Below are positions 1 through 64,000 of a DNA stretch of 64,000 bases, piece by piece. The notes beneath the pieces are model-generated. The model did not search any database. It was not told where the DNA came from and was given only the letters and a program-made list of their open reading frames with translations. This DNA comes from Aureimonas altamirensis (GTDB taxonomy: Bacteria > Pseudomonadota > Alphaproteobacteria > Rhizobiales > Rhizobiaceae). The position numbers and the translations under genes are program-made. Numbering within the stretch: position 1 is the stretch's first letter; each line of letters opens with the position of its first letter. The stretch is from assembly GCF_001463885.1 (NCBI RefSeq), contig NZ_BBWQ01000011.1:186001-250000 (forward strand). Direction: 5' to 3'.

Positions 1-1167
1 CCCGGCTTTCAGGCTGTGGCGACAGGACACGCGCGGCGCGCCCGGCATCGGCCGCCGCATCGCCCGTTTCGACGAGTTGGGGCGGCTCCGGCCGCCATGT
101 CGGCACCGGGATGCCGTAGCCGGCGATGACGGACACGCCCGGCGCCGCGCCATGGCCACCGGCCGCACCGCCCAGCTCGACCGGGTAGACGACCGGGTCG
201 CGGTCCAGCGCCGTCAGGAAGGGCGAGCCGAAGGGCTGTTCCCGCTCGTCCTCCAGCTTGCGCTCGTTGGCGCGCGCGGTGCGCGCGTCGGCAGAGCAGA
301 CCGTTTCGGAAACATCGAAGGGCGGCCCGCTCGATGAAGGCAGTTGCGTCACGGTAAATTCGGCCTTTGCCGGATCGACTTTGAACCCGTCTTCCAGAAG
401 GCGGGCGGACTCCCGCTCGCGGGAAATCGGTCCCTGCGCCCCAAGCACAACGGCGACGATCGTGCGTCCATCGCGCGTGGCGCTGGAAACGAGGTTGAAG
501 CCCGATGCGCAGATATAGCCCGTCTTCATTCCGTCCGCACCGCGCAGGCGGCCCAGCAGCCCGTTGCCGTTGACCATGGTCGCATCGCCGGCGCGGATGG
601 CCTCGGTAGAGAAGTAATCGGTAAAGGCCGGAAATTCGTGGCGGATGGCCACCGCCAGGATGGCGAGGTCCTTGGCACTGGAATACTGGCCGGGCCCTGG
701 CAGGCCGTTGGGGTTGATGAAGTGGGTATCCCGCATGCCCAGGCGCGCCGCCTCGGCGTTCATGCGGGCGACGAACCCTTCGTGAGAGCCACCGATGGAC
801 TCGGCGATCGCAACGGCGATGTCGTTGGCCGATTTGACGAGCAGCATCCGCAGCGCCTTGTCCAGCCGGATGACGGACCCTGCGGGATACCCCATCTTGC
901 TGGGCGCCTGCGCGGCGGCAAGCCGCGTGACGACGACGGGCGTATCCAGCGAGGCACGGCCGGCCTGCACTTCGCGCAGCACCAGATAGGCGGTCATGAG
1001 CTTGGTGGTCGAGGCCGGATACCAGCGCTGGCTGGCATTGTCCTGCGACAACACCTTGCCGGTTCCCACGTCGACGGCGATGGACGGTCCTGCATTGGCC
1101 GGAAGCACGGACAGCGCCATAAGCAGCGCCACCGCCGCGCAAACTCGTCGTCCGCCTGCCCAAGCCA
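1..1167 (-). CDS. D-alanyl-D-alanine carboxypeptidase (PBP5/6-like), 3' end cut by window edge
   Basis: Periplasmic serine peptidase that trims the terminal D-Ala from peptidoglycan pentapeptides. Translated from the ATG at 1167, it shows a hydrophobic signal peptide (about residues 9-26, ending ANA) and all three penicillin-binding signatures: SxxK as STTK (residues 53-56, in YPASTTKLM), SxN as SAN (113-115, in KSANDIAVA) and KTG (215-217, in MKTGYICASG). 389 codons are visible without a stop and the frame runs off base 1. The C-terminal part after about residue 280 is proline/alanine-rich. An AAAGGG lies about 10 bases before the ATG. The gene is divergent from the M20 hydrolase, with 149 bases between them. 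Family assignment is certain; which paralogue (DacA, DacC or DacF type) is not. Confidence 0.9.
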
Positions 1168-1316
1168 TTCGATCGACCCTTTCATCCTGCTTGCGTCACC
1201 GGCCCGCCATGCGCGAACCTTGAGCCAGGCTTAACCCTTGCGCCCGTCACGTGGCATGGGTGAGGCGAAGATTGTAGCCTTAGCACTGGCAATAACGAAA
1301 TCGGACCGCGAACTCC

Positions 1317-2498
1317 ATGCCGATTCACAACCGCATCGCCGACGAGAGCGCGGAAATCACCGCCTGGCGCCGGCACCTCCATACGATTCCGGAACTCTTG
1401 TACGACACGGTCGATACGGCTGCCTTCATTGCCGAAAAACTCGCCGAATTCGGCTGCGATATCGTGGAAACGGGCATCGGGCGTACAGGCGTCGTCGGCA
1501 TCGTGCATGGGCGCTCGGGCGCCGGCGGCCCGATGATCGGCCTGCGCGCCGATATGGACGCGCTGCCCATCATCGAGGCGAGCGGCGCTGCCTACGCGTC
1601 CACGCGGCCCGGGTCGATGCATGCCTGCGGCCATGACGGGCACATGGCCATGCTGCTCGGTGCGGCCCGGGCGCTGGCCCGGACACGCAATTTTGCGGGC
1701 AGCGTCGCGCTGATCTTCCAGCCGGCCGAAGAAGGCGGCGCCGGCGCGAAAGCGATGATCGAGGATGGCCTGTTCACGCGGTTTCCCATCCGCCGCGTCT
1801 ACGGAATGCACAATTTGCCGGGGCTTGCCGTGGGGCGCTTCGCCATGCGCGACGGGCCGATCATGGCCGCCACCGACGAATTCGCCTTCGCCATCGAGGG
1901 CCGGGGCGGCCATGCCGCGATCCCGCAGAAGACGGCGGACCCCATCCTGGCCGGCACGGCGCTGGTGGGTGCCCTCCAGCAGATCGTCTCGCGCAATGCC
2001 GATCCGCTGGACAGCCTCGTCGTTTCGGTGACAGAGTTCCATTCCGGCTTTGCCCACAATGTCATTCCCGACACGGCACAGGTATCGGGCACGGTGCGCA
2101 GCCTGTCGGCGCAAACGCGCGACCAAGTCGAGGCGCGCATGGGCGCGATCGCGCAGGGCATTGCGGCCATCCATGGCGTGTCGGTGGCGCTGACCTATCG
2201 CCGCAACTACCCCGTGACGCGCAATCACACGGCCGAGGTGGCAGCGGCCGCGAAGGCCGCGGCATTCGTTGCCGGGCAGGATGCCGTCGACCGATTCTGC
2301 CCGCCGCTGATGGCGGCCGAAGACTTTTCCTACATGCTGGAAGAGCGCCCCGGCGCGTTCATCTTCATCGGCAACGGGCCGAGCGCCGGACTGCACAGCT
2401 CGGCCTACGACTTTGCCGACGAGGCCATCGCCTACGGCGCGTCCTACTGGATTTCGCTTGTGGAGCAAAGCTTGTCCGGGTCTGACGAAGCATCATGA
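1317..2498 (+). CDS. M20 family metallo-amidohydrolase (hippurate/N-acyl-amino-acid hydrolase type)
   Basis: Cytoplasmic zinc-dependent hydrolase of 393 residues, the usual length for the IAA-amino-acid/hippurate hydrolase group (M20D), which removes acyl groups from amino acids. Visible family motifs are HTIPELLYDT near the N terminus, GLRADMDALPI (about residue 77), the metal site MHACGHDGHMAM (about 100), the catalytic EE pair in FQPAEEGGAG (about 138) and the C-terminal metal His in GLHSSAYDFAD. The central HGGHAAIP-like stretch (GRGGHAAIPQ) belongs to the dimerisation domain. The gene stands alone on the plus strand with no partner that would fix the substrate, so the exact acyl-amino acid is unknown. 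Confidence 0.88.
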   Translation: MPIHNRIADESAEITAWRRHLHTIPELLYDTVDTAAFIAEKLAEFGCDIVETGIGRTGVVGIVHGRSGAGGPMIGLRADMDALPIIEASGAAYASTRPGSMHACGHDGHMAMLLGAARALARTRNFAGSVALIFQPAEEGGAGAKAMIEDGLFTRFPIRRVYGMHNLPGLAVGRFAMRDGPIMAATDEFAFAIEGRGGHAAIPQKTADPILAGTALVGALQQIVSRNADPLDSLVVSVTEFHSGFAHNVIPDTAQVSGTVRSLSAQTRDQVEARMGAIAQGIAAIHGVSVALTYRRNYPVTRNHTAEVAAAAKAAAFVAGQDAVDRFCPPLMAAEDFSYMLEERPGAFIFIGNGPSAGLHSSAYDFADEAIAYGASYWISLVEQSLSGSDEAS

Positions 2499-2576
2499 GA
2501 AATCCTTGATTGTGTCATGGACATCTCATTTTGCGCGCTTAAGTTCCGCTCGCATCAGGTGGGGAAAGCAGTCGCA

Positions 2577-2858
2577 ATGTCAGCCATACACAATCGCGCG
2601 GTGGATCCGGAATTGCGGAACCTCATCGTCGAAGCCCTCGACGCGGGCCTGTTGAAGCCCCGCTCCGACGATGCGCGCGTTGCCTCCATCGTCGCCGAAA
2701 AGGGCCAGGGCCATCTTTCGGCCGAGGAACGCGGCATCTGGGAAGCGCGCGTTCTGCCCGTCCTGTCCAAGCCCATTTCCCAGCAACTGGCCATCGGCGC
2801 CATTCAGCGCCGTGGCGGCCGCCTTGGCCGCCGCGAGGTATTGTCCAACCTTGCCTGA
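2577..2858 (+). CDS. small uncharacterised protein, 93 aa
   Basis: Soluble-looking 93-residue protein without signal peptide or membrane segment, starting MSAIHNRAVDPELRN. It is rich in charged residues and predicted mostly helical (stretches such as NLIVEALDAGLL and HLSAEERGIWEARVLP). The ATG at 2577 is chosen because GTGGGGAAAG lies about 10 bases upstream. An in-frame ATG at 2517 would add a 20-residue, less convincing extension. It sits 78 bases after the M20 hydrolase. No family is recognised and no function is proposed. Confidence 0.55.
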   Translation: MSAIHNRAVDPELRNLIVEALDAGLLKPRSDDARVASIVAEKGQGHLSAEERGIWEARVLPVLSKPISQQLAIGAIQRRGGRLGRREVLSNLA

Positions 2859-2920
2859 GCGAAAATCGTCGATTGCCCCGGCATCGCTGCGCGCACGCGG
2901 TTTCTATCGCATGTGCCAAA

Positions 2921-2979
2921 GATGGATATTTATGCCTATATAAAATCCATCACCCGGATAGATTTTAATCAGATCTATC
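2921..2979 (+). promoter_or_regulatory. two inverted repeats with GATnGAT half-sites upstream of tauA
   Basis: Just before tauA there are two nested inverted repeats of related sequence. GATGGAT (2921-2927) pairs with ATCCATC (2945-2951), and GATAGAT (2957-2963) pairs with ATCTATC (2973-2979). The four half-sites fit one pattern, GATrGAT. They lie in a locally AT-rich stretch that would hold the promoter, 14-72 bases before the start codon. An operator for a sulfur-responsive regulator is the natural inference; the regulator is not in the window. Confidence 0.45.
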
Positions 2980-2992
2980 ACGGGGGTTTGCG

Positions 2993-3973
2993 ATGAAGTT
3001 TCTATTCCGTACGGCCGCATTGGCCGGCGTCGTATTGGCAAGCGTATCGGCACAGGCTGAAGAGCTGCGCGTCGGCTGGCAACAGATCGTCGAGCCGGCA
3101 CGCGTCCCTCAGGCGGATGGCACATTCGACAAGGAGACGGGCGCCGAGGTCAGTTGGAGCCAGTTCGCCAGCGGAGCCGACGTCGTGGCCGCCATCGCAT
3201 CCGGCTCCATCGATATCGGTTATGTCGGCTCCAGCCCCCTGACCGCTGCCGCCAGCCAGGAACTGCCGATCTCCGCCATCTACATCGTCGGCAATATCGG
3301 CGAGGCCGAGGCGCTGGCGGTCAAGGGCGTCACCGATGCCAAGGAGCTCGAAGGCAAGAAAATCGCAACGCCATTCGCCTCGACGGCGCATTATTCGCTG
3401 TTGAGCGCGCTGTCCCACTGGGGCATTCCGTCGGCGTCCGTGCAGCTTCTCAACCTGCGCCCGCAGGAAATCGCCGCCGCCTGGGAGCGCGGGGATATCG
3501 ACGGCGCCTACATCTGGGACCCGGTCCTGCAGACAATCAAGACTTCGGGTGGCACGGTCCTTGCAAACTCGTCGAATGTCGCCGAATGGGGCAGCCCGAC
3601 CTTCGATGCGTGGATCGTCAGCAAGGATTACGCCGCGAAACATCCGGAAATCGTCACGGCGTTCGTCAAGGTCCTGGGCAATGCCACGGCCGACTATCTG
3701 GCAGACCCGGACAAGTGGTCCACCGGCTCGTCCGAGGTGGAGGCCATCGCCCGCCTGACGGGCGCCAAGGCCGAAGATGTTCCGCTGCTTCTGAAGGGCT
3801 ACACATTTGCCGATCTGAACGCGCAGACAAGCGCGGCATACCTTGGTGGCGGCACGGCAAAGGCGCTGGCCGATACGGCGCAGTTCCTGGCCACTCAGGG
3901 TACCATCTCGGCAGCACTGCCGGACTACACGCCCTATGTGGACGCATCGTTTGCGGAAGCGGCCAAAGACTGA
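2993..3973 (+). CDS. tauA: taurine/sulfonate ABC transporter periplasmic binding protein
   Basis: Periplasmic receptor of a sulfonate importer (326 residues, as usual for TauA). It has a Sec signal peptide (about residues 1-22, cut after AQA) and the TauA-like core: RVGWQQIVEPARVPQA at the mature N terminus, ASGSIDIGYVGSSPLTAA (about 70-87) and AYIWDPVL (about 168-175). GGGGG about 7 bases before the ATG serves as ribosome site. It is the first gene of tauA-tauB-tauC-ssuD, with 5 bases to tauB. The sequence is closer to taurine binders than to general aliphatic sulfonate binders, although the downstream oxygenase is SsuD-type. Confidence 0.92.
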   Translation: MKFLFRTAALAGVVLASVSAQAEELRVGWQQIVEPARVPQADGTFDKETGAEVSWSQFASGADVVAAIASGSIDIGYVGSSPLTAAASQELPISAIYIVGNIGEAEALAVKGVTDAKELEGKKIATPFASTAHYSLLSALSHWGIPSASVQLLNLRPQEIAAAWERGDIDGAYIWDPVLQTIKTSGGTVLANSSNVAEWGSPTFDAWIVSKDYAAKHPEIVTAFVKVLGNATADYLADPDKWSTGSSEVEAIARLTGAKAEDVPLLLKGYTFADLNAQTSAAYLGGGTAKALADTAQFLATQGTISAALPDYTPYVDASFAEAAKD

Positions 3974-3978
3974 GCGTC

Positions 3979-4779
3979 ATGAGCCTTCTTCAGTTTCAAG
4001 GCGTAAGCCTTGCCTACGAGCCGGCCCGAAAGGCCGGCTCCGCGGTGTCCACCTATGTTCTTGATGGAATCGACCTGACCATCCGGCAGGGCGAGTTCGT
4101 CACCGTCCTGGGGCGATCCGGGGCGGGCAAGACCTCGCTGCTCAACCTTGCCGCCGGCTTCATCATGCCGACGAACGGACAGGTGCTTTTCGACGGCATT
4201 CCCGTCAAAAGCCCCGGCGCGGAGCGAGCGGTGGTTTTCCAGGACGATGCGTTGCTGCCGTGGCTGACGGTTGCCGGCAACGTCGCCCTGCCGCTGCGCC
4301 TTCGGCATGCGTCGCGGGCCGACCGCGATAGCCGCACCGAGACGCTGCTGGAGCAGGTCGGCCTGGCAGGCTTTGGAAAGCGGTACGTGTGGGAACTGTC
4401 GGGCGGCCAGCGGCAACGCGTCGGCATCGCCCGTGCGCTGGCCGGCGCACCGCCCTTCCTGCTGATGGACGAGCCGCTCGGCGCGCTCGACGCCATGACG
4501 CGAGAGCGTATGCAGGATCTGCTCCTGCGCACGTGGGGCGCCAGTGGCGCCGGCACGCTTCTGATTACCCACAGCATCGACGAGGCGGTATTTCTGGGCA
4601 CCCGCATCCTTGTCCTTGCACCGGGGCCGGGTCGCATCGTGCGCGATGTCGAATCCCCTTTTTCTGCCCGCTTCCTGGCCGGAGAGCCGGGCCGGGAGCT
4701 GCGTTCGCGGCCCGATTTCATCGCCCTTCGGGAAGATCTCGCTGCGGCCATTCATGCGGACGAGATGGAGCCCGCATGA
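3979..4779 (+). CDS. tauB: taurine/sulfonate ABC transporter ATP-binding protein
   Basis: Cytoplasmic ATPase driving sulfonate uptake (266 residues). Walker A is GRSGAGKTSL (residues 45-54), Q-loop FQDDALLPWLTV, signature LSGGQRQRVGIARAL, Walker B FLLMDEPLGALD, and the switch His is in ITHSIDEAVFL. The DDALLPWLTV Q-loop is typical of the TauB/SsuB/NrtD group. The ATG at 3979 follows the tauA stop by 5 bases, and its stop overlaps the tauC start in ATGA, so the three genes are probably translationally coupled. Insertion of about 10 residues (ARKAGSAVST) after the first beta strand is a small local oddity. Confidence 0.93.
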   Translation: MSLLQFQGVSLAYEPARKAGSAVSTYVLDGIDLTIRQGEFVTVLGRSGAGKTSLLNLAAGFIMPTNGQVLFDGIPVKSPGAERAVVFQDDALLPWLTVAGNVALPLRLRHASRADRDSRTETLLEQVGLAGFGKRYVWELSGGQRQRVGIARALAGAPPFLLMDEPLGALDAMTRERMQDLLLRTWGASGAGTLLITHSIDEAVFLGTRILVLAPGPGRIVRDVESPFSARFLAGEPGRELRSRPDFIALREDLAAAIHADEMEPA

Positions 4780-5594
4780 GCCGCGCCCCGAATACCGAAG
4801 GGAAGAGCCGGCGGCGCCTTCCGCGCCATGTCCTCGTGCCGCTGGGCGGCGGCCTGGCGACGCTCGTCATTCTCCTGCTTGCCTGGTGGACTGCCTCGGC
4901 CGCCGGGCTCGTGTCGGCCGTATTCCTGCCGTCGCCGGTGCGGGTATGGCGGGCTGCATGGTCCGTTGCCGTCAACGGCTACGCCAACGCAACCTTGTGG
5001 CAGCATGCGCTGGCCAGCTTGTCGCGCGTCCTGTCGGCACTCGTGGCCAGTATCCTGGTGGCTGTGCCCGTCGGCCTGTTCATGGCGCTCAGCCCGGTCG
5101 GACGGGCCATCCTCGATCCCATCATCGAATTCATCCGGCCGCTGCCCCCTCTGGCCTACCTGCCGCTGATCATCATCTGGTTCGGCATCGGAGAGCCCAG
5201 CAAGACGCTGATCATCGCGATCGCCATGTTCGCTCCGATTGCCATCGCCACCGCGCTCGGCGTCCGAGGCGTCTCGCCATCGCAGATCAACGCCGTACGC
5301 TCCTTCGGGGCAACGCGATCACAGGTGCTGCTTCATGTGCTGATTCCGGGCGCCCTGCCCTCCATCGTCACCGGCATCCGCATTGCACTGGGCGCGGGAT
5401 GGACAACCCTCGTCGCAGCCGAGCTCGTCGCCGCGACGACCGGCCTCGGCTACATGATCCAGTCCGCAGCCCAGTTCCTCGTCACGGAAATGGTGATGGT
5501 CGGCATCCTGGTCATCTCCGCGCTCGCCTTCCTGTTCGAACTCACCTTCCGGCTCATCGAGCATTTCTTCATTCCGTGGGCGCGTGCGCGTTGA
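4776..5594 (+). CDS. tauC: taurine/sulfonate ABC transporter permease
   Basis: Inner-membrane permease of 272 residues with six or so hydrophobic helices, beginning with a basic stretch (KSRRRLPRH) and the helix [15 protein letters not shown]. The BPD-transp-1 EAA-type loop is visible as [21 protein letters not shown] (about residues 170-190), and the [17 protein letters not shown] segment is typical of SsuC/TauC. It begins at the ATG at 4776, inside the tauB stop (4-base overlap), and its end precedes the ssuD start by 28 bases. Confidence 0.93.
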
Positions 5595-5622
5595 CCGGAA
5601 AACCGACTGTGGATCGATCGTC

Positions 5623-6756
5623 ATGACCAAGGACATTTTCTGGTTTCTTCCGACATCGGGCGATACCCGCCATCTGGGACGTGCCTCGAGCGGCAGGCCG
5701 GCGACCTTCGATTACATCCGGCAGATCGCGGTTGCCGCGGACACGCTCGGCTATGACGGGCTGCTTATTCCGACAGGGTCCAGTTGCCTGGATCCGTTCG
5801 TCACCGCTACGGCGGTGGCCGCCGCCACACGGCGCATCAAGCTGCTTGTCGCCCTGCGCACAAGCCTCGGCCTGCCGGCCGTGTCCGCCAGACAGGCAGC
5901 GGCGCTGGACCTCGTCAGCGAGGGTCGCTTGCTGCTCAACGTCGTGCCGGGCGGCGACGCAGCGGAACTTGCCGCCGATGGTGTCTTTCTGGACCATGAT
6001 GCGCGCTACGCCCAGTCCGAGGAATATCTGACGATCTGGAAACGCCTTCTGGCCGGCGAAACGGTCGACTTTTCAGGCGATTATCTGCGGGTCGAACAGG
6101 CGCGGAATAATTTCGTGCCGGTACAGCGCCCGCATCCGCCGCTCTACTTCGGCGGCTCTTCACCGGCCGCGCATGAGTTGGCCGCCCGGCACGTCGACGT
6201 CTATCTGACGTGGGGCGAGCCGCTCGACGCCGTCGCGGCAAAGATCGAGGATGTGCGTGCGCGTGCCGCCGGCCTGGGCAGGACCATGCGGTTCGGCCTG
6301 CGCCTGCACGTCATCGTGCGTGAAACGACGCTTGAGGCGGAAGCGGAGGCCGAGGAACTGATCCGCTATCTCGACGATGAGACGATTGCCGCGGCACAGG
6401 CCTCGCTGGCGCGGATGGATTCCGTCGGCCAGCGACGGATGAGCGCGCTGCACGGCGGACGCCGCGACAATCTCTACGTCGCGCCGAACCTGTGGGCCGG
6501 CGTCGGCCTGGTGCGCGGCGGCGCAGGCACCGCGCTGGTCGGCGATCCACCAACGGTGGCAAAACGCCTCCAGGAGTATGCGGACATCGGTATCGACAGC
6601 TTCGTCCTGTCCGGCTACCCGCATCTGGAAGAGGCCTGGCGTTTCGCCGAGCTGGTTTTCCCGTTGCTCGGCCGGCATTCGGCGGTAACGGCAGGTGGAG
6701 TGTTCACCGGCGGCGCCTTCGATGGCGCCACCACCCGCCGCACCACAGAACGTTAA
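5623..6756 (+). CDS. ssuD: FMNH2-dependent alkanesulfonate monooxygenase (luciferase-like)
   Basis: Cleaves C1-C14 alkanesulfonates to aldehyde and sulfite using FMNH2 and O2, releasing sulfur for assimilation. 377 residues, close to the E. coli enzyme. Family landmarks are [16 protein letters not shown] at the N terminus, the [13 protein letters not shown] turn with Cys shortly after (SSCLDPF), [49 protein letters not shown] (in parts) and the C-terminal [19 protein letters not shown]. The ATG at 5623 (MTKDIFWF) is chosen over one at 5584 that overlaps tauC. It occupies the place where tauD would be expected in a tauABCD operon. No flavin reductase (SsuE) is nearby. Confidence 0.93.
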
Positions 6757-6764
6757 ACGGCTAC

Positions 6765-8984
6765 CTAGTCCTCCGGTACGAAGACCATCGTCGCCAGCGG
6801 CGGGATCGACAGTTCGAGCGAGAATGGCCGGCCGTTGACGCCGAAGTCCTCGGCCCTCCTGCCTCCCATATTGCCGACATTAGAGCCGCCATAGATGTCG
6901 GCATCCGTGTTCAGCGCCTCGCGCCAGAAACCACCCCTGGGTACGCCGACGCGATAGCCATGATGCGGGTTCGGCGTGAAGTTGCACACCACCAGCACCG
7001 GCCCGCCATGCTTGTCCTTGCGCAGGAAGGTGATGATGCTGTCGGCTTCGTTGGACGTGTCCACCCATTCGAAGCCTGCCGGGTCGCAGTCCATCTCGTA
7101 GAGTGCCGGCACGCCGCGATACAGCGTGTTGAGATCCCGGATCAGGCGCTGGACGCCCGCATGTTCGGGATACTGCAGCAGATGCCAGTCCAACGACTGG
7201 TCGTGGTTCCATTCGGCCGACTGCCCGAACTCGCCGCCCATGAACAGAAGCTTCTTGCCGGGATGCGTCCACATGAAGCCGAAATAGGCGCGAAGGTTCG
7301 CAAATTTCTGCCACTGGTCGCCCGGCATTTTGCCCAACAGGGAGCCCTTGCCGTAGACGACCTCGTCGTGGCTGAGCGGCAGGATGAAGTTTTCCGAATA
7401 GGCATAGACCAGGCCGAACGTCATCTGGTGCTGATGGTAGCGCCGATGGATCGGGTCCTTTTCCATGTAATCGAGCGTGTCGTGCATCCAGCCCATGTTC
7501 CATTTGAAATGGAAGCCGAGCCCGCCTTCATAGGTCGGACGTGACACGTTGGGAAAGGCGGTGGACTCTTCCGCATGGGTGGCCGTCGCGGGGAAATACT
7601 CGCCCACGCGCTCGTTGGTTTCCTTCAGGAAGGCCATGGCCTCCAGGTTTTCGCGGCCGCCGTGGATGTTCGGCTCCCACTCGCCATGATTACGCGAATA
7701 GTCGAGATACAGCATCGAGGCGACGGCATCGACGCGCAGGCCGTCCACATGGAAACGGTCGAGCCAATAGAGCCCGTTTGCGACAAGGAAGTTCTTCACC
7801 TCCGTGCGCCCGTAATCGTAGATCAGCGTGTTCCAGTCCTTGTGGAAGCCCCGGCGCGGATCGGCATGCTCGTAGAGCGGCGTACCGTCGAACCGGCCAA
7901 GCCCGTGAACATCGGTCGGGAAATGGCCCGGCACCCAATCCAGAAGCACGCCGATATCCGCCGCGTGCAAGGCATCCACCAGCCGGGCAAAGCCGGCCGG
8001 GTCGCCGAAGCGCGCGGTCGGCGCATAAAGACCAATGGGCTGGTAGCCCCACGAACCGTAGAAGGGATGCTCCGACACCGGCAGGAATTCGACATGGGTG
8101 AAGCCCATTTCCTGCACGTAGGGCACCAGTTCGCGCGCCAGCGCGTCATAGTCGAGGAAGCTGTTATCCTCTCCACGGCGCCATGAGCCGAGATGCACCT
8201 CGTAGATGGTGACGGGCTTGTCGCGGCCCTGCCAGCCGTGATCCTTGGCCCTGAATTGTCCGTCGGCCCATTCATGCTCGACAAGCCCGGCGACGACGGA
8301 GGCCGTCGAGGGCGCGGATTCCTGCAGGAAGCCCACCGGATCGGCCTTCAGCGGCAGCACCTCGCCATGCGGGCCGACGATCTCGAACTTGTAGACTTCA
8401 CCCGGCGCAACGCCCGGAATGAACATCTCGAAGATACCGGTCTCGTACCGGTGGCGCATGACATGCCGGCGCCCGTCCCAGGCATTGAAGTTGCCGACTA
8501 CCGAAACCCTGCGCGCGTTGGGCGCCCAGACGGCGAAACGCGTTCCGGCGACACCGTCCATATGCGTCGGGTGGGCACCGAGCTTTTCGTACAGCCGGTA
8601 GTGGCGCCCCTCTGCCAGAAGATAGGCGTCGAGGTCGCTCAGGATGAGGCCGAAGCGATACGGGTCCTCTTCTTCCCATTCGACCGAACCATGGCGAAAG
8701 CGGAAGCGGTAGCCTTCCAGCGTGCCGGGCACCGTCCCGGTGAAGAGGCCGGCCGCCCCCTGCGGCTCCAGTTCCGCAACGATGGAACCGCTGGTATCGA
8801 CAACGCTGGCCGCCTCCGCGCCGGGGCGGAAGCAGCGCATGACCCGCATAGCGCCGCCCCCATGCGCACCCAGGATCGAGAAGAGGTCGCCATGCGAGCC
8901 GTTCTCCAAGGCGGTCACGGCGCCCTCGTCCAGCCGATGCTCCGGTGATGGAGCCGCGGCTGCCTTCGATTGTGCCTTTGCCAT
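6765..8984 (-). CDS. glgB: 1,4-alpha-glucan branching enzyme
   Basis: Introduces alpha-1,6 branches into glycogen-like glucan. 739 residues: an N-terminal carbohydrate module (about 1-110), the CBM48 domain (around [17 protein letters not shown]) and a GH13 barrel. Visible catalytic regions are [20 protein letters not shown] with the nucleophile Asp, then the [16 protein letters not shown] transition-state Asp region, and [14 protein letters not shown]. The ATG at 8984 directly abuts the stop of the treS fusion, with AGAGAGGCAGG upstream inside that gene. It is the last gene of the operon glgE / treS-pep2 / glgB and converges on ssuD with only 8 bases between, so no separate terminator is visible. 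Confidence 0.96.
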
Positions 8985-12308
<3,324 letters not shown>

Positions 12309-12368
12309 CTTGGCTCCCCAAATCGTCGTCACAGGAAAAGCCCCACAGGGTGGGGCGGTTCCTCGGTA

Positions 12369-14402
12369 TCAGGCTGAAATACGCAATACGGCATAAGGGC
12401 GCTGAGATGGGGCGATCCACCAATGCTGCACCTTGCCCTGCCAGACGAACTGCCGTCCGTCCGTCAGATCCTCTACTTTCAGCGACCCGTTGTCCGGCAG
12501 GCCGAACTCCCACAGCGGCACCTCGAAATGGCCGCCCTGCGGGTTGTGCGGGTCCAGGCTGACGATGAACAGCAGGAAGGACGATTTGTCCTCCGTGCGC
12601 TTGCCGTAATAGAGAATGTTCTCGTTATAGAAATTGTAGAAGGCGAGGTTGCGGAACGCCTTCATCGCCGGCTCCTCCGCCCGCAGTCGGTTGAAGAAGG
12701 CGACATCCTCGCGGATATTGCCCGGCGCATTCCAGTCGAAGGCGCGGATCTCGTATTTTTCCGAGTTCAGATATTCTTCCTTGCCCGGCACCGGCTCGTA
12801 TTCGCACAGCTCGAAGCCTGAATAGATACCATAATTGCCGGCAAGGGAGGCAGCCAGGGCCAGCCGGATGCGAAAGCCGGGGCGCCCGCTTGTCTGCAGA
12901 TAAAGCGGGTTGATGTCCGGCGTGTTGACGAAGAAGTTCGGCCGCATGTACTCGGCACATTCCTCCTGCGTCAGCTCGGTCAGGTACTCCTCCAGCTCCC
13001 ACTTCTCGTTCCGCCACGTGAAGTACGAGTAGGACTGGTTATAGCCGACCTTTGCCAGCCGCTTCATCAGCTTGGGCCGGGTGAACGCTTCCGCCAGGAA
13101 GATCACGCCCGGGTCCGCGGCGCGCACCTCGGCGATCATCCACTCCCAGAAGGGGAAGGGCTTGGTGTGCGGATTGTCCACGCGGAAGATGCGCACGCCC
13201 TTGTCCAGCCAGAACAGCACCGTGTTGCGCAACTCGTACCACAGCGACGGGATGGCGCCCTCGCGGTAGAAATCCACATTGACGATGTCCTGGTATTTCT
13301 TGGGCGGGTTCTCGGCGTATTTGATCGTGCCGTCGGGCCGCCAATCGAACCAGTCCGGATGCTGCTTGATCCAGGGATGGTCGGGCGAGCACTGGATGGC
13401 GAAGTCCAGCGCGATTTCCAGCCCATGCGCCTTGGCCTCGTCGACCAGGCGCGCAAAGTCTTCGAAGCTGCCGAGCTCGGGGTGGATATCGCGATGTCCG
13501 CCCTCGTGAGAGCCGATGGCATAGGGCGAGCCCGGCTCGCCGGGGCCGGCATTCAGGCTGTTGTTGCGTCCCTTGCGGTTGGTGAGGCCGATCGGGTGAA
13601 TGGGCGGGAAATAGAGCACGTCGAAGCCCATTTCCCGGATGTCCGGAAGCCGCTTCACGACATCGTCGAAGGTGCCATGCCGGTTCACGTCGCCGCTCTG
13701 CGAGCGCGGCATCAACTCGTACCAGGCCGAGAAGCCGGCCCGCTCCCGGTCGACCCAGACGGGCACCTCGACCTCGAAGGTGGACAACTCGTCACGCGGG
13801 CCCGTGCGGCCCAGCAGCGCGACGGTGCCTTCCTGTTCCAGCAATTCGTAGCGGGCGTCGCCGTCGGCTTCCGGCAAGGCGTCGAAACTGGAAATCAGTG
13901 ACGCAAGCTCGGCCCAATCGGCCTTGGTGCCCCGCTTGCCCGCCACGGCGCGATCCAGAAGCGCGCGCCCTTCCTTCAGTTCCAGCGCGATGACCTGGCC
14001 GGCATCGCGCTTCTTCCTGGTGTCGCTGGCCCAGGTGCCGAAGGCATCGCGCCAGCCGATGATGGTATAGCGCCAGGGGCCCGGCCGATCCAAAACGACC
14101 TCACCGGCCCAACGATCGTTTTCGACGAAGACCAGGGGTGTCTCCGTCCAGCCCGCCTCGCCGGCCGGCCGCGTCAGGATGGCGGCGCCGATCTTCTCGT
14201 GCCCGTCGCAGAAAACGTCGGCCTCGATTTTCAGCGGTTCGCCCTCGAGCCGCTTGATGGCAAAGCGGCCGCCATCGACCAGCGGCGTCACGCCTTCGAT
14301 CGCCACGCGGTTGCGTGCAAGCATGCGCAACCCATCCGGAGCCGGCGGCATTTCCGCCCGTTTCGGGCTGCGCGGCTTATCTTTAGACGATTTGGCATCC
14401 AT
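12369..14402 (-). CDS. glgE: alpha-1,4-glucan:maltose-1-phosphate maltosyltransferase
   Basis: GH13_3 enzyme that extends alpha-1,4-glucan with maltosyl units from maltose-1-phosphate, the product of the neighbouring TreS-maltokinase. From 14402 it has 677 residues. Landmarks are FPPIHPIGLTNRKGRNN, the DFAIQCSPDHPWIKQHPDWF segment, nucleophile motif IFRVDNPHTKPFPFWEW, general acid in VIFLAEAFTRPKLM and FVNTPDINPLYLQ. The ATG at 14402 is chosen because AGGGGA stands 9 bases upstream; a GTG at 14432 has no comparable site. First gene of the glucan operon, which starts 102 bases after the preceding minus-strand binding-protein gene. Confidence 0.95.
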   Translation of the reverse strand: MDAKSSKDKPRSPKRAEMPPAPDGLRMLARNRVAIEGVTPLVDGGRFAIKRLEGEPLKIEADVFCDGHEKIGAAILTRPAGEAGWTETPLVFVENDRWAGEVVLDRPGPWRYTIIGWRDAFGTWASDTRKKRDAGQVIALELKEGRALLDRAVAGKRGTKADWAELASLISSFDALPEADGDARYELLEQEGTVALLGRTGPRDELSTFEVEVPVWVDRERAGFSAWYELMPRSQSGDVNRHGTFDDVVKRLPDIREMGFDVLYFPPIHPIGLTNRKGRNNSLNAGPGEPGSPYAIGSHEGGHRDIHPELGSFEDFARLVDEAKAHGLEIALDFAIQCSPDHPWIKQHPDWFDWRPDGTIKYAENPPKKYQDIVNVDFYREGAIPSLWYELRNTVLFWLDKGVRIFRVDNPHTKPFPFWEWMIAEVRAADPGVIFLAEAFTRPKLMKRLAKVGYNQSYSYFTWRNEKWELEEYLTELTQEECAEYMRPNFFVNTPDINPLYLQTSGRPGFRIRLALAASLAGNYGIYSGFELCEYEPVPGKEEYLNSEKYEIRAFDWNAPGNIREDVAFFNRLRAEEPAMKAFRNLAFYNFYNENILYYGKRTEDKSSFLLFIVSLDPHNPQGGHFEVPLWEFGLPDNGSLKVEDLTDGRQFVWQGKVQHWWIAPSQRPYAVLRISA

Positions 14403-14466
14403 GTCGTCGGTCCCCTGCCCTGTGCGGTGCACTAAAGGGATAGGAATCCTTCAGGACATATCCAGT

Positions 14467-14495
14467 TCCGCCCGGGCGAAAAAGACCCGGGCGGA
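14467..14495. terminator. strong hairpin between the binding-protein gene and glgE
   Basis: A perfect 10-base inverted repeat, TCCGCCCGGG (14467-14476) and CCCGGGCGGA (14486-14495), with a 9-base loop CGAAAAAGA. It lies 10 bases past the stop codon of the ABC binding-protein gene on the minus strand and ahead of the glgE operon. There is no trailing T-run on the minus strand, so it is a terminator-like or transcript-stabilising hairpin rather than a textbook intrinsic terminator. Confidence 0.6.
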
Positions 14496-14504
14496 CGACT
14501 TTTC

Positions 14505-15509
14505 TCAATCGACGGCGTTCCAGCGCTCCACGAAATCGTTCGTGTAGACGGCATTCAGGTCGGCAATGGGCTCTTCGAGGTCGCCCGACTGGACCAGACT
14601 GTCCTGCCATGCAACCCAGGCTTCATGGTCCTGGTAGCCGAACCCCTTCTCCGGTTCGAACGGCGTCTGGCGGACGATGATCTGCTCCACCAGCGCCTTG
14701 ACGAAGTCGCGGTCCTCGGCCTCCTGCGGATTGATGGTGGCGATGTGGTCCACCACCGTATCGATGTTTTCCGGCTTTTCGGCAAAGCGCGCGCCCTTCA
14801 CGATGGCCCGACCGAAGCGCTCCACCACTTCGGGGTTTTCATCGACATAGGAAGTCATCGCCGCAAGCCCGTTGCCGAAGAACTTGCGGAACCGGTCGGG
14901 GGTGATGTTGCGCACGAGGATGCCGCGGCTGTTGAGGATGGCCGCATCGCCGGTCGCCGCCGCATAGGCGTCGATGTCCCCGCGCGAGAAGGCCGCGATG
15001 GCCAGCCCGCCATCACCCACCACGAGGAAGGAATAGTCGGTGCCCTCCGTCATGCCGGAATCGTTGAAGATCGAGCGTGTGAAGGCGGCCTCCGCACCGT
15101 CCGCCGTGCCGATGCCGATGACTTTGCCCCTGAGCTTCTCGGGCGTATCGGCCTCGGACGCCTCCGGCACGACGAGGCCATAGGAACTGTTGGGGTTGAG
15201 GCGATAGAGAAATTTCACGTCCAGATCGCGCGCCCGTGCCGACAGGAACGGGCCGGCGCCCGGATTGCCGATCTGCGCCTGCCCCGATGCCAGGGATTGT
15301 AGCACCGCGCCGGACCCGTTCAGCGCCTCCACGCGCACATAGAGCCCCTCATCCTCGAAATAGCCCTCGCCCATCGCGACGGCGATCGGCAGCAGCGGCA
15401 CGTAGCTCGGGTTCGGGACGGCGATTATGATGTCCTCCGCCCTCGCCCCTGTGACTGCTGCCAGCAAAGCCGCAGCCAGCGACATGATGATCCTGCCATG
15501 TTTTTGCAT
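14505..15509 (-). CDS. orphan ABC transporter periplasmic binding protein (NMT1/SsuA-like)
   Basis: 334-residue exported binding protein: Sec signal peptide (about 1-24, ending GARA), then a type-2 periplasmic binding fold of the nitrate/sulfonate/thiamine-precursor group. Typical features are PLLPIAVAMGEGYFEDEGL (about 37-55), LASGQAQIGNPGAGPFL (about 74-90), LRGKVIGIGTADGAEAAF and FSRGDIDAYAAATGD. GGGAGG stands 8 bases before the ATG. No permease or ATPase gene is adjacent; the neighbours are a divergent GntR regulator and an FAH-family enzyme, so the ligand may be a small organic acid or ring compound, but this is only inference from context. Confidence 0.82.
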   Translation of the reverse strand: MQKHGRIIMSLAAALLAAVTGARAEDIIIAVPNPSYVPLLPIAVAMGEGYFEDEGLYVRVEALNGSGAVLQSLASGQAQIGNPGAGPFLSARARDLDVKFLYRLNPNSSYGLVVPEASEADTPEKLRGKVIGIGTADGAEAAFTRSIFNDSGMTEGTDYSFLVVGDGGLAIAAFSRGDIDAYAAATGDAAILNSRGILVRNITPDRFRKFFGNGLAAMTSYVDENPEVVERFGRAIVKGARFAEKPENIDTVVDHIATINPQEAEDRDFVKALVEQIIVRQTPFEPEKGFGYQDHEAWVAWQDSLVQSGDLEEPIADLNAVYTNDFVERWNAVD

Positions 15510-15529
15510 TTTTTATCCTCCCTAGAAAA

Positions 15530-15541
15530 ATAATGCATTAT
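15530..15541. promoter_or_regulatory. 12-base palindrome in the binding-protein/gntR divergent promoter
   Basis: ATAATGCATTAT is a perfect palindrome located 21 bases upstream of the minus-strand binding-protein gene and 42 bases upstream of the divergent GntR-type regulator, followed immediately by a further TAATGC half-site. Position and symmetry fit an autoregulatory operator for the GntR protein. This is inference; no binding data can be read from sequence. Confidence 0.4.
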
Positions 15542-15582
15542 AATGCCGTCTCTATCGATGACGGACGGCTTCCCTAATCCTC

Positions 15583-16281
15583 ATGCTCGAAACGACCCTC
15601 CCGGAACACGCTGCGCCCGCCAGATCCACCGCTGCAAGCACGGCCTTCGCCGCCATCCGGCGCGACATACTGAGCGGCGCGCTGGAGCCGGGGCGCAAAT
15701 TGCGGATCGACGGCCTGTGCAAGGCCTATGGCGCAACGATCAACCCCGTCCGCGAGGCATTGAACCGCCTGACCTCCGAGGGCCTCGTCACCCAGGAGGA
15801 CCAGCGCGGCTTCACCGTGGCGCCGATCTCGCTGGAAGACTGGCGCGATGTTGTGCGGGCGCGCTGTTTGATGGAAGGCTGCGCCCTGGGCGAGGCGATC
15901 CGAAATCGCGACGAGGCATGGGAAGAGCGCGTGGTCGTGGCCTTGCACTGGCTGTCGCGCACCCGGCACTGGAGCGCCGACGAAAAGACCGCCAACCCCG
16001 AATGGGGCCCAAGGCACAACGCATTCCACGACGCCCTCCTTTCCGCCTGCGGTTCGCAGATCATGCTGGCCTATTGCCGGGAACTTCGGGAGCGCGCCGA
16101 CCGATACCGGCACATCGCCTCCACCAATTTCAAGCGACGCGACTCGCTGGACGAGCATCGGGCCATCGCCGACGCGGCCATGGCCGGAGATACGGAACTG
16201 GCCGTCGCCCGGCTGACGCAACACTACATGACGACATTCGCCGTCATCGAACGCTATTTCGGCCGCGACCCGGCGGCCTGA
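15583..16281 (+). CDS. GntR-family transcriptional regulator (FCD subfamily)
   Basis: 232-residue DNA-binding repressor/activator. The N-terminal winged helix is recognisable from AFAAIRRDILSGALEPGRKL (about 21-40), INPVREALNRLTSEGLV (about 52-68) and the wing QEDQRGFTVAPIS. The C-terminal ligand-binding domain is the helical FCD type, with metal-ligand-like residues in RHNAFHDALLSACG and LDEHRAIADAAMAGD. It is transcribed divergently from the orphan binding-protein gene and converges on the FAH-family gene with 6 bases between. It probably controls one or both. No good ribosome site is visible before the ATG, which may be leaderless or weakly translated. Confidence 0.88.
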   Translation: MLETTLPEHAAPARSTAASTAFAAIRRDILSGALEPGRKLRIDGLCKAYGATINPVREALNRLTSEGLVTQEDQRGFTVAPISLEDWRDVVRARCLMEGCALGEAIRNRDEAWEERVVVALHWLSRTRHWSADEKTANPEWGPRHNAFHDALLSACGSQIMLAYCRELRERADRYRHIASTNFKRRDSLDEHRAIADAAMAGDTELAVARLTQHYMTTFAVIERYFGRDPAA

Positions 16282-16287
16282 CGCCTA

Positions 16288-17157
16288 TCAGGCCGCGGCC
16301 ACCACGGTGTTGCGAAGGGCCGGGATACCCTCGATCTCGATCTCCACGACATCGCCCGGCTTCATGAAGACCGGCGGTGTGCGCGCCTGTCCGACGCCGG
16401 AGGGCGTACCGGTTGCGATCAGGTCTCCGGGCTCCAGCGTCATCGCCTGCGAGGCATAGGCGATGATCCGCGCAACGGAGAAGATCATGTCGTCGGTATT
16501 GCCGTCCTGCATGACCGCACCGTTGAGGCGCGACCGTATCCAAAGGCCGGCGCCGCCGGACGGCAGTTCGTCGGCCGTGACGATGGCGGGGCCGTAGGGG
16601 CCGGTCGCATCGAAATTCTTGCCGGCCGTCCATTGCGTCGTATGCTTCTGGAAATCGCGCAGCGACCCGTCGTTAAAGGCCGTGTACCCGAAAACGGCTT
16701 CGAGCGCCGTCGCCTCATCCACGTTCCGGACGCGCTTGCCGATCACCACGACGAGCTCCGCTTCAAAGTCGAGCCGCTCCGAGGCCTGCGGCGCGACGAT
16801 GGCGCCACCCGGCGGCAGAAGGCTGGTGCGCGTGCGCAGGAACAGCGTCGGAAACTCCGGCACCGCACGGTCGCGTCCACCCTCGCGAATGTGCTCCAGA
16901 TAGTTGAGCCCCATGCAGATGAACTTGCCATGGCCGGGCACCGGCTCGAGCAACTCCGCCTGCGAAAGCTCCACGCCGGGCGTGGTGGTAACCGCCAGCG
17001 CCGCGCGGATATTGGACAAAAGCGCCGTGCCGCCGTCGATCACGCCGATCATCGTCTCGGGAGAGCCCGGAACGAGGTCCGATACGGAATAGACCTTGCC
17101 GTCTGCCACGACGCCGACAATGGGCCCACGCGTGGATTGGTAAGTGACGAGCTTCAA
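16288..17157 (-). CDS. fumarylacetoacetate hydrolase family protein (2-hydroxyhepta-2,4-diene-1,7-dioate isomerase-like)
   Basis: 289-residue metal-dependent hydrolase/isomerase of the FAH superfamily, acting on C-C bonds of beta-diketone or ring-cleavage acids. Motifs are KFICMGLNYLEH, the metal-binding LDFEAELVVVIGKRVRNV (E-x-E type), GYTAFNDGSLRDFQ, GKNFDATGPYGPAIV and ATGTPSGVGQARTPP. The start is taken as the TTG at 17157 (translated LKLVTYQS) because GGGAGG lies 7 bases upstream; a longer frame to 17226 begins in poor context. It follows guaD on the same strand (83 bases apart) and may be read with it or from its own promoter. Confidence 0.85.
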   Translation of the reverse strand: MKLVTYQSTRGPIVGVVADGKVYSVSDLVPGSPETMIGVIDGGTALLSNIRAALAVTTTPGVELSQAELLEPVPGHGKFICMGLNYLEHIREGGRDRAVPEFPTLFLRTRTSLLPPGGAIVAPQASERLDFEAELVVVIGKRVRNVDEATALEAVFGYTAFNDGSLRDFQKHTTQWTAGKNFDATGPYGPAIVTADELPSGGAGLWIRSRLNGAVMQDGNTDDMIFSVARIIAYASQAMTLEPGDLIATGTPSGVGQARTPPVFMKPGDVVEIEIEGIPALRNTVVAAA

Positions 17158-17177
17158 ATTTTCCTCCCGAGATCGTC

Positions 17178-17194
17178 TTTTCTCGATTAGAAAA
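17178..17194. promoter_or_regulatory. TTTTCT-N5-AGAAAA inverted repeat upstream of the FAH-family gene
   Basis: A 6-base inverted repeat with 5-base spacer lies 21 bases upstream of the TTG start on the minus strand, in an AT-rich patch that also reads TTTTTT nearby. TAGAAAA is shared with the promoter of the orphan binding protein at 15523-15529, at a similar distance from the gene. It may be a promoter element or a shared regulator site; evidence is limited to sequence. Confidence 0.35.
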
Positions 17195-17240
17195 TGTTTT
17201 TTATGCGATGTCCAGAAACTTCGCACAAATTTTGCGGCGG

Positions 17241-18623
17241 TTATTGCTGGGCCTGTGCTGCTTCCTCCGCCGGGCTGCCGGCATAGGCTTCACCGTGCTG
17301 CCGTGGCGGCAAGCCCCTCCCACCCCTCAGGTACGCCGGATGCCCGCCGACATAGGTTGCCGCGATGGCCCGGTCGTCGCCCATCATCAGAAGCGCGAAC
17401 AGCTCATCGTCGAAATTGTCGGCGCGCTGCATCCTGTGCCGCATTTCCGGAGTGGCCCGAGGGTCCAGGACAACCAGGTCCGCCTCCATTCCCGGGGCGA
17501 TCCGGCCGATCCTGTCGCCAAGGTTCATCGCCTCGGCATTGCCTGCGGTCATCCAGTAGAAGGCCTCGACGGCGGTCATCCGCTCGCCCCGCAGCGCCAG
17601 CACCTTGTAGCCTTCGGCCGCCGTTACCAGCATCGAGTAGGAGGTGCCGCCGCCGATATCGGTTGCGATGCCGGTGATGACGCCGGCGCCCTGCAAACCC
17701 TGCCGGTCGAACAGGCCGGAGCCGAGAAACAGGTTGGAGGTCGGGCAGAAGATGGCGCTGGCCCGCCGCTCGGCCATCGACGCCCGCTCGCGCTCCGTCA
17801 GATGGATGCAATGACCGAACAGCGCGCCGCGCCGCACCAACCCGAAGCGCTCATAGACGTCCAGATAATCCCTCGCCCACGGGAACAACTCCGCAACGAA
17901 GGTGATCTCGGCCTGGTTTTCCGACAGATGCGTCTGGATGGCCATGTCGGGGTTTTCGGCCGCCAGGGCGCCTGCCACCTCCAACTGAGCCTCCGTCGAG
18001 GTGGGCGCAAAGCGGGGCGTAATGGCATAGGACAGGCGCCCGACGCCGTCGAAGCGCTGGATAAGCGCCCGCGACTCGTCATAGGCGCGCTCGGGCGTAT
18101 CCGTCAGCGATGCCGGGGCGTTGCGGTCCATCATCACCTTGCCGGCGGTGATGCGCATGTTCCGCCTCGCGGCCTCCTCGAACAGGCTTTCGACCGATTG
18201 CGGATGCGAGGTGCAATAGGCAGCGGCCGTCGTCGTGCCGTTGCGCAGCAACGTATCCAGAAGGAAGCGCGAGGCCGCGTCGCACACGGCGCGGTCGTGA
18301 TAGCGGCTCTCTTCCGGGAAGGTGTATTTCGACAGCCAGTCCAGAAGCTCGGTGCCATAGGAGGCGATCACCTGCGTCTGCGGCATATGCAGATGCGGAT
18401 CGATGAAGCCGGCCATCACGATGTTGGGGCGATGATCCGTCACCCGAACCGTCGGGTCCAGCAGCGGCGCGATCTCGGCGTAAGCGCCCACCCGCTCGAT
18501 CAGCCCGCCGCGCATGACCACGAGGCCATCCGGATGGTGTATCGGCTGCGCCGCGTCCGCACCGAAGGTGAATACCCGGGCGCGGAGCGCGGTGATGCCT
18601 TCGGCCGCGATCTCGTGGTTCAT
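17241..18623 (-). CDS. guaD: guanine deaminase
   Basis: Amidohydrolase of 460 residues converting guanine to xanthine, feeding xanthine dehydrogenase encoded further upstream. Signature residues are the zinc motif FIDPHLHMPQTQVI (HxHxPQ, typical of GuaD), LLDWLSKYTFPEES, NGTTTAAAYCT, IQTHLSENQAEI, FGHCIHLTERE, PTSNLFLGSGLFD and ATDIGGGTSYSML with the zinc Asp. The start at 18623 (MNHEIAAEG) is preferred to 18641 because AGGAG stands 8 bases upstream. A degenerate copy of the end of the BMP binding-protein gene sits immediately upstream, and the AT-rich island separates guaD from the rest of the purine block. Confidence 0.95.
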   Translation of the reverse strand: MNHEIAAEGITALRARVFTFGADAAQPIHHPDGLVVMRGGLIERVGAYAEIAPLLDPTVRVTDHRPNIVMAGFIDPHLHMPQTQVIASYGTELLDWLSKYTFPEESRYHDRAVCDAASRFLLDTLLRNGTTTAAAYCTSHPQSVESLFEEAARRNMRITAGKVMMDRNAPASLTDTPERAYDESRALIQRFDGVGRLSYAITPRFAPTSTEAQLEVAGALAAENPDMAIQTHLSENQAEITFVAELFPWARDYLDVYERFGLVRRGALFGHCIHLTERERASMAERRASAIFCPTSNLFLGSGLFDRQGLQGAGVITGIATDIGGGTSYSMLVTAAEGYKVLALRGERMTAVEAFYWMTAGNAEAMNLGDRIGRIAPGMEADLVVLDPRATPEMRHRMQRADNFDDELFALLMMGDDRAIAATYVGGHPAYLRGGRGLPPRQHGEAYAGSPAEEAAQAQQ

Positions 18624-18645
18624 GCCGATGGCTCCTGTCATGCAT

Positions 18646-18754
18646 GCCGGCGCGGCGATTAAGGCCGCGCCGGTCCTGTCTGTTACTCTTAGTTACCCAC
18701 GCCTCGACGTACCAGTCCATCTTGAGCAGGTCTTCGTCCAAAACGGCCTGCCCC
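18646..18754. repeat. left copy of ~110-base direct repeat flanking the AT-rich island
   Basis: Matches 20054-20163 with seven substitutions and one 1-base indel, in the same orientation. The repeat carries the hairpin that ends the BMP binding-protein gene plus the last ~65 bases of that gene. The left copy carries the frame-breaking indel, so the right copy is the functional one. Confidence 0.92.
18647..18673. terminator. hairpin in left repeat copy
   Basis: CCGGCGCGGC (18647-18656), loop GATTAAG, GCCGCGCCGG (18664-18673): perfect 10-base stem, identical to the one at 20055-20081. No T-run follows. It now lies 23 bases upstream of the guaD start codon, where it could impede read-through into guaD. 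Confidence 0.6.
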
Positions 18755-18760
18755 CAGGCA
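18674..18760 (-). pseudogene. remnant of the BMP binding-protein C terminus
   Basis: Read on the minus strand, this stretch encodes DEDLLKMDWYVE, the same peptide that ends the intact BMP protein at 20097, and the residues before it (GQAVL against GQTVS) still resemble the intact copy. One deleted base shifts the frame before the stop, so the terminal GVRN-stop is lost. Similarity fades beyond about 18770. Only a C-terminal fragment is present, so it makes no transporter protein. Confidence 0.8.
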
Positions 18761-19022
18761 TTTTTCCCGGCTCCATAACCGACTCGAAATCCCACTTCCG
18801 GCACCAACGACTTCGCCTTACGCAACAAGCAATATAAATGTTATTTCAATATTTTTATGATATATCTTTTAAATGGCAGCTCAGCCACGAGCGGCCACGT
18901 CTGACGCGAAGCGCATCAGAGCGCGACCCTGTCTAGTCGAAAGACAAATGACGCATCATTTAAATTGAAACGAAAAGCGCTCGCGTCAAATGCGAGCGCT
19001 AATTGCTTAGAGCGGAAGCCGC
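18761..19022. other. AT-rich non-coding left part of the island
   Basis: No gene is seen. Base composition changes sharply near 18830 to AT-rich sequence (for example 18838-18872). It contains one strong hairpin, annotated separately, and then the ribosome site AGCGGAAG for the following reading frame. No integrase, transposase or tRNA sequence is visible. Confidence 0.7.
18976..19000. terminator. hairpin AGCGCTCGC/GCGAGCGCT in the island
   Basis: A perfect 9-base stem (18976-18984 with 18992-19000) and 7-base loop GTCAAAT. On the minus strand it is followed by TTTT, so it would act as an intrinsic-like terminator for leftward transcription. On the plus strand it sits 22 bases before the island gene's ATG. 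Confidence 0.55.
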
Positions 19023-19988
19023 ATGTCTAAATCGACCAAAGATATTGGGTTTCTTTGTATCACATTTTCCTTATTTGTAATAGCATTGATTTCCTTCCAC
19101 CAATTATATAAAGAACATTTGATTTATAATGATCTGACTTATCTATCGACTGAGAAATATGGCGTTCTTATAAACTATATACACAGCAATAGTTACGCAA
19201 CACGCGATCCAAATCGGCCACTTAAGGTGTATGTCGACGAAGCTGTCTCTGCGGATGACTACCGAACTCTTACCGACATCTATTCTCTTTATGCCGATTT
19301 GTCTGGGCAAGATATCGAAGCTTCGCGCTTTGATATAGATCATGCAGAGGAATACTCGACCTATATCATAGTAAATAAAAATGTACCTGACCCGGATATA
19401 AGCCATCAATTTGCACGTCGAGCAGTAGAAAAAGTTCGTTCTTACTTAGAATCTATATACTCTGAAAATCCCACGGGTCATCTCTTCTTTTCAAATTTAT
19501 TCAATGTGCTTTTAACTCGTTATGATGCGCCATTCTTTTTTAATGATGACTTTCCGAAGATTGACTACGCTGCGGCAATTGCTGGCGCTATGATCCCTAT
19601 AAATAATAGCACCATTCAGTCGTCCGTAATATATATAAATATTCCGCATATCTTTAATATAGATAGCAAAACTTTACAGGATTTTAGAAAATATGTCCTG
19701 CTACAGGAGACTTTCTAAGAGTTTGTGGTCGCTAGCGACGTGGAACTGGACTCTTATCTGGGCATTACGATCCTCAATGATAGGGATTACCTTCTTGGAA
19801 GCCTCAAAGGCAAAGAGCGTATTGAAAATATTATGAAATTTGCATCGCCGAAGCTTTGTTTTCTGGACGTGCTGATGGCAATGACGATGGCTAATAAGCT
19901 GAGCTATGCTGAGTTTCTATACTATTATATCAAGGCGGAAATATTCTATCTTACTACCACCTCGCCATTCATTTCAGAAGAGTGCTAA
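19023..19988 (+). pseudogene. AT-rich membrane-anchored protein gene with in-frame TAA (possible DUF2927-like)
   Basis: One continuous reading frame of 321 codons interrupted only by a TAA at 19716-19718. The first part (231 residues) has an N-terminal hydrophobic anchor FLCITFSLFVIALISF. The second part continues in the same frame (EFVVASDVELDSYLGI). Around the stop, LLQETF-stop-EFVV followed by GITILNDRDYL resembles the LxEExxQ...SIFND region of DUF2927 proteins, where a Gln would stand at the stop, so a CAA-to-TAA change is plausible. This family match is tentative. Codon use is strongly AT-rich, unlike all neighbours, indicating foreign origin. If no second product is made, the visible gene is a truncated 231-residue protein. 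Confidence 0.6.
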
Positions 19989-20053
19989 AAGTCTAGCTAG
20001 ATACGCCGCTATTCATTATTATGCTTTAAAACAACAAATCTGCTTGGAGCCTG
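19989..20053. other. right end of AT-rich island
   Basis: Short non-coding stretch joining the island frame to the right direct repeat. AT-rich up to about 20040, then normal GC. No inverted repeats matching the left end of the island were found, arguing against a classical insertion sequence. Confidence 0.6.
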
Positions 20054-20163
20054 GCCGGCGCGGCGATTAAGGCCGCGCCGGTCCTGTCCGTTACGCTTAG
20101 TTACGCACGCCCTCGACGTACCAGTCCATCTTGAGCAGGTCCTCGTCCGAAACGGTCTGGCCC
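20054..20163. repeat. right copy of ~110-base direct repeat flanking the AT-rich island
   Basis: Intact counterpart of 18646-18754: terminator hairpin plus the last codons of the BMP binding-protein gene. The layout (intact gene end on one side, decayed copy on the other, foreign DNA between) resembles integration into a gene 3' end. Confidence 0.92.
20055..20081. terminator. hairpin downstream of the BMP binding-protein gene
   Basis: CCGGCGCGGC, loop GATTAAG, GCCGCGCCGG: perfect 10-base stem beginning 16 bases after the stop codon on the minus strand. No T-run; a stabilising or terminator-like hairpin at the end of the transporter operon. Confidence 0.65.
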
Positions 20164-21179
20164 GCCGGAACCTTCTCGGCGCCGCTCTGGTCGTTGATGG
20201 GGCCGGCGAAGACGTGGTAGCTGCCGTCGATCGTGCCGTCCACGATCTTCTGGGCAGCGGCCTTCACGTCGTCGGGCATCTTGTCGTTGAAGGGCGACAT
20301 CACCACCTCGCCTTCCTTCATGCCCAGCCACACGTTCTGCGTCTCCCAGGTGCCGTCCAGCACCGCCTGCACGCGCTGCACATAGTACGGGCCCCACTGG
20401 TCCACGATGGCCGTCATGTGGGCATTGGGCGCAAAGCTCTGCATGTCCCATGCCTGACCGAAGGCGATGGCGCCGCGCTTTTCGGCCTCCTGCAGCGGCC
20501 CCGGCGAATCCGTATGCTGGGTGATGACGTCGGCACCCTGGTCCAGCAAGGCGCTGGCGGCCTGCGACTCCTTGGCCGGGTCGTACCAGGAGTTCACCCA
20601 CACGACCTGGGTCTCGAAATCCGGGTTCACCTTGCGGGCCGCCTGCGTGAAGGCGTTGATGCCCATGACCACTTCGGGAATCGGGAACGAGGCGACATAG
20701 CCCGCCTTGCCGGATTTCGACATCATGCCGGCGATGGTGCCGAGTACGGCGCGCCCCTCGTAGAACTTGGCATTGTAGGCGGCCATGTTCTCGGCGGTCT
20801 GGTAGCCGGTCGCATGCTCGAACTTCACGTTCGGGAACTGCTTGGCCACCTTCAGCGTCGGGTTCATGAAGCCGAACGAGGTGGCGAAGATGATGTCGTT
20901 GCCGTCCTGCGCAAGCTGGCGGATGACGCGCTCGGCGTCGGGCCCTTCCGCGACGTTTTCGACATAGGACGTCTCGACCTTGTCGCCGAGTTTCTCCTCC
21001 AGGAACTTGCGCCCCTGGTCGTGCGCGAAGGAATAGCCGAAATCGCCCACCGGGCCGACATAGACGAAGGCCGCCTTGACGGGGCCTTCATGCGGCTGGG
21101 CCGAGGCCGTGCCGGCCACGGCGAAGGACAGGAGTGCGGCGGCGCCCAGCATGAGCTTGCGGCGGGTGGTGGCGAACAT
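20097..21179 (-). CDS. BMP-family ABC transporter binding protein (nucleoside/purine)
   Basis: Exported receptor, 360 residues, of the basic-membrane-protein/PnrA family, whose members bind nucleosides. Signal peptide about 1-27 (ASA cleavage context). Family features are AFVYVGPVGDFGYSFAHDQG, ATSFGFMNPTLKVAKQFPN, FEHATGYQTAENM, the FEGRAVLG-like FYEGRAVLGTIAG, NSWYDPAKESQAASALLDQG, DVITQHTDSPGPLQ and AWDMQSFAP. It is followed by two permease genes and an ATPase upstream on the same strand, and by guaD downstream beyond the island. The context of xanthine dehydrogenase and guanine deaminase points to purine bases or nucleosides as ligand. Confidence 0.9.
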   Translation of the reverse strand: MFATTRRKLMLGAAALLSFAVAGTASAQPHEGPVKAAFVYVGPVGDFGYSFAHDQGRKFLEEKLGDKVETSYVENVAEGPDAERVIRQLAQDGNDIIFATSFGFMNPTLKVAKQFPNVKFEHATGYQTAENMAAYNAKFYEGRAVLGTIAGMMSKSGKAGYVASFPIPEVVMGINAFTQAARKVNPDFETQVVWVNSWYDPAKESQAASALLDQGADVITQHTDSPGPLQEAEKRGAIAFGQAWDMQSFAPNAHMTAIVDQWGPYYVQRVQAVLDGTWETQNVWLGMKEGEVVMSPFNDKMPDDVKAAAQKIVDGTIDGSYHVFAGPINDQSGAEKVPAGQTVSDEDLLKMDWYVEGVRN

Positions 21180-21209
21180 GGACTGTACTCCTCTGTCGGT
21201 TCTTGTCAG

Positions 21210-22136
21210 TCAGGCGGTGGGGCGGAACGGCTTGCCGAGGCAAGCCGGCGCGGTATTCCTGGCGCTTGCCTTGCGCGCCGAGATCAATGCCAGCACGACG
21301 ATCGTCGCGATGTAGGGAAGGCTGGTCAGGAACTCCGGCGCCAGCCCCGACCATCCGGCGGCCTTGGCCTGCAGCTCCAGCGTAATGACCGCGCCGAACA
21401 AATAGGCGCCCAGCAGCAGCCGGCCGGGCCGCCACGACGCGAAGACGACCAGCGCGATGGCGATCCAGCCACGCCCGGAGGTCAGCCGCTCGGCCCACAT
21501 GGGCGTCAGCACGAGCGAGAAGAACGAGCCGCCGAGACCGGCCATCGCCCCGCCGAAGAGCACCGCGAGATAGCGCACCCTCAGCACGGGATAGCCGATG
21601 GAATGGGCCGAGGTATCGGACTCGCCCACGGCCCGCAGGATAAGCCCCGCACGGCTGTATTTGAGGAACCACCAGACGCCCAGCGTCAGGATCAGCGAGG
21701 CATAGACCAGCGGCGAATAGCCGAAGACGACACGCCAGATCGGGTCCTGCGCCAGCGCGGCCGGGAAGATGCTGCCGAAGGCCGGCGTCGTCATGCCGAC
21801 GTAGTTTGCGCCCACCAGGGCCGAGACACCGGTGCCGAAGATGGTGAGAGCCAGTCCGGTGGCGACCTGGTTGGCGGCCAGCGTCAGCGTCAGGTAGCCG
21901 AAGATCAGCGAGGATGCCGCAGCCGCAGCCATCGCCGCCAGCGCGCCAAGCGCCGGAACCCCGGTGGTGACGGACACGATGAAAGCGGTTACGGCCCCGA
22001 TGAGCATCATGCCCTCGACGCCGAGGTTCAGCACGCCCGACCGCTCGACCACAAGTTCGCCGAGCGCGGCGATGAGGATCGGGGTGGCGGCGGCAACGAC
22101 GGCCACGAAGATGGCCACGGCGAATTCGGGCGTCAT
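21210..22136 (-). CDS. ABC transporter permease (nucleoside/purine, NupQ-like)
   Basis: Inner-membrane permease of 308 residues, BPD-transp-2 type, with about nine hydrophobic helices (for example FAVAIFVAVVAAATPILIAA and AYLFGAVITLELQ). Landmark ERSGVLNLGVEGMMLIGAV near residue 30 is typical of this half of the pair in BMP-type nucleoside importers. Start ATG at 22136 overlaps the stop of the companion permease by 4 bases (22133-22136). 30 bases separate it from the binding-protein gene. Substrate by association with that protein. Confidence 0.9.
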   Translation of the reverse strand: MTPEFAVAIFVAVVAAATPILIAALGELVVERSGVLNLGVEGMMLIGAVTAFIVSVTTGVPALGALAAMAAAAASSLIFGYLTLTLAANQVATGLALTIFGTGVSALVGANYVGMTTPAFGSIFPAALAQDPIWRVVFGYSPLVYASLILTLGVWWFLKYSRAGLILRAVGESDTSAHSIGYPVLRVRYLAVLFGGAMAGLGGSFFSLVLTPMWAERLTSGRGWIAIALVVFASWRPGRLLLGAYLFGAVITLELQAKAAGWSGLAPEFLTSLPYIATIVVLALISARKASARNTAPACLGKPFRPTA

Positions 22137-23221
22137 GCCTTTACCCCTTCGCGGCCGAATGCCAGCCGGTAGCGCACGAAGATATCCGACGCCAGCAGGA
22201 AGAACAGCAGCATCGCCTGGAACACGCCGATGGCGGCGGCCGGAAGGCCGATGCCCGTCTGGGCGCTCTCGCCGCCCACATAGGTGAGCGCCAGCACCAG
22301 CGCCGAAACGATGATGCCAAGCGGATGCAGCCGGCCGAGAAAGGCAACGATGATGGCGGTGAAGCCGTAGCCGGTGGGAAACGAAGGCACCATCTGCCCG
22401 AACGGTCCGGACACCTCGAATACGCCCGCCAGCCCCGCAAAGCCGCCGCCGGCCAACAGGCAAAGCCAGATAATGCGCCCATCGCGGAAGCCGCCATAGC
22501 GCGCGGCGTTGGGCGCCAGGCCGGCCACGCGCACCTCGAAGCCTGCGATGGTGCGCGCCATGACGAACCACACCGTCAGTGCTGCCGCCAACGCCAGCGG
22601 AATGCCGAGATGGATGAGCGTGCCGGGAAAGACCGTCGGCAGCGTCTGGGCAGAGGAGAACATCGCCGTCTGCGGGAAGTTGAACCCCATCGGGTCCTTC
22701 CAGGGGCCGCGCATCAGGTAATAGAGAAGCTGGATGGCGGTATAGTTGAGCATCAGGCTGGACAATATCTCGCTGACGCCCAGCCGCACGCGCAGAAAGG
22801 CCGGGATGGCTGCATAGAGCGCGCCGCCCGCAATGCCCGCCACCACCATGGCCGGCAGAATCCAGGGTCCATCCATATCGAGCGTCAGAAGGGCGATGCC
22901 CGTGCCGGCGAGCCCACCGACGACATACTGCCCCTCGGCGCCGATATTCCAGACATTGGCGCGGAAACCGATAGACAGGCCGAGGGCGATCAGCGCCAGC
23001 GGCGCCGCCTTCACCAGAAGATCCTGCCAGCGATAGGGATTGAACAGCGGCGTCACGAAGATTTCGCGAACGGCCCCCACCCCATCATAGCCGAGCAGGG
23101 TGAACAGCAACGCGCCTGCAACGAGGGTCGCCACCACGGCAAGTGCCGGCGACAGATACAGCATGGCGCGCGAGGGCTGCAGCCGTGGCTGGAAGCGCAG
23201 GAACGAGCCGGCGTTACGCAT
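22133..23221 (-). CDS. ABC transporter permease (nucleoside/purine, NupP-like)
   Basis: 362-residue membrane protein, BPD-transp-2 family, the larger permease of the pair. Visible: a basic N terminus (RFQPRLQPSR), helix YLSPALAVVATLVAGALLF, the conserved SIGFRANVWNIGAEGQYVVG, GVSEILSSLMLNYTAIQLL and FEVRVAGLAPNAARYGGF. The ATG at 23221 (MRNAGSF) overlaps the ATPase stop by 8 bases. An upstream in-frame start at 23278 would lie deep inside the ATPase gene and is less likely. Confidence 0.9.
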   Translation of the reverse strand: MRNAGSFLRFQPRLQPSRAMLYLSPALAVVATLVAGALLFTLLGYDGVGAVREIFVTPLFNPYRWQDLLVKAAPLALIALGLSIGFRANVWNIGAEGQYVVGGLAGTGIALLTLDMDGPWILPAMVVAGIAGGALYAAIPAFLRVRLGVSEILSSLMLNYTAIQLLYYLMRGPWKDPMGFNFPQTAMFSSAQTLPTVFPGTLIHLGIPLALAAALTVWFVMARTIAGFEVRVAGLAPNAARYGGFRDGRIIWLCLLAGGGFAGLAGVFEVSGPFGQMVPSFPTGYGFTAIIVAFLGRLHPLGIIVSALVLALTYVGGESAQTGIGLPAAAIGVFQAMLLFFLLASDIFVRYRLAFGREGVKA

Positions 23222-24773
23222 GGGGCCCCGCCTCCGCACCTGTGGTTTCCACGTGCGTCTCGCCAGCGCCATCGCCATGCACGCCGCCCATCAGCAGGCC
23301 GATCTCCTCCAGCGTGATGGCCCCCACCGGATGCGGCTCCGACAGGCGGCCGCCGTTGATGACCGCGATGCGGTCGCTGATCTCCAGAAGCTCGTCCAGA
23401 TCCTGGCTGACGACGACGACAGCGGATCCGCGCGCCGCAAGGTCCAGCATGGATTGCCGGATAAAGCCTGCCGCTCCGGCGTCGACGCCCCATGTCGGCT
23501 GGGCGACCACCAGCACGGCCGGCTCCTGCATGATCTCGCGTCCCATGATGTATTTCTGCAGATTGCCGCCCGAGAGGCTCGACGCGGCGGCCTGTGGCCC
23601 CGTCGCCCGCACGGAGAAGGCGCGGATGATCTCGGCCGCATAGGCCGACGCCTTGCCGAGCTTCAGCAGCCCGCCGGATGCAAGCCCCCGGCGCTGGCGC
23701 GCCGACAGGATGGCGTTTTCCGCAAGGCTCATGCCCGGCACCGCGGCGTGGCCGTTGCGCTCTTCCGGCACGGTGGCAAGGCCGGCGGCGCGCCGGCCCG
23801 ATACGCCCCGTGCCGTGATATCGACGCCGCTCAAGGACACACGCCCGGTCAACCCGTCGCGCGATTCACCGGAGAGGGCGGCGACCAGCTCGTTCTGCCC
23901 GTTGCCGGCAACGCCGGCGATGCCCAGCACCTCGCCGGCCCGCACGGCAAGGGAGATATCGGCAAGGGTCGTGCCGAAGGGCGGCTCGCCCGGCAGGCCC
24001 AGGCCCTCGACCAACAGTTTCACCGGCCCATCCACCGTCCCGCCATGTCGGGAGACGTCGGAAAGCGTCGCGCCGATCATCATCTCGGCCATGGAGCGCG
24101 CCGTTTCCCGGGCGGGGTCGCAGGTGGCGACCACCTTGCCGCCGCGCAGGATGGTGGCGCTGTCGCACAGGGTGCGGATCTCGTCGAGCTTGTGCGAAAT
24201 GTAGAGGATGGAGCACCCCTCGTCGCGCAGCTTGCGCAGCGTGGAGAACAGCACCTCCACCTCCTGCGGCGTCAGCACGGAGGTCGGCTCGTCCATGATG
24301 AGGATGCGCGGCCGCCCCAGCAGCGCGCGGACGATCTCGATGCGCTGGCGCTCGCCGACGGACAGGGTGTGGACGTCGCGGTGCGGATCGAGTTCCAGCC
24401 CATAGGCCCGCATCACCTCGGCGATCCGTCCCTCCAGTTCGCGGCGGGGCGGCGGCTCGTCCATGCCGAGGGCGATGTTTTCCAGCACGGTCATCGCCTC
24501 GAACAGGCAAAAGTGCTGGAAGACCATGCCGATGCCACGGGCCCGCGCTTCCCGTGGGGAGGCGATATTCACCAACGTTCCGTCGATGGCTACGCTGCCC
24601 TCGTCGGCCTTCTGGACGCCGTAGATAATCTTCACCAGGGTCGACTTGCCGGCGCCGTTTTCGCCCAGCAGCGCATGAATGCGCCCCGGCTCGACGGCAA
24701 AGGAGACGTCGCTGTTGGCCACCACCCCAGGATAGCGCTTCGTCACATGGCTGAGCTCGAGCCGTGGCGGCAT
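23214..24773 (-). CDS. ABC transporter ATP-binding protein with two nucleotide-binding domains (NupO-like)
   Basis: 519-residue double ATPase, as is normal for nucleoside and simple-sugar importers. First domain: Walker A GENGAGKSTLVKIIYG, FQHFCLFEAMTV, signature LSVGERQRIEIVRALL, Walker B ILIMDEPTSVLTP, SHKLDEI. Second domain: GVAGNGQNELVAALSG (degenerate Walker A, usual for this family), signature LSGGNLQKYIMGREI and VVAQPTWGVDAGA. The ATG at 24773 is preferred because GGGAG is 4-8 bases upstream; ATG 24797 is also possible. Lies 63 bases after xdhC, so transporter and xdh genes are likely one transcript. Confidence 0.92.
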   Translation of the reverse strand: MPPRLELSHVTKRYPGVVANSDVSFAVEPGRIHALLGENGAGKSTLVKIIYGVQKADEGSVAIDGTLVNIASPREARARGIGMVFQHFCLFEAMTVLENIALGMDEPPPRRELEGRIAEVMRAYGLELDPHRDVHTLSVGERQRIEIVRALLGRPRILIMDEPTSVLTPQEVEVLFSTLRKLRDEGCSILYISHKLDEIRTLCDSATILRGGKVVATCDPARETARSMAEMMIGATLSDVSRHGGTVDGPVKLLVEGLGLPGEPPFGTTLADISLAVRAGEVLGIAGVAGNGQNELVAALSGESRDGLTGRVSLSGVDITARGVSGRRAAGLATVPEERNGHAAVPGMSLAENAILSARQRRGLASGGLLKLGKASAYAAEIIRAFSVRATGPQAAASSLSGGNLQKYIMGREIMQEPAVLVVAQPTWGVDAGAAGFIRQSMLDLAARGSAVVVVSQDLDELLEISDRIAVINGGRLSEPHPVGAITLEEIGLLMGGVHGDGAGETHVETTGAEAGPHA

Positions 24774-24836
24774 GGGACTCCCGTTATCGATCGACATCCC
24801 GCTCGGAAAGGCTGGAATGATTGTTTTATGCACGGC

Positions 24837-25676
24837 CTATGGGCATGTGCAAAGCCTGTGCATCGGGTTTTCCACGTCTGTACCCATGAAGTGAACCAGA
24901 AGCTCGGCGGCAACCATGGCTGCAATGACTTCCGGGCGCTTGTCGCGCACCCTGTTGCCGCCGATCGGCAGATGCAGGCGGGCCGCCTGCCCTTCCAGCC
25001 CGGCTTCCGCCAGATGCCGGTGGAAGCGCGCCCGCTTGGTGGCAGAACCGATCATGCCGACATAGGCGGCGTCGGCGCGCGCCAGTGCCGCGGTTGCGAT
25101 ATGGAAATCCAGTGCGTGATCATGCGTGACCACCAGAAAGGCGGCCTGCGCCGGGGCAGCGGCCACTGCCTGCTCCGGCAGCGGCATTGCGCGCGAATCG
25201 ATGCCGGAGGGCAGTTCGGCCAGAAGCTGCGGCCTTGTATCGACAACGGTGACGTGGAAAGGCAGCGGCTGCAACGCCAGTGCGATGGCGCGGCCGGTGT
25301 GGCCGGCGCCGAACACCAGAACCGGTATGGCGCGGCCGCTTGCCGCCTCCTCTGTCCGGCGGACACCATCCAGCACCGCCGCGTCCAGAAGCTTCAACGA
25401 CAGCTCGACCCGCCCGCCGCAGCACTGCCCGATGGCGGGTCCAAGCGGCACGTCCATGAAGCCGTCGGCCGTGCCGGCGGCGATCATCGACCGGGCCTGC
25501 CGGATGGCCTCCATCTCCAGCGCACCGCCGCCGATCGTGCCTCGGGCGCCGTCCGGCGTCACCATCATCGCCGCGCCCGCCTCGCGCGGGGTAGAGCCGT
25601 GGGCAGCCAGAATGCGCACCAGCACGGCGGGCTCGCCCGCCGCAAGCCGGTCGGCCAGGGCAACCGACAACTTCAT
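24837..25676 (-). CDS. xdhC: xanthine dehydrogenase maturation factor XdhC
   Basis: 279-residue chaperone that binds the molybdenum cofactor, promotes its sulfuration and inserts it into XdhB. Motifs: VRILAAHGSTPREAGAAMM at the N terminus, GTIGGGALE, IGQCCGGRVELSLKLL with the Mo-cofactor-binding Cys pair, and the Rossmann-like VLVFGAGHTGRAIALAL plus VDTRPQLL and YVGMIGSATKRARF. Its ATG at 25676 overlaps the xdhB stop in ATGA, so translation is coupled to the large subunit it serves. Confidence 0.94.
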   Translation of the reverse strand: MKLSVALADRLAAGEPAVLVRILAAHGSTPREAGAAMMVTPDGARGTIGGGALEMEAIRQARSMIAAGTADGFMDVPLGPAIGQCCGGRVELSLKLLDAAVLDGVRRTEEAASGRAIPVLVFGAGHTGRAIALALQPLPFHVTVVDTRPQLLAELPSGIDSRAMPLPEQAVAAAPAQAAFLVVTHDHALDFHIATAALARADAAYVGMIGSATKRARFHRHLAEAGLEGQAARLHLPIGGNRVRDKRPEVIAAMVAAELLVHFMGTDVENPMHRLCTCP

Positions 25677-28069
25677 CGGGCGCGCACCGCGTTGACGGCG
25701 GCCAGGATGCGTTCCGGGGTGGCCGGCGCGTCGAGTGCCGGAAACGTCCGGTAATCGCCGGCGGCCAGCACGGCATCGGCCAGCGCCGAAAAGACAGACA
25801 GGGCCAGCATGAAGGGCGGCTCGCCGACGGCCTTGGAGCGGTAGATGGTAGCAGCAGGATTGCGTCCCTTGTCCCACAGCCGGATGCGCAGATCGTCGGG
25901 GCGGTCGTTGGCGGTCGGGATCTTGTAGGTCGAGGGCGCATGGGTGCGCAGCCGGCCCTTGGCATCCCACCATAGCTCCTCCATCGTCAGCCACCCCATG
26001 CCCTGTATGAAGCCGCCCTCCACCTGCCCAAGGTCGATGGCCGGGTTCAGCGACGTGCCCACATCGTGGATGATATCGGCGCGCAGCAACCGGTTTTCGC
26101 CCGTCAGCGTATCGATGGCGACCTCGGAGACCGCCGCCCCATAGGCGAAGTAATAGAAGGGCTCGCCGCTGGCGCTTTCGCGGTCGTAATGGATGCCGGG
26201 CGTGGCGTAGAAGCCGGTGGCCGACAGAGAGACCCGGGCAAGATAGGCCTCGCCGACCAGATCCTCGAAGCGCAATTCCTTGTCGCCGATGCGCACGCGC
26301 CCCGGCAGAAACGCCACCTCGCCGGCGGACACGGCGTAGCGCGACACCGCATAGGCCACCAGCCTGTCGCGGATGGTGCGCGCCGCCGCCTGCGCCGCCA
26401 TGCCGTTCAAATCCGTGCCCGAGGAGGCAGCCGTCGCCGACGTGTTCGGCACCTTGCCGGTGCTGGTGCCGGTGATGCGGATGCGCTCCACGTCGATCTG
26501 GAATTCCTCGGCCACCACCTGCGCGACCTTGGTGAACAGGCCCTGCCCCATCTCCGTGCCGCCATGGTTGAGCTGCACCGAACCATCCTTGTAGACATGC
26601 ACCAGCGCGCCGGCCTGGTTGAGATGCGAGGTCGTGAACGAGATGCCGAACTTCACCGGCGTCAGCGCGATGCCCTTCTTCAACACCGGGCTATCGGCGT
26701 TGAAGGCGCGGACGGCTTCGCGCCGCGCACGGTAATCCGATGTCTTTTCCAGCTCATCGACGATTTCGCCGATGATGCTGTCCGTGACGGGCATGTGGTA
26801 GGGCGTCACGGCATCGCCGCCCGCCGGGTAGAAATTGCGCCGCCGCACATCGAGTGGATCGATGCCCAGCTCGAAGGCGATGCGATCCATGGCGCGTTCG
26901 ATGGCCACCATGCCCTGCGGCCCGCCAAAGCCCCGGAAGGCGGTGTTGGAAACGGTGTGCGTCTTCAGACGGCGCGAATGGATACGCGCGGCCGGCAGCC
27001 GATAGGCGTTGTCGGCATGGAACATGGCGCGGTCCGCGATGGCCGCGGACAGATCGCGCGAATAGCCGCACCGCACGGCATGGGAAAAGTCAGCGGCCAG
27101 CACCCGGCCGTTATCGTCGAAACCCACGGCGTACACCGTGCGCATCTCGTGCCGCTTGCCGGTCATCTCCATGTCGTCGTCGCGGTCGAGACGGCATTTG
27201 GCGGGCCGGCCCGTCCGCGCCGCCACAAGCGACGCAACACTAGCCATCAGTGCCGGCTGGCTTTCCTTCCCGCCGAAACCGCCGCCCATGCGGCGCACAT
27301 CCACCGTCACGGCATGGTCCGGCAGGCCCAATGCCTTGGCCACATTGTGCTGCACTTCCGAAGGGTGCTGCGTCGACGACCGCACGACGATGTCGCCATT
27401 TTCCTGCGGCAGGGCATAAGCCACCTGCCCCTCGAGGTAGAAATGATCCTGCCCACCGGTTTCGACCTGCCCTTCCACGCGGCGCGGCGCTGCCGCCATG
27501 GCGGCCGCCACATCGCCGAGCAGCATTTCGTGCGGGGGCAGAAGGTCTTCTCCCTCGGCATCGGCAAGCGCGATGGCCTCGTCGATGGTGTTGGCAGCAG
27601 GCAGGTCCTCGTACTCTACCTTTGCCAGTGCCGCCGCAGCGCGTGCGGTGTCAAGATCCCCCGCTGCCACCGCGAACAGCGGTTGCCCGACGTAGAAAAC
27701 ATGGCCTTCCGCAAAGATCGGATCATCGCCGAAAACGGGGGAATAGTCGTTCTTGCCAGGCACGTCCGCCGCTGCCAGCACGACGGCGACGCCGGGATGC
27801 GCGCGCACCGCCGAAAGGTCCATCGCTAAGATCCGCGCATGGGCGCGCCCGGACATGGCGATGTGGATTTGCAGCGTTCCGGGCAGTTCCGGATCGTCGT
27901 CGGTGTAGCGTGCCGCGCCGCTGACATGCAGGGGCCCGCTATCGTGCGGGATCGCCTGTCCGACGCCGCCCTTCAGATGCGCGCGCGGCTCGGGCGGTTT
28001 CTCGTGCAGGGCTTCCGGCCGCACGGTGCCGGCCTCGCCCCTGTCCTGGATGCGGGTTTCGTCCATCAT
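25673..28069 (-). CDS. xdhB: xanthine dehydrogenase molybdopterin-binding subunit
   Basis: 798-residue catalytic subunit oxidising hypoxanthine and xanthine to uric acid. Features are SGAARYTDDDPELPGTLQ at the start of the aldehyde-oxidase/xanthine-dehydrogenase hammerhead domain, GQVETGGQDHFYLEGQVAYA, the Mo-site motif MGGGFGGKESQPALMA, TAFRGFGGPQGMVAIE (Arg for substrate), HGGTEMGQGLFTKVAQV and the C-terminal KAVGEPPFMLALSVFSALADA with the catalytic Glu. 4-base overlaps join it to xdhA and xdhC. Works as a heterotetramer with XdhA. Confidence 0.96.
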   Translation of the reverse strand: MMDETRIQDRGEAGTVRPEALHEKPPEPRAHLKGGVGQAIPHDSGPLHVSGAARYTDDDPELPGTLQIHIAMSGRAHARILAMDLSAVRAHPGVAVVLAAADVPGKNDYSPVFGDDPIFAEGHVFYVGQPLFAVAAGDLDTARAAAALAKVEYEDLPAANTIDEAIALADAEGEDLLPPHEMLLGDVAAAMAAAPRRVEGQVETGGQDHFYLEGQVAYALPQENGDIVVRSSTQHPSEVQHNVAKALGLPDHAVTVDVRRMGGGFGGKESQPALMASVASLVAARTGRPAKCRLDRDDDMEMTGKRHEMRTVYAVGFDDNGRVLAADFSHAVRCGYSRDLSAAIADRAMFHADNAYRLPAARIHSRRLKTHTVSNTAFRGFGGPQGMVAIERAMDRIAFELGIDPLDVRRRNFYPAGGDAVTPYHMPVTDSIIGEIVDELEKTSDYRARREAVRAFNADSPVLKKGIALTPVKFGISFTTSHLNQAGALVHVYKDGSVQLNHGGTEMGQGLFTKVAQVVAEEFQIDVERIRITGTSTGKVPNTSATAASSGTDLNGMAAQAAARTIRDRLVAYAVSRYAVSAGEVAFLPGRVRIGDKELRFEDLVGEAYLARVSLSATGFYATPGIHYDRESASGEPFYYFAYGAAVSEVAIDTLTGENRLLRADIIHDVGTSLNPAIDLGQVEGGFIQGMGWLTMEELWWDAKGRLRTHAPSTYKIPTANDRPDDLRIRLWDKGRNPAATIYRSKAVGEPPFMLALSVFSALADAVLAAGDYRTFPALDAPATPERILAAVNAVRAR

Positions 28070-29505
28070 GCCAGCTCCGACAGGCGTGTCGGCGCGCCTT
28101 CGAGTTCGAGGCGGAACCGTTCGAGGCAGTTTCCGGCCACCTCCAGTCGGTAGGCCGCGCTGGCCCGCATGTCGGTGAGCGGCGAGAAATCTTCCGCCAG
28201 GGCACGTTGCGCCTCCGCAACCGCGGCTTCATCGAAAGGCCGGCCCAGCAGTGCGGCTTCGGCCGCGCGCGCCCGCTTCGGAGTGCCCGCCATGCCGCCA
28301 TAGGCAAGGCGCGCCTCCACGACGCAGCCATCGGCACCGCGCTTCAACAGAAAGGCTGCAAGCACGGCCGATATGTCGGAATCCATCCGCTTGGAAATCT
28401 TGTAGACGGCGAAATCCTCGTCATCCGCAGGGCGCGGCACCTCTACGGCCGCGACGAACTCGCCCTTCTGGCGGTCCTGCCGCCCGTATTCGAGGAAGAA
28501 ATCCTCCAATGCGATGCTGCGCGCCTCGTCGCCCCGGCGCAGATGCAGGCGCGCGCCCAGGGCGATCAAAGCGGGCGGCAGGTCGCCGATGGGCGAGCCG
28601 TTGGCGATATTGCCGCCGATCGTCCCGGCACTCCGCACCTGATAGCCGGCAAAGCGGCGCATCATCGCGCCCAGCGCCGGGTGGATATCGGTCAGCGTTG
28701 CCAACGCCTGCCCATGCGTAACCGCCGCGCCAAGGTAGACGCGGCCGGCCGCCTCCTCGATCATCGCCAGGTCCCACACCTGAGACACGTCGATCAGCAC
28801 AGGTAGATGGCGACGCTGCTTGGTGACCCAAAGGCCGACATCCGTTGCACCCGCCACAAGGATGGCGTCCGGGTTGGCCGCATAAAGATCGGCAAGATCG
28901 TCGCTGTCGCGTGGTCCGTACCAGGCCCCGCCGGCCGCGCGATAGGCATGCACACCGGGCCCGCGCAGTGCGTCCAGCCGCGCCGCCAGCGCAGCGTCGT
29001 CCTGCGCGGTATCGGGCGGTGTCACACCTGCCAGTTCCGCGCCCGCATCGACGATGGGTCCGTAGCCGGTGCAGCGGCACAGATTGCCCGATACGGCGTC
29101 CTTCACCGATTGCCGGTCGCCGAGCACACCGTTCAGCCAGGCGGTGTGCAACTGCATCACGAAACCGGGCGTACAGAAGCCGCACTGGCTTGCATGGTGG
29201 CGCACCATCGCTTCCTGCAACGGGTTCAGCCCGTCACGCGCCAGATGCTCTACCGTTTCCACCGCCCGTCCATGCAGTGCCGGTAGAAACAGGATGCAAC
29301 TGTTCATCGCGCGGCGGCGGATGCCGCCCGCGCCATCCGGCTCGCTGACAAGCACCGTGCATGCCCCGCAGTCGCCCTCCGCGCAGCCTTCCTTGGTGCC
29401 TGTCAGGCGCTCGCCGTAGCGCAGATGATTGAGCACCGTGGTCGTGGGCGCCATGCCTTCGACATGGCGCTCTTCTCCATTGAGCAGGAAACGGATGGCG
29501 GTCAT
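28066..29505 (-). CDS. xdhA: xanthine dehydrogenase small subunit (FeS/FAD)
   Basis: 479-residue electron-transfer subunit. The N-terminal plant-type 2Fe-2S domain has GCAEGDCGACTV. The second 2Fe-2S domain has CGFCTPGFVMQ and GNLCRCTGYGPIVDA. The C-terminal FAD domain shows LVAGATDVGLWVTKQ and RSAGTIGGNIANGSPIGDLPP (in parts). Start ATG at 29505 has AGGAG 6 bases upstream, located inside the preceding 38-codon frame, whose stop overlaps this ATG in ATGA. First of xdhABC. Confidence 0.95.
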   Translation of the reverse strand: MTAIRFLLNGEERHVEGMAPTTTVLNHLRYGERLTGTKEGCAEGDCGACTVLVSEPDGAGGIRRRAMNSCILFLPALHGRAVETVEHLARDGLNPLQEAMVRHHASQCGFCTPGFVMQLHTAWLNGVLGDRQSVKDAVSGNLCRCTGYGPIVDAGAELAGVTPPDTAQDDAALAARLDALRGPGVHAYRAAGGAWYGPRDSDDLADLYAANPDAILVAGATDVGLWVTKQRRHLPVLIDVSQVWDLAMIEEAAGRVYLGAAVTHGQALATLTDIHPALGAMMRRFAGYQVRSAGTIGGNIANGSPIGDLPPALIALGARLHLRRGDEARSIALEDFFLEYGRQDRQKGEFVAAVEVPRPADDEDFAVYKISKRMDSDISAVLAAFLLKRGADGCVVEARLAYGGMAGTPKRARAAEAALLGRPFDEAAVAEAQRALAEDFSPLTDMRASAAYRLEVAGNCLERFRLELEGAPTRLSELA

Positions 29506-29618
29506 GCACGCTCCTGTGCGGCAAATCGGTTCGGGCAAGCGGCATCTTCAAGGAAGGGGACCATGGCGTCCACCCCCCTCCAGAGCGTCGAATGGGGTAA
29601 GATGGCGTCACAGCTCAT
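29502..29618 (-). CDS. 38-codon mini-ORF bridging ureE and xdhA
   Basis: Starts with the ATG at 29618, which overlaps the ureE stop (ATGA), and ends with a TGA that overlaps the xdhA start (ATGA). Encodes MSCDAILPHSTLWRGVDAM and then VPFLEDAACPNRFAAQERA; two Cys, no signal peptide or helix clear enough to name. It contains the xdhA ribosome site. The double 4-base coupling mimics a real operon gene. It could be a tiny protein, a translation-coupling leader that carries ribosomes from ureE to xdhA, or a chance frame. Confidence 0.4.
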   Translation of the reverse strand: MSCDAILPHSTLWRGVDAMVPFLEDAACPNRFAAQERA

Positions 29619-30061
29619 GATCGGACATCCCCGGCCGTATCGGCATGGACGTCGGGTTCGAAGACGGCGTCCACCGCCTCCAGCGTGCCGCCCAGCGCGC
29701 GCACCATCTCTGCCACCGCATGGTCGCGCCGGATCAGCAGACGACCTTCGGAAATCGCGGTCGGCACATGCCGGTTGCCGAGGTGCCAGGCCAGCGCCAG
29801 AAGATGCGCCGCATCGCGGCCTTGCACGGCGTAAACCTCTTCCGGCTTGGCGCGTACCTCCACCAGCCGCCCGTCGCCCAGCACGATGGCATCGCCCTCC
29901 CGAAGCATCACGCCCGGAGCGAGGTTCAGGAGAAAGGCGATGCCGCCATCCGAAACCATGGCCATGCGGCGTCGCATCCGCTGGCTGTCATCGAGGGTGA
30001 TGGTATCGGCCAGCGGACCGGGCCGGGCCTCACGGGCGATGATGGTTTCGGCTTCGATCAC
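29615..30061 (-). CDS. ureE: urease accessory protein UreE
   Basis: 148-residue nickel metallochaperone for urease. The N-terminal domain shows ITLDDSQRMRRRMAMVSDGGIAFLLNL and GDGRLVEVRAKPEEVYAV (family beta domain); the C-terminal nickel-binding domain has LLALAWHLGNRHVPTAI with the conserved metal-site His. No His-rich tail: the end is HADTAGDVRS. GTG start at 30061 with GAGG 5-9 bases upstream. Urease structural and other accessory genes are absent around it; it lies 7 bases after mliC and is coupled to the xdh block. Confidence 0.88.
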   Translation of the reverse strand: MIEAETIIAREARPGPLADTITLDDSQRMRRRMAMVSDGGIAFLLNLAPGVMLREGDAIVLGDGRLVEVRAKPEEVYAVQGRDAAHLLALAWHLGNRHVPTAISEGRLLIRRDHAVAEMVRALGGTLEAVDAVFEPDVHADTAGDVRS

Positions 30062-30068
30062 GCCGGCC

Positions 30069-30410
30069 TCAACCCTTCTTCTGCGTGCATGTCACGGGGG
30101 CATCGTCGCTGTTCATTTCGTTGGTCAGGGTCACGCTGTCCCCCTTGCTCCACCAGACATACTGGCGTGCGGCATACCGCGCGCCCGATCCCGACATCAC
30201 GTTGACGAACACCGTGGGCTCGCCGTCGATACCGACGACTGCCAGGCTGTTCTGTCCCACATTGATATAGTCCGCCGTGCGGTCGACGCCGTCCGAACAT
30301 TTATAGGTTACGCTTGTCCGTTCCACCTGCCCGGGCAGGTCCAGCTCGACCGGGGCGGCGGACGCGGCCACCGGGGCGAGCATGATTGCGGCGACGAAGA
30401 TGCGGTACAT
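30069..30410 (-). CDS. mliC: MliC-family lysozyme inhibitor, exported
   Basis: 113-residue periplasmic or surface protein inhibiting C-type lysozyme. Signal peptide about 1-20 (AASA). The MliC core is clear: TYKCSDGVDRTADYINVGQNSLAVV, FVNVMSGSGARYAARQYVWWSKGD (quoted in parts in the family pattern VxSGSGAxYxxxxYxWWxKG) and the closing TCTQ. The ATG at 30410 is preferred (GGAG 7 bases upstream) over an in-frame start six codons earlier. No lipobox Cys is present after the signal, so it looks periplasmic rather than lipoprotein. Last gene upstream of the purine block; 186 bases separate it from the divergent exported gene at 30597. Confidence 0.85.
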   Translation of the reverse strand: MYRIFVAAIMLAPVAASAAPVELDLPGQVERTSVTYKCSDGVDRTADYINVGQNSLAVVGIDGEPTVFVNVMSGSGARYAARQYVWWSKGDSVTLTNEMNSDDAPVTCTQKKG

Positions 30411-30596
30411 GAGGGCGCTCCGTTCCATATGTTATCCGACCTTAGATAAAGGCCCTTTGCGAACAGGAAATAGTGTTCTGCCGCTGCGGATCGTTCCGAC
30501 GCCGCATAACTTCTCCTCATTGACCTAGATCGTTATGGTCGGCCCCGCCCTCGATGGTCGGGCCGGTCTCGGCACAGCAGTTGGAAGGAAGTCCCG

Positions 30597-31034
30597 ATGC
30601 ATACCCGAAAAGGCCTCGTTCTCGCCGGGCTGACCGCCGTGGCAGCGGTGCTTGCCACGGAAACGGTGGCACAGCCCTATGAGCCCGGTCCGCTCGGCCG
30701 CGTGCCGGGCTCTTCCGTTTCCGGCATGCGAATCGACGGGGCGCCGAAGGTGCGGCGCAACGTCGACATCCCGCGCGCCAAGGTCTTCGGCGACACCGTG
30801 GAAGAACGCGCCTATGGGCGCGAATACGACAACAGCTATTTGCGCCCCAAGGTGGTGCAGCCGCGTGCCGCCCCTCCGGTGGAGTTGCGCGCGACGGAAG
30901 GCCGGTCCGACCTCAACACCATCAATTCCGGTGTCTTCTCGCGGTCGGACCCGGGCGTCATCAGCCGCAGCGGCGTTACCCGCCCGCAGTTGAAGCCGCC
31001 GCGCGTCAGGGATCGTGCCCGCATCGTCGAATAG
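30597..31034 (+). CDS. exported protein of unknown function, 145 aa
   Basis: Sec signal peptide (about 1-25, ending TVAQ) followed by a proline- and arginine-rich, low-complexity mature part (for example GAPKVRRNVDIPRAKVFGD and YLRPKVVQPRAAPPVELRA). No transmembrane helix after the signal and no known domain. GGAAGGAAG precedes the ATG by 6 bases, a good ribosome site. First of three consecutive small exported genes; not recognised further. Confidence 0.65.
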   Translation: MHTRKGLVLAGLTAVAAVLATETVAQPYEPGPLGRVPGSSVSGMRIDGAPKVRRNVDIPRAKVFGDTVEERAYGREYDNSYLRPKVVQPRAAPPVELRATEGRSDLNTINSGVFSRSDPGVISRSGVTRPQLKPPRVRDRARIVE

Positions 31035-31111
31035 GGCTTCTCAACCGAAGGGAACCACGGCACTCTCGCACAAGTTGTTTTGACGCTTCCGTTCGAAAAA
31101 GGACCTCCGCC

Positions 31112-31534
31112 ATGGCCGTATCCAGGCTTTCCATCGCAGTCTTGACGGCCCTTGGCTTGAGCCTTCCCGCCGTTGCGCAGGATCTCGGCGGGGCGGGTGC
31201 GGGCGGTGGCTCGACGCCCAGCCTTGGCGGCGCGGGCGTTTCGGTCGGCGGAACGGCAAGCGGTGTCGGCGCCGGGCCAAGCCCCGCCGCGTCCGCGGGT
31301 TCGTCCAGCATCAACAGCCTGAATGTCGACGATGCCGCCCGCACGGGCGATTTTGGCGCGGCGACGAGCATCGGCGGCACCTATGGCGGCACGGATGATT
31401 TTCAGTCGCTGGCCGGCACGGGTCCTTCCCGCCTGTTCGATATCCCCCGCCCGCATGTCGGCGTGCAACTGGAGCAGATCCGCTCCGCGCTGCGCGCGTG
31501 GCCGAGCGCGACGCCAAAGCCGGACGGTTCCTGA
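31112..31534 (+). CDS. glycine-rich exported protein, 140 aa
   Basis: Signal peptide (about 1-22, AVAQ) then a Gly/Ser/Ala-rich segment (about 24-70) without obvious periodic unit, followed by a more ordered C-terminal half (DDAARTGDFGAATSIGGTYG and LFDIPRPHVGVQLEQIRSAL). AAGGA lies 9 bases before the ATG. Same direction as the preceding gene, 77 bases downstream. Family not recognised; a cell-envelope or secreted role is likely only from export. Confidence 0.62.
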   Translation: MAVSRLSIAVLTALGLSLPAVAQDLGGAGAGGGSTPSLGGAGVSVGGTASGVGAGPSPAASAGSSSINSLNVDDAARTGDFGAATSIGGTYGGTDDFQSLAGTGPSRLFDIPRPHVGVQLEQIRSALRAWPSATPKPDGS

Positions 31535-31611
31535 GCCGGCGCAGCCGCGCGGCACAGGCCTCTAAAGCAACCAATAACCGGAGTTTCCGTTAACCATACG
31601 CATATTGAACG

Positions 31612-31628
31612 GTGATCGGGCCGATCAC
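31612..31628. repeat. 17-base palindrome GTGATCGG-G-CCGATCAC
   Basis: Perfect 8-base arms around one central G, 78 bases after the Gly-rich protein's stop and 66 bases before the next small gene's ATG. It could be an operator for the downstream gene or a short hairpin. No T-run follows. Confidence 0.45.
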
Positions 31629-31694
31629 ATATGAAGACAAGTTTGCATCGCAAGCGTATTAGGCCTGCATCACCGATTGGTGGGAACGGAAACC

Positions 31695-31892
31695 ATGAAA
31701 CCCCTTATTGCCCTCGCTGGAGGGCTGACCCTGGTGGCCTTGTCGTCCGGCGCGGCTGGAACGGGTGCGTCCGAGACGACCCGCATCGTCACGATCGGCG
31801 ATCGCACCGGCCCCGCTTTCTACTCGGCCATCGAGGGCCGCTATCGCTTCGTCGAGAAAGACGAAGGCATGGTCGCGGACCTGCCGCGCTGA
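31695..31892 (+). CDS. small exported protein, 65 aa
   Basis: Signal-peptide-like N terminus MKPLIALAGGLTLVALSSGA, then a short mature part (TTRIVTIGDRTGPAFYSAIE, then a charged tail). Start at the ATG at 31695 with GGGAACGG about 6 bases upstream; a TTG at 31677 in frame is an alternative. Converges on urtE with 19 bases between. No family known. Confidence 0.5.
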   Translation: MKPLIALAGGLTLVALSSGAAGTGASETTRIVTIGDRTGPAFYSAIEGRYRFVEKDEGMVADLPR

Positions 31893-31911
31893 CGAGACTG
31901 CGGAGATATTT

Positions 31912-32607
31912 TCAGACGGTTAGGTGCTTGCGCACGGACGGGTCGTCGAGATCCTCTCCCACTCCATCGAACACGATCTGCCCGCGATCCATGATGTAGA
32001 CCTTGTCGGCCAGGTCGCGGCAGAAATCGAGATACTGCTCCACCAGCAGGATCGCCAGGCCGGCCTCTTCCTTCAGAAACCGGATCGCCCGTCCGATGTC
32101 CTTGATGATGGATGGCTGGATGCCTTCGGTCGGCTCGTCCAGCACCAGAAGGCGTGGCCGGGTGACGAGCGCCCGCCCGATGGCCAGTTGCTGCTGCTGG
32201 CCGCCCGACAGGTCGCCGCCGCGCCGGCCCAGCATGCTCTTCAAGACCGGAAACAGCTCGAAGACATGGTCGGGAATAGTCATGTCGGCGCGCTTGAGCG
32301 GCGCGTAGCCGGTCATCAGATTCTCTCGCACCGTCAGCAACGGAAAAATCTCGCGCCCCTGCGGCACGAAGCCGATGCCGCGCCGGGCCCGGCGGTAGGG
32401 CGCTTCGCCGGCGATTTCATCACCGTTAAAATCGATGCTGCCGCGCCGTATGGCCTGCTGCCCCACGATGGCGCGCATCAGGCTGGTCTTGCCGACACCG
32501 TTGCGCCCGAGGACACAGGTGATCTGCCCCTGCCCCGCCGTCAGCGAAACGCCGCGCAGGGCCTGGGCCGCGCCGTAGTACAGGTCGATATCGTCGACTT
32601 TCAGCAT
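31912..32607 (-). CDS. urtE: urea ABC transporter ATP-binding protein UrtE
   Basis: 231-residue LivF-type ATPase. Walker A GRNGVGKTSLMRAIVG (about 34-49), VPQGREIFPLLTVRENL, signature LSGGQQQQLAIGRAL, Walker B LLVLDEPTEGIQPSI and VEQYLDFCRDLAD. The IQPSIIKDIG and QYLDFCRDLAD segments are characteristic of UrtE compared with LivF. Last gene of urtABCDE; starts 4 bases after urtD. Confidence 0.95.
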   Translation of the reverse strand: MLKVDDIDLYYGAAQALRGVSLTAGQGQITCVLGRNGVGKTSLMRAIVGQQAIRRGSIDFNGDEIAGEAPYRRARRGIGFVPQGREIFPLLTVRENLMTGYAPLKRADMTIPDHVFELFPVLKSMLGRRGGDLSGGQQQQLAIGRALVTRPRLLVLDEPTEGIQPSIIKDIGRAIRFLKEEAGLAILLVEQYLDFCRDLADKVYIMDRGQIVFDGVGEDLDDPSVRKHLTV

Positions 32608-32611
32608 GTCG

Positions 32612-33391
32612 TCAGCGCCCCAGATAGACTTCGATGACGCGTGGATCGGCCGAAACCGCGTCGAGCGTGCCTTCCGCCAGCACATGGCCCTCATGCAGGC
32701 ACGTGACCTTGACGCCAAGCTCCCGCACGAAATGCATGTCGTGCTCCACCACCACGACGGACCGCGTCTCGGCGATCTCACGCAACAGCCGGGCGGTTTC
32801 TTCCGTTTCGGCATCCGTCATGCCGGCCACCGGCTCGTCGATCAGCAGCAGCTCCGGGTCCTGCGCCAAAAGCATGCCGATCTCCAGCCACTGCTTCTGC
32901 CCGTGGTTGAGGTCCGCCGCCAGGACGGCGCGCCTGGCCGTCAGCCGCGTCACGTCCAGTATCGCGGCGATGCGCCTGGACTGCGTTGCATAGGCATTGA
33001 AGAACAGGGTTCCGAAGACACCGCGCGTGCCGGCCATGGCCAGGCTGAGATTGTCGGTGACGGTCAGGTTTTCGAAGACGGTCGGCTTCTGGAATTTGCG
33101 TCCGATGCCAAGATTGGCGATCTCCGCCTCGTCGTGGCGCGTCAGGTCCACGGAGCCGCGAAAGAAGACTTCGCCCGTATCGGGCCGGGTCTTGCCGGTG
33201 ATGATGTCCATCATCGTCGTCTTGCCGGCGCCGTTGGGGCCGATGATGGCCCGCATCTCGCCCTTGCCGATCACCAGCGAGAGGGCATTGATGGCCTTGA
33301 AGCCGTCGAAGCTCTTGGAGACGTTGTCGAGGTAGAGAAGCGAGCCGCCCTTGTCGGGCTGGCTCGGCATGCCGATGATCTGCGTGCTCAT
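32612..33391 (-). CDS. urtD: urea ABC transporter ATP-binding protein UrtD
   Basis: 259-residue LivG-type ATPase. Walker A GPNGAGKTTMMDIITGKTRP, then GRKFQKPTVFENLTV, Walker B LLLIDEPVAGMTDAETEETA, and switch VVEHDMHFVRELG. The usual LSGGQ signature is replaced by LNHGQKQWLEIGMLL, a known feature of UrtD rather than a defect. 6 bases separate it from urtC and 4 from urtE. Confidence 0.95.
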   Translation of the reverse strand: MSTQIIGMPSQPDKGGSLLYLDNVSKSFDGFKAINALSLVIGKGEMRAIIGPNGAGKTTMMDIITGKTRPDTGEVFFRGSVDLTRHDEAEIANLGIGRKFQKPTVFENLTVTDNLSLAMAGTRGVFGTLFFNAYATQSRRIAAILDVTRLTARRAVLAADLNHGQKQWLEIGMLLAQDPELLLIDEPVAGMTDAETEETARLLREIAETRSVVVVEHDMHFVRELGVKVTCLHEGHVLAEGTLDAVSADPRVIEVYLGR

Positions 33392-33397
33392 GTCCGC

Positions 33398-34543
33398 CTA
33401 CTCCGCCGCGCTTTCCGCGATCACGCCTTTTTCCGCCCGCATCGCGCGCCGCCTGTCCGCCAGCGCGGTCCAGCCGTGCTGGGCGGTGCCCACGATGCCG
33501 CGCGGCAGCAGGATGGTGACGGCGATGAACATGCCCCCGAGGAAGAACAGCCACAGGCCCGGCGCGACGCCCGTCAGCCAGCTTTTCGCGGCATTGACGA
33601 CAAGGCCGCCGAGCGCCGCCCCCCACAGGGTGCCGCGGCCGCCGACGGCCACCCAGATGACCGCCTCGATGGAATTGGCCGGCGCGAACTCGCTCGGGTT
33701 GATGATGCCTGTCTGAGGCACGTAGAGCGCGCCGGCCACGCCGGCCAGCATGGCCGAAACGGTGAAGACGAACAGCTTGAACCGCTCCACCCGGTAGCCG
33801 AGGAAGCGGGTGCGGCTTTCCGCATCGCGGATCGCCACCAGCACGATGCCGAGCTTGGACGTGACGATGCCGCGCGCCAGAAGGAAGGCGGCGGCCAGCA
33901 TCAGCGCCGTGATGGAAAACAGCGCGATGCGCGTTTCGCGGGCACGCAGGTCGAAGCCCAGCAGATCGCGGAAATCGGTGAGGCCGTTATTGCCGCCGAA
34001 GCCCATTTCGTTGCGGAAGAAGGCCAGCATCAGCGCGAAGGTCAGCGCCTGCGTGATGATGGACAGGTACACGCCGGTCACCCGCGAGCGGAAGGCCAGC
34101 CAGCCGAAGCCGAAGGCGAGCAGGCCCGGCACCAGAACTACCATCAGCATGGCGAACCCGAAATTGCCCATGCCCCACCAGTACCAGGGCAGTTCCGACC
34201 AGTTCAGGAACACCATGAAGTCAGGCAGGTCCGGATTGCCGTAGACGCCGCGCGGGCCGATCTGCCGCATCAGGTACATGCCCATGGCATAGCCGCCGAG
34301 GGCGAAGAACGCGCCATGGCCAAGCGACAGGATGCCGCAATAGCCCCAGACGAGGTCCAGCGCCAGCGCCAGCATGGCAAAGGCCAGCCAGCGGCCCAGA
34401 AGCACAACCCAGGTTGTCGGCAGCGAGGCCGGGGAGTCCGGCCCGAAGACGATGTTGGCCAGCGGCACATAGACCGCCATGGACAGGAGCACGGCAACGA
34501 AGACGAGGCCGCCAAGCCCGCCGAAGAGACGTTTGGCGATCAT
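33398..34543 (-). CDS. urtC: urea ABC transporter permease UrtC
   Basis: 381-residue LivM-type inner-membrane permease with about ten helices. The conserved LALDLVWGYCGILSLGHGAFFALGG region (around residues 60-85), SRVTGVYLSIITQALTFALM and the UrtC-typical NEMGFGGNNGLTDF are visible, with RDAESRTRFLGYRVERFKLF as the EAA-like cytoplasmic loop. ATG at 34543 overlaps the urtB stop by 4 bases. Confidence 0.95.
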   Translation of the reverse strand: MIAKRLFGGLGGLVFVAVLLSMAVYVPLANIVFGPDSPASLPTTWVVLLGRWLAFAMLALALDLVWGYCGILSLGHGAFFALGGYAMGMYLMRQIGPRGVYGNPDLPDFMVFLNWSELPWYWWGMGNFGFAMLMVVLVPGLLAFGFGWLAFRSRVTGVYLSIITQALTFALMLAFFRNEMGFGGNNGLTDFRDLLGFDLRARETRIALFSITALMLAAAFLLARGIVTSKLGIVLVAIRDAESRTRFLGYRVERFKLFVFTVSAMLAGVAGALYVPQTGIINPSEFAPANSIEAVIWVAVGGRGTLWGAALGGLVVNAAKSWLTGVAPGLWLFFLGGMFIAVTILLPRGIVGTAQHGWTALADRRRAMRAEKGVIAESAAE

Positions 34544-36150
34544 GCTTCCACCGCCCTTCCCTTCTGCGCGAACAGACCGCGCGGACGTTTCTGGATGAAC
34601 AGGATCACGAGCACCAGGATGAAGATCTTGGCCAGCACGGCGCCGGCATAGGGTTCGAGGAACTTGTTGACGACGCCCAGCGACATCGCGGCCGTCAGCG
34701 TGCCCCACAGCGATCCGACACCGCCGAAGACGACGACCAGGAAAGAATCGATGATGTAGCTCTGGCCAAGATTGGGGCTGACATTGTCGATCTGGCTGAG
34801 CGCGACGCCGGCCACGCCCGCGATGCCCGAGCCGAGGCCAAAGGTCATGGCATCCACCCAGGGCGTGCGTATGCCCATGGCGGCCGCCATGCGCCGGTTC
34901 TGCGTCACGGCGCGGATGGACAGGCCGAAGCGCGTCGCCTTCAACAGCAGCATGAGCCCGGCCAGCACCGCCATGGCGAACAGGATGATGACGAGGCGAT
35001 TGACGGTCAGGCTTGCGCCGAACACGTCGATGGTGCCCGACATCCAGGACGGCGAGGAGACCTCCCGGTTGGAGGCGCCGAACAGAGTGCGCACGCCCTG
35101 CTGCAGGATCAGGCTGACGCCCCATGTGGCGAGCAGCGTTTCCAGCGGACGACCGTACAGAAAGCGGATCACCCCGCGCTCGATGGCCACGCCGACGAGG
35201 CCGGCCACCAGAAAGGCGGCCGGCAGCGCGATCAGCAGCGACAGGTCGAACAGGGCCGGCGCGTGGTCGCGCAGAAGCTGCTGCACCATGAAGGTGGTGT
35301 AGGCGCCCAGCATCACCATCTCGCCATGCGCCATGTTGATGACGCCCATGACGCCGAAGGTGACGGCAAGGCCGATGGCAGCCAGAAGCAGCACGGAGCC
35401 GAGCGACAGGCCGAAGAAGACGTTCTGCGCGATGTCGATCAGCGCCAGCCGGCCCTGCACCGCCTCCAATGCGCTGCCGGCGGCTTGCGCAAGCGCACCT
35501 TCGCCCTCGGCCAGCGGCGTCAGGATCACCAGCGCGTCGCGGTCGCCGCGCGCGCCGATGACGTTGACCGCCTCGATCTTTTCGGCTTCTGGCCGGTCGG
35601 AGTTGAGGATGGCGCTGGCGCGGGCCTGGCGCATCAGGGTGGCGATGCCGGCATCCGTCTCGGCGGCGATGGCGGCATCCAGCGCTTCGATCGCTTCCGG
35701 GTCGCGGCCCGCAAAGATGGCATTGGCGGCCGCGCGGCGCTGGCCGGCATCGGCGCTCTGCAGCGTCAAAGAGCCCATGGCCGCGCGCACGGCGCGCCGG
35801 ATACGGTTGTTGACGCGGATCGCCTCCACCGCACTGCGCTGCGCCTGTCCGGCGGCTGCGCCCGTCAACGGATCTTCAAGGTCGTACACGGTGCCGTCGC
35901 GCGTGCCGATGAAGACGGCGCCGTCGGCCTTCCGAGCGACGAGATTGCCCGCTTCCAGCTCGTTCAGCACGCGGGCTGCTTCCGGCCGTCCGGTGGCGGC
36001 AAGCGCGCCGATGGCCGCTTCGGTCTGGTTGTAATTGCCCTGGCCGAGCGCGTTCACGAGCGCGCCGAGATCGTCCTGCGCAAGCGCGGCGGTCGGCAGG
36101 CACAGGCAGGCCAGCCATAGAAGCGTGGTTGCGATGATGGTGCGGAGCAT
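34540..36150 (-). CDS. urtB: urea ABC transporter permease UrtB
   Basis: 536 residues: signal peptide (about 1-24), a roughly 210-residue exported N-terminal helical-repeat domain peculiar to UrtB, then a LivH-type permease from about residue 240 (NVFFGLSLGSVLLLAAIGLA, GVMGVINMAHGEMVMLGAYT, GRPLETLLATWGVSLILQQG, TQNRRMAAAMGIRTPWVD). Start MLRTIIATTL at 36150 is favoured by GGAAC upstream and by the signal peptide; an extension to 36258 would overlap urtA. 85 bases separate it from urtA. Confidence 0.94.
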   Translation of the reverse strand: MLRTIIATTLLWLACLCLPTAALAQDDLGALVNALGQGNYNQTEAAIGALAATGRPEAARVLNELEAGNLVARKADGAVFIGTRDGTVYDLEDPLTGAAAGQAQRSAVEAIRVNNRIRRAVRAAMGSLTLQSADAGQRRAAANAIFAGRDPEAIEALDAAIAAETDAGIATLMRQARASAILNSDRPEAEKIEAVNVIGARGDRDALVILTPLAEGEGALAQAAGSALEAVQGRLALIDIAQNVFFGLSLGSVLLLAAIGLAVTFGVMGVINMAHGEMVMLGAYTTFMVQQLLRDHAPALFDLSLLIALPAAFLVAGLVGVAIERGVIRFLYGRPLETLLATWGVSLILQQGVRTLFGASNREVSSPSWMSGTIDVFGASLTVNRLVIILFAMAVLAGLMLLLKATRFGLSIRAVTQNRRMAAAMGIRTPWVDAMTFGLGSGIAGVAGVALSQIDNVSPNLGQSYIIDSFLVVVFGGVGSLWGTLTAAMSLGVVNKFLEPYAGAVLAKIFILVLVILFIQKRPRGLFAQKGRAVEA

Positions 36151-36235
36151 CTTGTTCCGTTCGCGCTGGCAAGAGGCGCGCCGGGGAATGGCCCGGCGCG
36201 CCGTAGGGTGGGTGGGTGGCTTTGCGAAAGCGCCC

Positions 36236-37567
36236 TTACTGGGCGGCCGCCTGTTCACCCTGGCCGCCGCACTTGCCGGTCACGACATTGAAATTGCCGC
36301 AGGACATGGGCTTGCGCCAATCGGCGATCAGGTCCTTGGAGCCTTCGAGATAGGGGGACCATTCCTGCGCCACGACGAGGCCGGGCGTTTCGAACACGGT
36401 CTCGAACTGACCGTCGTCCTGGATCTCGCCGATCAGCACCGGCTTGGTGATGTGATGGTTCGGCATCATGCTGGAGTAGCCGCCCGACAGGTTCGGCACC
36501 GAAACGCCGACCATCGCGTCGATGACGGCATCCGGATCGGTCGTGCCGGCCTTCTCGACAGCCTTAATCCACATGTTGAAGCCGATATAGTGAGCTTCCA
36601 TCGGATCGTTGGTGACGCGGTCCTCGTTGCCGATGAAGGCGTGCCAGCTCTTGATGAACTCTTCGTTCTCGGGCGTATCGACGCTCATGAAGTAGTTCCA
36701 GGCTGCCAGATGGCCGACCAGGGGCGCTGTGTCGATACCGGCAAGCTCTTCCTCGCCGACGGAAAACGCCACGACCGGGATGTCCTCGGCCTTGACGCCC
36801 TGGTTGGCCAGCTCGCGGTAGAAGGGCACATTGGCATCGCCATTGATGGTGGAAACGACGGCGGTGCGCTTGCCGGCGCTGCCGAAGGCCTTGATCTCGG
36901 ACACGATCGACTGCCAGTCGGACTGGCCGAACGGCGTGTAGTTGATCAGGATGTCTTCCTGGGCAACGCCGAGCTGATCCTTCAGGTAGGTTTCCAGGAT
37001 GCGGTTCGTCGTGCGCGGATAGACATAGTCCGTACCCGCGAGCACCCAGCGCTCCACGCCTTCTTCCTGCGCCAGGTAGTCAACAGCCGGAATGGCCTGC
37101 TGGTTGGGGGCGGCGCCCGTGTAGAAGATGTTGCGGGAGGATTCCTCACCCTCGTACTGGACGGGGTAGAACAGGATGCCGTTCAACTCTTCGAAGACCG
37201 GCAGGGCCGACTTGCGCGACACGGATGTCCACGCGCCGAAAACGGCGGCGACCTTGTCCTGCGTCAGGAGCTGGCGCGACAGTTCCGCAAAGCGCGGCCA
37301 GTCGGACGCCGGATCCACCACGACCGCCTCGAGGGGCCGTCCAAGAAGGCCGCCCTTCTTGTTCTGCTCGTCGATGAGCATGAGCATGGCGTCTTTCAAC
37401 GTTGTCTCGGAAATGGCCATCGTGCCGGACAAGGAATGCAGAACACCGACCTTGATCGGCTCGCCCTGCGGCGCGGCAGCATCCTGCGCGAAGGCTCCCG
37501 TCAGGCTTGCCGCCGTAATCACGGTGGCGCCGAGCGCCCCCCGCACCCATTGCAAAGCAGAAGTCAT
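36236..37567 (-). CDS. urtA: urea ABC transporter periplasmic binding protein UrtA
   Basis: 443-residue exported urea receptor (type-1 binding fold, FmdD/UrtA group). Signal peptide about 1-28 (TGAFAQ). Conserved parts are KVGVLHSLSGTMAISETTLKD (in parts), IDEQNKKGGLLGRPLEAVVV, AAVFGAWTSVSRKSALPVFE, NGILFYPVQYEGEESSRNIF, FYTGAAPNQQ, TDYVYPRTTN and AHYIGFNMW. ATG at 37567 with GGAG 6 bases away. Expressed from the sigma-54-type promoter at 37619-37635, giving an expected leader of about 40 bases. First gene of urtABCDE. Confidence 0.96.
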   Translation of the reverse strand: MTSALQWVRGALGATVITAASLTGAFAQDAAAPQGEPIKVGVLHSLSGTMAISETTLKDAMLMLIDEQNKKGGLLGRPLEAVVVDPASDWPRFAELSRQLLTQDKVAAVFGAWTSVSRKSALPVFEELNGILFYPVQYEGEESSRNIFYTGAAPNQQAIPAVDYLAQEEGVERWVLAGTDYVYPRTTNRILETYLKDQLGVAQEDILINYTPFGQSDWQSIVSEIKAFGSAGKRTAVVSTINGDANVPFYRELANQGVKAEDIPVVAFSVGEEELAGIDTAPLVGHLAAWNYFMSVDTPENEEFIKSWHAFIGNEDRVTNDPMEAHYIGFNMWIKAVEKAGTTDPDAVIDAMVGVSVPNLSGGYSSMMPNHHITKPVLIGEIQDDGQFETVFETPGLVVAQEWSPYLEGSKDLIADWRKPMSCGNFNVVTGKCGGQGEQAAAQ

Positions 37568-37618
37568 CCCCATCTCCATTCCATCGACCGCGACATGCGG
37601 TTGCTGGACGAATGGGTG

Positions 37619-37635
37619 TGCAAGCCTCGTGCCAA
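37619..37635 (-). promoter_or_regulatory. sigma-54 (RpoN) promoter of urtA
   Basis: On the minus strand the sequence TTGGCACGAGGCTTGCA matches the -24/-12 consensus YTGGCACG-N4-TTGCW at every conserved base, with correct GG-N10-GC spacing. It is 52 bases upstream of the urtA ATG in the right direction. Family knowledge: urea uptake is commonly under NtrC/sigma-54 control. No perfect NtrC site was recognised further upstream. Confidence 0.82.
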
Positions 37636-37793
37636 GTGACGGTGCGCCAGGCTCGGCTGGTTCGGCACCTGAAACGAAAGCCTATTTTATTCGCAAGAGA
37701 TCGCCCTGAGATCAAAAGTCGTAAATCGCGTGCGCAACCTCAGGTCATTATTTGGGCATAACGCCTGCCTGCTGTGCTTCTGGTTGCGACCGA

Positions 37794-38591
37794 TCATTCG
37801 GTAGGCAGCAGGATTTCGCCCTTACCGATGGTGGCCATGTCGCCCGCCAGCCTTCGCAGTCTGGCGGGCAAGGCCGGCATCTGCGGCACGAGGCCGGCCA
37901 ACACACGAACGAACAGGATTTCGGCGACGCCGTTGTCGACGAAGCTTCCGGGGGTCGATTCCGGCGCTGCCGCAAGGATGATCGTGCCGCGCCGCATGAG
38001 CTGCCCGACACCGGCTGCGCATGCGCCGCCGACGACGAGCGTGCCGGCGATCATGCGCGATCCGGCATAGGCCCCGGCCCTGCCGGCGATGACGATCGTG
38101 CCGCGCCGCATCCTGTCGCCGGCGCGCGCGCCGGCATGGCCTTCGACGACGATCTGCCCCCCGCGCATTCCGGCCATCTCGCCGGGCATCGGACCGCCGA
38201 GACAGTCGCCGGCATCGCCGCCGATGCGGATGCTGCCCCCCGCCATGCCGGAGCCCGCCAGCGGCCCGGCCGCGCCCTCGATGTCGAGGCGCCCGCCCGT
38301 CATGCCGCGGCCGGCCAGTTGCCCGACATCGCCGACGACACGGATCGTGCCGGCCTCGAGCCCTTGTCCGAGCCGGTCGAAGCGCGGCGAACCACCCTCG
38401 ATCACAAGGGCGCCTTCATCGCCGAGACGGATATCGAAGAGATCGCCCAGCAGCGGCCCGCCCCCCGCCATGCCGATGGGCAGCCGGGCGATTTCGCCCT
38501 GTGTCGATGACGCAAGCGCCACCGGGTCGAGCCGGGACAGGTCCAGCCTTTCGCCAGGCAGTGCCCGCAAGGAAAGGATGGACTGGGTCAT
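37794..38591 (-). CDS. fhcC: formyltransferase/hydrolase complex subunit C
   Basis: 265-residue subunit of the Fhc complex, homologous to formylmethanofuran dehydrogenase subunit C. It is built of glycine-rich beta-helix repeats of the GXXGXXXG type (for example GQGLEAGTIRVVGDVGQLAG and MAGMRGGQIVVEGHAGARAG), as in the GXGXG domain also found in glutamate synthase. Structural scaffold of the complex that turns formyl-H4MPT into formate. ATG at 38591 overlaps the ftr stop by 4 bases; last gene of fhcBADC. 226 bases to urtA hold the sigma-54 promoter and nothing else noted. Confidence 0.94.
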   Translation of the reverse strand: MTQSILSLRALPGERLDLSRLDPVALASSTQGEIARLPIGMAGGGPLLGDLFDIRLGDEGALVIEGGSPRFDRLGQGLEAGTIRVVGDVGQLAGRGMTGGRLDIEGAAGPLAGSGMAGGSIRIGGDAGDCLGGPMPGEMAGMRGGQIVVEGHAGARAGDRMRRGTIVIAGRAGAYAGSRMIAGTLVVGGACAAGVGQLMRRGTIILAAAPESTPGSFVDNGVAEILFVRVLAGLVPQMPALPARLRRLAGDMATIGKGEILLPTE

Positions 38592-39496
38592 GGCAGGAGA
38601 TCCAGAAGCTTGAAGTGATGGGGGCCGAGCTTGCCGCCGTAATTGCCGGCCGAAATGCGCATGGCGCCCCTGTCGGGCCCGAGGGCAAGGGCGGCGGACA
38701 GCCCTGCCCGCATTGCCGCGGCGACATGGTCGAAGCTCAGGCCGTCGATGACGATCTCCAGCACCGAGCCGATTTCGGGCGACAGGGCGCTGTCGACCGT
38801 GCCCTTCAATGTCGGGCAGTAGGCGTCGTTGGTGGAGGCCATCATGCCCTTGTACTTGCCGCCGATCTTGGAGCCGGACCGCACGATGCCGCCGGGAAAC
38901 GGCATGATGCAGCCGTCAAGGGCGGCGATCGCATCGCGTGCCGCCTCCGCCGCCGCCAGTGCGCGCGCCGCATCCGATGCCAGCAGCAGAAGGTTGCCGC
39001 CGCCCACGGCCTCCTTGGTCAGCCCGGTCGTGGCCTCGCACAGAAACTCGCCTTCCATCACCGGCAGCCGCCAGAAATGGCGTTCGCCGATCCGCTTGGA
39101 GACCTGCCACCCATCGGCGAAATAGCGGATCGCATCGCCCAGCGGCAGCCGCGTCGCCCCGTCCAGCCCGGCGTAGCAGGCCGAGGACGGGCTGGTCAGG
39201 ATACATTGGCCGAGGCGCGTGGCGAGCTGCTTTTCCAAACCCTTGCTATCCATCGCGAAGATCAGGATGCGCACGCCCGGCCGCCCGTCCGGCGTATCCT
39301 GCGGCGACAGGATCGCGTCGATGGCAGCCTCGCATCCGCAGGCGATGACGGATGTGGCAAAGCCGGTGAAGGAGCGGGCCGCCTCGATGGCCCATGCCTC
39401 ATCGACCGCCGTTACCACGATGGCGGTGCCCCGCATGGGGAAGGCTTCGGCGAAGGTGTCGTCGACGGTGACGCCATTGACGATACGCGCGCTCAT
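38588..39496 (-). CDS. fhcD: formylmethanofuran:tetrahydromethanopterin formyltransferase (FhcD/Ftr)
   Basis: 302-residue enzyme transferring the formyl group from dephospho-H4MPT to methylofuran within the Fhc complex. Family pattern: NGVTVDDTFAEAFPMRGTA, CGCEAAIDAILSPQDTPDGR, ILTSPSSACYAGL, RYFADGWQVSKRIGERHFWR (partly), PVMEGEFLCEATTGLTKEAVGGGN (partly) and KYKGMMASTNDAYCPTLKG. ATG at 39496 overlaps the fhcA stop by 4 bases. High confidence because the order fhcB-A-D-C is that of methylotrophs. Confidence 0.96.
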   Translation of the reverse strand: MSARIVNGVTVDDTFAEAFPMRGTAIVVTAVDEAWAIEAARSFTGFATSVIACGCEAAIDAILSPQDTPDGRPGVRILIFAMDSKGLEKQLATRLGQCILTSPSSACYAGLDGATRLPLGDAIRYFADGWQVSKRIGERHFWRLPVMEGEFLCEATTGLTKEAVGGGNLLLLASDAARALAAAEAARDAIAALDGCIMPFPGGIVRSGSKIGGKYKGMMASTNDAYCPTLKGTVDSALSPEIGSVLEIVIDGLSFDHVAAAMRAGLSAALALGPDRGAMRISAGNYGGKLGPHHFKLLDLLP

Positions 39497-41112
39497 GGCA
39501 CGACCTCCAGCACGTCGCCGCCGAGCGCGCCGTCCTCCACCTCGAACCAATGCAGGGGGAGACCGTATTTCTCGTCGTAGAACGTCTCCAGCCGACGCAC
39601 CATGGCGCGGTCGCGCGGGCGCGACAGGGCCATCGTATGGCCGGCGGGCGTGGCGGTGACCCGGCCGCCGCGCACCACGGGCGCACCGTCCTTCAAGACG
39701 TGCTCGGCCGCGCCGAACATGGCAGCGACATCCGCGCCCGGGCGATACACCGCGATATCGGCCCGTGCGCCGGGCGCCAGCGTGCCCCGGTCCGGCAGGC
39801 CCAGCAGCCGCGCCGGGGCGGCGCGCGTCATGATCGCAATTTCCGGCAGCGTATATTCCCGCGAAAGGTCCGCCAGCGCGCTGCGCTTGCGCACGCCCGG
39901 CGGCAGGGCGTCGAGCCACTCGGCCCGCAGGTCGCGGCTCATCAGCAGCGCGAACAGGTCCGGATAGGTGGTGAAGGGAGCCCCGTTCGGGTGGTCGGTG
40001 GTGAAAAAGACCCGCCACGGATCGTCGATCATCAGGAAAAGCTCGAGCCCGATCGCCCACTGCATGGCGTTGTAGTAATCGGCCCGGCGATAGTTCATCG
40101 GCACCGCGCCACCACCATTGGCGTCGCCGTCGATAATGGCCGATTTGCGGGGCCGCGCCAGAGGCCGTCCGGCAAACTGGCGCAACTCGTCGGACGAGAT
40201 GGTGACCGTCTGGCCGAACATCACCTGCCCGATGTCGACGGTTAGTTCCGGCCGTGCGTTGACGAGGTCGGCCAGCCGCCGGGCCTGCGAGGAAAAGCCA
40301 CGGCGCCCATCGGTGCCGTAGCCGTAGAACTGGATATGGGCCAGGTGCATCGGAACGCCTTCGGCGGCGAGCATCGTCGCCTCGGCGGCGGCCTCGCCCT
40401 CGCCGGGCACGCCCAGATTGTTGCAGTGGACATGCAGGGGATGGGCTATGCCCAGCCGCTGTACGCTATCCTGCAGGGCCTTGACGATATGCCGCGACGA
40501 CAGCCCGTAGCCGGGCACCTCGTCGTCGAAACCGAAGGTTCGGACATCGGCCTTGAAGGCCGCCGATCCGCCGGCATTGATGCATTTGACGCCGAGGGCG
40601 CCGGCGGCGGAAACCTGCCATGCGACGTAGTCGTCGATCTCGGCCTCGCTTGCGCCGTCGCGCAGGCGCGACAAAAGGAAGTCGTCATTGCCCAGAACAA
40701 CCAGCGCCGCACGATCGATGATCGGAATATCGGCCAGTTCCAGATGCGTGTGCAGGGCGCCCGATGGCCCCATGGCCGGCTCCACAACCATGGTAAAACC
40801 CATCTGGGCGTAGCGTGTGCCGGTTTCCCAAGTGGTCCACCCTACCTGCGACAGGGGCGTTCCGGCCGGACGCGGCGCATGGGCCGGATGAAACTCGGGC
40901 AGCAGGAGCCGCGCGGTATTCACCAATCCTCCGGCGATGTGGGAATGGATGTCGATGCCCCCGGCCATCACGACGAGCCCGGTGCAGTCGATCACCTCGA
41001 CGGCGCCGGATGCGCCTTCCGCGATCCGGCCATCGGCGACGACGACATCTCCGATCGCGTCGCGCCCTGCGGCCGGGTCCAGGACACGGCCGCCCTTCAA
41101 CAGGATCGTCAT
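39493..41112 (-). CDS. fhcA: formyltransferase/hydrolase complex subunit A
   Basis: 539-residue amidohydrolase-fold subunit that releases formate from formylmethylofuran. Metal-site motifs are GGIDIHSHIAGGLVNTARLL (HxH), the carboxylated-lysine/His region with HPLHVHCNNLG and MHLAHIQFYGYGTDG, and the Asp near FFTTDHPNGAPFTTYPDLF. TYYDEKYGL-like ETFYDEKYGLPLHWFEVE closes the protein. ATG at 41112 overlaps fhcB by 4 bases. In bacteria this complex hydrolyses instead of reducing CO2, as known for Methylorubrum. Confidence 0.96.
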   Translation of the reverse strand: MTILLKGGRVLDPAAGRDAIGDVVVADGRIAEGASGAVEVIDCTGLVVMAGGIDIHSHIAGGLVNTARLLLPEFHPAHAPRPAGTPLSQVGWTTWETGTRYAQMGFTMVVEPAMGPSGALHTHLELADIPIIDRAALVVLGNDDFLLSRLRDGASEAEIDDYVAWQVSAAGALGVKCINAGGSAAFKADVRTFGFDDEVPGYGLSSRHIVKALQDSVQRLGIAHPLHVHCNNLGVPGEGEAAAEATMLAAEGVPMHLAHIQFYGYGTDGRRGFSSQARRLADLVNARPELTVDIGQVMFGQTVTISSDELRQFAGRPLARPRKSAIIDGDANGGGAVPMNYRRADYYNAMQWAIGLELFLMIDDPWRVFFTTDHPNGAPFTTYPDLFALLMSRDLRAEWLDALPPGVRKRSALADLSREYTLPEIAIMTRAAPARLLGLPDRGTLAPGARADIAVYRPGADVAAMFGAAEHVLKDGAPVVRGGRVTATPAGHTMALSRPRDRAMVRRLETFYDEKYGLPLHWFEVEDGALGGDVLEVVP

Positions 41113-42197
41113 GGCCGCCCCTCCGCTGAAACCTGCTGTCGCACCGCCCGCTCCAGGGCACGCAGCACCTGATGCATCGCGGTCCCCGCCGGTTGCTCGG
41201 CCGTGGCGCTCTGGCCGAAGCTGCCGAGTTGCGGCTGATAATAGACGGGCCGGTCCGGCACCGCGGCCCGGATGACGATGTCGGCGGCATCGGGCCGGAA
41301 TGCGGGGCCGATGGCGATATGGCTGCCCTCGAAGATTTCCGCCCGCCCGGATACGGCCAGCACGAGATCGCATTCCCCTTGCGCGATCATGCGCATGCCG
41401 TCGAACGCATAGGGGTCGTGATGGGGCGCCGGGCCCGAATAGGACACGCGTAAGGGGAAGCCGGTGATGGACGTGGACAGCAGCGCCGCGCCATAGGCGC
41501 CGTCGTCCGGCAACAGCGGCACGCAGGTAAAGCGACGCTCCGTATTCAGATCGTCTACCAAGCCGGCCGCCATCTCGTTGCCGATCGCGTCGGTTGCGGC
41601 CGCCGCCCAGACGACCGCGCCGAACCGGGCACCCTGCACGAAGGCGAGCAGCCGCGCCTGGTCCGCCTCTCCCAACGGGCCAGAACTGTGGCGATGCCCT
41701 TTCATGCCGGCGCGCAGGATGGCCAGAGCCTCCGTCAGCCGGTCCGGCGGACAGGCCGCAAACTCCGGCTGCACCATCGCCGGGATGGCGCAGGGTGCGC
41801 TTTCCGGGCCCAGCCAGAACAGGCGTCGTGGGCCTTCAAGCGGCGTCGGCAGGTCCGGCGCGGTCTTGGCGAGCGATTCCAGGAAACCGGGGTGAAGGGT
41901 GGCGGCGTCGGCGCCGACCACCAGGACGCGGTCGGCTCGCCGGCGCACCTCGGACGCCACGCCCATGACCAGCCCATGATCGCGGAATGCCGACAGGAAC
42001 GGGTAGATGCGGCCCGACCCGGCGTGGTCGATGACGCCGCCGCAGGCACGGGCAAGATGGTGCGCCGAGCGCACGGCGTTGGCGTCCGCATCCAGCCCGG
42101 TCACCAGGACGTGCCTTGCCCGTGCAAGGGCCAGGGCCGCCGCATCGATGGCTTGATCGAGGGTGGTTTCGGCCCCCGCAACGAATGCACTGCCCAA
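41109..42197 (-). CDS. fhcB: formyltransferase/hydrolase complex subunit B
   Basis: About 362 residues, homologous to the Mo/W subunit FmdB of methanogens but without the iron-sulfur and Mo-ligand cysteines expected for a redox enzyme, as known for bacterial Fhc. Visible core: ALARARHVLVTGLDADANAV, ACGGVIDHAGSGRIYPFLSA, RRADRVLVVGADAATLHPGF and SYSGPAPHHDPYAFDGMRMI. The start is taken as the TTG at 42197 (GSAFVAGAETTLDQAID) since no ATG in frame lies nearby; uncertain by some codons. First gene of fhcBADC, divergent from beta-RFAP synthase with 164 bases between. Confidence 0.9.
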   Translation of the reverse strand: MGSAFVAGAETTLDQAIDAAALALARARHVLVTGLDADANAVRSAHHLARACGGVIDHAGSGRIYPFLSAFRDHGLVMGVASEVRRRADRVLVVGADAATLHPGFLESLAKTAPDLPTPLEGPRRLFWLGPESAPCAIPAMVQPEFAACPPDRLTEALAILRAGMKGHRHSSGPLGEADQARLLAFVQGARFGAVVWAAAATDAIGNEMAAGLVDDLNTERRFTCVPLLPDDGAYGAALLSTSITGFPLRVSYSGPAPHHDPYAFDGMRMIAQGECDLVLAVSGRAEIFEGSHIAIGPAFRPDAADIVIRAAVPDRPVYYQPQLGSFGQSATAEQPAGTAMHQVLRALERAVRQQVSAEGRP

Positions 42198-42361
42198 CTT
42201 GATCGCTTTCTGGCGCCCTGCAACGATTTCTAGTCGAGCCGGCCATGGAGGTGAAGCGCAAAAAGGTGCTGCAATGCGCAATGGCGGCAAGTGCGACTTG
42301 TCTTGGCGGTTGCGATCTTTTGACTCATAATAACCGTGGGCACGCGATGGCAGGGGGATTC

Positions 42362-43369
42362 GTGAAAACGGACGTCGTCCGCGTCTTGGCTCCGGCGCGC
42401 CTACATCTCGGCTTTCTTGACATGAATGGCAGCCTCGGCCGCACATTCGGCGGCATCGGCCTCGGCATTGCCGAGCCCCGCACATGCCTGACCCTGTGCC
42501 ATGCCGAGGGCAAGACGCATCACATTACCGGAATGGAAGGTCGTCGCGCCGCGCGCTACCTGGAAGCGATTTCCCGGCAACTGGCGCTGCCCGGCCCATT
42601 CTCGCTGCACGTGTCGCAGGCCATACCGTCTCATGCGGGGCTTGGCTCCGGCACCCAGCTTGCGCTGTCGGTCGCGGCGGCGGTGCGCCATCTGCAAAAG
42701 CTGCCGCTGGACCCCGAGGGGGATGCGGCGCGGCTTGGCCGGGGTCTGCGCTCGGGCCTCGGAGCCGGCCTGTTCCGCCGTGGCGGCCTGATGGTGGATG
42801 GCGGCAAGGGCAACCTGGATGCGCCTCCGCCCATCGTGTCGTGCCTGCCGTTTCCATCCGACTGGCGCGTGCTCCTTGTGATGGACAGCAAGGATGAAGG
42901 CATCCACGGCACGGCCGAGGTCGAGGCCTTCCGGCGCCTGCCGCCATTTCCCGAAGCCGATGCGGCGCGCATCTGCCGCCTTACCCTGATGCAGATGCTG
43001 CCATGTGTGGCGGAACGCGACATCGAGGGGTTCGGCGCCGCCGTCCACGAAATCCAGCGCATGGTCGGCGCCCACTTCGCCCCGGCCCAGGGCGGCGTCT
43101 TCACCAGCCCGCGCGTCGGCGCGGCCATGGCGGCGCTGGATGCCATGGGCGCTCACGGAACCGGGCAAAGCTCCTGGGGGCCCACGGGATTTGCCTTCGC
43201 CGACAGCGAGGATACCGCGCAGAATCTCCGGCGCGGGCTTGTCGGCAAGGGTCTGGCCGACGGCCTCGACATACGTGTCGTCGCGGCACGCGGTGGCGGG
43301 GCTGTCGTCGAGACCGTCTCGCACGGGCTGGACGGCATGAAACATGACAGGATGGAGAGCGCCCGATGA
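42362..43369 (+). CDS. beta-ribofuranosylaminobenzene 5'-phosphate synthase
   Basis: 335-residue GHMP-like enzyme that condenses 4-hydroxybenzoate or 4-aminobenzoate with PRPP, the first committed step of H4MPT synthesis. Recognised by RVLAPARLHLGFLDMNGSLG at the N terminus, GRTFGGIGLGI, SHAGLGSGTQLALSVAAAV and GQSSWGPTGFAFA. The GTG at 42362 is chosen as start because AGGGGG precedes it by 5-6 bases; ATG 42347 is an alternative. Heads the plus-strand C1 operon; its stop overlaps mtdB in ATGA. Confidence 0.9.
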   Translation: MKTDVVRVLAPARLHLGFLDMNGSLGRTFGGIGLGIAEPRTCLTLCHAEGKTHHITGMEGRRAARYLEAISRQLALPGPFSLHVSQAIPSHAGLGSGTQLALSVAAAVRHLQKLPLDPEGDAARLGRGLRSGLGAGLFRRGGLMVDGGKGNLDAPPPIVSCLPFPSDWRVLLVMDSKDEGIHGTAEVEAFRRLPPFPEADAARICRLTLMQMLPCVAERDIEGFGAAVHEIQRMVGAHFAPAQGGVFTSPRVGAAMAALDAMGAHGTGQSSWGPTGFAFADSEDTAQNLRRGLVGKGLADGLDIRVVAARGGGAVVETVSHGLDGMKHDRMESAR

Positions 43370-44265
43370 GCGAAGCGAAAATTCTTCACATGCTGACGCC
43401 GCACAAGCATGTCAGCCCTTTCGACGTGAACATGGCCAGCGACGCGGGCTTCGGCGTCGTGATTCCCTATGAATCGGTGGAGTTGTCGGAAGTGGCCGAT
43501 CTTGTCCAGGACGCCATATTCTCGCGTCCGCCGAAATGGGGGCGCTCGACGGCGATCTTCTTTGGCGGCGACGATGCGGTTCTGGCCCTCGACATGATGG
43601 ACGCGGCGCGCAAGGCGATGGTGCCGCCATTCGGTGTGCACCTCTTTGCCGATCCCGCCGGCTCCTTCACCACCGCGGCCGCCATGGTGGCCTCCGTCGA
43701 GGCCGCATTGAAAGCTGGTCAGGGCAGGACGCTCGGGCAATCTTCGGTGGCCGTGTTCGGCGCAACCGGCGTCGTCGGCTACTGCGCCGCCGTCATCGCC
43801 GCCCTCGAGGGCGCCCGCGTAACGCTGGTCGGCCACAACGGGGTAGAGCGGGTGCGCAGGCGGGCCGATGAGATGAAGGCGCGCTTCGGCGTGACGGTCG
43901 ATGCGGTGGATGGGCCGGACGATGCCGCCAAGGCCGCCATACTGGGCAGGGTGGATGTGGCGCTGGCCGCCGCCAAGGCCGGCGTTCGCGTGTTGGATCG
44001 CAGCCTTCTGCAAGGCTCGGAAAGCCTGCGCGTCGCCGCCGATGTCAACGCTGTTCCGCCCGCCGGCATCGAGGGCATCGACCCGTTCGACGACGGCAAG
44101 CCCATCGACGGCACGAAGGCCGTGGGCATCGGCGCGCTGGCCATCGGCAACATCAAGTACAAGACCGAGTCCGGACTGTTCAAACGGATGATCGAAAGCG
44201 ATACGCCGCTGGCCCTCGACTTCCGCGACGCCTTCGCCTTCGCCCGCCAGCTCAAGGTTGGATAG
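43366..44265 (+). CDS. mtdB: NAD(P)-dependent methylene-tetrahydromethanopterin dehydrogenase
   Basis: 299-residue dehydrogenase oxidising methylene-dH4MPT to methenyl-dH4MPT. Features: ILHMLTPHKHVSPFDVNMA, FGVVIPYESVELSEVADLVQ (partly), QDAIFSRPPKWGRSTAIFFGG (partly), HLFADPAGSFTTAAAMVA, Rossmann VAVFGATGVVGYCAAVIAAL followed by VTLVGHNGVERVRRRADEM, and the end GIGALAIGNIKYKTESGLF. Overlaps beta-RFAP synthase by 4 bases. Places the second step of formaldehyde oxidation in this operon. Confidence 0.96.
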   Translation: MSEAKILHMLTPHKHVSPFDVNMASDAGFGVVIPYESVELSEVADLVQDAIFSRPPKWGRSTAIFFGGDDAVLALDMMDAARKAMVPPFGVHLFADPAGSFTTAAAMVASVEAALKAGQGRTLGQSSVAVFGATGVVGYCAAVIAALEGARVTLVGHNGVERVRRRADEMKARFGVTVDAVDGPDDAAKAAILGRVDVALAAAKAGVRVLDRSLLQGSESLRVAADVNAVPPAGIEGIDPFDDGKPIDGTKAVGIGALAIGNIKYKTESGLFKRMIESDTPLALDFRDAFAFARQLKVG

Positions 44266-44266
44266 G

Positions 44267-45388
44267 GTGGCCAAAGCCTGTCTCCTCGTCGCGGCATTCT
44301 CCGCCCGCCAGATCGCCCGGTCTGCCGTGGCGGCGGGTTACGACGTCCTGGCGGTCGACTTCTTCAACGACAGGGATCTGGCCCCCTTTTGCCTGGCCAG
44401 TGAATGCCTGCCGGGCGAGTATCCCGACGGCTTTTCCGGCCCGGCGCTGATGGGTGCGCTGGCGCGCCTTGCCGAAGGGCGGCGTCCCTTCGGCTTCGTC
44501 TACGGCGCCGGCTTCGAGGATCGGCCCGACCTTCTCGGCGAGATCGCCCGGTTCTGGCCGGTGCTGGGCAACGATGCCGCAACCGTGCGCCGCATCAAGG
44601 ACCCCATCCTGTTTGCCGGGGCCTGCGCCGCGGCCGGCGTGCCACACCCTGAAACGCGCATGACACCGCCGGCCGACAGGCGTGGCTGGCTGGCCAAGCG
44701 GCAGGGCGGCGCGGGCGGCGGGCATGTCGTGCCCGCCGAAAGCCTGGCGGACCCGGCCGGCCATTACTTTCAGCGCATCGTTCCGGGCGAGCGCCTGTCG
44801 CTGGGCTTCGTCGCGCATGGCACGCATATCGCCAGCCTTGGCGTCACACGCCAATGGTGCGATCCGGTGGCGACCGCGCCTTACCGGTATGGCGGGGCGG
44901 TCGGGCCGCTGAACCTCAGCATCGAGGGCCAGCTCGTGGCGGCGGTCGAAGGCGTGCTTGGCCGCATCCCGCTGATCGGCATCGGCAGCGCCGATTTCGT
45001 CGTCGACGGTGCGGTGGCAACCCTTCTGGAACTCAACCCGCGCCCCGGGGCCACCCTGGATGTCCACGACACCGCGGAAGATCCGCTTCTGGTTCATCAC
45101 CTTGCAGCCGTGCAGGGCCTTGGCACAAGGTGGCGGCCGAGGCGGCCGGGGATACGGGCCAGCGGCCTTGCCTGGGCGACGGAAGCCGGCGTCGTGGACC
45201 GCGCCTTCGCGTGGCCCGCCTGGGCGGCCGACCTGCCCGCTGCCGGCGCACAGGTCGCCGCCGGGGAACCGCTATGCACCGTCTGCGTGGAAGACGGGGC
45301 CCACGACGGAGAAGAGGCCGATGCCCGCCGGCTTTTCGACAGCCGGCGCGCCTATCTCCTCTCCTGTCTCAGAAGGGATGCCGCATGA
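44267..45388 (+). CDS. ATP-grasp domain protein of H4MPT gene clusters
   Basis: 373-residue ATP-grasp ligase of unknown reaction that travels with H4MPT genes in methylotrophs and is thought to act in cofactor synthesis. Seen: N-terminal pre-ATP domain (AKACLLVAAFSARQIARSA, DVLAVDFFNDRDLAPFC), the nucleotide loop LAKRQGGAGGGHVVPA (about 147-162), FQRIVPGERLSLGFVAHG and the metal motif LLELNPRPGATLDVHD. Start is probably the GTG at 44267, 1 base after the mtdB stop; a TTG at 44258 would overlap mtdB. Stop overlaps mch by 4 bases. Confidence 0.8.
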   Translation: MAKACLLVAAFSARQIARSAVAAGYDVLAVDFFNDRDLAPFCLASECLPGEYPDGFSGPALMGALARLAEGRRPFGFVYGAGFEDRPDLLGEIARFWPVLGNDAATVRRIKDPILFAGACAAAGVPHPETRMTPPADRRGWLAKRQGGAGGGHVVPAESLADPAGHYFQRIVPGERLSLGFVAHGTHIASLGVTRQWCDPVATAPYRYGGAVGPLNLSIEGQLVAAVEGVLGRIPLIGIGSADFVVDGAVATLLELNPRPGATLDVHDTAEDPLLVHHLAAVQGLGTRWRPRRPGIRASGLAWATEAGVVDRAFAWPAWAADLPAAGAQVAAGEPLCTVCVEDGAHDGEEADARRLFDSRRAYLLSCLRRDAA

Positions 45389-46353
45389 CGAGCGACCATG
45401 TTTCCGTCAACCGGGGCGCGCTGCCGCTCGTCGACAGGCTGAAGCGGCACGCCGCCGCGCTGCGCGTGGCGGTGTCGCAAGGCGGCGCCGGCGAAACGCT
45501 CATAGATGCCGGGGCACGAACGCCCGGCAGCATCGAGGCGGGCCGCATCATCGCCGAAATATGCTTGGGCGGCCTTGGCACCGTGCGGCTGGATGCGGGC
45601 ACGGGGCTGCCCAACCATCCCTTCGGCGTCACCGTGGCCACCTCGCGGCCGGTGCTTGCCTGCCTGGCCAGCCAGTATGCCGGCTGGCAGCTCACGCATG
45701 GCGCGGGCAAGGAGGGCTATTTCGCCATGGGCTCCGGCCCCGCCCGTGCCCTGGCCCGCCGCGAACCCTTGTTCGAGGATCTCGGCTATAGCGACGACAG
45801 CGACGTTGCGACACTGGTGCTGGAGACATCGAGCGCACCGCCGGAAGCTCTTGTCCGCCGCCTGTGCGAGGATTGCGGCGTAGAGCCTGCCAACCTGACA
45901 CTGATCTACGCCCCGACGCAAAGCCTGGCCGGGACGGTGCAGATCGTGGGTCGGGTGGTGGAGGTTGCCCTGCACAAGGCGCACGAGATGGGGTTTGCCC
46001 TTGCCGATATCGTCGAAGGCATCGGCACCGCCCCGCTGCCGCCGCCGCACCCCGACTTCATCACCGCCATGGGGCGCACCAACGACGCCGTCATCTATGG
46101 CGGGCGTATCCGCCTGCACGTCAAAGGCCCGGTTTCCGAGGCGAAGCGCCTGGCACAGAACCTGCCCAGCAGCATGTGCAAGGATTACGGAGCCCCCTTT
46201 GCAGAAATATTCCGCCGCTTCGACGGCGATTTCTACAAGATCGACCCGACGCTCTTCTCTCCGGCGGAGGTGACGGTCGTGGCGCTCGAGACCGGTGAGA
46301 CCTTCCGGTCCGGCGGGCTCGACGAGCGGCTCGTCGACACGTCCTTCGGTTAA
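45385..46353 (+). CDS. mch: methenyltetrahydromethanopterin cyclohydrolase
   Basis: 322-residue enzyme hydrolysing methenyl-dH4MPT to formyl-dH4MPT. Family pattern: GARTPGSIEAGRIIAEICLG, VTVATSRPVLACLASQYAGW, FAMGSGPARALARREPLFED, ANLTLIYAPTQSLAGTVQIV and FITAMGRTNDAVIYGGRIRL. ATG at 45385 overlaps the ATP-grasp stop. It links MtdB to the Fhc complex, so the full linear pathway Fae-MtdB-Mch-Fhc is encoded in this window. Confidence 0.96.
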   Translation: MTSDHVSVNRGALPLVDRLKRHAAALRVAVSQGGAGETLIDAGARTPGSIEAGRIIAEICLGGLGTVRLDAGTGLPNHPFGVTVATSRPVLACLASQYAGWQLTHGAGKEGYFAMGSGPARALARREPLFEDLGYSDDSDVATLVLETSSAPPEALVRRLCEDCGVEPANLTLIYAPTQSLAGTVQIVGRVVEVALHKAHEMGFALADIVEGIGTAPLPPPHPDFITAMGRTNDAVIYGGRIRLHVKGPVSEAKRLAQNLPSSMCKDYGAPFAEIFRRFDGDFYKIDPTLFSPAEVTVVALETGETFRSGGLDERLVDTSFG

Positions 46354-46360
46354 GGCCACC

Positions 46361-47269
46361 ATGCGCATCGTGCTTCTGTCCGCCGCGCCCGACCGACATG
46401 CGCGGCAATTGGAAAAGGCGTTCGCGGCACTTGGCTGCGACTGCCACCGCTTCGAGACGGCACAGATCGGCTTCGACACCGGCGCTGCCCACGGCATCGT
46501 CATGCCGGAGCTGGGCGAGGCCTTGCCCGACGCCGTCTGCCTGCGCACCATGGCCGGCGGCAGCTTCGAGGCGGTCACCCGTCGGCTCTCGATCCTGCAT
46601 GCCCTTTCGGCGCTGGGCGTCGTGGTGTCCAACGACGCGCGGACGGTGGAGCGCTGTACCGACAAATCGATGACGAGCTTCCTTCTGGCGCGGGCCGGGC
46701 TGCCCTCCCCGCGCAGCCATGCGGTGGAGACGCGCGGCCAGGCGTTGGCCATATTGGAAGCGGCGCCCGGGCCGCTGGTGCTGAAGCCGCTGTTCGGCGC
46801 GCAGGGTAAGGGCATCCGGTTGGTGAAGACGCCGGACGACCTGCCCGAACCCGGCGATGTCGGCGGCGTGTATTACCTTCAACGGTTTATCGGCCATCGC
46901 CGCGCGGGGGCATGGTGCGACTATCGCGTCCTGGTATCGCGGGGGGTGGCCGTGGGCGCCATGATGCGCCGCTCGCCGGCCAGTTGGATCACCAATGTCG
47001 CGCAGGGTGCGGAGGCTGTCGGTATCGCGCCGGACCCGGAACTGGAGCGCCTCGCCGTCGCGGCGGCGGACGCGGTGGGAGCGGAGTTCTGCGGGGTCGA
47101 CCTGATGCGCGACGCCGATGGCGTGGCGCAGGTGATCGAGGTCAATTCCATGCCGGCCTGGACCGGGCTGGAACAGGCGACCGGCATAGACGTCGCCGCC
47201 ATCCGCGCCCGAGATCTGGTCGCCGCACTCAGCGCACAGGACCGGCATCGCATCCGGAGCGTGCGGTGA
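46361..47269 (+). CDS. RimK-like ATP-grasp ligase (H4MPT cluster)
   Basis: 302-residue ATP-grasp protein related to RimK and to the archaeal H4MPT:glutamate ligase MptN. Motifs: [20 protein letters not shown] (ATP loop), [39 protein letters not shown] and [19 protein letters not shown] (Mg site E-x-N). AAGG 6 bases before the ATG at 46361; in-frame starts farther upstream would lie inside mch. Likely adds amino-acid residues to a C1 cofactor; precise acceptor (H4MPT or methylofuran) unknown. Confidence 0.85.
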
Positions 47270-48075
47270 CAAGCGCGGACGCGGTCGCCGCCCTGTTCGT
47301 CAAGGCATGCCGGGCAGAGCTGGACGCGTTGAAACCCGGCAACGTGCATCGCTTCGAAGCCGGGCACGGCATGAGCGTGCAGGATTTCGAGACGAGCGCC
47401 GAGGTTTCCGCCCCGTTGCTTTGCGCCAAGGGCGTCGGCGTCGGCGCGCGCATTCTTGCAGCGGTCTCGGCCACGCGGCAGGCCGTGGGACAGAACACCA
47501 ATCTCGGCATCCTGCTGCTCTGCGCACCGCTGGCCAAGGCGGCCGAGCGGCCGGGAGGGCTGCTGCGCACGCATCTTCAAGCGGTGCTTGCCGATATGAG
47601 CCCGCAGGATGCCGAAGACACGTTCCGCGCCATCGCGCTGGCCGCCCCCGGCGGGCTCGGCACCGCGCCGGAGGGGGATGTGCGCAAGCCGCCGCAGATC
47701 GGCCTGCTCGCGGCGATGCGCCTTGCGGCCGACCGGGACCTCATCGCCCGCCAGTATGCGAACGGCTTTGCGGATATCTTCGAGATCGGCGTTCCGCTGG
47801 CAGAGGGCCGGCCCATGGAAAAGGCGGCGCAGCAGGTCTTTCTGGCCTTCGCCACGGCGACACCCGACAGCCATGTCGCCCGCAAGTTCGGCGATGCCGC
47901 AGCCGCCGACCTGATGCACCGCTTTCGCGCCCTCGTCGGCGCCCCGCAAGAGGCGTTGGCGGCGTTCGATCGCACGCTGAAGGCGCAAGGGCTGAACCCC
48001 GGCACCAGCGCCGACATGACGGTCGCGTCGCTGTTTGCCGCCGCACTGGACGAAAAAGCGTCCGAGCCGCGCTGA
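47266..48075 (+). CDS. triphosphoribosyl-dephospho-CoA synthase-like protein (CitG/MdcB family) of H4MPT clusters
   Basis: 269-residue helical protein of the CitG family, whose known members transfer ribosyl groups from ATP to dephospho-CoA. Conserved [40 protein letters not shown] and [20 protein letters not shown] are visible. GTG start at 47266 overlaps the RimK-like stop in GTGA. No citrate lyase or malonate decarboxylase genes are near, so it probably acts in C1 cofactor synthesis as proposed for methylotrophs; the reaction is not established here. Confidence 0.82.
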
Positions 48076-48332
48076 ACCTGCCTTCGAGGCCATGGAAAGG
48101 ATTGACGAGGCCGCAACTGGAGGTCAGTCTCTTGCCAACTGTCTGGCTAACCGGTCCCCCACGGACGTCGAGAACAAGGGCAGTCAGGACCAGGCCGGAG
48201 GAGGGTCGGGTTTGCGGGGGAAATTCGTGGGCCGCGAGGGGCGTCTTTCCATTCCGCACGACTGTTTCACCGGTGGTCCGGCATCGCGCCGGCACCAGCC
48301 GGATCGTGAACAACCAGGGAGAGACATTGACC
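48076..48332. other. 257-base fae leader and promoter region
   Basis: Non-coding gap between the CitG-like gene and fae. It contains GCCA-N6-TGGC (within 48133-48150), a small inverted repeat, and ends with the ribosome site AGGGAGAG. The length suggests fae has its own promoter, fitting its high expression in methylotrophs. No riboswitch shape was recognised. Confidence 0.5.
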
Positions 48333-48848
48333 ATGGCGAAAATCAATAAGGTTCTGGTCGGCGAGTCGCTTGTCGGCGAGGGCAACGAAGTCGCGCATAT
48401 CGACCTCATCATGGGCCCGCGCGGCTCGGCCGCGGAAAGCGCCTTCTGCAACGCGCTGACCAACAACAAGGACGGCTTCACCTCGCTGCTCGCCGTCATC
48501 GCACCCAATCTCGTGACCAAGCCCAACACGGTCATGTTCAACAAGGTGACGATCAAGGGCGCCAAGCAGGCCGTGCAGATGTTCGGCCCGGCGCAGACCG
48601 CCGTTGCGCGGGCCGTCGCCGACGCCGTGGAAAAGGGCATCATCCCGCAGGACGAGGCCGACGACATCTTCATCTGCGTCGGTGTCTTCATCCACTGGGA
48701 GGCCGAGGACGACGCCAAGATCCGCGACTACAACTATCGCGCCACGCTGGAATCCATCGAGCGCGCGGTCAACGGCAAGCCGACGGCCGCCGAAGTCGTG
48801 GCCCAGAAGGGCGCGGCGCACCACCCCTTCGCCGGGGCGGGCGCCTAG
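48333..48848 (+). CDS. fae: formaldehyde-activating enzyme
   Basis: 171-residue enzyme condensing formaldehyde with dH4MPT, the entry reaction of the pathway. Almost the entire sequence follows the Methylorubrum type: [20 protein letters not shown] with the conserved catalytic His, [60 protein letters not shown] and the closing HPFA. ATG at 48333 after GGGAGAG, spacing about 10. Has its own 257-base leader, then faces the minus-strand HisA-like gene. Confidence 0.97.
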
Positions 48849-48925
48849 ACAAGAGACCATCCCGAGGAAGACGAACCGGCGATGAAAGCAGGCCTTCTTC
48901 GGCGATTGGCCGCCATATTCGGGTT

Positions 48926-49588
48926 TCAGTAGAGGGCGGCGATCCGCCCGTCGTGAAGCGCCGTGGCCACCAGGGCCCCGGCGCATCCCAGCCTTCCGAG
49001 CGCATGGATATCCTCCGCATGGCGGACGCCGCCGGCGGCGTATATCTGCCTGCCCTGCGCACGGGCCAGCACTGCCTCTATCGTGTCGATCTGCGGTCCC
49101 GCGCCGCTGCCCACGGCCGCCATCGTCATGCAGATGACGCGCTGCGGCCAGCACTGGCCGGCATCCAGCCAGGAGGCCGGCCCGAGGAAATTGTCGCCTG
49201 CAAAATCCAGCGACAGCACCGCCTCAGACGGCAGCTCCACCGCATTGCAGGCGAGGCTTTCCGTACCGAAAACCGGGCGCATGCCGGCCGGCAGCAGGGC
49301 CGCCTGCCCCGGCGCGCCGAACCCACCATCTACCCAGATGTCGACGCCCGGCACGCGCGCACCGATCCGCGCCAAGAGATCCCGCTGCACTGCGCCGCCC
49401 ATGATCGCATCGAGATCGGCGATATAGAGCGTGTCCGCGCCGGCGGCCCGCACCAGCCCGGCCGCAAGCTCCGGCGCATCGTCGGCACGGCCAAGGGGCG
49501 TGCGGATCGGCGCATAGGTTTCGCGCCGCCCACCGCGCCCGTGCACGACGACACCGCCCATCAAATCCAGAACCGGCACGATCCGCAT
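48926..49588 (-). CDS. HisA-like (beta-alpha)8 protein of H4MPT clusters
   Basis: 220-residue barrel related to HisA but of the group found with C1-cofactor genes in methanogens and methylotrophs. Seen: RIVPVLDLMGGVVVHGRGG, TLYIADLDAIMGG, VDIWVDGGFGAPGQAALL, FGTESLACNAVELP, VLSLDFAGDNFLG and QIYAAGGVRHAEDIHALGRL. The normal HisA is likely elsewhere in the genome. Reaction unknown. Start at 49588 (AGAGG upstream) preferred to 49606. Divergent from the MfnF-like gene at 49663. Confidence 0.8.
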   Translation of the reverse strand: MRIVPVLDLMGGVVVHGRGGRRETYAPIRTPLGRADDAPELAAGLVRAAGADTLYIADLDAIMGGAVQRDLLARIGARVPGVDIWVDGGFGAPGQAALLPAGMRPVFGTESLACNAVELPSEAVLSLDFAGDNFLGPASWLDAGQCWPQRVICMTMAAVGSGAGPQIDTIEAVLARAQGRQIYAAGGVRHAEDIHALGRLGCAGALVATALHDGRIAALY

Positions 49589-49662
49589 TCGCCTCTTTCC
49601 TTTCATGCCATTTTACGGTCCTTTCGGGGCTCGTCGCAAACAGGCGCAGGTACGCGAAGGCA

Positions 49663-50694
49663 ATGACCGGCATGGACAGGCGGCTCGGCTGGGATGTGGG
49701 CGGGGCCCATCTGAAGGCCGCGCTCTTCGAAAACGGACGGCTCGTCGGCGTCTGGCAGGAGCCCTCCCCGCTGTGGCGGGGTATGGAACATCTCGATTCG
49801 GCGCTGGACCGCATCCTCGCCGCGACGGGCGCCGTGCAGCACCATCATTTGACGATGACCGGCGAGCTGGCCGACATTTTCCAGGACAGGGCCAGCGGGG
49901 TACGGCTTTTATGCGAGAGGCTGGCGGCCCGGCTGGGCGCAGGGCTTCGCGTCCATGCAGGCCCGCGCGGGTTGATGTCGCCGGCGGAGGCCGCAAGGCA
50001 TCCGGCATTGGTGGGCTCGGCCAACTGGCATGCCAGCGCCGCCTTCGTTGCCCTTGCCCTCGATAATGCGCTGTTCATCGACATGGGGTCGACGACCACC
50101 GATATCGTTCCGATCGCCGGCCGGGCGGTGCGCAATGCGGGCTATACGGACAGCGAGCGGCTGGCCTGTGGGGAGCTCGTCTACCAGGGCTTCACGCGTA
50201 CCAGCCTGATGGCGGTTGCGCGCGCGGTTCCCTTCCAGGGTCGGATGGCGCCGCTGATGGCCGAGCATTTCGCCACCATGGCGGATGTGGCGCGGCTGGC
50301 CGGCCATCTGGACGAAGGGGACGACCAGATGCCCACGGCCGATGGGCGTGACAAGACGCCGGCGCATTCGCGGGCCCGTCTGGCGCGCATGCTGGGCGCG
50401 GATGCGGCCGATGGCAGCGACGAGGATTGGCGCGCTGTTGCGCTTGCGCTGACGGAAGCGCAATTGCGGCTTGTCCACGACGCCTTGTCGCTTGTGCTGT
50501 CGCGCGGGGAGCTTGCGCCAGACGCCCCGCTTGTCATTGCCGGCACGGGCCGCCCGCTGTTGCGGCGGCTTGCGCAACGCCTGGACCGGGGCGTCATTGA
50601 ATTCGCCGATCTGGCGGACTGCCGGTCCGGCCTGCGCGAGGCGGCCAGCCGCGCCGCGCCGGCCGTAGCCCTGGCCTGTATGGGCAAGGAATAA
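49663..50694 (+). CDS. hydantoinase/oxoprolinase-like ATPase-fold protein (MfnF-type, H4MPT/methylofuran cluster)
   Basis: 343 residues, actin-like ATPase fold of the COG1548 group; archaeal relatives (MfnF) join the furan and tyramine parts of methanofuran. Conserved: RLGWDVGGAHLKAALFENG, MTGELADIFQDRASGVRLL, GSANWHASAAFVAL, DNALFIDMGSTTTDIVPIAG and LVIAGTGRPLLRRLAQRL. AAGG 3-6 bases before the ATG at 49663. Presumed role in methylofuran synthesis rests on family, not on this sequence. Confidence 0.82.
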   Translation: MTGMDRRLGWDVGGAHLKAALFENGRLVGVWQEPSPLWRGMEHLDSALDRILAATGAVQHHHLTMTGELADIFQDRASGVRLLCERLAARLGAGLRVHAGPRGLMSPAEAARHPALVGSANWHASAAFVALALDNALFIDMGSTTTDIVPIAGRAVRNAGYTDSERLACGELVYQGFTRTSLMAVARAVPFQGRMAPLMAEHFATMADVARLAGHLDEGDDQMPTADGRDKTPAHSRARLARMLGADAADGSDEDWRAVALALTEAQLRLVHDALSLVLSRGELAPDAPLVIAGTGRPLLRRLAQRLDRGVIEFADLADCRSGLREAASRAAPAVALACMGKE

Positions 50695-50723
50695 GACCAC
50701 GGGGTCGGGCAATCGGCAGGAGG

Positions 50724-50746
50724 CGGGCGGCATCTGATGCCGCCCG
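50724..50746. terminator. bidirectional hairpin between MfnF-like gene and NCS2 permease
   Basis: CGGGCGGCAT (50724-50733), loop CTG, ATGCCGCCCG (50737-50746): perfect 10-base stem in the 73-base gap between two converging genes. No long T-run on either strand, but position fits a shared terminator. Confidence 0.65.
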
Positions 50747-50767
50747 ACGGCATCCCCTTCTATCGCC

Positions 50768-52093
50768 TTATGCGTCGCGCGGCGGCCGGGCCCAGCCCAG
50801 CGCATGGTAAAGCACGATGGCGCCGATGGTGGCGGTGCCGATGCCATCCAGCGTGAAGCCGGCGACATCCAGCGTGAAATTGCCGGCACCGAGAACCAGC
50901 GCAACGCCAACCGTGATCAGGTTGCGCGGGTCGGCGAAATCCACCTTGTTTTCCACCCAGATGCGCCCGGCAGTCGCGGCGATGAGGCCGAAGACCACGA
51001 TGGACAATCCGCCGAGCACCGGCCCGGGAATGGTCTGGATCAGCGCGCCGAATTTCGGCGAGAAACCGAGCAGGATGGCGATGGCGGCCGCCACCAGAAA
51101 CAGCAGCGTCGAAAAGATGCGCGTTACGGCCATGACGCCCATGTTCTCGGCATAGGTGGTCATGCCGGTTCCACCGAACGAGCCGGAGACCATCGTGGCG
51201 ATGCCGTCGCCGATGAAGGCGCGGCCGAGATAGGGGTCCAGGTTGCGGCCGGTCATCGCGCCGATGGCCTTGATGTGCCCAAGGTTCTCGGCCACCAGGA
51301 TGATGACGACCGGAGCGATCAGCGTGACGGCCGACGCCGAGAAGACCGGCGCCGTAAAGCGCGGCAGCCCGAACCACGCCGCCGCCGCGACGCCGGAAAA
51401 GTCCACCGGTGCGCCGAGGCCCATGCCATTGGCGAGGACGAGATAGAGGATGTATGCGGCAGCCCCGCCGATCAGGATCGGCAGCCGCCGTGTCATGCCG
51501 GGCGCATACACGGCGACAAGCCCGACGGCGGCAACCGTGGCGATGGCGACCCAGCGCGATAGCTGGTCGCCATCCGCGTTGGCCGGCGATATGCCCGATG
51601 CGCTGGCGATGGCGATGGGCGCAAGCACCAGACCGATGGCGGCAACGATGGCGCCCGTCAGCACCGGGGGCATCAGGCGCTCGATCCAGCGATGCCCTGC
51701 CGCCATCACGATAAGGCCGATCAGCGCGTAAAGCGCACCTGCGACGATGATGCCGCCCAGCGCCAGGGCGATGTTGGGGTTGGGCGCACCGGCCATGGCG
51801 CCGGTGGCCACGAGGACCGGTCCGATGAAGGCGAAGGACGAGCCCAGATAGCTCGGCACGCGGCCGCCGACGGCAATGAAGAAGATCAGCGTGGAGATGC
51901 CGGAGAAGAGGATCGACACATTGGGGTCGAAACCCATCAGGATCGGCGCCAGAACGGTAGAGCCGAACATGGCGACGACGTGCTGCAGCCCCAGCACCAC
52001 CGTCTGGCCGGCCGGAAGCCGCTCGTCCGGCAGGATCCGCCCTTCGGTCTTCAACGTCCAGCGCGGGAAGTAACCGCCTCTATCGCTCATCAT
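50768..52093 (-). CDS. NCS2-family nucleobase permease (uracil/xanthine type)
   Basis: 441-residue inner-membrane symporter with about 12-14 helices. Family motifs: GLQHVVAMFGSTVLAPILMG (first helix), GSSFAFIGPVLVATGAMAG, LMPPVLTGAIVAAIGLVLAP, the substrate-site VVIILVAENLGHIKAIGAMT with the conserved Glu, FIGDGIATMVSGSFGGTGMT (the NxG/GxGGT region) and TYAENMGVMAVTRI with the second Glu motif. Closest in pattern to the uracil branch (UraA/RutG). GAGGGG 2-7 bases before the ATG. Only 25 bases after the DUF447 gene on the same strand, so it is apparently co-transcribed with methylofuran genes. Confidence 0.92.
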   Translation of the reverse strand: MMSDRGGYFPRWTLKTEGRILPDERLPAGQTVVLGLQHVVAMFGSTVLAPILMGFDPNVSILFSGISTLIFFIAVGGRVPSYLGSSFAFIGPVLVATGAMAGAPNPNIALALGGIIVAGALYALIGLIVMAAGHRWIERLMPPVLTGAIVAAIGLVLAPIAIASASGISPANADGDQLSRWVAIATVAAVGLVAVYAPGMTRRLPILIGGAAAYILYLVLANGMGLGAPVDFSGVAAAAWFGLPRFTAPVFSASAVTLIAPVVIILVAENLGHIKAIGAMTGRNLDPYLGRAFIGDGIATMVSGSFGGTGMTTYAENMGVMAVTRIFSTLLFLVAAAIAILLGFSPKFGALIQTIPGPVLGGLSIVVFGLIAATAGRIWVENKVDFADPRNLITVGVALVLGAGNFTLDVAGFTLDGIGTATIGAIVLYHALGWARPPRDA

Positions 52094-52118
52094 AGCCCCT
52101 CGTAACCGCCCTCGCCGA

Positions 52119-52700
52119 TCAGGTGCCGGCGGGCTCGTCGCGGTAGAATGCCGCGACCTTGTCCATCAGCCAGTCCCATGCCTGCCTTTCGCGCGGACCG
52201 GCGGTCTTGTCCACCGCGATCTGAAGGTAGGCGATTTCATCCTCTACTTTCCGGCGCGGCAGCATGGACAGGCGGCTGGCCAGGATGGCCAGCTCCAGCA
52301 CCGCGGCGCGCGCCCGGTTCATGCCGGCGAAGGGCGCATGGGCGGCGGATGCGACGACCCGGCAGTGGAATCGCGGTCGCACCGCATCGTCCTCCACATG
52401 CTCGACCTGCAGCACGTCATGGGCCAGCGCCGCGGCAAGACGCGGCACGGGGCAGCCGTCCAGCGGCACGAGCGGCCAGTCCTTCTGCCCGGTCAGGCAG
52501 CCGGCGAAGATCAGCACGTCGTCGGTGTAATTGGCGACGGCGAAGCCTGTCTCCTCGATATTGGCAAGCGTCGTCGACGGCCGGAACGGCGCCACGATCC
52601 ATTGCCCCGCCTCGTCCTCGCCCGCCGCGATGATACCGAGCGGCGCGATATGAACGCGGCCCGATGCCGACACGCTGGTCAGGATCGTTTCCCGGATCAT
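52119..52700 (-). CDS. DUF447 protein of H4MPT clusters
   Basis: 193-residue protein with a flavin-reductase-like split-barrel pattern: IRETILTSVSASGRVHIAPLG, IVAPFRPSTTLANIEETGFA, AVANYTDDVLIFAGCLTG, RFHCRVVASAAHAPFAGMNR and the helical end KVEDEIAYLQIAVDKTAGPR. DUF447 genes accompany H4MPT genes in methanogens and methylotrophs; function is not established. ATG at 52700 overlaps the DUF6513 gene stop in ATGA. Confidence 0.85.
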   Translation of the reverse strand: MIRETILTSVSASGRVHIAPLGIIAAGEDEAGQWIVAPFRPSTTLANIEETGFAVANYTDDVLIFAGCLTGQKDWPLVPLDGCPVPRLAAALAHDVLQVEHVEDDAVRPRFHCRVVASAAHAPFAGMNRARAAVLELAILASRLSMLPRRKVEDEIAYLQIAVDKTAGPRERQAWDWLMDKVAAFYRDEPAGT

Positions 52701-54139
52701 GCCTCGCCTGCCCCGCCGCGCCCGGCTTTCAGCGTGTGGCCGGCCTCTGCAAGCCGGGTGCGATCCTCGTCCGCGTCTTCCGGTGTCGCGATCCCGAACC
52801 GCAGCGGCTCGTCCTGTGCGAAGCGCTTGCCGAGGCGATAGGCGATCTCGGCCTTCTGCAGTTCGGCACCCAGATAGAAGGCATGGGCCGGGTCCCCATC
52901 GACATCCAGCAGCGGATAGAACGAGAAGGCGTCGCCATGTACCGCGTGCTGCCCGCGCGTGAACAGATGGATGCCGTCTTCGGCCACCTCGATACGGTAG
53001 TTGCGGTCGCGCACCGCTGCGGCCTGCTCCGCGATGTCCGCGGCGCTGTTGGCCACCGGCTTCAAATCGTGCACCTGCGACAATGCCGGGGAGTAGCCGC
53101 GCGGCAAGGCGTTGTCGGCGCGCGCCGCATGCATGATGCGGCGGGCGATATCATGCTCCTCGATCGTGCGGCGCGTATGGGCGCTGACATGCACGACCAG
53201 CAGGTTGCGAACGGACAGTTCGGAGGCGACCCCCAGCAGCAAGGCCGTGATGCCGGATGTGTCGGCCTCCGTCAGTTCCGTCAGGTTGCCGGTGCCCATC
53301 ATGATGTCGATATCGGGCCGCGCGGCGCGCAATGCGTGATAGCGCGCCAGCGAGTCGGTGAAGCCGAAATGGATCGGATCGAGGACCGGATCGGCGATGA
53401 AGGACAGGCCGCGATCGCTGGCCGCATCCACCGCGCGCAGCAGCGACCCAAGGTCGCGCGGCTCGGCCGGCACCAGAATCGGAATGCAATCTCCTTCCAG
53501 CGCGATGTCGAGCGTATGTTCGGTCAGGCTCAGCAGGTAGTCGGCGCCGCCGCGCGCCGCGCGCGCCAGCTCTCCCCGGTCGGCACTGTCGACGCTGACG
53601 GCAAGCCCCTCCGCCTTCAGGGCCTGGATCGCATCCTCCAGATGCGGAAACGGCGTATCCGGCAGGCAGCCGAGATCGATCACATCGGCGCCGGACGATG
53701 CCATGGCCCGCGCCCTTTCGACGATGGCGGGCAGCGACAGGGCAGAGGCGTCGACGATTTCGGCGAATATGCGCATGTCGTGCTTCGAAAGGTCGGCCGC
53801 CTTGCGGCCCCGCCCCAGGAATTGCGGCAGGTCCGCAACCTCGTCCGGCCCACGGATGATGGCGACGCCGAAATGCTGCTCCAGGCTTTCAAGATCGGCG
53901 CGGCATCGGCCCGGCAGCACGATCCTGTCGGCATCGACGGGCAGTTCCAGGCGTCGCCGGATGATGTCGCCCGTCAACAGGGCGGCAACCTTCACGCCCA
54001 TGTCGCGGATAGCGAAATCGAAGTCGGTCGGCCCCATTTCGGCCAGAACGCGCTCCAGCCGGGGCAGCGCCAGCCGTCCGGTCAGGAACAGGAGGCGCTG
54101 GCCGGTAAAGGGACTTGCAGGCGGCGGCGCCCCGTTCAC
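52697..54139 (-). CDS. DUF6513 / dihydropteroate-synthase-like protein of H4MPT clusters
   Basis: 480 residues. An N-terminal domain (LLFLTGRLALPRLERVLAEM, AALLTGDIIRRRLELP, VLPGRCRADLESLEQHFGVA) precedes a TIM barrel resembling dihydropteroate synthase (SSGADVIDLGCLPDTPFPHL, GLAVSVDSADRGELARAARG, DRGLSFIADPVLDPIHFGFT, MGTGNLTELTEADTSGITAL). GTG start at 54139 overlaps the kinase stop in GTGA. Family always with C1 cofactor genes; a role in pterin-arabenzene coupling for H4MPT is a reasonable inference. Confidence 0.82.
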   Translation of the reverse strand: MNGAPPPASPFTGQRLLFLTGRLALPRLERVLAEMGPTDFDFAIRDMGVKVAALLTGDIIRRRLELPVDADRIVLPGRCRADLESLEQHFGVAIIRGPDEVADLPQFLGRGRKAADLSKHDMRIFAEIVDASALSLPAIVERARAMASSGADVIDLGCLPDTPFPHLEDAIQALKAEGLAVSVDSADRGELARAARGGADYLLSLTEHTLDIALEGDCIPILVPAEPRDLGSLLRAVDAASDRGLSFIADPVLDPIHFGFTDSLARYHALRAARPDIDIMMGTGNLTELTEADTSGITALLLGVASELSVRNLLVVHVSAHTRRTIEEHDIARRIMHAARADNALPRGYSPALSQVHDLKPVANSAADIAEQAAAVRDRNYRIEVAEDGIHLFTRGQHAVHGDAFSFYPLLDVDGDPAHAFYLGAELQKAEIAYRLGKRFAQDEPLRFGIATPEDADEDRTRLAEAGHTLKAGRGGAGEA

Positions 54140-54786
54140 TCCGCCGCTTCGACGGCGTAGGCCCCGGGCGGCGTGCTGCGCGGAATGGCGCGGCCCGGGA
54201 CGCCGCCGCCCGAAAGCCGCTTGGCCGCCAGCGTCAGGTCGGACGGGCCGGCCACATACACGCTCGTCTCCGGATGCAGCAGCTTGACGAAAGAGGAATC
54301 CACCACGCCCGCCGCCGATATGGCATCGAGCGTCGAGCCTTCGGGCATGTCGAGCTGCTTGATGAGGCACAGCGAGCACCCGGAGAATTGCCCCGCCAGC
54401 CACGCGGCCAGGCTATCGGACGTCACGCTCCAGTTGCGCGGAATCTCGCCGGCGCGCAGCGCCAGCTTCGCGGGCATCCAGACGGGTATCCGGCCGGCAT
54501 CCAGCTCGCGCCTAATGGCTTCCATCGAAGCGACGGCCACCAGCCTGTCGCCCAGGCTGGCAAGCGCGCGGCCGAACTGCTCCATAGCCAGGATCGCCAT
54601 GTGGTGGGCCGCGTCGTCGTCGAAGCCGATCACCGGCTGGAACCGGCGCACCACATCCGCGAAGGGTCCGCCGCCGGGCACGAGTACCAGCGGTCGAGCC
54701 GCCTTTTCCATGCTTGCGACCCAAAGTTTCAGGTCGGGAGAAGAAATCGAGCTTCCTCCGACTTTGACGATGAGCAGGTCCTTCAC
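54136..54786 (-). CDS. amino-acid-kinase-fold protein (MfnE-like furan phosphate kinase)
   Basis: 216 residues of the aspartate/glutamate/uridylate kinase fold: LLIVKVGGSSISSPDLKLW (nucleotide Lys/Gly loop), LVLVPGGGPFADVVRRFQPV, DDDAAHHMAILAMEQFGRAL, WSVTSDSLAAWLAGQFSGC and LLHPETSVYVAGP. The archaeal counterpart MfnE phosphorylates the aminomethylfuran precursor of methanofuran. GTG start at 54786 with AAGGAG 8 bases upstream; longer frames lack a site. 112 bases after the MfnB-FolB gene, a gap containing a small TTCGCC/GGCGAA hairpin. Confidence 0.85.
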   Translation of the reverse strand: MKDLLIVKVGGSSISSPDLKLWVASMEKAARPLVLVPGGGPFADVVRRFQPVIGFDDDAAHHMAILAMEQFGRALASLGDRLVAVASMEAIRRELDAGRIPVWMPAKLALRAGEIPRNWSVTSDSLAAWLAGQFSGCSLCLIKQLDMPEGSTLDAISAAGVVDSSFVKLLHPETSVYVAGPSDLTLAAKRLSGGGVPGRAIPRSTPPGAYAVEAAE

Positions 54787-54898
54787 TCTGCGGACTCCTT
54801 GAACGTTCAGGCAAGGCCCACGGCTATCCCGGACGGTACCGCGCGGTCGGCCGCCACTCTTTCGCCTTTTTCCGGCGAAGGGCAAGGGTGACCGCCGA

Positions 54899-55969
54899 TC
54901 AATTCGATGCTGCGCCGCAGCATGAATCGCCCGCTTCGCGGCGGATTTCGATGCCCGCCGCCGCCGGTCCGAGATCGAGTTTCTCGACCCTCACGGTGAC
55001 GCCGGTCACGCGGCTGTCGGCAAGGATCGTGGCGGCGAGTTCTTCCGCGATCGTCTCGACCAGATCGATATGCCCGCGCGCCACGATGGCCCGCACGGCG
55101 TCCATCATGAGGTCGTAGGAATAGATATCGGCCATACCGCCCCCACCGGCCGCCCGTCTTGGAACCTCGGCCTCGATGGAAAAGCGGACGCGCTGCCGCC
55201 GCCCGCGCTCGAAGCCATAGGCCCCGATCTCCATGTCATGGACGAAGTCGCGGATGAAGACCCGGTCCACCGGGCCGGGCGCGACCGGCCCCGCCTGCGG
55301 ATGCACGAGGGCGGCGATGCCGGCCACCCGCGCGGCCGAGATGCCGTCTCCGCGTCCGCCGTCCGTCAGCGCGCCGCGAAAGCCGAGATAATCGGCGCGC
55401 AGCGGCAAAAGGCGCGGCACATCGGGGGCCTCGAGCGCCCCGGCAAGCCCGCAGAAAAGATCGAGCCGGCGCGCCGCATCCACGAAAGCCGACAGGGTGG
55501 AAAGCGGCGCATGGTCGATCAGGCGGCGACCGTCCTTGCGGGCCGTATCCAGCATGACCCCCGCAAAGCCGGCAGCCGCGATGCGGTCCAGCAACCCAGG
55601 ATCGACGCCCTCGTCGGCGAAGAGAACCGCGATCAGCCGCGTTGCGCCGGCATGCGCTGCAAGTCTTTCGAGGGCGTTACCCAGTTGCACGGCGTCCGGT
55701 GTCGACAGGCCCACCTTGACGAAGTCCGCGTGGCGCCGCGCCGCAACCGCCGACGCCAGGGACTCCGGCGCCATGGACAGCGTTCCGGCGACGGCGGACA
55801 CGGGCTTGCGCCCGGCCACCGCAGCCAGGATATCGGCCAGGCTTTGCGTATCGGCCGCACCCAGCGCGCCGGCATCGGGCTCCTTGACGTCGATGATGTC
55901 GGCCCCGTTGTCCAGCGCGGTCAGGGCCTCGGCACGGTTTCGGACGCTTGCCAGAAATTTCGTCGCCAT
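54899..55969 (-). CDS. fusion of (5-formylfuran-3-yl)methyl phosphate synthase (MfnB-like) and dihydroneopterin aldolase (FolB-like)
   Basis: 356 residues in two domains. Residues about 1-235 are MfnB-like (furan ring from glyceraldehyde 3-phosphate): KFLASVRNRAEALTALDNGA, DIIDVKEPDAGALGAAD with the catalytic Lys, SAVAGTLSMAPESL, DFVKVGLS and DYLGFRGALTDGGRGDGI. Residues about 250-356 are dihydroneopterin-aldolase-like: VFIRDFVHDMEIGAYGFERG, RQRVRFSIEAEVP, YSYDLMMDAVRAIV, HIDLVETIAEELAATILAD and VTVRVEKLDL. ATG at 55969 chosen; ATG 55981 possible. The fusion ties methylofuran and pterin synthesis in one chain. Confidence 0.85.
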   Translation of the reverse strand: MATKFLASVRNRAEALTALDNGADIIDVKEPDAGALGAADTQSLADILAAVAGRKPVSAVAGTLSMAPESLASAVAARRHADFVKVGLSTPDAVQLGNALERLAAHAGATRLIAVLFADEGVDPGLLDRIAAAGFAGVMLDTARKDGRRLIDHAPLSTLSAFVDAARRLDLFCGLAGALEAPDVPRLLPLRADYLGFRGALTDGGRGDGISAARVAGIAALVHPQAGPVAPGPVDRVFIRDFVHDMEIGAYGFERGRRQRVRFSIEAEVPRRAAGGGGMADIYSYDLMMDAVRAIVARGHIDLVETIAEELAATILADSRVTGVTVRVEKLDLGPAAAGIEIRREAGDSCCGAASN

Positions 55970-56040
55970 GATCTCGGTCATCCATCGCTGCGGGGCAGCT
56001 CTCCCTATAGGCCGCAGCCCCCGCCCTTGAACAGGCACAG

Positions 56041-56115
56041 GGCGACGAACGGGAAAAAGTCGCCTTGCGGCCGGGCATTTTTATGCCTCCCCTTGGGGAA
56101 AACTTCGGGGGAGGC
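56041..56115 (+). promoter_or_regulatory. 5' leader hairpins before the PQQ-cluster binding-protein gene
   Basis: Two consecutive inverted repeats: GGCGAC (56041-56046) with GTCGCC (56059-56064), and GCCTCCCC (56085-56092) with GGGGAGGC (56108-56115). The right arm of the second is the ribosome site of the following gene, so folding would hide it. Possible translational control or antitermination; no named riboswitch is recognised. Confidence 0.4.
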
Positions 56116-56121
56116 TCGAGC

Positions 56122-57327
56122 ATGAATATACAAATCGGCACCCTGGTCGCCGCGATGGCGCTTGGCATTGCAGGCGTGGCGGAGGCCCAGCAGCCGGGGC
56201 CGGAAACCGCCATCGTCCGCATTGGCTTGCTGCGCGCCTACGAGCCCGTGCTGGCTCTTTCGGCGCTGGATATCCCGCCGGAGACGATCGGCATCGCGGG
56301 GGCGGAACTTGCCATTGCGGACAACGACACGACCGGCGCGTTCATGGGGCAGGATTTCGAGCTGTCCGTCACGACCCTCAAGCCGGGCGAGGATATCGGG
56401 CCTGCCATGCAGGCCTTTGCCGATGCCGGCGTCAACTTCATCGTCACCGACCTGCCGGCCCCCGACACGCTGAAGGCGGCGGACCTTGCCCGCAAGGCCG
56501 GGGCAAGCGTCCTGAATGCCGGGGCCACCGACGACAGCCTGCGCGAAGAAAACTGCCGGCCCAACATGTTCCACACGGCGCCGACCCGCTCGATGCTGAC
56601 CGACGCGCTGGCGCAGTATCTGATGTGGAAACAGTGGCGCAACTGGGTGCTGATTGCGGGTGAGCACGAAAACGACCGGCTCTTTGCCGCCGCGATGAAG
56701 GCGTCTGCGGAAAAGTTCGGCGGCGATATCCTGGAGGAACGCACCTTCGAGGATGCGGGCGGGGCCCGCGCCACGGATTCCGGACAGGCACAGGTGCAAC
56801 GGCAGATCCCCGTCTTCATGCAAGGTCTGCCCGATCATGACGTGGTGCTGGTGGCCGACGAGAGCGAGGTCTTCGGCAGCTTCATACCCTGGCGCACATG
56901 GCTGCCCCGCCCGGTTGCAGGCACCGCGGGGCTTGTCGCCGCCTCCTGGCACCCGGCTAGCGAGCAGTGGGGCGGCGCGCAGATCCAGAACCGCTTCGAA
57001 AAGATGGCCGGCCGCCGCATGCTGGCGAAGGACATGCAGGTCTGGACGGCGATCCGCATCGTGGGAGAGGCCGCAACCCGCACCCAATCTGCGGAGCCGG
57101 ACAGGATCGTGGACTATATCAAGAGCCCGGACTTCTCCATCGCCGCCTTCAAGGGCCAGAAGCTGACCTTCCGCGATTGGAACTGGCAGTTGCGGCAGCC
57201 GATCCTGCTCGGCGAAGGCAGGTCGGTCGTTTCCGCTTCCCCGCAGGAGGGTTTCCTGCACCAGACGACGGAGCTGGATACATTGGGCGTCGACCGGCCC
57301 GAAACCGCCTGCAATCTCGCGCAGTGA
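56122..57327 (+). CDS. ABC-type binding protein of PQQ-dependent alcohol catabolism
   Basis: 401-residue exported type-1 binding-fold protein of the group that accompanies PQQ-dependent alcohol dehydrogenases. Signal peptide about 1-22 (GVAEAQ). Typical: VRIGLLRAYEPVLALSALDI, AELAIADNDTTGAFMGQDFE, VTDLPAPDTLKAADLARKAG, LNAGATDDSLREENCRPNMF, HTAPTRSMLTDALAQYLMWK, WVLIAGEHENDRLFAAAM, DVVLVADESEVFGSFIPWRT and LTFRDWNWQLRQPILLGEGR. ATG at 56122 with GGGGGAGG 7 bases upstream. Starts the plus-strand PQQ accessory cluster; it may sense or bind alcohol-derived ligands. Confidence 0.92.
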   Translation: MNIQIGTLVAAMALGIAGVAEAQQPGPETAIVRIGLLRAYEPVLALSALDIPPETIGIAGAELAIADNDTTGAFMGQDFELSVTTLKPGEDIGPAMQAFADAGVNFIVTDLPAPDTLKAADLARKAGASVLNAGATDDSLREENCRPNMFHTAPTRSMLTDALAQYLMWKQWRNWVLIAGEHENDRLFAAAMKASAEKFGGDILEERTFEDAGGARATDSGQAQVQRQIPVFMQGLPDHDVVLVADESEVFGSFIPWRTWLPRPVAGTAGLVAASWHPASEQWGGAQIQNRFEKMAGRRMLAKDMQVWTAIRIVGEAATRTQSAEPDRIVDYIKSPDFSIAAFKGQKLTFRDWNWQLRQPILLGEGRSVVSASPQEGFLHQTTELDTLGVDRPETACNLAQ

Positions 57328-57392
57328 CAAAGCACCGCGAAAGCTGCAATCTGTGATCGACGCACGATCCGCAATGGGAGGCTCGATCGACG

Positions 57393-58736
57393 GTGTCCCT
57401 GCAGACCAGGCTGATCCTTGCCATTCTGGGTGCGCTCGGCGCCATGCTGCTGCTGGGCGGCCTGGCGACCGTCCTGCACGTGCGCGAGCGCATCGAGGCC
57501 GAGATGCGCTCCGCCCATATCGTGGCCGAGCATCGCGTTGCGCGGCAGATTGCCGAGCTGCCCGCGACGATGGACCATGAAGCCAAGTTCAGGGCGCTCA
57601 TCCGCACCTTCGACAGCGACCGCCATGCCCGCCTGTCGCTTATCGGCCGCGACGGGCGGATGATCATGCGCTCGCATCTCGACGGCCCGCGACACCCCGC
57701 GCCGGCATGGTTTGCCGCGCTGTTTGCGCCGGGGCCGGAGGTGAGCGTCATTCCGCTGCCTGTTTCCGGGCCGGTCGCCGCGCTGGAACTGACGGTGGAC
57801 CCTGCCAGCCACACGCGCGACGTGTGGACCGATCTCGGGCTCGGCCTCACCCTGCTCGGCCTCTTCGTGGTGACCGCGCTGGCGCTGGTGTGGGTGATCG
57901 CCCGCACGTCGCTGAAGCCGCTCGACGGGCTGCGGCACACGCTCCGCGCCATCGGCGAGGGCCGCACCGACGAGCGGGCGGCCCTGGCCGGCCCCCCGGA
58001 AATCCGGGCGCTTGCACAAAGCTGCAACGACATGGCGGCGCGCTTGTCGGCGATGTCGGCGGACAATCGCCGCCTCAGCGAGCTCGTCTACCGGATGCAG
58101 GAGGAAGAGCGCGCCGAACTTGCCCGCGACCTGCATGACGAGGTCGGGCCATTCCTGTTCGCCATCGACGTCGATGCCGCGGCCATCGAGCGGGAGCCGG
58201 CCGGCACCGTCAACGAGGAACGCGCCGGCGCGATCCGCCAGGCGACGGCGCGGGCCCGGCAGGCCGTACGCCGCATCCTGGCCGACCTTCGCCCCGGCCT
58301 CCTGCCGGGCCTCGGCCTGCGGGAAACCCTCGTGCATCTTGCCCACGACTTCGAAAGCCGCCGTCCGGGTATCCGCATCAAGATTGCCGTACCGGAGGCC
58401 GGTTTCGACGCCCAGACGGATGCGACGCTTCTGATGGTGCTGCGCGAGGCGATGCTGAACGCCCTTCGCCACGGGGAGCCGAGCCGTCTGGACGTCAGCG
58501 TGCGCGCCATCGCCGGTGGGGCCGAATTTTCCGTCATCGACGATGGCGGCGGCCGCCATGCGGGCGCAGACGGCTTCGGCATCATCGGCATGCGCGAGCG
58601 GGTCGAGGCCGCCGGCGGCAAGCTGCGCATCGTGCCGGTGGACACGCCTGCCGGGCTCCGCGTCGAAGGCCGCCTGCCCATCGCCGTGGACAGTCCCTTG
58701 GACGGCCCCGGGGACAGATTGGAGGCAGCGGCATGA
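57393..58736 (+). CDS. sensor histidine kinase (HisKA_3/NarL-type)
   Basis: 447-residue membrane sensor: helix 1 about 7-27 (ILAILGALGAMLLLGGLA), a periplasmic domain of roughly 120 residues, helix 2 about 148-170 (LGLGLTLLGLFVVTALAL), then HAMP (RTSLKPLDGLRHTLRAIGEG). The phospho-acceptor box is EERAELARDLHDEVGPFLFA, the N box LREAMLNALRHGEPS, and the G box FGIIGMRERVEAAGG. GTG start at 57393 after GGGAGG. Pairs with the response regulator by a 4-base overlap; presumably controls PQQ-linked alcohol oxidation genes. Confidence 0.93.
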   Translation: MSLQTRLILAILGALGAMLLLGGLATVLHVRERIEAEMRSAHIVAEHRVARQIAELPATMDHEAKFRALIRTFDSDRHARLSLIGRDGRMIMRSHLDGPRHPAPAWFAALFAPGPEVSVIPLPVSGPVAALELTVDPASHTRDVWTDLGLGLTLLGLFVVTALALVWVIARTSLKPLDGLRHTLRAIGEGRTDERAALAGPPEIRALAQSCNDMAARLSAMSADNRRLSELVYRMQEEERAELARDLHDEVGPFLFAIDVDAAAIEREPAGTVNEERAGAIRQATARARQAVRRILADLRPGLLPGLGLRETLVHLAHDFESRRPGIRIKIAVPEAGFDAQTDATLLMVLREAMLNALRHGEPSRLDVSVRAIAGGAEFSVIDDGGGRHAGADGFGIIGMRERVEAAGGKLRIVPVDTPAGLRVEGRLPIAVDSPLDGPGDRLEAAA

Positions 58737-59362
58737 CCAAGGTTCTGATCGTCGACGACCACATGGTGGTCCGCGATGGCGTGCGCCGGCTGATCGCCCC
58801 CCTTCAGCCCGAAGCCATCGCCGAGGCGGAAACCCCGCGCGACGCGCTGGATGCGTTCCGGCGCATGCGGCCGGATATCGTGATCCTCGATATCAACCTG
58901 CGCGGCGGCAGCGGGCTGGAAGTGCTGCGCCGCCTTCATGCGGACGACGCCAAGGCCCGCATCGTGGTGTTTTCGATGTATTCGGACCTTGTCTACGCCA
59001 CATCGGCCCGGCGCGAGGGAGCGCTCGGCTATGTCTCCAAGAGCGCGCCGTCCGACGAGTTGCTGACGGCCATCCGCCGCGCCCTGCGCGGCGAAACCTA
59101 TGTGGACTGCGTCACCGCCGCGACCCAGGAGAACGCGGCCATCAACGTGGCGGCCCGGCTGTCCACGCGCGAGCTGGAGATCCTGCATATGCTGGGCGAG
59201 GGCCAGAGCCTCAACGACATCGCCTCCGGCCTCGGCGTCGCCTACAAGACGATCGCCAACAGCTCGACCCGCATCAAGGAAAAGCTCGGACTGGAGCGCA
59301 CGTCGGACCTGATCCGCTTTGCCGTCGAGACACGCGGCGGCCGGCTCGTGGGCGGCATCTAG
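58733..59362 (+). CDS. NarL/FixJ-family response regulator
   Basis: 209 residues: receiver domain with the acidic pair D8-D9, phospho-acceptor D53 (VILDINLRGGSG) and the K near YVSKSAPSDELL, then a LuxR-type helix-turn-helix (LSTRELEILHMLGEGQSLND and IASGLGVAYKTIANSSTRIK). ATG at 58733 overlaps the kinase stop. Likely partner of that kinase. Related to the regulators of PQQ alcohol dehydrogenase systems (ErbR/AgmR-like) by context. Confidence 0.93.
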   Translation: MTKVLIVDDHMVVRDGVRRLIAPLQPEAIAEAETPRDALDAFRRMRPDIVILDINLRGGSGLEVLRRLHADDAKARIVVFSMYSDLVYATSARREGALGYVSKSAPSDELLTAIRRALRGETYVDCVTAATQENAAINVAARLSTRELEILHMLGEGQSLNDIASGLGVAYKTIANSSTRIKEKLGLERTSDLIRFAVETRGGRLVGGI

Positions 59363-59400
59363 GCATCGCCGGCCGCATTCGGCGCGCCGCCGCCCAATAC

Positions 59401-59413
59401 GGGAACTATTCCC
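59401..59413. promoter_or_regulatory. GGGAA-CTA-TTCCC inverted repeat before the beta-propeller gene
   Basis: Perfect 5-base arms and 3-base spacer, 60 bases before the next gene's ATG and 38 bases after the response-regulator stop. A symmetric 13-base site is of a size bound by NarL-type dimers, so it may be the operator of the adjacent regulator; inference only. Confidence 0.4.
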
Positions 59414-59472
59414 ATGGGTCGCCGTGACATTTTTCCCTAGCGTCGCAGAAAAGAAGCGTGTGGGGAGGATCG

Positions 59473-60447
59473 ATGACGAAGCCCGTTCTGGCGGCGATGG
59501 CCGCCGTGCTCTGCATGTCGGCAAGCCCGGCATTCGCCTACAAGATCTACGTATCCAACGAGCGCGGCAACGATGTCACCGTGCTCGATTCCGCGACATT
59601 CGAGGTGGTGGACACGATCAAGGTGGGCCAGCGCCCGCGCGGTATCGTGGTTTCCCCCGACGGGACGAAGCTTTACGTCTGCGCCAGCGACGACGACACG
59701 ATCGAGGTCATCGATACGGCCACGCACCAGATCACCGGCACGCTCCCTTCGGGGCCGGACCCGGAGCTGATGGTCGTCTCTCCGGACGGAACGCGCATGT
59801 ACGTCGCCAACGAGGACGACAACCTCGTCACCGTCATCGACCTGCAGACCGGTAGCCGGGTGGTGGAGATTCCCGTGGGTGTCGAGCCGGAAGGCATGGG
59901 CGTTTCCCCGGACGGCAAGATCATCGTCAACACGTCCGAAACCACCAACATGGCGCATTTCATCGACCGCGATTCCCAGCAGATCGTGGCCAATGTGCTG
60001 GTGGATTCCCGGCCGCGCTTCGCCGAGTTCAAGAATGACAATTCCGAGGTCTGGGTGTCGGCGGAGATCGGCGGAACCGTCAGCGTGATCGATGCCGTGA
60101 CGCGCGACATCAAGCACAAGGTGACGTTCGAGATACCGGGCATCAGCGCCGAGCTGATCCAGCCCGTGGGTGTGCGGATCACCAAGGATGGGTCCAAGGC
60201 CTATGTGGCCCTCGGCCCCGCCAACCGGGTCGCCGTGGTGGATGCCAACACCTACGAGGTCAAAGACTATCTGCTGGTCGGCCAGCGGGTGTGGCAACTG
60301 GCCTTTTCGCCCGATGGCAGCCACCTGTTTTCCACCAACGGCATCTCCAACGACATTTCGATCATCGATACCGCGAAGGACGAGGTGATCCAGTCTGTGC
60401 AGGTCGGCGAGCAGCCCTGGGGCGTCGCCGTGGCGGACACGCAATGA
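59473..60447 (+). CDS. exported YVTN beta-propeller protein of PQQ-dependent catabolism
   Basis: 324 residues: signal peptide about 1-20 (PAFAYK) and about seven propeller blades, each with the pattern V-x-V-I-D...G.RP.G...SPDG..LYV (for example YVSNERGNDVTVLDSATFEV, GIVVSPDGTKLYVCASDDDT, LMVVSPDGTRMYVANEDDNL, GVRITKDGSKAYVALGP). Periplasmic, of the family tied to PQQ alcohol dehydrogenases. GGGGAGG 4-10 bases before the ATG at 59473, preferred to an in-frame codon at 59458. Confidence 0.92.
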   Translation: MTKPVLAAMAAVLCMSASPAFAYKIYVSNERGNDVTVLDSATFEVVDTIKVGQRPRGIVVSPDGTKLYVCASDDDTIEVIDTATHQITGTLPSGPDPELMVVSPDGTRMYVANEDDNLVTVIDLQTGSRVVEIPVGVEPEGMGVSPDGKIIVNTSETTNMAHFIDRDSQQIVANVLVDSRPRFAEFKNDNSEVWVSAEIGGTVSVIDAVTRDIKHKVTFEIPGISAELIQPVGVRITKDGSKAYVALGPANRVAVVDANTYEVKDYLLVGQRVWQLAFSPDGSHLFSTNGISNDISIIDTAKDEVIQSVQVGEQPWGVAVADTQ

Positions 60448-60485
60448 CAGGTCAGAAACGACCGGATACGAGTGGGAGGAATGGA

Positions 60486-61085
60486 ATGACGATCAAGACG
60501 CACTGGCTGATGCTGATGGCCGCCTGCCTTGCCTTCGCGCCGCATGTCGCGGCGCATGCGCAGGGCGGCAACGCGGCGCAGGTGCAGGCCGACGACGATG
60601 ACGACGACGATGATGACGCGGACGAGGCGCCGGCTGCGGCCGCACCCGCCGCACCGGCCGGCGCGGGCAACGCCCAGATGCCCGCCAGCGCCATGTCGGC
60701 CGATGCGCTGGGGCTGCCTGCGCTGTCGCGGTCGAGCCAGGATGTGGAAGAGCTGGTCCTCGGCAGTGCCGACAGCGATTTCGCGGTGAACAAGAAGGAT
60801 TTCGTCATGCGGGCCGGACAGGCCTATCGCTGGCGCATAAGCTCGGACGGAGCGCTGGAATACAAGTTCCGCGCCCCGGACTTCTTCCGCAATGTATGGT
60901 TCAACCAGATCGTCATAAGCGATCTGGAGCTGCATATGGCCGGGCCGCCCGCATGGCTGGAATACGATGCCAAGGGCACCATCCAGATCCAGTTCAACAC
61001 CGTCCGCCCCGGCAATTTCGAATGGTGGATCGACGGGCTCGACGGGGCGCAGGCCATGAAGGGCACCATCACCGTCGTGCCCTGA
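60486..61085 (+). CDS. Asp-rich exported protein of the PQQ accessory cluster
   Basis: 199 residues: signal peptide about 1-25 (AHAQ), then an acidic run of nine consecutive Asp (about 36-44) followed by ADEA and an Ala/Pro linker, then a compact C-terminal beta domain (FAVNKKDFVMRAGQAYRWRI, LEYKFRAPDFFRNVWFNQIV, LEYDAKGTIQIQFNTVRPGN, FEWWIDGLDG). The last part looks cupredoxin-like in outline but lacks the usual copper Cys/His pattern. The Asp run could bind Ca or lanthanide ions needed by PQQ enzymes; unproven. GGGAGGA 5-11 bases before the ATG. Confidence 0.75.
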   Translation: MTIKTHWLMLMAACLAFAPHVAAHAQGGNAAQVQADDDDDDDDDADEAPAAAAPAAPAGAGNAQMPASAMSADALGLPALSRSSQDVEELVLGSADSDFAVNKKDFVMRAGQAYRWRISSDGALEYKFRAPDFFRNVWFNQIVISDLELHMAGPPAWLEYDAKGTIQIQFNTVRPGNFEWWIDGLDGAQAMKGTITVVP

Positions 61086-61092
61086 GGCTGTC

Positions 61093-61869
61093 GTGCCGCC
61101 CTCCGCCACCGCAACGCGCCCGCAGGCGCTGGAACTCGACGGCGTCGGCCATGCCTATGGCCGGCGGCGCGCGCTGGACGACGTATCCTTCGTGGTGCCG
61201 CAGGGCAGCTTCACGGCGCTGATCGGCCCCAACGGAGCCGGCAAGAGCACGCTCTTCTCGCTCGTCACCCGCCTGTTCGACGCGCGCGAAGGCACGATCC
61301 GCATTCTCGGCCACGATCTGTCGCGGCATCCGGGGCATGCGTTGCGGCATCTTGGCGTGGTCTTCCAGGGCAGGACGCTGGATCTCGATCTGTCGATCGG
61401 CCAGAACCTTGCCTATCATGCCGCCCTGCACGGCATGTCCGGGCGCGAGGCACGGGCACGGGCGCGCGAGATCCTGGCAGGGTCCGAGCTTCTGGACCGC
61501 CTGGGCGACAAAGGCCGCGCCTTGTCCGGCGGACAGCTTCGACGGGTCGAGATCGTGCGGGCCTTCATGCATCGGCCGCGCCTGATCCTGCTGGATGAGC
61601 CGACGGTCGGGCTGGACATCGCCTCGCGGGCCGAGATCATCCGCACCGTGCGCCGGCTGGTGCGCGAGGAAGGCGTCAGCGTGCTGTGGGCAACGCATCT
61701 CATCGACGAGATCGAGGATGAAGACCGCGTCGTGGTGCTGCATCGCGGCCATGTCCTGGCCGAAGGCGGCTGCCGCGACGTGATGGAGGCGGAGGGCGCG
61801 GCAACCATCGGCGAGGCCTTCGCAAGGCTGACGGCGCTTGCGCCCCTACAGGCGGCGGGGGCACCATGA
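61093..61869 (+). CDS. ABC transporter ATP-binding protein of PQQ-dependent catabolism
   Basis: 258-residue ATPase of the ABC-2 exporter type. Walker A GPNGAGKSTLFSLVTRLFDA, VVFQGRTLDLDLSIGQNLAY, signature LSGGQLRRVEIVRAFM, Walker B LILLDEPTVGLDIASRAEII, and WATHLIDEIEDEDRVVVLHR. GTG start at 61093, 7 bases after the previous stop. Stop overlaps the permease start by 4 bases, forming an exporter pair. Its substrate is not known; family context is alcohol/PQQ oxidation. Confidence 0.93.
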   Translation: MPPSATATRPQALELDGVGHAYGRRRALDDVSFVVPQGSFTALIGPNGAGKSTLFSLVTRLFDAREGTIRILGHDLSRHPGHALRHLGVVFQGRTLDLDLSIGQNLAYHAALHGMSGREARARAREILAGSELLDRLGDKGRALSGGQLRRVEIVRAFMHRPRLILLDEPTVGLDIASRAEIIRTVRRLVREEGVSVLWATHLIDEIEDEDRVVVLHRGHVLAEGGCRDVMEAEGAATIGEAFARLTALAPLQAAGAP

Positions 61870-62675
61870 TCGTCTATTGGCGCTGCTTTTACGGGATCGT
61901 CGTGCGCGAGGCGCTGCGCTTCCTGCACCAGCGCGAGCGTTTCGTCTCCGCCCTCGTGCGCCCGCTGCTGTGGCTGTTCATTTTCGCCGCCGGCTTCCGG
62001 CAGGTGCTGGGCGTGTCGATCATCCCACCCTACCGCACCTACATTCTCTACGAGGTCTTCATCACGCCGGGGCTGATCGGCATGATCCTTCTGTTCAACG
62101 GCATGCAATCCTCTTTGTCGATGGTCTACGACCGCGAATCCGGGTCGATGAAGACGTTGCTCGTCAGCCCGCTGCCCCGCTGGTTCCTGCTGGTGTCCAA
62201 GCTTGCGGCGGGCGTCATGGTTGCGGTTTTGCAGGCCTATGTGTTTCTGGCCATCGCCTGGTTCTGGCGCGTGCGGCCGCCCGAGTTCGGCTACATCACC
62301 GTCTTGCCCGCAATTATCCTGTCGGGCCTGATGCTGGGGGCGCTCGGCATGCTGCTGTCGTCGCTGGTGCGGCAGCTCGAAAATTTCGCCGGGGTGATGA
62401 ACTTCGTCATCTTCCCGATGTATTTCGCCTCATCGGCGCTGTACCCCCTGTGGCGGGTGCGGGAGTCCTCGCCGCTGCTTTACCACATATGCCAGTTGAA
62501 CCCCTTCACCCATGCGGTCGAGCTGATCCGCTTCGCCCTATACGGGCAGGTCAATGTGCCGGCCCTGGCGGTCGTGACGGCCTGCACGGCAGCCTTCCTC
62601 GGCCTCGCCATCCTCGCCTACGACCCCATGCGCGGTACGATCGCCCGCAAGGGCGAAGCGCGTCCCGCAAGCTGA
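61866..62675 (+). CDS. ABC-2 type permease, PedC-like, of alcohol/PQQ clusters
   Basis: 269-residue membrane protein with six helices. Conserved: FVSALVRPLLWLFIFAAGFR, YEVFITPGLIGMILLFNGMQ, LSMVYDRESGSMKTLLVSPL, GVMNFVIFPMYFASSALYPL and CQLNPFTHAVELIRFALYGQ. Family members (PedC) occur in the phenylethanol/ethanol oxidation locus of Pseudomonas. Overlaps the ATPase gene by 4 bases. Confidence 0.92.
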   Translation: MIVYWRCFYGIVVREALRFLHQRERFVSALVRPLLWLFIFAAGFRQVLGVSIIPPYRTYILYEVFITPGLIGMILLFNGMQSSLSMVYDRESGSMKTLLVSPLPRWFLLVSKLAAGVMVAVLQAYVFLAIAWFWRVRPPEFGYITVLPAIILSGLMLGALGMLLSSLVRQLENFAGVMNFVIFPMYFASSALYPLWRVRESSPLLYHICQLNPFTHAVELIRFALYGQVNVPALAVVTACTAAFLGLAILAYDPMRGTIARKGEARPAS

Positions 62676-62689
62676 ACAGGAGATGCCCA

Positions 62690-63400
62690 ATGCGCCTGAC
62701 CGCCCTCATCGCCTGCGGGCTCTGGCTTTTCCCCGCTGTGGCGCCGGCCCAGGCGCCGGCCCCGCGCGAGATACCCGAAGGCTTCGTCCTGCCCGGCCCG
62801 GCACCCAAGGGCAACGCCGCCGCAAACCCCGTCCTGGCCGCGCCGGAGCATCATGGCAGCGCCGACTGGCCCTGCATCCAGCGCAAGGTTGCCCGGATGG
62901 ATGCCGCGCAGATCTGGCCCGCCGCGCCTGAAACCGTTGCCCAGCCGGAACGCACGCCGGCCGAGCGCCAGCTTGTGCGGGAGATCGCCCAGCGCCGCGT
63001 GCCGATACCAGATGCACGCCAGCGCCTGACCGACCATCTGGCGGCGTTGCCGCCGGAGCGGCGCAGGGCGGCTGCCGAAGCCGTCTTCATCGACCTGTTG
63101 CATGAGCTGAACCGCGAGCGGGCCGATGTCATCAACGGCATCGGCCGCTATGCCGGCAAGCAGAAGACCCTAGCCGAAAGCATCCGTGCCGAGACGGCAA
63201 AGTTCGACAGGCTGATGAGCCAGCCTATGCCCGACCAGAACGAAGTTGCCCGGGAACAGGAGGCCCTGCTTTGGCAGACGCGCGTCTTCGACGAGCGCCG
63301 CCAATCCCTGACATATGTCTGCGAGGTGCCTGTGCTGATCGAGCAGCGCATGTTTGCCCTTGGCCGGCTTCTTAAGGATTTTGCGGAGAACGATCGCTAG
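62690..63400 (+). CDS. exported protein of unknown function, 236 aa
   Basis: Signal peptide about 1-21 (APAQ), a short Pro-rich linker, then a mainly helical domain of about 170 residues (ERTPAERQLVREIAQRRVPI, DLLHELNRERADVINGIGRY, NEVAREQEALLWQTRVFDER), with one Cys near WPCIQRKV and one near YVCEVPVL. AGGAG 10 bases before the ATG at 62690. Last gene of the PQQ accessory cluster, 14 bases after the permease. Its 3' end overlaps the opposite gene by 29 bases. No known domain assigned. Confidence 0.72.
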   Translation: MRLTALIACGLWLFPAVAPAQAPAPREIPEGFVLPGPAPKGNAAANPVLAAPEHHGSADWPCIQRKVARMDAAQIWPAAPETVAQPERTPAERQLVREIAQRRVPIPDARQRLTDHLAALPPERRRAAAEAVFIDLLHELNRERADVINGIGRYAGKQKTLAESIRAETAKFDRLMSQPMPDQNEVAREQEALLWQTRVFDERRQSLTYVCEVPVLIEQRMFALGRLLKDFAENDR

Positions 63401-63668
63401 ACCTGGCGGGCGACAGGCCCATCGATTCCGACTGCAGGGCGCCATCCGCCGCCACGACGCCGCGCCAGACGCGGTTGCCGATCCGCACGGTCAGCCGCCA
63501 GCGTCCCAGATCCTCGCCCTCCCCGCGTTCCACGCGGCTCTGCACCAGACGCCGGGCCATCAGGCCCCGCATCTGCGTCTCGGTCAGGGAAAAACGCGCT
63601 GCCAGAAAATCGGCATCCAGCATGATGCCGTCATTCTCTACCGAAACGCCCGGATGCTTCGTATCCAT
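63372..63668 (-). CDS. DUF6522-like small protein, 98 aa
   Basis: 98 residues, soluble. The pattern MLDADFLAARFSLTETQMRG, LVQSRVERGEGEDLGRWRLT and VRIGNRVWRGVVAADGAL fits the DUF6522 family, whose role is unknown. Converges on and overlaps the exported-protein gene (63372-63400). 42 bases from the DUF808 gene, same strand. Confidence 0.68.
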   Translation of the reverse strand: MDTKHPGVSVENDGIMLDADFLAARFSLTETQMRGLMARRLVQSRVERGEGEDLGRWRLTVRIGNRVWRGVVAADGALQSESMGLSPARSSDRSPQNP

Positions 63669-63710
63669 ATGGCTATTATGGACGCCCCGCCGGCCGGGGA
63701 CCAGACCTGG

Positions 63711-64000
63711 CTAGGCTTTCCCCTCCTGAATGGAGCGCAGGCCCGTCACAGCCTTCCAGAGGGGGCCGAGAACCTTCTCGACGATCGGGATCAACACAAA
63801 GCCCGCCGCAAGGCCGACGATGCCCGACCCGATGGCGGTGACCACCCATGTCACCGCGCCGGAGGCCGCAGGCACGAGACCGCCCGCGGCGACGGCGATA
63901 TCGTGGATGAAATGTTCGGGCGCGGCGATCCCGTAGCCGGCCAGGCTGTGGACGATGATGCCGCCGCCCACCCACACCATCGCAGCCGTACCGAGAATGG
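63711..64000 (-). CDS. DUF808 (YedI-like) inner-membrane protein, 5' part beyond the window
   Basis: About 96 C-terminal residues are visible, running into the right edge: ILGTAAMVWVGGGIIVHSLA, GYGIAAPEHFIHDIAVAAGG, a helix TWVVTAIGSGIVGLAAGFVL and the end IEKVLGPLWKAVTG-like VEKVLGPLWKAVTGLRSIQE. Matches the C-terminal half of DUF808 membrane proteins. The start is outside the window. Confidence 0.8.
   Translation of the reverse strand, partial: ILGTAAMVWVGGGIIVHSLAGYGIAAPEHFIHDIAVAAGGLVPAASGAVTWVVTAIGSGIVGLAAGFVLIPIVEKVLGPLWKAVTGLRSIQEGKA

Follow-up and report, generated by a model that had tools for sequence, protein, structure and literature searches.

Between the gene for a BMP-family substrate-binding protein (BMP) and guaD, which lies downstream on the same strand, the Aureimonas altamirensis genome studied here (G000) holds about 1.3 kb of AT-rich foreign DNA, which contains one orphan gene split by a stop codon and is enclosed by direct repeats of the BMP 3' end. 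The insertion is specific to this lineage, being later than the split from the two nearest relatives, and is best read as ordinary horizontal transfer with an unusual scar, that is, as the acquisition of a single gene with an unusually long duplicated flank. As to its origin, we see an even chance that a foreign gene was captured in a single event at the hairpin behind BMP, and that template switching or staggered-break repair copied the native flank in the process.

The window, i.e., the whole stretch of DNA analyzed, spans 64,000 nucleotides (G000:C11:186001-250000) of a 4.19-Mb genome in 32 contigs, and the host species is represented by this one genome. Judged by gene content, BMP and guaD probably form one purine-uptake operon. 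Starting from BMP, the order is native gene end with hairpin, foreign DNA, a copy of the BMP end that passes from poor to good, a hairpin, and guaD (Table 1). The probable guaD start (18623), chosen from the sequence, has an AGGAG motif ahead of it, and the BMP protein has 99% amino acid identity to those of the two nearest relatives compared, G005 and G012.

Table 1. Features of the insertion locus (positions within the window)
Feature	Coordinates	Strand	Remarks
guaD-like guanine deaminase (Amidohydro_1)	17241..18623	-	Pfam PF01979, 6e-49
Left hairpin, 10-bp G+C stem	18646..18674	-	Immediately upstream of guaD, likewise in empty-site relatives
Left repeat, outer zone: copy of BMP 3' end, stop region, hairpin	18646..18746	-	
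Left repeat, inner zone	18747..18774	-	17/28 columns identical to right copy
AT-rich foreign insert, 1,299 bp	18755..20053	no strand	40.1% GC
Terminator-like hairpin	18976..19000	-	Oriented towards guaD
Orphan gene, 321 codons	19023..19988	+	One in-frame TAA
Right repeat: true BMP 3' end and hairpin	20054..20183	-	
BMP-family substrate-binding protein gene, intact	20097..21179	-	Pfam PF02608, 1e-49

Empty site in the nearest relatives

In both G005 and G012, the alignment runs to 18754 and resumes at 20054/20055, with nothing between, and across this junction the BMP stop is followed by the hairpin and guaD. Both thus carry one repeat copy, with guaD directly after the BMP hairpin, which is the arrangement that the preliminary description, made from the window alone, had expected of strains lacking the island. 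That description had also named the opposite outcome, in which all relatives carry both copies and the AT-rich stretch; G005 and G012 are without the island. Positions 19001 to 20000 had no match in 19 kb of either genome. Orphan genes occur singly throughout bacterial genomes, often by a route of entry that is hard to trace; at this locus, empty site and duplicated flank are both readable, so the order of events is visible.

A survey in wide flanks covered 18 of the 20 other genus members (all except G002 and G019) and showed the order BMP-puuD-guaD in 16 of them and BMP-guaD in the remaining 2, G005 and G012. Replacement of puuD by the island was rejected, since puuD is also absent between BMP and guaD in these two empty-site genomes; most simply, the gene order suggests that puuD was lost before the insertion took place. 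A second puuD and a second guaD are found elsewhere in each of the genomes G000, G005, and G012. In G000, these extra genes lie together in less than 10 kb of another contig (G000:C18:308017-317142), the guaD copy at 54% and the puuD-type gene at 60% to the genus puuD.

Base composition sets the insert apart as well. It had been described as about 1.3 kb with a GC content far below that of the rest of the 64 kb, and with 40.1% GC for 18755 to 20053, compared with 60.0% in the lowest other 1,299-base stretch of the window, the description was accurate (such stretches outside the finding average 66.5% GC, with a standard deviation of 2.2). Along the 450 kb of contig examined, which make up 10.7% of the genome, no other 1-kb stretch falls below 52% GC. 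The same 450 kb contain four direct-repeat pairs (E ≤ 1e-8, identity of at least 80%, at least 50 bp, spacing below 60 kb), and only that of the insert encloses such low-GC DNA, the other three being tandem copies with gaps of about 60 to 200 bases. Also noted elsewhere on the contig were tandem duplications, with 1.1-kb copies at 82% (G000:C11:419595-421802) and, at about 86%, an array of repeats spaced by 322 and 403 bases (G000:C11:5553-6297).

The outer zone of the left repeat duplicates the lineage's own BMP end

The direct repeats (18646-18774 and 20054-20183) align by BLAST at 92.7% over 110 bp (E = 6e-40), with sub-blocks at 95% over 58 bp (18646-18703/20054-20111) and at 82% over 73 bp (18702-18774/20111-20183). 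The preliminary description had put them at about 110 bases with seven substitutions and one indel, in agreement with the roughly eight differences of the BLAST alignment; its assignment of the right repeat as the true end of BMP (PF02608) with its hairpin was confirmed, and the left repeat is indeed a frameshifted copy, one base having been lost, such that the BMP end is no longer encoded. Beyond the 110 bp, similarity runs about 27 nucleotides further inward at 61%, which gives the left copy two zones: an outer zone identical to the right copy in 96 of 102 columns and an inner zone identical in 17 of 28. Differences between the copies therefore concentrate at the inner join (11/28 versus 6/102; Fisher p = 4e-5, for a boundary picked after viewing the alignment). 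A match of 17/28 would be improbable for unrelated sequences (binomial, 2e-4, at an assumed match rate of 0.27), which leaves three origins for this zone: BMP sequence that has diverged, the arm of an element, or sequence heavily altered at the join.

Over the outer 102 columns, the left copy equals the right copy at 96 positions and each of G005 and G012 at 85; being closer to the right copy than to the relatives, it was in this zone duplicated from the BMP end of the lineage itself. Across 130 columns, a four-way alignment revealed eight states common to both copies against both relatives, 13 changes confined to the left copy, none confined to the right copy, and 4 that were unclear. With no right-only change in 130 columns, nothing marks the right end as having been delivered by a foreign element. 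The left copy would probably have decayed from an intact copy; of its 13 changes, 10 fall in the inner zone and 3 in the outer zone, where the case for decay rests on these 3 left-only changes versus 0 right-only changes.

The earlier statement that the ends share no inverted repeats was nearly right: a 9-of-10 inverted match exists at the inner ends (18766-18775/20045-20054) and was equalled or bettered in 33 of 1,000 shuffles.

An orphan gene of the Rhizobiaceae

The inserted frame (19023 to 19988) encodes a protein to which no function is assigned, with a hydrophobic N-terminal segment, and is interrupted by a TAA codon at 19716-19718. Both pieces of the split gene align to full-length relatives; since the C-terminal piece, whose frame is unchanged, aligns with the C termini of the Rhizobium altiplani and Ensifer proteins (33% to that of R. 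altiplani), the gene is complete but for the stop. At the rate of change of the outer zone (3 to 6 of 102), 1.2 to 2.4 in-frame stops would be expected, and one is seen.

In the searches made here, the only relatives to emerge were those of Rhizobium sullae, R. altiplani, and Ensifer sp. LC11, three Rhizobiaceae to which the first piece is related at 22 to 28%. The R. sullae relative (NZ_CP104144.1; 26.5%, E = 1e-14), the sole match among 72,556 plasmid records, is itself broken near its C terminus, and that of Ensifer sp. LC11 (NZ_MBSO01000002.1; G233) matches at 23%. The R. altiplani relative (NZ_LNCD01000064.1) came from a short-pattern scan of named genomes, which yielded 2 relatives among 152 pattern matches and, being limited by its patterns, did not return R. 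sullae. Apart from the genome itself, relatives of the gene were present in none of 150 related genomes, 1 of 393 family members, and none of 384 class members. A profile search gave 1 of 393, apart from a weak third match, in G260 (E = 0.004, five stops), that was discarded as chance, and 0 of 356. None were found in viral or phage collections.

No Pfam family matched any of the four family members at the cut-off, a resemblance to DUF2927 being dropped for want of such a match (a literature search on DUF2927 with Rhizobium also found nothing). With the first piece, the R. sullae protein, and the Ensifer protein as queries, NCBIfam and PADLOC returned nothing at the cut-off or at an E value of 0.01, and the best PHROG match had an E value of 0.011. 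Among solved structures, the best match by sequence reached an E value of 0.098, and structure prediction from three sequences gave a mean pLDDT of 39.8.

The DNA common to the R. sullae and R. altiplani loci is confined to the gene span, so the gene appears to travel alone; at the Ensifer locus, the neighbors differ from those at the other family loci, as judged by eye in ORF lists. Compared with the repeats described here, the gene-enclosing direct pairs at the R. altiplani and Ensifer loci are just 21 to 23 nucleotides long, at 77 to 86%, and the R. sullae stretch has no direct repeats of at least 20 nucleotides. At the R. altiplani locus (L098), a 44-nucleotide inverted pair (7492-7535/9933-9976; 82%, E = 1e-5) surrounds the family gene and the neighboring regulator gene and may represent a common upstream site or the end of an element. 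Beside the gene at this locus, without enclosing it, lies a decayed partial copy (L098:9108-9235 and 9690-9864; 74 to 80%) that derives from the N-terminal part of the neighboring response-regulator-like gene. In Ensifer sp. LC11 (L035:8668-10948), two further membrane-type genes, neither with a clear Pfam family, come after the family gene, which adjoins an HlyD/ABC export pair of opposite transcription; a GC dip spans the family gene and the genes after it.

Proposed capture at the BMP hairpin

The outer edge of the repeat lies at most 1 base from the foot of a strong hairpin (a single case, in a gap of about 50 bases), and the 49-nucleotide hairpins fold at -25.5 and -29.8 kcal/mol. This position suggests how the pieces could have been joined. 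After the split from the two nearest relatives, a foreign AT-rich gene of about 1.3 kb entered between BMP and guaD, in an event that copied about 100 to 130 bp of the native BMP end, leaving BMP whole and a spare copy beside guaD. Most likely, replication or repair went wrong at the strong hairpin that follows BMP: a fork or a break would have stalled at the hairpin foot and copied or captured a foreign fragment, after which a restart about 130 bp back would have copied the BMP end a second time, making errors close to the join. Staggered-break repair with filler DNA would have nearly the same outcome. No donor DNA was found, so microhomology at the joins is unreadable.

A partial precedent comes from starving Escherichia coli. 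In the parts of PMC3161906 that deal with amplification junctions, 16 of 40 are placed in REP sequences, and fork blocking by secondary structure is the favored cause. The template switching described there resembles the present locus in having a junction at a strong hairpin and a direct duplication of nearby sequence; it differs in that resident DNA is duplicated or inverted, with microhomology at the joins, whereas the piece inserted here is foreign. A literature search for similar single-gene insertions produced nothing close among the matches listed.

Some observations tell against capture. A repeat composed of a gene end and a hairpin is likewise the mark of gene-end integration; it is the inner zone, possibly foreign from the start, that accounts for the excess of left-only changes; and decay of the left copy is to be expected after any type of insertion. 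A bolder and rather unlikely version of capture makes the hairpin behind a gene an entry point for foreign DNA that needs neither transposase nor integrase: the stalled fork would have copied the 1.3-kb gene and stepped back about 130 bp, and the long "target duplication" left behind would mimic gene-end integration. If true, such scars could be a general, overlooked entry route for single orphan genes.

Alternatives involving a mobile element

The main rival is a decayed integrase-type island, which we consider possible, with a probability clearly below that of capture. Here, the BMP 3' end would have served as the attachment site and been restored, and the integrase and most of the cargo would since have been lost, or the insert would be a satellite moved by the integrase of another element. 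Consistent with this, the repeat covers the gene end and the hairpin and BMP is left whole; the weak inner zone, with its 10 of the 13 left-only changes, could be the arm of the element, and the genome has five tyrosine-recombinase matches elsewhere (XerC/XerD and others pooled). Repeats of 12 to 98 bp flank tRNA-gene islands and prophages of Sinorhizobium meliloti, according to the portion of PMC11476347 concerned with them, and coding genes are the site of 43.4% of mapped islands (PMC12424338). Like islands of the Islander/TIGER type, the locus has low-GC DNA between gene-end repeats, a whole gene, and an empty site in relatives; unlike them, it has repeat copies that share the lineage's own sites, and it measures 1.3 kb and has no integrase, whereas that software requires an integrase and has a 2-kb floor (PMC12424338). 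Against it, both copies share states absent from G005 and G012, so that an element would need to have carried the lineage's own sequence.

The search for the machinery of such an element speaks against it. As the preliminary description had noted, there is no integrase inside: among ORFs and family matches in 18646-20183, no recombinase was found. Neither the insert nor the repeat has a second copy elsewhere in the genome. Among 200 related genomes, matches to the BMP end, of whatever strength, turned up in 49, none of which contained a second strong one (at most four candidates were scored per genome; second matches were short, with E values of 0.001 to 0.01). An exact 23-mer of the BMP core occurred in no viral contig. 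Relatives of the genome's integrases were found neither in the window nor in 48 BMP loci of 30 genomes, with 3 of 5 queries valid and flanks that often extended to 1.5 kb only.

Of the features of an integrase-type island, the locus therefore has the flanking repeats of the target gene end and the empty site in relatives, while no integrase was found among its ORFs and family matches and no recurrence at the same target in the related genomes searched; gene-end direct repeats around foreign DNA do not by themselves prove an integrase. A transposon or MITE fits no better, given the single copy, the duplication of about 100 bp, and an inverted match that 33 of 1,000 shuffles reached, nor does a phage satellite, there being no phage-like genes and no counterpart in phage collections. 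No tRNA was found in 15000-24000, and two matches to known RNAs at the site were both far below cut-offs. Nothing shows a moving element of the present day. The proposal of integration into the gene 3' end with restoration of that end is thus supported in part, namely as to the insertion, the empty site, and the foreign composition; end-restoring integration and the suggested satellite or non-autonomous element gained no support, with no recombinase found inside, no other copy in the genome, and no relative of the gene in phage collections. The relic of a larger island, also suggested there, is possible.

Single-crossover homologous integration of a circle or plasmid carrying the lineage's BMP end, most of the molecule being lost afterwards, would also yield direct repeats around foreign DNA, with both copies from the same lineage. 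We regard it as improbable: the circle would have needed to contain the BMP end beforehand, a single 46-nucleotide stretch (E = 0.03) is all that plasmid DNA has in common with the insert, and the genome has no other copy. Least credible by far is an old duplication common to the relatives or an assembly artifact, to which reliance on a single assembled genome might lend some room: the empty site in G005 and G012 rules out the former, the insert lies inside a contig of 475,567 bases, and the inserted gene has relatives in the same family.

Consequences for guaD

Whatever its origin, the insert may uncouple guaD from transcription through BMP: the hairpin at 18976-19000, if working, would stop read-through towards guaD, and read-through from BMP may be cut. 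A scan of 18500-20300 on both strands for sigma-70-type promoters found none, which is weak evidence in an alphaproteobacterium. The dN/dS ratio of guaD is 0.114 versus G005 and 0.127 versus G012, and 0.106 between G005 and G012. No relaxed selection on guaD was seen, its constraint resembling that of the G005-G012 comparison; guaD is either served by a further promoter, or the insertion is too young for an effect to show. Finally, a xenogeneic silencer such as MucR is a candidate that, going by the relevant part of PMC8857273, could act on foreign AT-rich DNA of this kind.
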